Below are positions 1 to 9,073 of a DNA stretch of 9,073 bases, piece after piece (positions within the stretch are counted from its first letter, which is position 1; every line of letters starts with the position of its first letter). This DNA comes from Calditrichota bacterium (GTDB taxonomy: Bacteria; CLD3): assembly GCA_008501735.1 (NCBI GenBank), contig QQUF01000015.1, positions 1-9,073 on the forward strand, written 5' to 3'. The translations under genes were made by a program, and so were the position numbers. A model generated the notes under the pieces. It was given only the letters and a program-made list of their open reading frames with translations. It did no database searches and had not been told where the DNA came from.

Positions 1-3000
1 ATTCAGCAAAGATTGACCACAGAAGCGACCTTTACTCACTTGGAGTTCTTTTTTACCAACTGGTTTGTGGAAAAGTTCCTTTTGAAGGAGATTCTTTGGC
101 AGAAATAGCACTTGCTCACATCAGAACTCCACTAATTTCACCAAAACAGTTTGTTCCCGATTTACCGGAAGTTTTGAACACTGTGATTTCTAAACTTCTC
201 AAGAAAAATCCCAAAGATAGATTCAATTCCTCTCAAGAAGTCTCAAAGATTTTAGATACTTTTCTTAAAGATGGAAAAGTAGAGAATCTTGAGACATTTG
301 GAGATTTTCTTTTAACTCCGGGTTTTGTCGGAAGAAGGAAAGAATTCATAGTGCTGAACAAAATCTTCTCAGAAACAACAAACAAACTAAAAACCATTCT
401 TATTTCAGGAGAACAAGGAGTTGGGAAAACAAAATTATGGAAAGAATTCAGACTTGGTTTACCACAAAACACAACTTTGGTTTTTGAGACAAAGTGCAGA
501 CAAAACTCCAACACTTTTGAATCTTTACAAATAATTCTCACAAAAGCCTTAGAGCAAATCGAAAATCTTTCATCAAAGGAACAAGCAGAGAAAATTGGCA
601 GATTTGGAAGAGATTTGTCAAAGATTCTTCCACAATTAGAAAGCAAACTTTTTTACAAGCATTTGCCTGAACTTCAAACACTTGAAGGCAGTGATTCAGA
701 GCTAAGACTTTTTGAAGCATATACAACTTTTCTGCAAAATATTCACAAAGAGAATCAAACTCTTGTATTCTTTTTTGACGATTTACAGTGGTTAAATGAA
801 CAAAGTTTAAAGTTTCTTGGTTACTTGTCAAGGAGCCTTTCTGGAAGTTCAGTTTTACTCATAGGAACAATAAGAGCTGGAGAAACTGAAAAAATCAAAT
901 CTGAAATTGAGGATTCAGAAATTCTTTCACTCGACAACTTCAACCTTGAAGAGGTAAGAGAATTTTTAACAAAAATGTTTGGAAAAACTGACCCTGTAAA
1001 CACAAGATTTTGTGAAGAGATTTTAAAGCGAACAGGTGGCAATGTTTTGTTTGTTCAAGAGTTGCTGTATCACCTTTTGGAAACCAAGAAACTTAACAAA
1101 AAAGAAGGAGATTGGGATTTAGGGGAAGAAAGTTTCTCCGAGTTAAAGCTCCCAAAATCAATTCAAAGTGTAGTTGGAGAACGTCTTAATTTTCTACCAA
1201 GAGACTTAGTTAAACTTTTGGAACTTGGTTCACTACTTGGAAAATATTTCAATTCTGAAATTGTCTCAGGCATAGTCTCACAAGATGAAAGTAAAATTGA
1301 TTCTAAACTCACAAGTTCAACACTCGAAGGTATTTTAGAGAAGGCGGAATCAGATGTTTTTGAATTTGTAAATGATTCATTTAGAGAGAGTCTTTCAAAT
1401 TCAATCAAACCAACAATCAAGAAATCTTTACACAAGAAGATTGCGACTTACTTAGAGAAGAACTTTGATGAACTAGAAGTTTTGGAAGAACTTGCAAATC
1501 ATTACTTTGAAGCAAATGCTAAGAAAAAGGCTTTGGTATTTTGTCTAAAATTGGGAGATAAGGCTTTTGAAAATAAAGTTTTCCAAAGTGCTTCAAAGCA
1601 TTATCAAAAAGTAATTAATCTGATTGATGATTTGAAACAAGCCAAAAGTAATTTTGAAATTTATAAAAAATATGCTCAGACTTTAGCAAGCACAAATGAA
1701 GTTGACAAATCAGTTGAATTTTACAAAAAAGCAAGTGAACTAATTAGAAATGATGATGAGAAAAAAGTAGAAATATTAATTGGGCTTGGAAGAGTAAAAA
1801 TATCAGCCGCAAAAATGGACGAAGCTGAAAGTCATTTAATTAAATCTTTGGAAATTTGCGAAAAGAACAATTTTTTTAACCAAAAAGTTGATGCACTTTC
1901 TGACTTAGGCGAAATTGAGTTTCAAAAAGGAAATTTCGACAAAACTGCAGAATACGCAAATCAAATTATTGAAATTTCTGAAAAAGAGGATTTGAAGAAA
2001 TTAGTTGGCACTTCTTATGCACTTCTTGGAAATGTCGCAGGTCTTAAAGGGTATTTTGAAGAATCAATTGAATTGCATAAAAAAGACTTGGAAGTTCAGA
2101 ATCTGTACGGAAGTAAAGTTAGAATATTTTGGGCAAAAGCTAGCCTTGCTAATTGTTACACAAGGTTTTACGAGTTTGAAAATTCCAAACCCATTTTGGA
2201 AGAATGTTTAATTTTATCCAAAGAAATTGGTTTCCCAAAAGGTATTTCTTTTGCTTTCGGTTCATTGGGAACAGGTTTTTACAGTAATGGAGAATTTGAA
2301 AAAGCTGTTGAGTATTTAAAAAACGCTGCAGAAATATCTCTCAAAGTCAAAGATAAAAACGGTTACACAAGTGCTAGAATTCAAACAGCGATTACTTACC
2401 ACAAACTCGGAGAATTTGAAAAAAGCGAGGAATTGTTTTTAGAACAACTAAAAGTTACAAAAGAATCTGGTAAAGAAGATTTAACTCTATCAATTTTGCT
2501 TTCCGGATTTATCGATATGCTTACAGATGCAAAAAAATATGAATTTCTTTTAGAAATAGCAGAAGAAGCTATTCCTTTACTTACAAGAATGAAATCCTAT
2601 TTTTATTTGTTAAATGTTTATTTCTATAAAGCAAATGCACTTTTTGAACTTGGTAAGTTTAATCTTTCAGAATCAACTTTTGAGGAAGCCTCTAAATATT
2701 TTGACCAAAAAATAAACATTGTGAATGCGAAACTTAGGTTGAAGATACTCAAACTTAAACTCGACTTTGAATTGCACAACAAAGAAAAGGCAATTAACGA
2801 TTTAATTGAGATGCGAACCGATGATTCGATAACAAAAAATTTGTTTCAATGGGCTGTAGATTTTGAACTTTGTTTGCTTTACTCAAAGAATAATGAAACT
2901 CTTTTCCTTGATAAGAAACTTGACTTTTCCAAATTAAAAAATCAGACTTTAAATATTCTCAGAAAAAAATATGAAATGAAGCCTGAGTTTTTTAATAAAA

Positions 3001-4514
3001 ACAAACTGGAAGTTCTTCAAAGCCTACAATTTCGCTCAACAGAAATTTACCCTGAGCTTATAAACTCACTAATAAATTGGATGAATCCTGAGACTGTTTT
3101 TGAAGAATTACTTAAGTTCTTACAAAAAGAAACAAATGCAAACAGTTGCCAAATTATTTTGCAAAATAAAAATAGGTTTGAAACTTGTGCTGTTTCACAG
3201 AATCTTAAATCTGATGAAATTGAATTTTCAAAATCAGTTCTTCAAAAAGCAATTGATTCAGAAATGCCAACTCTTCTCAAAAATGTTCTTGAAATTCCGG
3301 AGTTAAAAGAAAATCAAAGTGTAATTGGAAAAATCTTCCTTTCAGTTATTGCAGTGCCTTTAAAAGTGGAAAACAAAATTATCGGAGCTTTGTATCTTGA
3401 CAGAACAAAAGTTGAAAAAGGATTCTTTTCAAACATTGATTTAGAAAAAGTAAATACTATTGCAAACTTACTTTCACCTGTCTTACAAAAACAAAATGAA
3501 GCTGTAAAAAGGAAAATCGACTCTGAAATTCAAAATCTCGGAATCTTCATTGGTCGAAGTAAAAAAATGGAAGAAGTTTACTCTGAAATCGAAAATGCTT
3601 CAAAGGTGAATTTCACTGTTTACATTCACGGAGAGACAGGAACGGGAAAAGAACTCGTTGCGAAATCCCTACATAAACTTAGCTCAAGAAGAAAAAATCC
3701 ATTCGTCGCTGTGAACTGTTCTGCAATTCCAAAAGACTTAGCTGAAAGTGAACTTTTTGGTCACGAAAAAGGTGCTTTTAGTGGAGCAACTGCCACAAAA
3801 GAAGGAAAATTTGAACTTGCAAACAACGGAACTCTTTTCCTCGATGAAGTTGCAGAACTCTCTTTGGAGGTTCAATCAAAATTGCTTCGGGTTTTACAGG
3901 AAAAGGAAATTTGGCGAGTTGGTGGAAAAGGATCAAGAAAAATTGACGTTAGAATTGTAGTAGCAACTCACAAAAATCTTAGTGAAGAAGTAGAAAAAGG
4001 AAATTTCCGCGAAGACCTTTTTCACAGGCTTGATGTTTTAAAAATAGAAATTCCGCCACTTCGTGATAGGAAAGAAGACATTCCTTTACTTGCTTATCAT
4101 TTTTTGGAAAAGTATGAAAATGAGATTGACAAAAAAGTTTATGGCTTTTCAAAAGATGCTTTAGACATTCTTAGTCAAAATGAATTCAAAGGAAATGTAA
4201 GAGAGTTAGAAAACGTCATTTTAAAGGCATTAGTCAAGTTTGAAGGCAATCGAGAACTAAGAGCAAATGATTTTAGTTTTGGCAAAAAACTAAAGCCACA
4301 AATTGACATTTCAGGAATCTCGCTAGATTCTTTAATCAAATCAATCTTACCATTTTTAGAGGGCAAGAATTTTGATGAAAAACTTTCGACTTTAGAAAAG
4401 GAAATCTTAGAAGAAACACTTTTCAAAAATAAAGGCAATAAAAGAAAGACTTCTAGAGATTTAAACATTAGTCGTAACAGGTTAGAAAGATTAGTGAGTA
4501 AGTACAATTTGTAA
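1..4514 (+). CDS. Ser/Thr kinase - STAND ATPase - TPR - GAF - sigma-54 activator - Fis HTH fusion (5' partial)
   Basis: The frame is open from position 3 to the TAA at 4512-4514. The TTG at 96 is not the start, because the 31 codons before it encode kinase sequence (HRSDLYSLGVLFYQL, VPFEG, subdomains IX-X); the catalytic HRD and DFG motifs lie outside the window. Counting codon 96-98 as residue 1: the kinase ends near 58 (NPKDRF). A STAND/AAA_16 ATPase spans about 77-340, with Walker A GEQGVGKT 105-112 and Walker B FFFDDLQW ending at 232. TPR-like helices fill about 465-870. A GAF domain lies at about 1000-1131. A sigma-54 AAA+ domain spans about 1151-1380, with Walker A GETGTGKE 1179-1186, GAFSGA 1226-1231, Walker B GTLFLDEV 1245-1252, FREDLFHRLDV 1304-1314 and GNVRELEN 1366-1373. 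A Fis-type HTH ends the protein (about 1430-1472). By family knowledge it is a cytoplasmic bacterial enhancer-binding protein that remodels sigma-54 RNA polymerase. The signal and any kinase targets are unknown. Domain calls are firm; kinase activity cannot be judged. Confidence 0.95.
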   Translation, partial: SAKIDHRSDLYSLGVLFYQLVCGKVPFEGDSLAEIALAHIRTPLISPKQFVPDLPEVLNTVISKLLKKNPKDRFNSSQEVSKILDTFLKDGKVENLETFGDFLLTPGFVGRRKEFIVLNKIFSETTNKLKTILISGEQGVGKTKLWKEFRLGLPQNTTLVFETKCRQNSNTFESLQIILTKALEQIENLSSKEQAEKIGRFGRDLSKILPQLESKLFYKHLPELQTLEGSDSELRLFEAYTTFLQNIHKENQTLVFFFDDLQWLNEQSLKFLGYLSRSLSGSSVLLIGTIRAGETEKIKSEIEDSEILSLDNFNLEEVREFLTKMFGKTDPVNTRFCEEILKRTGGNVLFVQELLYHLLETKKLNKKEGDWDLGEESFSELKLPKSIQSVVGERLNFLPRDLVKLLELGSLLGKYFNSEIVSGIVSQDESKIDSKLTSSTLEGILEKAESDVFEFVNDSFRESLSNSIKPTIKKSLHKKIATYLEKNFDELEVLEELANHYFEANAKKKALVFCLKLGDKAFENKVFQSASKHYQKVINLIDDLKQAKSNFEIYKKYAQTLASTNEVDKSVEFYKKASELIRNDDEKKVEILIGLGRVKISAAKMDEAESHLIKSLEICEKNNFFNQKVDALSDLGEIEFQKGNFDKTAEYANQIIEISEKEDLKKLVGTSYALLGNVAGLKGYFEESIELHKKDLEVQNLYGSKVRIFWAKASLANCYTRFYEFENSKPILEECLILSKEIGFPKGISFAFGSLGTGFYSNGEFEKAVEYLKNAAEISLKVKDKNGYTSARIQTAITYHKLGEFEKSEELFLEQLKVTKESGKEDLTLSILLSGFIDMLTDAKKYEFLLEIAEEAIPLLTRMKSYFYLLNVYFYKANALFELGKFNLSESTFEEASKYFDQKINIVNAKLRLKILKLKLDFELHNKEKAINDLIEMRTDDSITKNLFQWAVDFELCLLYSKNNETLFLDKKLDFSKLKNQTLNILRKKYEMKPEFFNKNKLEVLQSLQFRSTEIYPELINSLINWMNPETVFEELLKFLQKETNANSCQIILQNKNRFETCAVSQNLKSDEIEFSKSVLQKAIDSEMPTLLKNVLEIPELKENQSVIGKIFLSVIAVPLKVENKIIGALYLDRTKVEKGFFSNIDLEKVNTIANLLSPVLQKQNEAVKRKIDSEIQNLGIFIGRSKKMEEVYSEIENASKVNFTVYIHGETGTGKELVAKSLHKLSSRRKNPFVAVNCSAIPKDLAESELFGHEKGAFSGATATKEGKFELANNGTLFLDEVAELSLEVQSKLLRVLQEKEIWRVGGKGSRKIDVRIVVATHKNLSEEVEKGNFREDLFHRLDVLKIEIPPLRDRKEDIPLLAYHFLEKYENEIDKKVYGFSKDALDILSQNEFKGNVRELENVILKALVKFEGNRELRANDFSFGKKLKPQIDISGISLDSLIKSILPFLEGKNFDEKLSTLEKEILEETLFKNKGNKRKTSRDLNISRNRLERLVSKYNL

Positions 4515-4524
4515 TTTTTCCTCT

Positions 4525-4543
4525 TGGCTCTGCAACGGAGCCA
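4525..4543 (+). terminator. Hairpin after the kinase-EBP gene, first of two
   Basis: TGGCTC (4525-4530) pairs with GAGCCA (4538-4543), extended by a T-G wobble, around the loop GCAAC. It starts 11 nt after the stop codon and is followed by TTTAAATTCTT. The stem is compact and half GC, but the T-run is short, so termination is plausible and not certain. Confidence 0.5.
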
Positions 4544-4621
4544 TTTAAATTCTTAAAAAACAATCAATATCAGTTTCTCAGAACTTTGGCTCTGAATCGA
4601 ATCCAATAAACCTCAAAATAT

Positions 4622-4640
4622 TGGCTCTGTTTTAGAGCCA
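4622..4640 (+). terminator. Second hairpin with the same stem sequence
   Basis: TGGCTCT (4622-4628) pairs perfectly with AGAGCCA (4634-4640) around a GTTTT loop, followed by TTATATTTTA. The stem repeats that of the hairpin at 4525-4543, which suggests a back-to-back terminator pair isolating the regulator from the downstream array. Confidence 0.55.
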
Positions 4641-4714
4641 TTATATTTTACAACAACCTTTTACATTTTATCTAATCGATATAAAATCAATTACTTAGCA
4701 GCCTTACAATATAA

Positions 4715-4731
4715 TTGGCATAAGCCTTGAT
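4715..4731 (+). promoter_or_regulatory. Candidate sigma-54 (-24/-12) promoter
   Basis: TTGGCATAAGCCTTGAT matches the sigma-54 pattern TGGCAC-N5-TTGC. It has the GG and the TTG at the correct 12-nt offset (G4717 to G4729), with T for C at the end of the -24 box and A for C at -12. The predicted transcript would start near 4741, about 35 nt before the small ORF at 4776. The adjacent upstream gene encodes a sigma-54 activator, which makes the match more meaningful. A Bacteroidetes-type -7 box (TATGTTTG, 4734-4741) overlaps the same area and is a competing explanation. Confidence 0.35.
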
Positions 4732-4753
4732 TATATGTTTGATAGAATTATTC

Positions 4754-4790
4754 AAACTAATTTAAAGGTTACAAAATGCCTTACAAAATT
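4754..4790 (+). repeat. Conserved leader/start block, copy 1
   Basis: This 37-nt block matches 8240-8276 at 36 positions; the only difference is C4780 versus A8266. It covers the untranslated leader, a ribosome binding site (AAAGG, 4764-4768) seven nt before the ATG, and the first five codons of the small ORF. Identity stops at 4791, inside the coding sequence. Confidence 0.85.
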
Positions 4791-4922
4791 ATCCAAAGCA
4801 AAAACAAAGTAAATCTCAAAAAAAGAGAAGAATTAATGAAAACAATTTTTCTCACTCTTAGCGGCACTGCTCTGGCAGTTGAAATTCTGAATTCATTAGA
4901 AACCATACTTTTAACCCAATAA
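4776..4922 (+). CDS. Small predicted membrane protein, 48 aa, paralogue of the 8262 gene
   Basis: ATG at 4776 to TAA at 4920-4922 gives 48 residues, beginning MPYKIIQSKN and ending ETILLTQ. The first half is lysine-rich. Residues about 24-46 are hydrophobic and could form one transmembrane helix, interrupted by a glutamate (E36). I do not recognise the family. Support for a real gene: AAAGG at good spacing, a 47-residue paralogue at 8262 that aligns without gaps, and substitutions that are often conservative (E/D, M/I, S/T). The paralogue has Ile where this one has Met21, so the upstream ATG is preferred over the internal one. It ends 19 nt before the secreted propeller gene, so the two are probably co-transcribed. 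A leader peptide role or a membrane partner of the propeller are both open. Confidence 0.75.
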   Translation: MPYKIIQSKNKVNLKKREELMKTIFLTLSGTALAVEILNSLETILLTQ

Positions 4923-4928
4923 ATTTTC

Positions 4929-4934
4929 AAAGGA
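4929..4934 (+). promoter_or_regulatory. Ribosome binding site of propeller gene A
   Basis: AAAGGA lies 7 nt before the ATG at 4942. The same GGATTTT spacing occurs before all three propeller genes: GGA at 6572-6574 for B and AAAGGA at 8415-8420 for C. This fixes their starts. B has only TGGA, a weaker site. Confidence 0.7.
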
Positions 4935-4941
4935 TTTTAAA

Positions 4942-6444
4942 ATGAAAAACCTTACAAAAATACTTTTGACAATGAGCTTAGGCTTAACACTTGCAAGTAG
5001 CGTTTCGGCACAAAAAATGTATTATTCACTAGAAGGTAGCCAAAGATTAGACAGAGCAGATATTGATGGCTCAAATACTGAAACTTTGGTTTCAACAGGA
5101 GAAAATAACTACGGAACTGAAGTTGATTTGACAAACTCTAAAGTTTATTGGTGTACTTCAGACTTCACGAATTCAAAAATTAGAAGAGCAGATTTAGACG
5201 GTTCTAATGCAGAAATTATTGTCAATATTAACAATAACTTTTTTTTCCGTGATGTAGCAATAGATTTAACAAACTCAAAAGTCTATTGGACTGACGGTCT
5301 ATTCGGTACAGGTGGAAAGATTCAAAGAGCGAATTTAGATGGTTCAAGTGTTGAAGATATTTTGACAAACCTTGATAGCCCAAGATCTATTGATATTGAT
5401 GCAACAAACTCTAAAATATATTGGCAAGAAGACGGTTCTGCTAATAGAATAAGAAGAGCAGATTTAGATGGGTCTAATATCGAAAATTTAGTAACAGGGT
5501 TAGATAGTCCTGATGGTATTGCAGTAGATGTAACAAATTCTAAAATATATTGGAGTGAAGGTTCTGGTGGAAGTGCGACGATTAAGAAAGCTAATTTAGA
5601 TGGTTCAAGTATTACAACCTTAATAACAAACGGTGCAAATGGACTCAATCGACCTAGAGGGATAGATATAGATGAGACTAATTCAAAAATGTATTTTGCA
5701 GATAGAAATGGAAATAAAATTCAAAGATCGGATTTAGATGGCTCAAATGTGGAAGATTTAGTAACATCTGGAATTAGTTCACCTTTCGGAGTTTCACTTG
5801 GGGTTACTGATACTCCACTTGCAGTTGAACTTGATTCATTCACAACTCGTCAAATTGAAAACGCTATTCAACTTTTTTGGTCAACTGCTTCTGAAAAAGA
5901 TAATGAAGGATTCAACGTTTACAGAAAAACAGGAAATGGCTTCTACACTCAAATTGCTTCTTACAAAGGAAATTCTGAACTTCTCGGTGCTTTAAATTCT
6001 TCAACAAGCAACAATTACTCTTTCACTGACAATTCTGAACTTCGTAACGGTGAAACTTACACTTACTACATTTCTGATATTGAAACAAACGGACTCGAAA
6101 CTAAACACGAAGAACAAGCACAAAGTGTTAGATTCACACTCAATGAAGAAATTGCTCAAACAAAACTTGACTACGTTTTAGCACAAAATTTCCCAAATCC
6201 TTTCAATCCAAGCACAAAGATTAATTTCCAAATTGCAAAAGAACAAGATGTTAAACTTGAAGTTTACAACTTAAAAGGTGAACTTGTAAAAGAGCTTGTG
6301 AATGAAAAAATGAACAAAGGTTCACACTCTGCAAAATGGAACGGAACAGACACCTTTGGAAACCAAGTTTCAAGTGGAACTTACTTCTACAAAATTTCAG
6401 CTGGTACTTTCATACAAACTAACAAAATGATTTTACTAAAATAA
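4942..6444 (+). CDS. Secreted YWTD beta-propeller protein A with T9SS type A sorting domain
   Basis: 500 residues. Residues 1-23 are a Sec signal peptide (MKNLTKILLTMSLGLTLASS, then VSA before Q24). About 24-288 hold six YWTD/LDL-receptor class B-like repeats. The blade strands are MYYSL, VYWCT, VYWTD, IYWQE, IYWSE and MYFAD, each followed by a DLDGSN-type loop whose DG falls near 42, 86, 133, 176, 220 and 266 (spacing 43-47). Six copies fit a closed six-bladed propeller. About 291-400 resemble an FnIII domain (GFNVYRK, TYTYYISDIETNG). About 409-500 are a Por-type T9SS sorting tail (NFPNPFNPSTKINF, SSGTYFYKI, KMILLK). By family knowledge the tail is removed at the outer membrane and the protein is attached or released. 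The ligand is unknown. It follows the 4776 small gene by 19 nt and ends before a hairpin at 6463. Closest relative here: B at 6582. Confidence 0.93.
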   Translation: MKNLTKILLTMSLGLTLASSVSAQKMYYSLEGSQRLDRADIDGSNTETLVSTGENNYGTEVDLTNSKVYWCTSDFTNSKIRRADLDGSNAEIIVNINNNFFFRDVAIDLTNSKVYWTDGLFGTGGKIQRANLDGSSVEDILTNLDSPRSIDIDATNSKIYWQEDGSANRIRRADLDGSNIENLVTGLDSPDGIAVDVTNSKIYWSEGSGGSATIKKANLDGSSITTLITNGANGLNRPRGIDIDETNSKMYFADRNGNKIQRSDLDGSNVEDLVTSGISSPFGVSLGVTDTPLAVELDSFTTRQIENAIQLFWSTASEKDNEGFNVYRKTGNGFYTQIASYKGNSELLGALNSSTSNNYSFTDNSELRNGETYTYYISDIETNGLETKHEEQAQSVRFTLNEEIAQTKLDYVLAQNFPNPFNPSTKINFQIAKEQDVKLEVYNLKGELVKELVNEKMNKGSHSAKWNGTDTFGNQVSSGTYFYKISAGTFIQTNKMILLK

Positions 6445-6462
6445 AATTTCTTACTCTCTAAC

Positions 6463-6498
6463 TAAAAAGCCCAATGATTAATTTCTTTAGGCTTTTTA
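6463..6498 (+). terminator. Bidirectional-looking terminator after propeller gene A
   Basis: TAAAAAGCC (6463-6471) pairs with GGCTTTTTA (6490-6498), nine base pairs around an 18-nt loop. The stem carries an A-run on one side and a T-run on the other, so it could stop transcripts from either strand. It starts 18 nt after the stop of gene A. Confidence 0.7.
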
Positions 6499-6523
6499 AG
6501 TAAGATAGTGGTCTTTATCATAA

Positions 6524-6543
6524 GCTTTTAGCCTGTTAGAAGC
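6524..6543 (+). other. Small hairpin upstream of propeller gene B
   Basis: GCTTTTA (6524-6530) pairs with TAGAAGC (6537-6543), with one T-G wobble, around the loop GCCTGT. It lies 38 nt before the ATG of gene B, where A and C have a small ORF instead. In AT-rich sequence a stem of this size can arise by chance. No convincing promoter was recognised between 6499 and 6581. Confidence 0.3.
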
Positions 6544-6581
6544 ATTTGATTTAAATTTTTAACTTAACACTGGATTTTAAA

Positions 6582-8084
6582 ATGAAAAATCTTACAAAAA
6601 CTCTATTGACTTTAAGCTTAGGCTTAACATTTGCCACAAATGCTTCAGCACAAAAAATGTATATAGCTGATGGAACTGCTAATAATATTAAACGTTCTGA
6701 TTTAGATGGGTCAAATATCTCAACATTAGTTTCAGCCGGAGTTACAAATCCTTATTCAATTGATGTAGGTATTACAATTTCCAAAATTTATTGGGGTGAT
6801 ATTGATGACGACAACATCAAACGTTCTGATTTAGACGGTTCAAATGTTGAGACAATAGTAACAACAACTGAATTAGCAACAGGAATGGGTACAATCGTAG
6901 ATTTTGCAATTGATGAAGCAAATGCAAAATTGTATTGGGTTGATCTTTCAGGTGGTGGGTTCATAAGTAGAAGCAATTTAGATGGTTCAAGCCCAGAAAA
7001 TCTTCTTACAAGTGCAAACGGTTTATCTACTCCAATGGGAATTGATATAGATGCAACTAATTCAAAATTATATTGGATTGATGACGGTACGAATAAAATT
7101 CAAAAATCCGATTTGGATGGTTCTAATATTGAAGATGTTCTAACTACTGGTATTTCATCACCACAAAATCTTGTTTTAGATGTCGCAAATTCACACATTT
7201 ATTGGACAGAAATTTCTGATGACGAAATTAAGCGTGTAGATTTTGATGGAACAAATGTTACAGTAATTAATACTGATATACATCTCCCATATAAAATTGA
7301 TATTGATTACAATAATTCTAAATTGGTTTGTACATCTTATGGACCCAATCTCATTAGTAGAATTGATTTAGACGGTTCAAATCATGAAGTAATCATAACT
7401 GGTGCAGATGGAGTTCTAGAAGGAAGACAAGTAGCTTTTGATTTTAGCGACACTCCTCTTGCGGTAGAACTTGATTCTTTCACTGCTCTTCAGATTGAAA
7501 ATTCAATCCAACTTAACTGGACTACGGCTTCTGAAACTGAAAACGAAGGTTTCAATGTTTATAGAAGAATTGGAAATGGCTTTTACACTCAAATTGCTTC
7601 TTACATAGGTAACTCTGAACTTCTCGGTGCTTTAAACTCATCAGTTTCAAACAACTACACATTTGTTGACAATTCTGAACTCCGTAATGGTGATACTTAC
7701 ACTTACTACATTTCTGATGTTGAAACTAACGGACTTGAAACTAAGCACGAAAAAATGGCTCAAACTGTAAAGTTTACACTAAGCGAAGAAATTGCACAAA
7801 GCAAACTCGACTACGTTTTAGCACAAAACTTCCCGAATCCATTCAACCCAAACACAACAATTAATTTCCAAATTGCAAAAGAGCAAAGTGTAAAACTCGA
7901 AGTTTACAATCTCAAAGGTGAATTAGTTAAAGAACTCGTGAATGAAAAAATGAACAGAGGTTCACACTCTGCTAACTGGAACGGAACAGATAGTTTTTAT
8001 AACCAAGTTTCAAGTGGAACTTACTTCTACAAAATTTCAGCAGGAACTTTCACACAAACTAACAAAATGATTTTACTCAAATAA
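6582..8084 (+). CDS. Secreted YWTD beta-propeller protein B with T9SS type A sorting domain
   Basis: 500 residues, the same length as A. The signal peptide covers about 1-23 (ends NASA before Q24). The propeller, about 24-288, has YWTD-like strands MYIAD, IYWGD, LYWVD, LYWID, IYWTE and a degenerate sixth, LVCTS (248-252). The DG loops are DLDGSN (41, 84), NLDGSS (133), DLDGSN (178), DFDGTN (221) and DLDGSN (263). The sixth blade thus keeps its loop but has lost the aromatic YW pair. About 291-400 are FnIII-like and about 409-500 are the T9SS sorting tail with NFPNPFNP and final KMILLK. From residue 290 on it aligns with A without gaps; I count about 29 differences in 211 residues (about 86% identity), while the propellers differ much more. 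Unlike A and C it has no small ORF in front. Probably an exported surface protein with a different binding face from A; the ligand is unknown. Confidence 0.93.
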   Translation: MKNLTKTLLTLSLGLTFATNASAQKMYIADGTANNIKRSDLDGSNISTLVSAGVTNPYSIDVGITISKIYWGDIDDDNIKRSDLDGSNVETIVTTTELATGMGTIVDFAIDEANAKLYWVDLSGGGFISRSNLDGSSPENLLTSANGLSTPMGIDIDATNSKLYWIDDGTNKIQKSDLDGSNIEDVLTTGISSPQNLVLDVANSHIYWTEISDDEIKRVDFDGTNVTVINTDIHLPYKIDIDYNNSKLVCTSYGPNLISRIDLDGSNHEVIITGADGVLEGRQVAFDFSDTPLAVELDSFTALQIENSIQLNWTTASETENEGFNVYRRIGNGFYTQIASYIGNSELLGALNSSVSNNYTFVDNSELRNGDTYTYYISDVETNGLETKHEKMAQTVKFTLSEEIAQSKLDYVLAQNFPNPFNPNTTINFQIAKEQSVKLEVYNLKGELVKELVNEKMNRGSHSANWNGTDSFYNQVSSGTYFYKISAGTFTQTNKMILLK

Positions 8085-8102
8085 AATTTTTACTCTCTCA
8101 CG

Positions 8103-8138
8103 AAAGGAGCCTGACAATTAACTTTGTCGGACTCCTTT
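8103..8138 (+). terminator. Strong hairpin terminator after propeller gene B
   Basis: Positions 8103-8117 pair with 8124-8138 around the six-nt loop TTAACT. The outer seven pairs are AAAGGAG with CTCCTTT, followed by one C-A mismatch, a C-G pair, a T-G wobble and five further pairs (GACAA with TTGTC). It begins 18 nt after the stop codon. The trailing T-run is part of the stem, so it may work on both strands. This is the strongest hairpin in the window. Confidence 0.75.
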
Positions 8139-8184
8139 ACTTTGTGAAAATCAAGTTGCTGTTTTAAGTTTTTAACAGTGTTTC

Positions 8185-8212
8185 ACCTGCTTTTAACATT
8201 CAACCTGCTTTT
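8185..8212 (+). repeat. Direct repeat ACCTGCTTTT x2 upstream of the second small gene
   Basis: ACCTGCTTTT occurs at 8185-8194 and 8203-8212, an 18-bp period. It lies where a promoter for the 8262 gene would be expected. A TTGCT at 8211-8215 sits near the expected -12 position, but no GG is found at -24. It could be an operator half-site pair or chance. Confidence 0.3.
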
Positions 8213-8239
8213 GCTCTAAAGCTGAAAACAGAATTAAGT

Positions 8240-8276
8240 AAACTAATTTAAAGGTTACAAAATGCATTACAAAATT
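8240..8276 (+). repeat. Conserved leader/start block, copy 2
   Basis: This block matches 4754-4790 at 36 of 37 positions. It contains AAAGG at 8250-8254 and the ATG of the small ORF at 8262. Upstream of 8240 the two loci no longer align clearly, so the conserved unit begins inside the 5' leader. Confidence 0.85.
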
Positions 8277-8405
8277 TATTCTGAAATTGATACTCCACAG
8301 CATACAAAAAGAGATGAACTGATAAAAACTACATTAATCGTTCTTGGTGGCTCAGCTCTAACAATTTTTTTATTCAACACATTAGAAACTTTAATTTTAA
8401 ACTAA
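8262..8405 (+). CDS. Small predicted membrane protein, 47 aa, paralogue of the 4776 gene
   Basis: ATG at 8262 to TAA at 8403-8405 gives 47 residues, beginning MHYKIYSEID and ending FNTLETLILN. A charged stretch (HTKRDELIKT) is followed by a hydrophobic segment, about 24-46 (LIVLGGSALTIFLF), fitting one transmembrane helix. Against the 4776 protein I count 19 identical residues in 47, clustered in YKI, KR-E-L-KT, L-G-AL and N-LET. The protein core is thus conserved although its DNA has diverged, which argues that it is translated and under selection. AAAGG lies 7 nt before the ATG. It ends 22 nt before propeller gene C, the same arrangement as at the A locus. The family is not recognised. The hydrophobic segment lacks the glutamate found in the first copy, so membrane insertion looks better supported here. 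Confidence 0.75.
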   Translation: MHYKIYSEIDTPQHTKRDELIKTTLIVLGGSALTIFLFNTLETLILN

Positions 8406-8427
8406 AAATTTAATAAAGGATTTTACA

Positions 8428-9073
8428 ATGCAAACACTTACAAAAACACTTTTAACTTTAAGCTTAGGCTTAACAATTGTGTCAAGTGCCTCAGCAGAAA
8501 AAATGTATTGGACCGATCTTGGGGCAACTAAAATCCAACGTGCAAATTTAGATGGGTCTAATTCTGAAGACTTAGTTACCGGATTAAATCAACCGGTTCT
8601 TATTGCTTTAGACTTAACAAATTCAAAAATGTATTGGCCTGATGCTGGAACAGATAAAATCCAACGAGCAGATTTAGATGGCTCTAATGTAGAAGATTTA
8701 GTGACCGGTTTAGATCAACCTATTGGAATAACATTAGATTTAGCTAATTCAAAAATGTATTGGACTGATAATGGAACAAGTAAAATCCAACGAGCAAATT
8801 TAGATGGTTCTAATGTGGAAGATTTAGTTACTACCGGAATAAGTAGCCCTTCCGGAATAGCGTTAGATGTTACTAATTCAAAAATGTATTGGACTGATGA
8901 AGGGACAGATAAAATCCAACGAGCAGATTTAGATGGCTCTAATGTGGAAGATTTAGTTACTACCGGAATTAGTGGCACTTTTGGAATTGCATTAGATTTA
9001 ACTAATTCAAAAGTGTATTGGGCTGATAATTCAGCACCTAAAATCCAACGAGCAGATTTAGATGGTTCTAATG
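8428..9073 (+). CDS. Secreted YWTD beta-propeller protein C (3' partial)
   Basis: The frame is open from ATG at 8428 to the window end (215 codons plus one base). AAAGGA lies 7 nt before the ATG. The signal peptide is MQTLTKTLLTLSLGLTIVSS, then ASA before E24, close to those of A and B. The rest is a very regular run of YWTD repeats: MYWTD, MYWPD, MYWTD, MYWTD, VYWAD, each followed after 8-9 residues by IQRA(N/D)LDGSN. Repeat length is 42 or 43 residues. Five repeats are visible and the sequence continues, so six or more are likely. By analogy with A and B an FnIII-like domain and T9SS tail should follow, but they are outside the window. It is preceded at 22 nt by the 8262 small gene. The blades are far more alike than in A or B, suggesting recent repeat duplication or homogenisation. 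Confidence 0.93.
   Translation, partial: MQTLTKTLLTLSLGLTIVSSASAEKMYWTDLGATKIQRANLDGSNSEDLVTGLNQPVLIALDLTNSKMYWPDAGTDKIQRADLDGSNVEDLVTGLDQPIGITLDLANSKMYWTDNGTSKIQRANLDGSNVEDLVTTGISSPSGIALDVTNSKMYWTDEGTDKIQRADLDGSNVEDLVTTGISGTFGIALDLTNSKVYWADNSAPKIQRADLDGSN
8503..9073 (+). repeat. Tandem 126/129-bp repeats encoding propeller blades
   Basis: The anchor AAAATCCAACG starts at 8530, 8656, 8782, 8911 and 9040, giving periods of 126, 126, 129 and 129 bp. The (A/G)TGTATTGG anchor shows the same periods (8503, 8629, 8755, 8884, 9013). Identity is strong at DNA level: the segments from 8651 and 8906 share about 40 nt with one change. Such repeats can expand, contract or be mis-assembled. Confidence 0.9.

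What the first reader, a model, noticed from the sequence alone, without database searches (positions are those of the whole stretch)
4776..4922. Unrecognised small membrane protein family paired with secreted propellers
A 48-aa ORF precedes propeller A and a 47-aa homologue precedes propeller C, with the same short gaps (19 and 22 nt). They align without gaps with about 40% identity (19 of 47 by hand). Conservation concentrates in KR-E-L-KT, L-G-AL and N-LET, and changes are conservative. This pattern fits a translated protein under selection, not a spacer. Roles could include an inner-membrane partner for export, a regulator peptide, or a toxin-like peptide.
Basis: partly seen in the sequence, partly recalled or inferred. 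Interest (0 to 1): 0.65.

Follow-up and report, generated by a model that had tools for sequence, protein, structure and literature searches.

The report
Small membrane proteins beside secreted propellers
The short gene is real: it belongs to a previously unnamed family of 42-48 residue membrane proteins, ten copies in this one bacterial genome, usually produced from the same switchable operon as a large secreted propeller protein, but what the little protein does is still unproven.

Summary
In detail: a 48-aa ORF (4776-4922) and a 47-aa ORF (8262-8405), 19/47 identical without gaps, sit 19 and 22 nt before two type IX secretion (T9SS) cargo genes. Genome-wide profile searches find ten copies (nine distinct sequences, none broken) and none above chance in 385 other genomes. 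Substitutions preserve the amino-acid sequence (0 of 2000 column shuffles reach the observed score). Each copy has one predicted transmembrane helix. Seven copies precede a T9SS propeller cargo by 19-26 nt; two follow a cargo; one overlaps an 85-aa secreted ORF. A homology-free scan of 82 secreted-type gene starts found eight with a small ORF just upstream; six are this family. Six copies lie directly, and a seventh one ORF, behind a -24/-12 (sigma-54) promoter; all lie on contigs with a large kinase-AAA-TPR-GAF-sigma54 activator gene. It is thus a lineage-restricted, probably single-pass membrane microprotein built into sigma-54-controlled T9SS cargo modules. I favour an inner-membrane accessory to biogenesis of the co-made cargo (inferred); feedback on the activator, a translational leader and a toxin-like peptide remain open. 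Most cargo genes lack it, so it is no general export factor. SecE resemblance was tested and not supported.

The parts
4776..4922 (+). Microprotein copy 1, 48 aa, charged N-terminus plus one predicted TM helix
8262..8405 (+). Microprotein copy 2, 47 aa
4764..4768 (+). Shine-Dalgarno-like AAAGG of copy 1, inside a 25-nt leader identical in both copies (AAACTAATTTAAAGGTTACAAAATG)
8250..8254 (+). Shine-Dalgarno-like AAAGG of copy 2
4715..4730 (+). -24/-12 (sigma-54 type) promoter TTGGCATAAGCCTTGA
4524..4645 (+). Three copies of a 25-nt repeat, two of them with the full palindrome TGGCTCT-N5-AGAGCCA (or GGAGCCA): candidate upstream activator sites; the one at 4525-4543 could also be the terminator of the activator gene
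3..4514 (+). Kinase(end)-AAA-TPR-GAF-sigma54-activator-HTH protein, 5' end cut by the contig edge; presumed regulator
4942..6444 (+). Cargo A: signal peptide, LDL-receptor class B propeller, T9SS type A sorting domain
6582..8084 (+). Cargo B: same architecture, no microprotein ORF before it
8428..9073 (+). Cargo C: propeller, cut by the contig end
8144..8175 (+). Leader element GTGAAAA...CTGTTTTAAGTTTTT otherwise found upstream of kinase-activator genes; no -24/-12 promoter is seen before copy 2

Best explanation
Shown by sequence: a family of 42-48 residue proteins under amino-acid-level selection, with an M-x-Y-K start, a K/R-E-L motif, one predicted transmembrane helix with a conserved small-residue patch (G-x-A), and an N-x-L-E tail. 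They are encoded with T9SS propeller cargo in modules that have a kinase-AAA-TPR-GAF-sigma54 activator gene on the same contig and, in most cases, a -24/-12 promoter. Inferred: when the activator fires, RNA polymerase-sigma54 makes one transcript for microprotein and cargo; the microprotein inserts in the inner membrane with its N-terminus in the cytoplasm and binds a membrane partner through the small-residue face of the helix. Most likely it assists or tunes biogenesis (Sec passage or hand-over to the T9SS) of the particular cargo made with it, rather than being a general export factor.
For: Ten copies, none broken. Coding-type substitution: z about 6 over six diverged copies, 0 of 2000 shuffles; dN below dS in all non-identical pairs where both could be estimated. 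Hydropathy and a confident single helix, mean pLDDT 88. Seven copies end 19-26 nt before a T9SS cargo start, each with a Shine-Dalgarno-like site. A homology-free scan for small ORFs before secreted-type genes returned mainly this family, 6 of 8. On C38 the unit promoter-microprotein-cargo is repeated four times, so gene number follows cargo number. Promoter pattern TTGGCAYN5TTGA: 28 sites in the genome against 3 for the reversed control; five directly head a microprotein and a sixth heads the 85-aa ORF that overlaps one; a variant precedes the C47 copy. rpoN is present. Cargo are T9SS type A propellers.
Against: At least 150 T9SS sorting domains in the genome and only seven cargo genes with a copy in front; several activator-cargo modules with the same promoter go straight into cargo. 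Three copies do not precede cargo. No experiment shows translation, membrane location or an export role. Copy 2 in the window lacks a -24/-12 promoter. Tandem duplication of whole units explains part of the one-to-one pairing.
Confidence: 0.42

Rival explanations
1. Feedback regulator: the sigma-54-induced membrane peptide returns a signal to the kinase-activator of its own module, as MgrB does to PhoQ.
For: Every contig with a copy also carries a kinase-sigma54 activator gene of this type. One copy is in an activator module with no T9SS cargo behind it (C38:22353). The activators and the peptides share an MPYK start. MgrB is a 47-aa inner-membrane peptide induced by the regulator it inhibits (PMC2789325).
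Against: The activators show no transmembrane segment (best 19-residue hydropathy about 1.4), so contact with a membrane peptide is not obvious. Six copies on one contig is unusual for a feedback device. Most activator modules lack a copy.
Confidence: 0.23
2. Translational leader: the ORF mainly sets cargo translation or brings the polysome to the membrane, with little function of the free protein.
For: Short constant gap of 19-26 nt to the cargo start in seven copies; hydrophobic product.
Against: Specific residues, not only hydrophobicity, are kept across 40% identity. Three copies lie after a cargo or a small secreted ORF and are followed by terminator-like hairpins, so they lead nothing.
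Confidence: 0.15
3. Toxin-like or membrane-stress peptide in multicopy clusters.
For: Small, hydrophobic, multicopy, seen in one genome only.
Against: Linked to cargo and promoters rather than to an antisense RNA; antisense promoter-like sites near it are close to shuffle level. Toxicity untested.
Confidence: 0.08
4. SecE-derived accessory translocon subunit.
For: The 47-aa copy matches Pfam SecE at E 0.022 over KRDELIKTTLIVLGGSALTIFLF.
Against: One of eight members only and below the curated cut-off; profile comparison with 12 SecE gives probability 5.8%, and 2% of shuffled profiles do as well; the W-P hinge and amphipathic helix are absent; the genome has a normal SecE.
Confidence: 0.05
5. 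Non-coding spacer or chance ORF.
For: AT-rich DNA yields many short ORFs.
Against: Ten intact homologues and a strong coding signature.
Confidence: 0.03

Closest known systems
MgrB (47-aa membrane peptide acting on PhoQ)
   Same: Size, single TM helix, made under control of the regulator of its circuit
   Different: No sequence relation shown; here the neighbour is a soluble-looking kinase-sigma54 activator and the operon partner is secreted cargo
SecE (PF00584)
   Same: Short single-TM protein with a charged (K/R)xEL stretch just before the helix
   Different: No WP hinge or amphipathic helix; statistical support fails
PEP-CTERM systems with a sigma-54 response regulator
   Same: Sorted extracellular proteins linked to a sigma-54 activator; the window activator matches PEP_resp_reg among many related models (PMC1569441 seen as search hit)
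   Different: T9SS sorting domain, no PEP-CTERM signal; regulator is a kinase-AAA-TPR-GAF fusion
AcrZ-type accessory small membrane proteins (own knowledge)
   Same: About 50 aa, one helix, tunes a larger membrane partner
   Different: Partner unknown here; no sequence relation tested

Membership tests
Small bitopic membrane proteins (a kind, not a homologous family) | Under about 50 aa, one predicted TM helix, conserved coding sequence | tested here: met
Small bitopic membrane proteins (a kind, not a homologous family) | Translated and membrane-located in the cell | not testable with these tools
   needs Ribo-seq or tagging
SecE (PF00584) | Score over curated cut-off 22.7 bits | tested here: not met
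   15.1 bits, one of eight members
SecE (PF00584) | Amphipathic helix and WP hinge before the TM helix | tested here: not met
   absent in all copies
Sigma-54 regulon member | -24/-12 promoter upstream | tested here: met
   five copies direct, one direct with a variant (C47), one via the 85-aa ORF; not seen for window 8262, C38:6924, C1
Sigma-54 regulon member | rpoN and activator genes in the genome | tested here: met
Sigma-54 regulon member | Transcription depends on RpoN and the adjacent activator | not testable with these tools
   needs RNA or reporter data
MgrB-like feedback peptide | Match to a named family model | tested here: not met
   no Pfam or NCBIfam model matched apart from the weak SecE hit
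MgrB-like feedback peptide | Inhibits its own regulator | not testable with these tools
   genetics needed
Type I toxin | Antisense RNA and toxicity | tested here: inconclusive
   antisense promoter-like sites only near shuffle level; toxicity untested

The most novel reading that the evidence does not exclude
A cargo-dedicated inner-membrane microprotein that gates or assists passage of individual T9SS cargo, switched on together with that cargo by a private kinase-sigma54 activator: a cargo-specific export subunit that I know of for no T9SS.
Probability: 0.15. Interest if true: 0.7.

Novelty: new member of a known kind. Interest (0 to 1): 0.42.

Why it matters
It adds a clean, selected microprotein family with a testable partner set (its operon cargo, Sec, T9SS core, kinase-activator), and shows T9SS propeller genes in this lineage organised as repeated sigma-54 modules with an activator gene and upstream palindromes. 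It also shows that short ORFs before secreted genes can be real genes that annotation omits.

Tried and rejected
SecE homology: weak hit followed with 12 SecE sequences and shuffles, not supported. PHROG hits are single-member and weak. PDB profile hits are potassium-channel helices at E 0.24, chance. Relatives: 40 then 385 genomes; best outside match E 4e-4 over part of the profile with a stop in a 773-aa frame, i.e. background. Viral contigs and genome-contig scans with the 48-mer found none, but these use exact 8-residue patterns and so see close relatives only. C5:7186 and other weak own-genome hits lie in other genes or contain stops. Papers: no report linking T9SS cargo to such a peptide was found in the open library.

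Full report
Observation. The window is a whole contig (C13) of a 4.14-Mb genome, 100% complete by the tool's estimate. NusG places it nearest an unnamed bacterium (isolate SJ803, 73%) and then Calditrichota at about 50-55%. Both share a 25-nt stretch up to and including the ATG.

Family. Searching the genome with the 48-mer and then with profiles gives ten copies, nine distinct sequences, 42-48 aa: C13:4776 and 8262; C38:4473, 6924, 7596, 10082, 12581 (the last two identical) and 22353; C1:98918 (minus); C47:8777 (minus). None has a stop or frameshift. Consensus: M-P-Y-K, variable linker, T-K-R-E-E-L-x-K, helix with L-x-G-x-A-L, then L-N-x-L-E-x-x-I. In 385 other genomes, which include the one held genome of another genus of the same family and seven of the rest of its class, no match rises above background, although matches to the cargo protein (mostly its C-terminal part) occur in all nine nearest genomes. 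As far as the held data go, the family is restricted to this genome or its genus.

Coding evidence. Pairwise dN is below dS wherever both are estimable and the pair is not identical: 0.47/0.81 for the window pair, 0.42/1.15 for 8262 against C1, 0.50/1.58 for 8262 against C38:7596; dS is often near saturation. Shuffling alignment columns never reached the observed in-frame score in 2000 trials, for the window pair, a trio or a set of six; the forward out-of-frame readings carry 12-30 stops. One antisense frame also scores above shuffles, an expected mirror of the codon pattern, but it carries four stops. The alignment was made at protein level, which favours the frame somewhat; the window pair needs no gaps, so there the bias is small.

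Protein. Hydropathy gives one helix in each copy after an N-terminus that is neutral to strongly positive; the predicted model of copy 1 is one long confident helix. Membrane insertion and N-in topology are inferred; the approximate insertion energy is least favourable for the 4776 copy.

Context. Seven copies end 19-26 nt before a gene with signal peptide and T9SS type A sorting domain: LDL-receptor-type propellers on C13 and C47, FG-GAP propellers on C38. Two (C38:6924, C1) follow a cargo gene and are themselves followed by terminator-like hairpins. One (C38:22353) overlaps by TAATG an 85-aa ORF with a signal-peptide-like start. A scan that used no homology, asking for any 25-80 aa ORF with a ribosome-binding-like site ending within 60 nt of a secreted-type gene, returned 8 among 82 gene starts; 6 are this family.

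Regulation. TTGGCAY-N5-TTGA occurs 28 times in the genome against 3 for the reversed pattern. Five of the 28 lie about 60-103 nt before a microprotein (C13:4715, C38:4382, 7493, 9979, 12478) and C38:22028 precedes the 85-aa ORF; C47 has the variant TTGGCACAGAGCTTGT. rpoN and 37 sigma-54 activator domains are present, many in proteins of 1500-1800 aa; the two examined have kinase, AAA, TPR and GAF parts. Palindromic repeats stand upstream of the promoters and differ from module to module (window TGGCTCT-N5-AGAGCCA, C47 AATAGTC-N4-GACTATT, C38 end GTAAC-N6-GTTACGTT, C38 middle TGTACTGATT-N3-AGTACA): candidate private activator sites, though the one at 4525-4543 may be a terminator. Several modules have the same promoter leading directly into cargo without a microprotein (C47_16k, C10_71k), so the microprotein is optional.

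Function. The evidence shows a selected, probably membrane-bound microprotein co-regulated with cargo. It does not show what it does. I rank a cargo-linked biogenesis accessory first because unit duplication keeps one copy per cargo on C38 and because position before the cargo is the commonest layout. Feedback on the activator is second, with MgrB as the precedent (PMC2789325). A leader role is weakened by the three copies that lead nothing. SecE descent was tested and fails.

Verdict. Real and unrecognised, but narrow in distribution and without a demonstrated mechanism. Confidence that it is a translated, selected protein family is about 0.95, that it is a membrane protein about 0.85, that it belongs to sigma-54-controlled cargo modules about 0.85; the particular function is the weak step, which is why the full explanation is given 0.42. 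I score interest 0.42 and call it a new member of a known kind, small membrane proteins in regulated operons.

Noticed in passing
window 8144-8175: The region before copy 2 carries the leader element (GTGAAAA...CTGTTTTAAGTTTTT) otherwise found before kinase-activator genes, as if a kinase gene had been lost there by recombination.
   Followed up: partly
L046:10599, L048 (minus), L226, L122, L179 (kinase starts): Kinase-activator proteins begin MPYK[IT]ISKIASGTFG or close to it, sharing the MPYK start of the microproteins; ancestry or coincidence not decided.
   Followed up: partly
L046:10097-10354: 85-aa ORF with signal-peptide-like start behind a -24/-12 promoter, overlapping a microprotein copy; no Pfam match.
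   Followed up: partly
genome G000: At least 150 T9SS type A sorting domains and about 20 large sigma-54 activator proteins of 1500-1800 aa, about half of them next to secreted cargo genes.
   Followed up: partly
L045:10082 and L045:12581: Two microprotein genes and at least 160 nt upstream of each are identical while the cargo behind them differ near the start of the mature protein.
   Followed up: no
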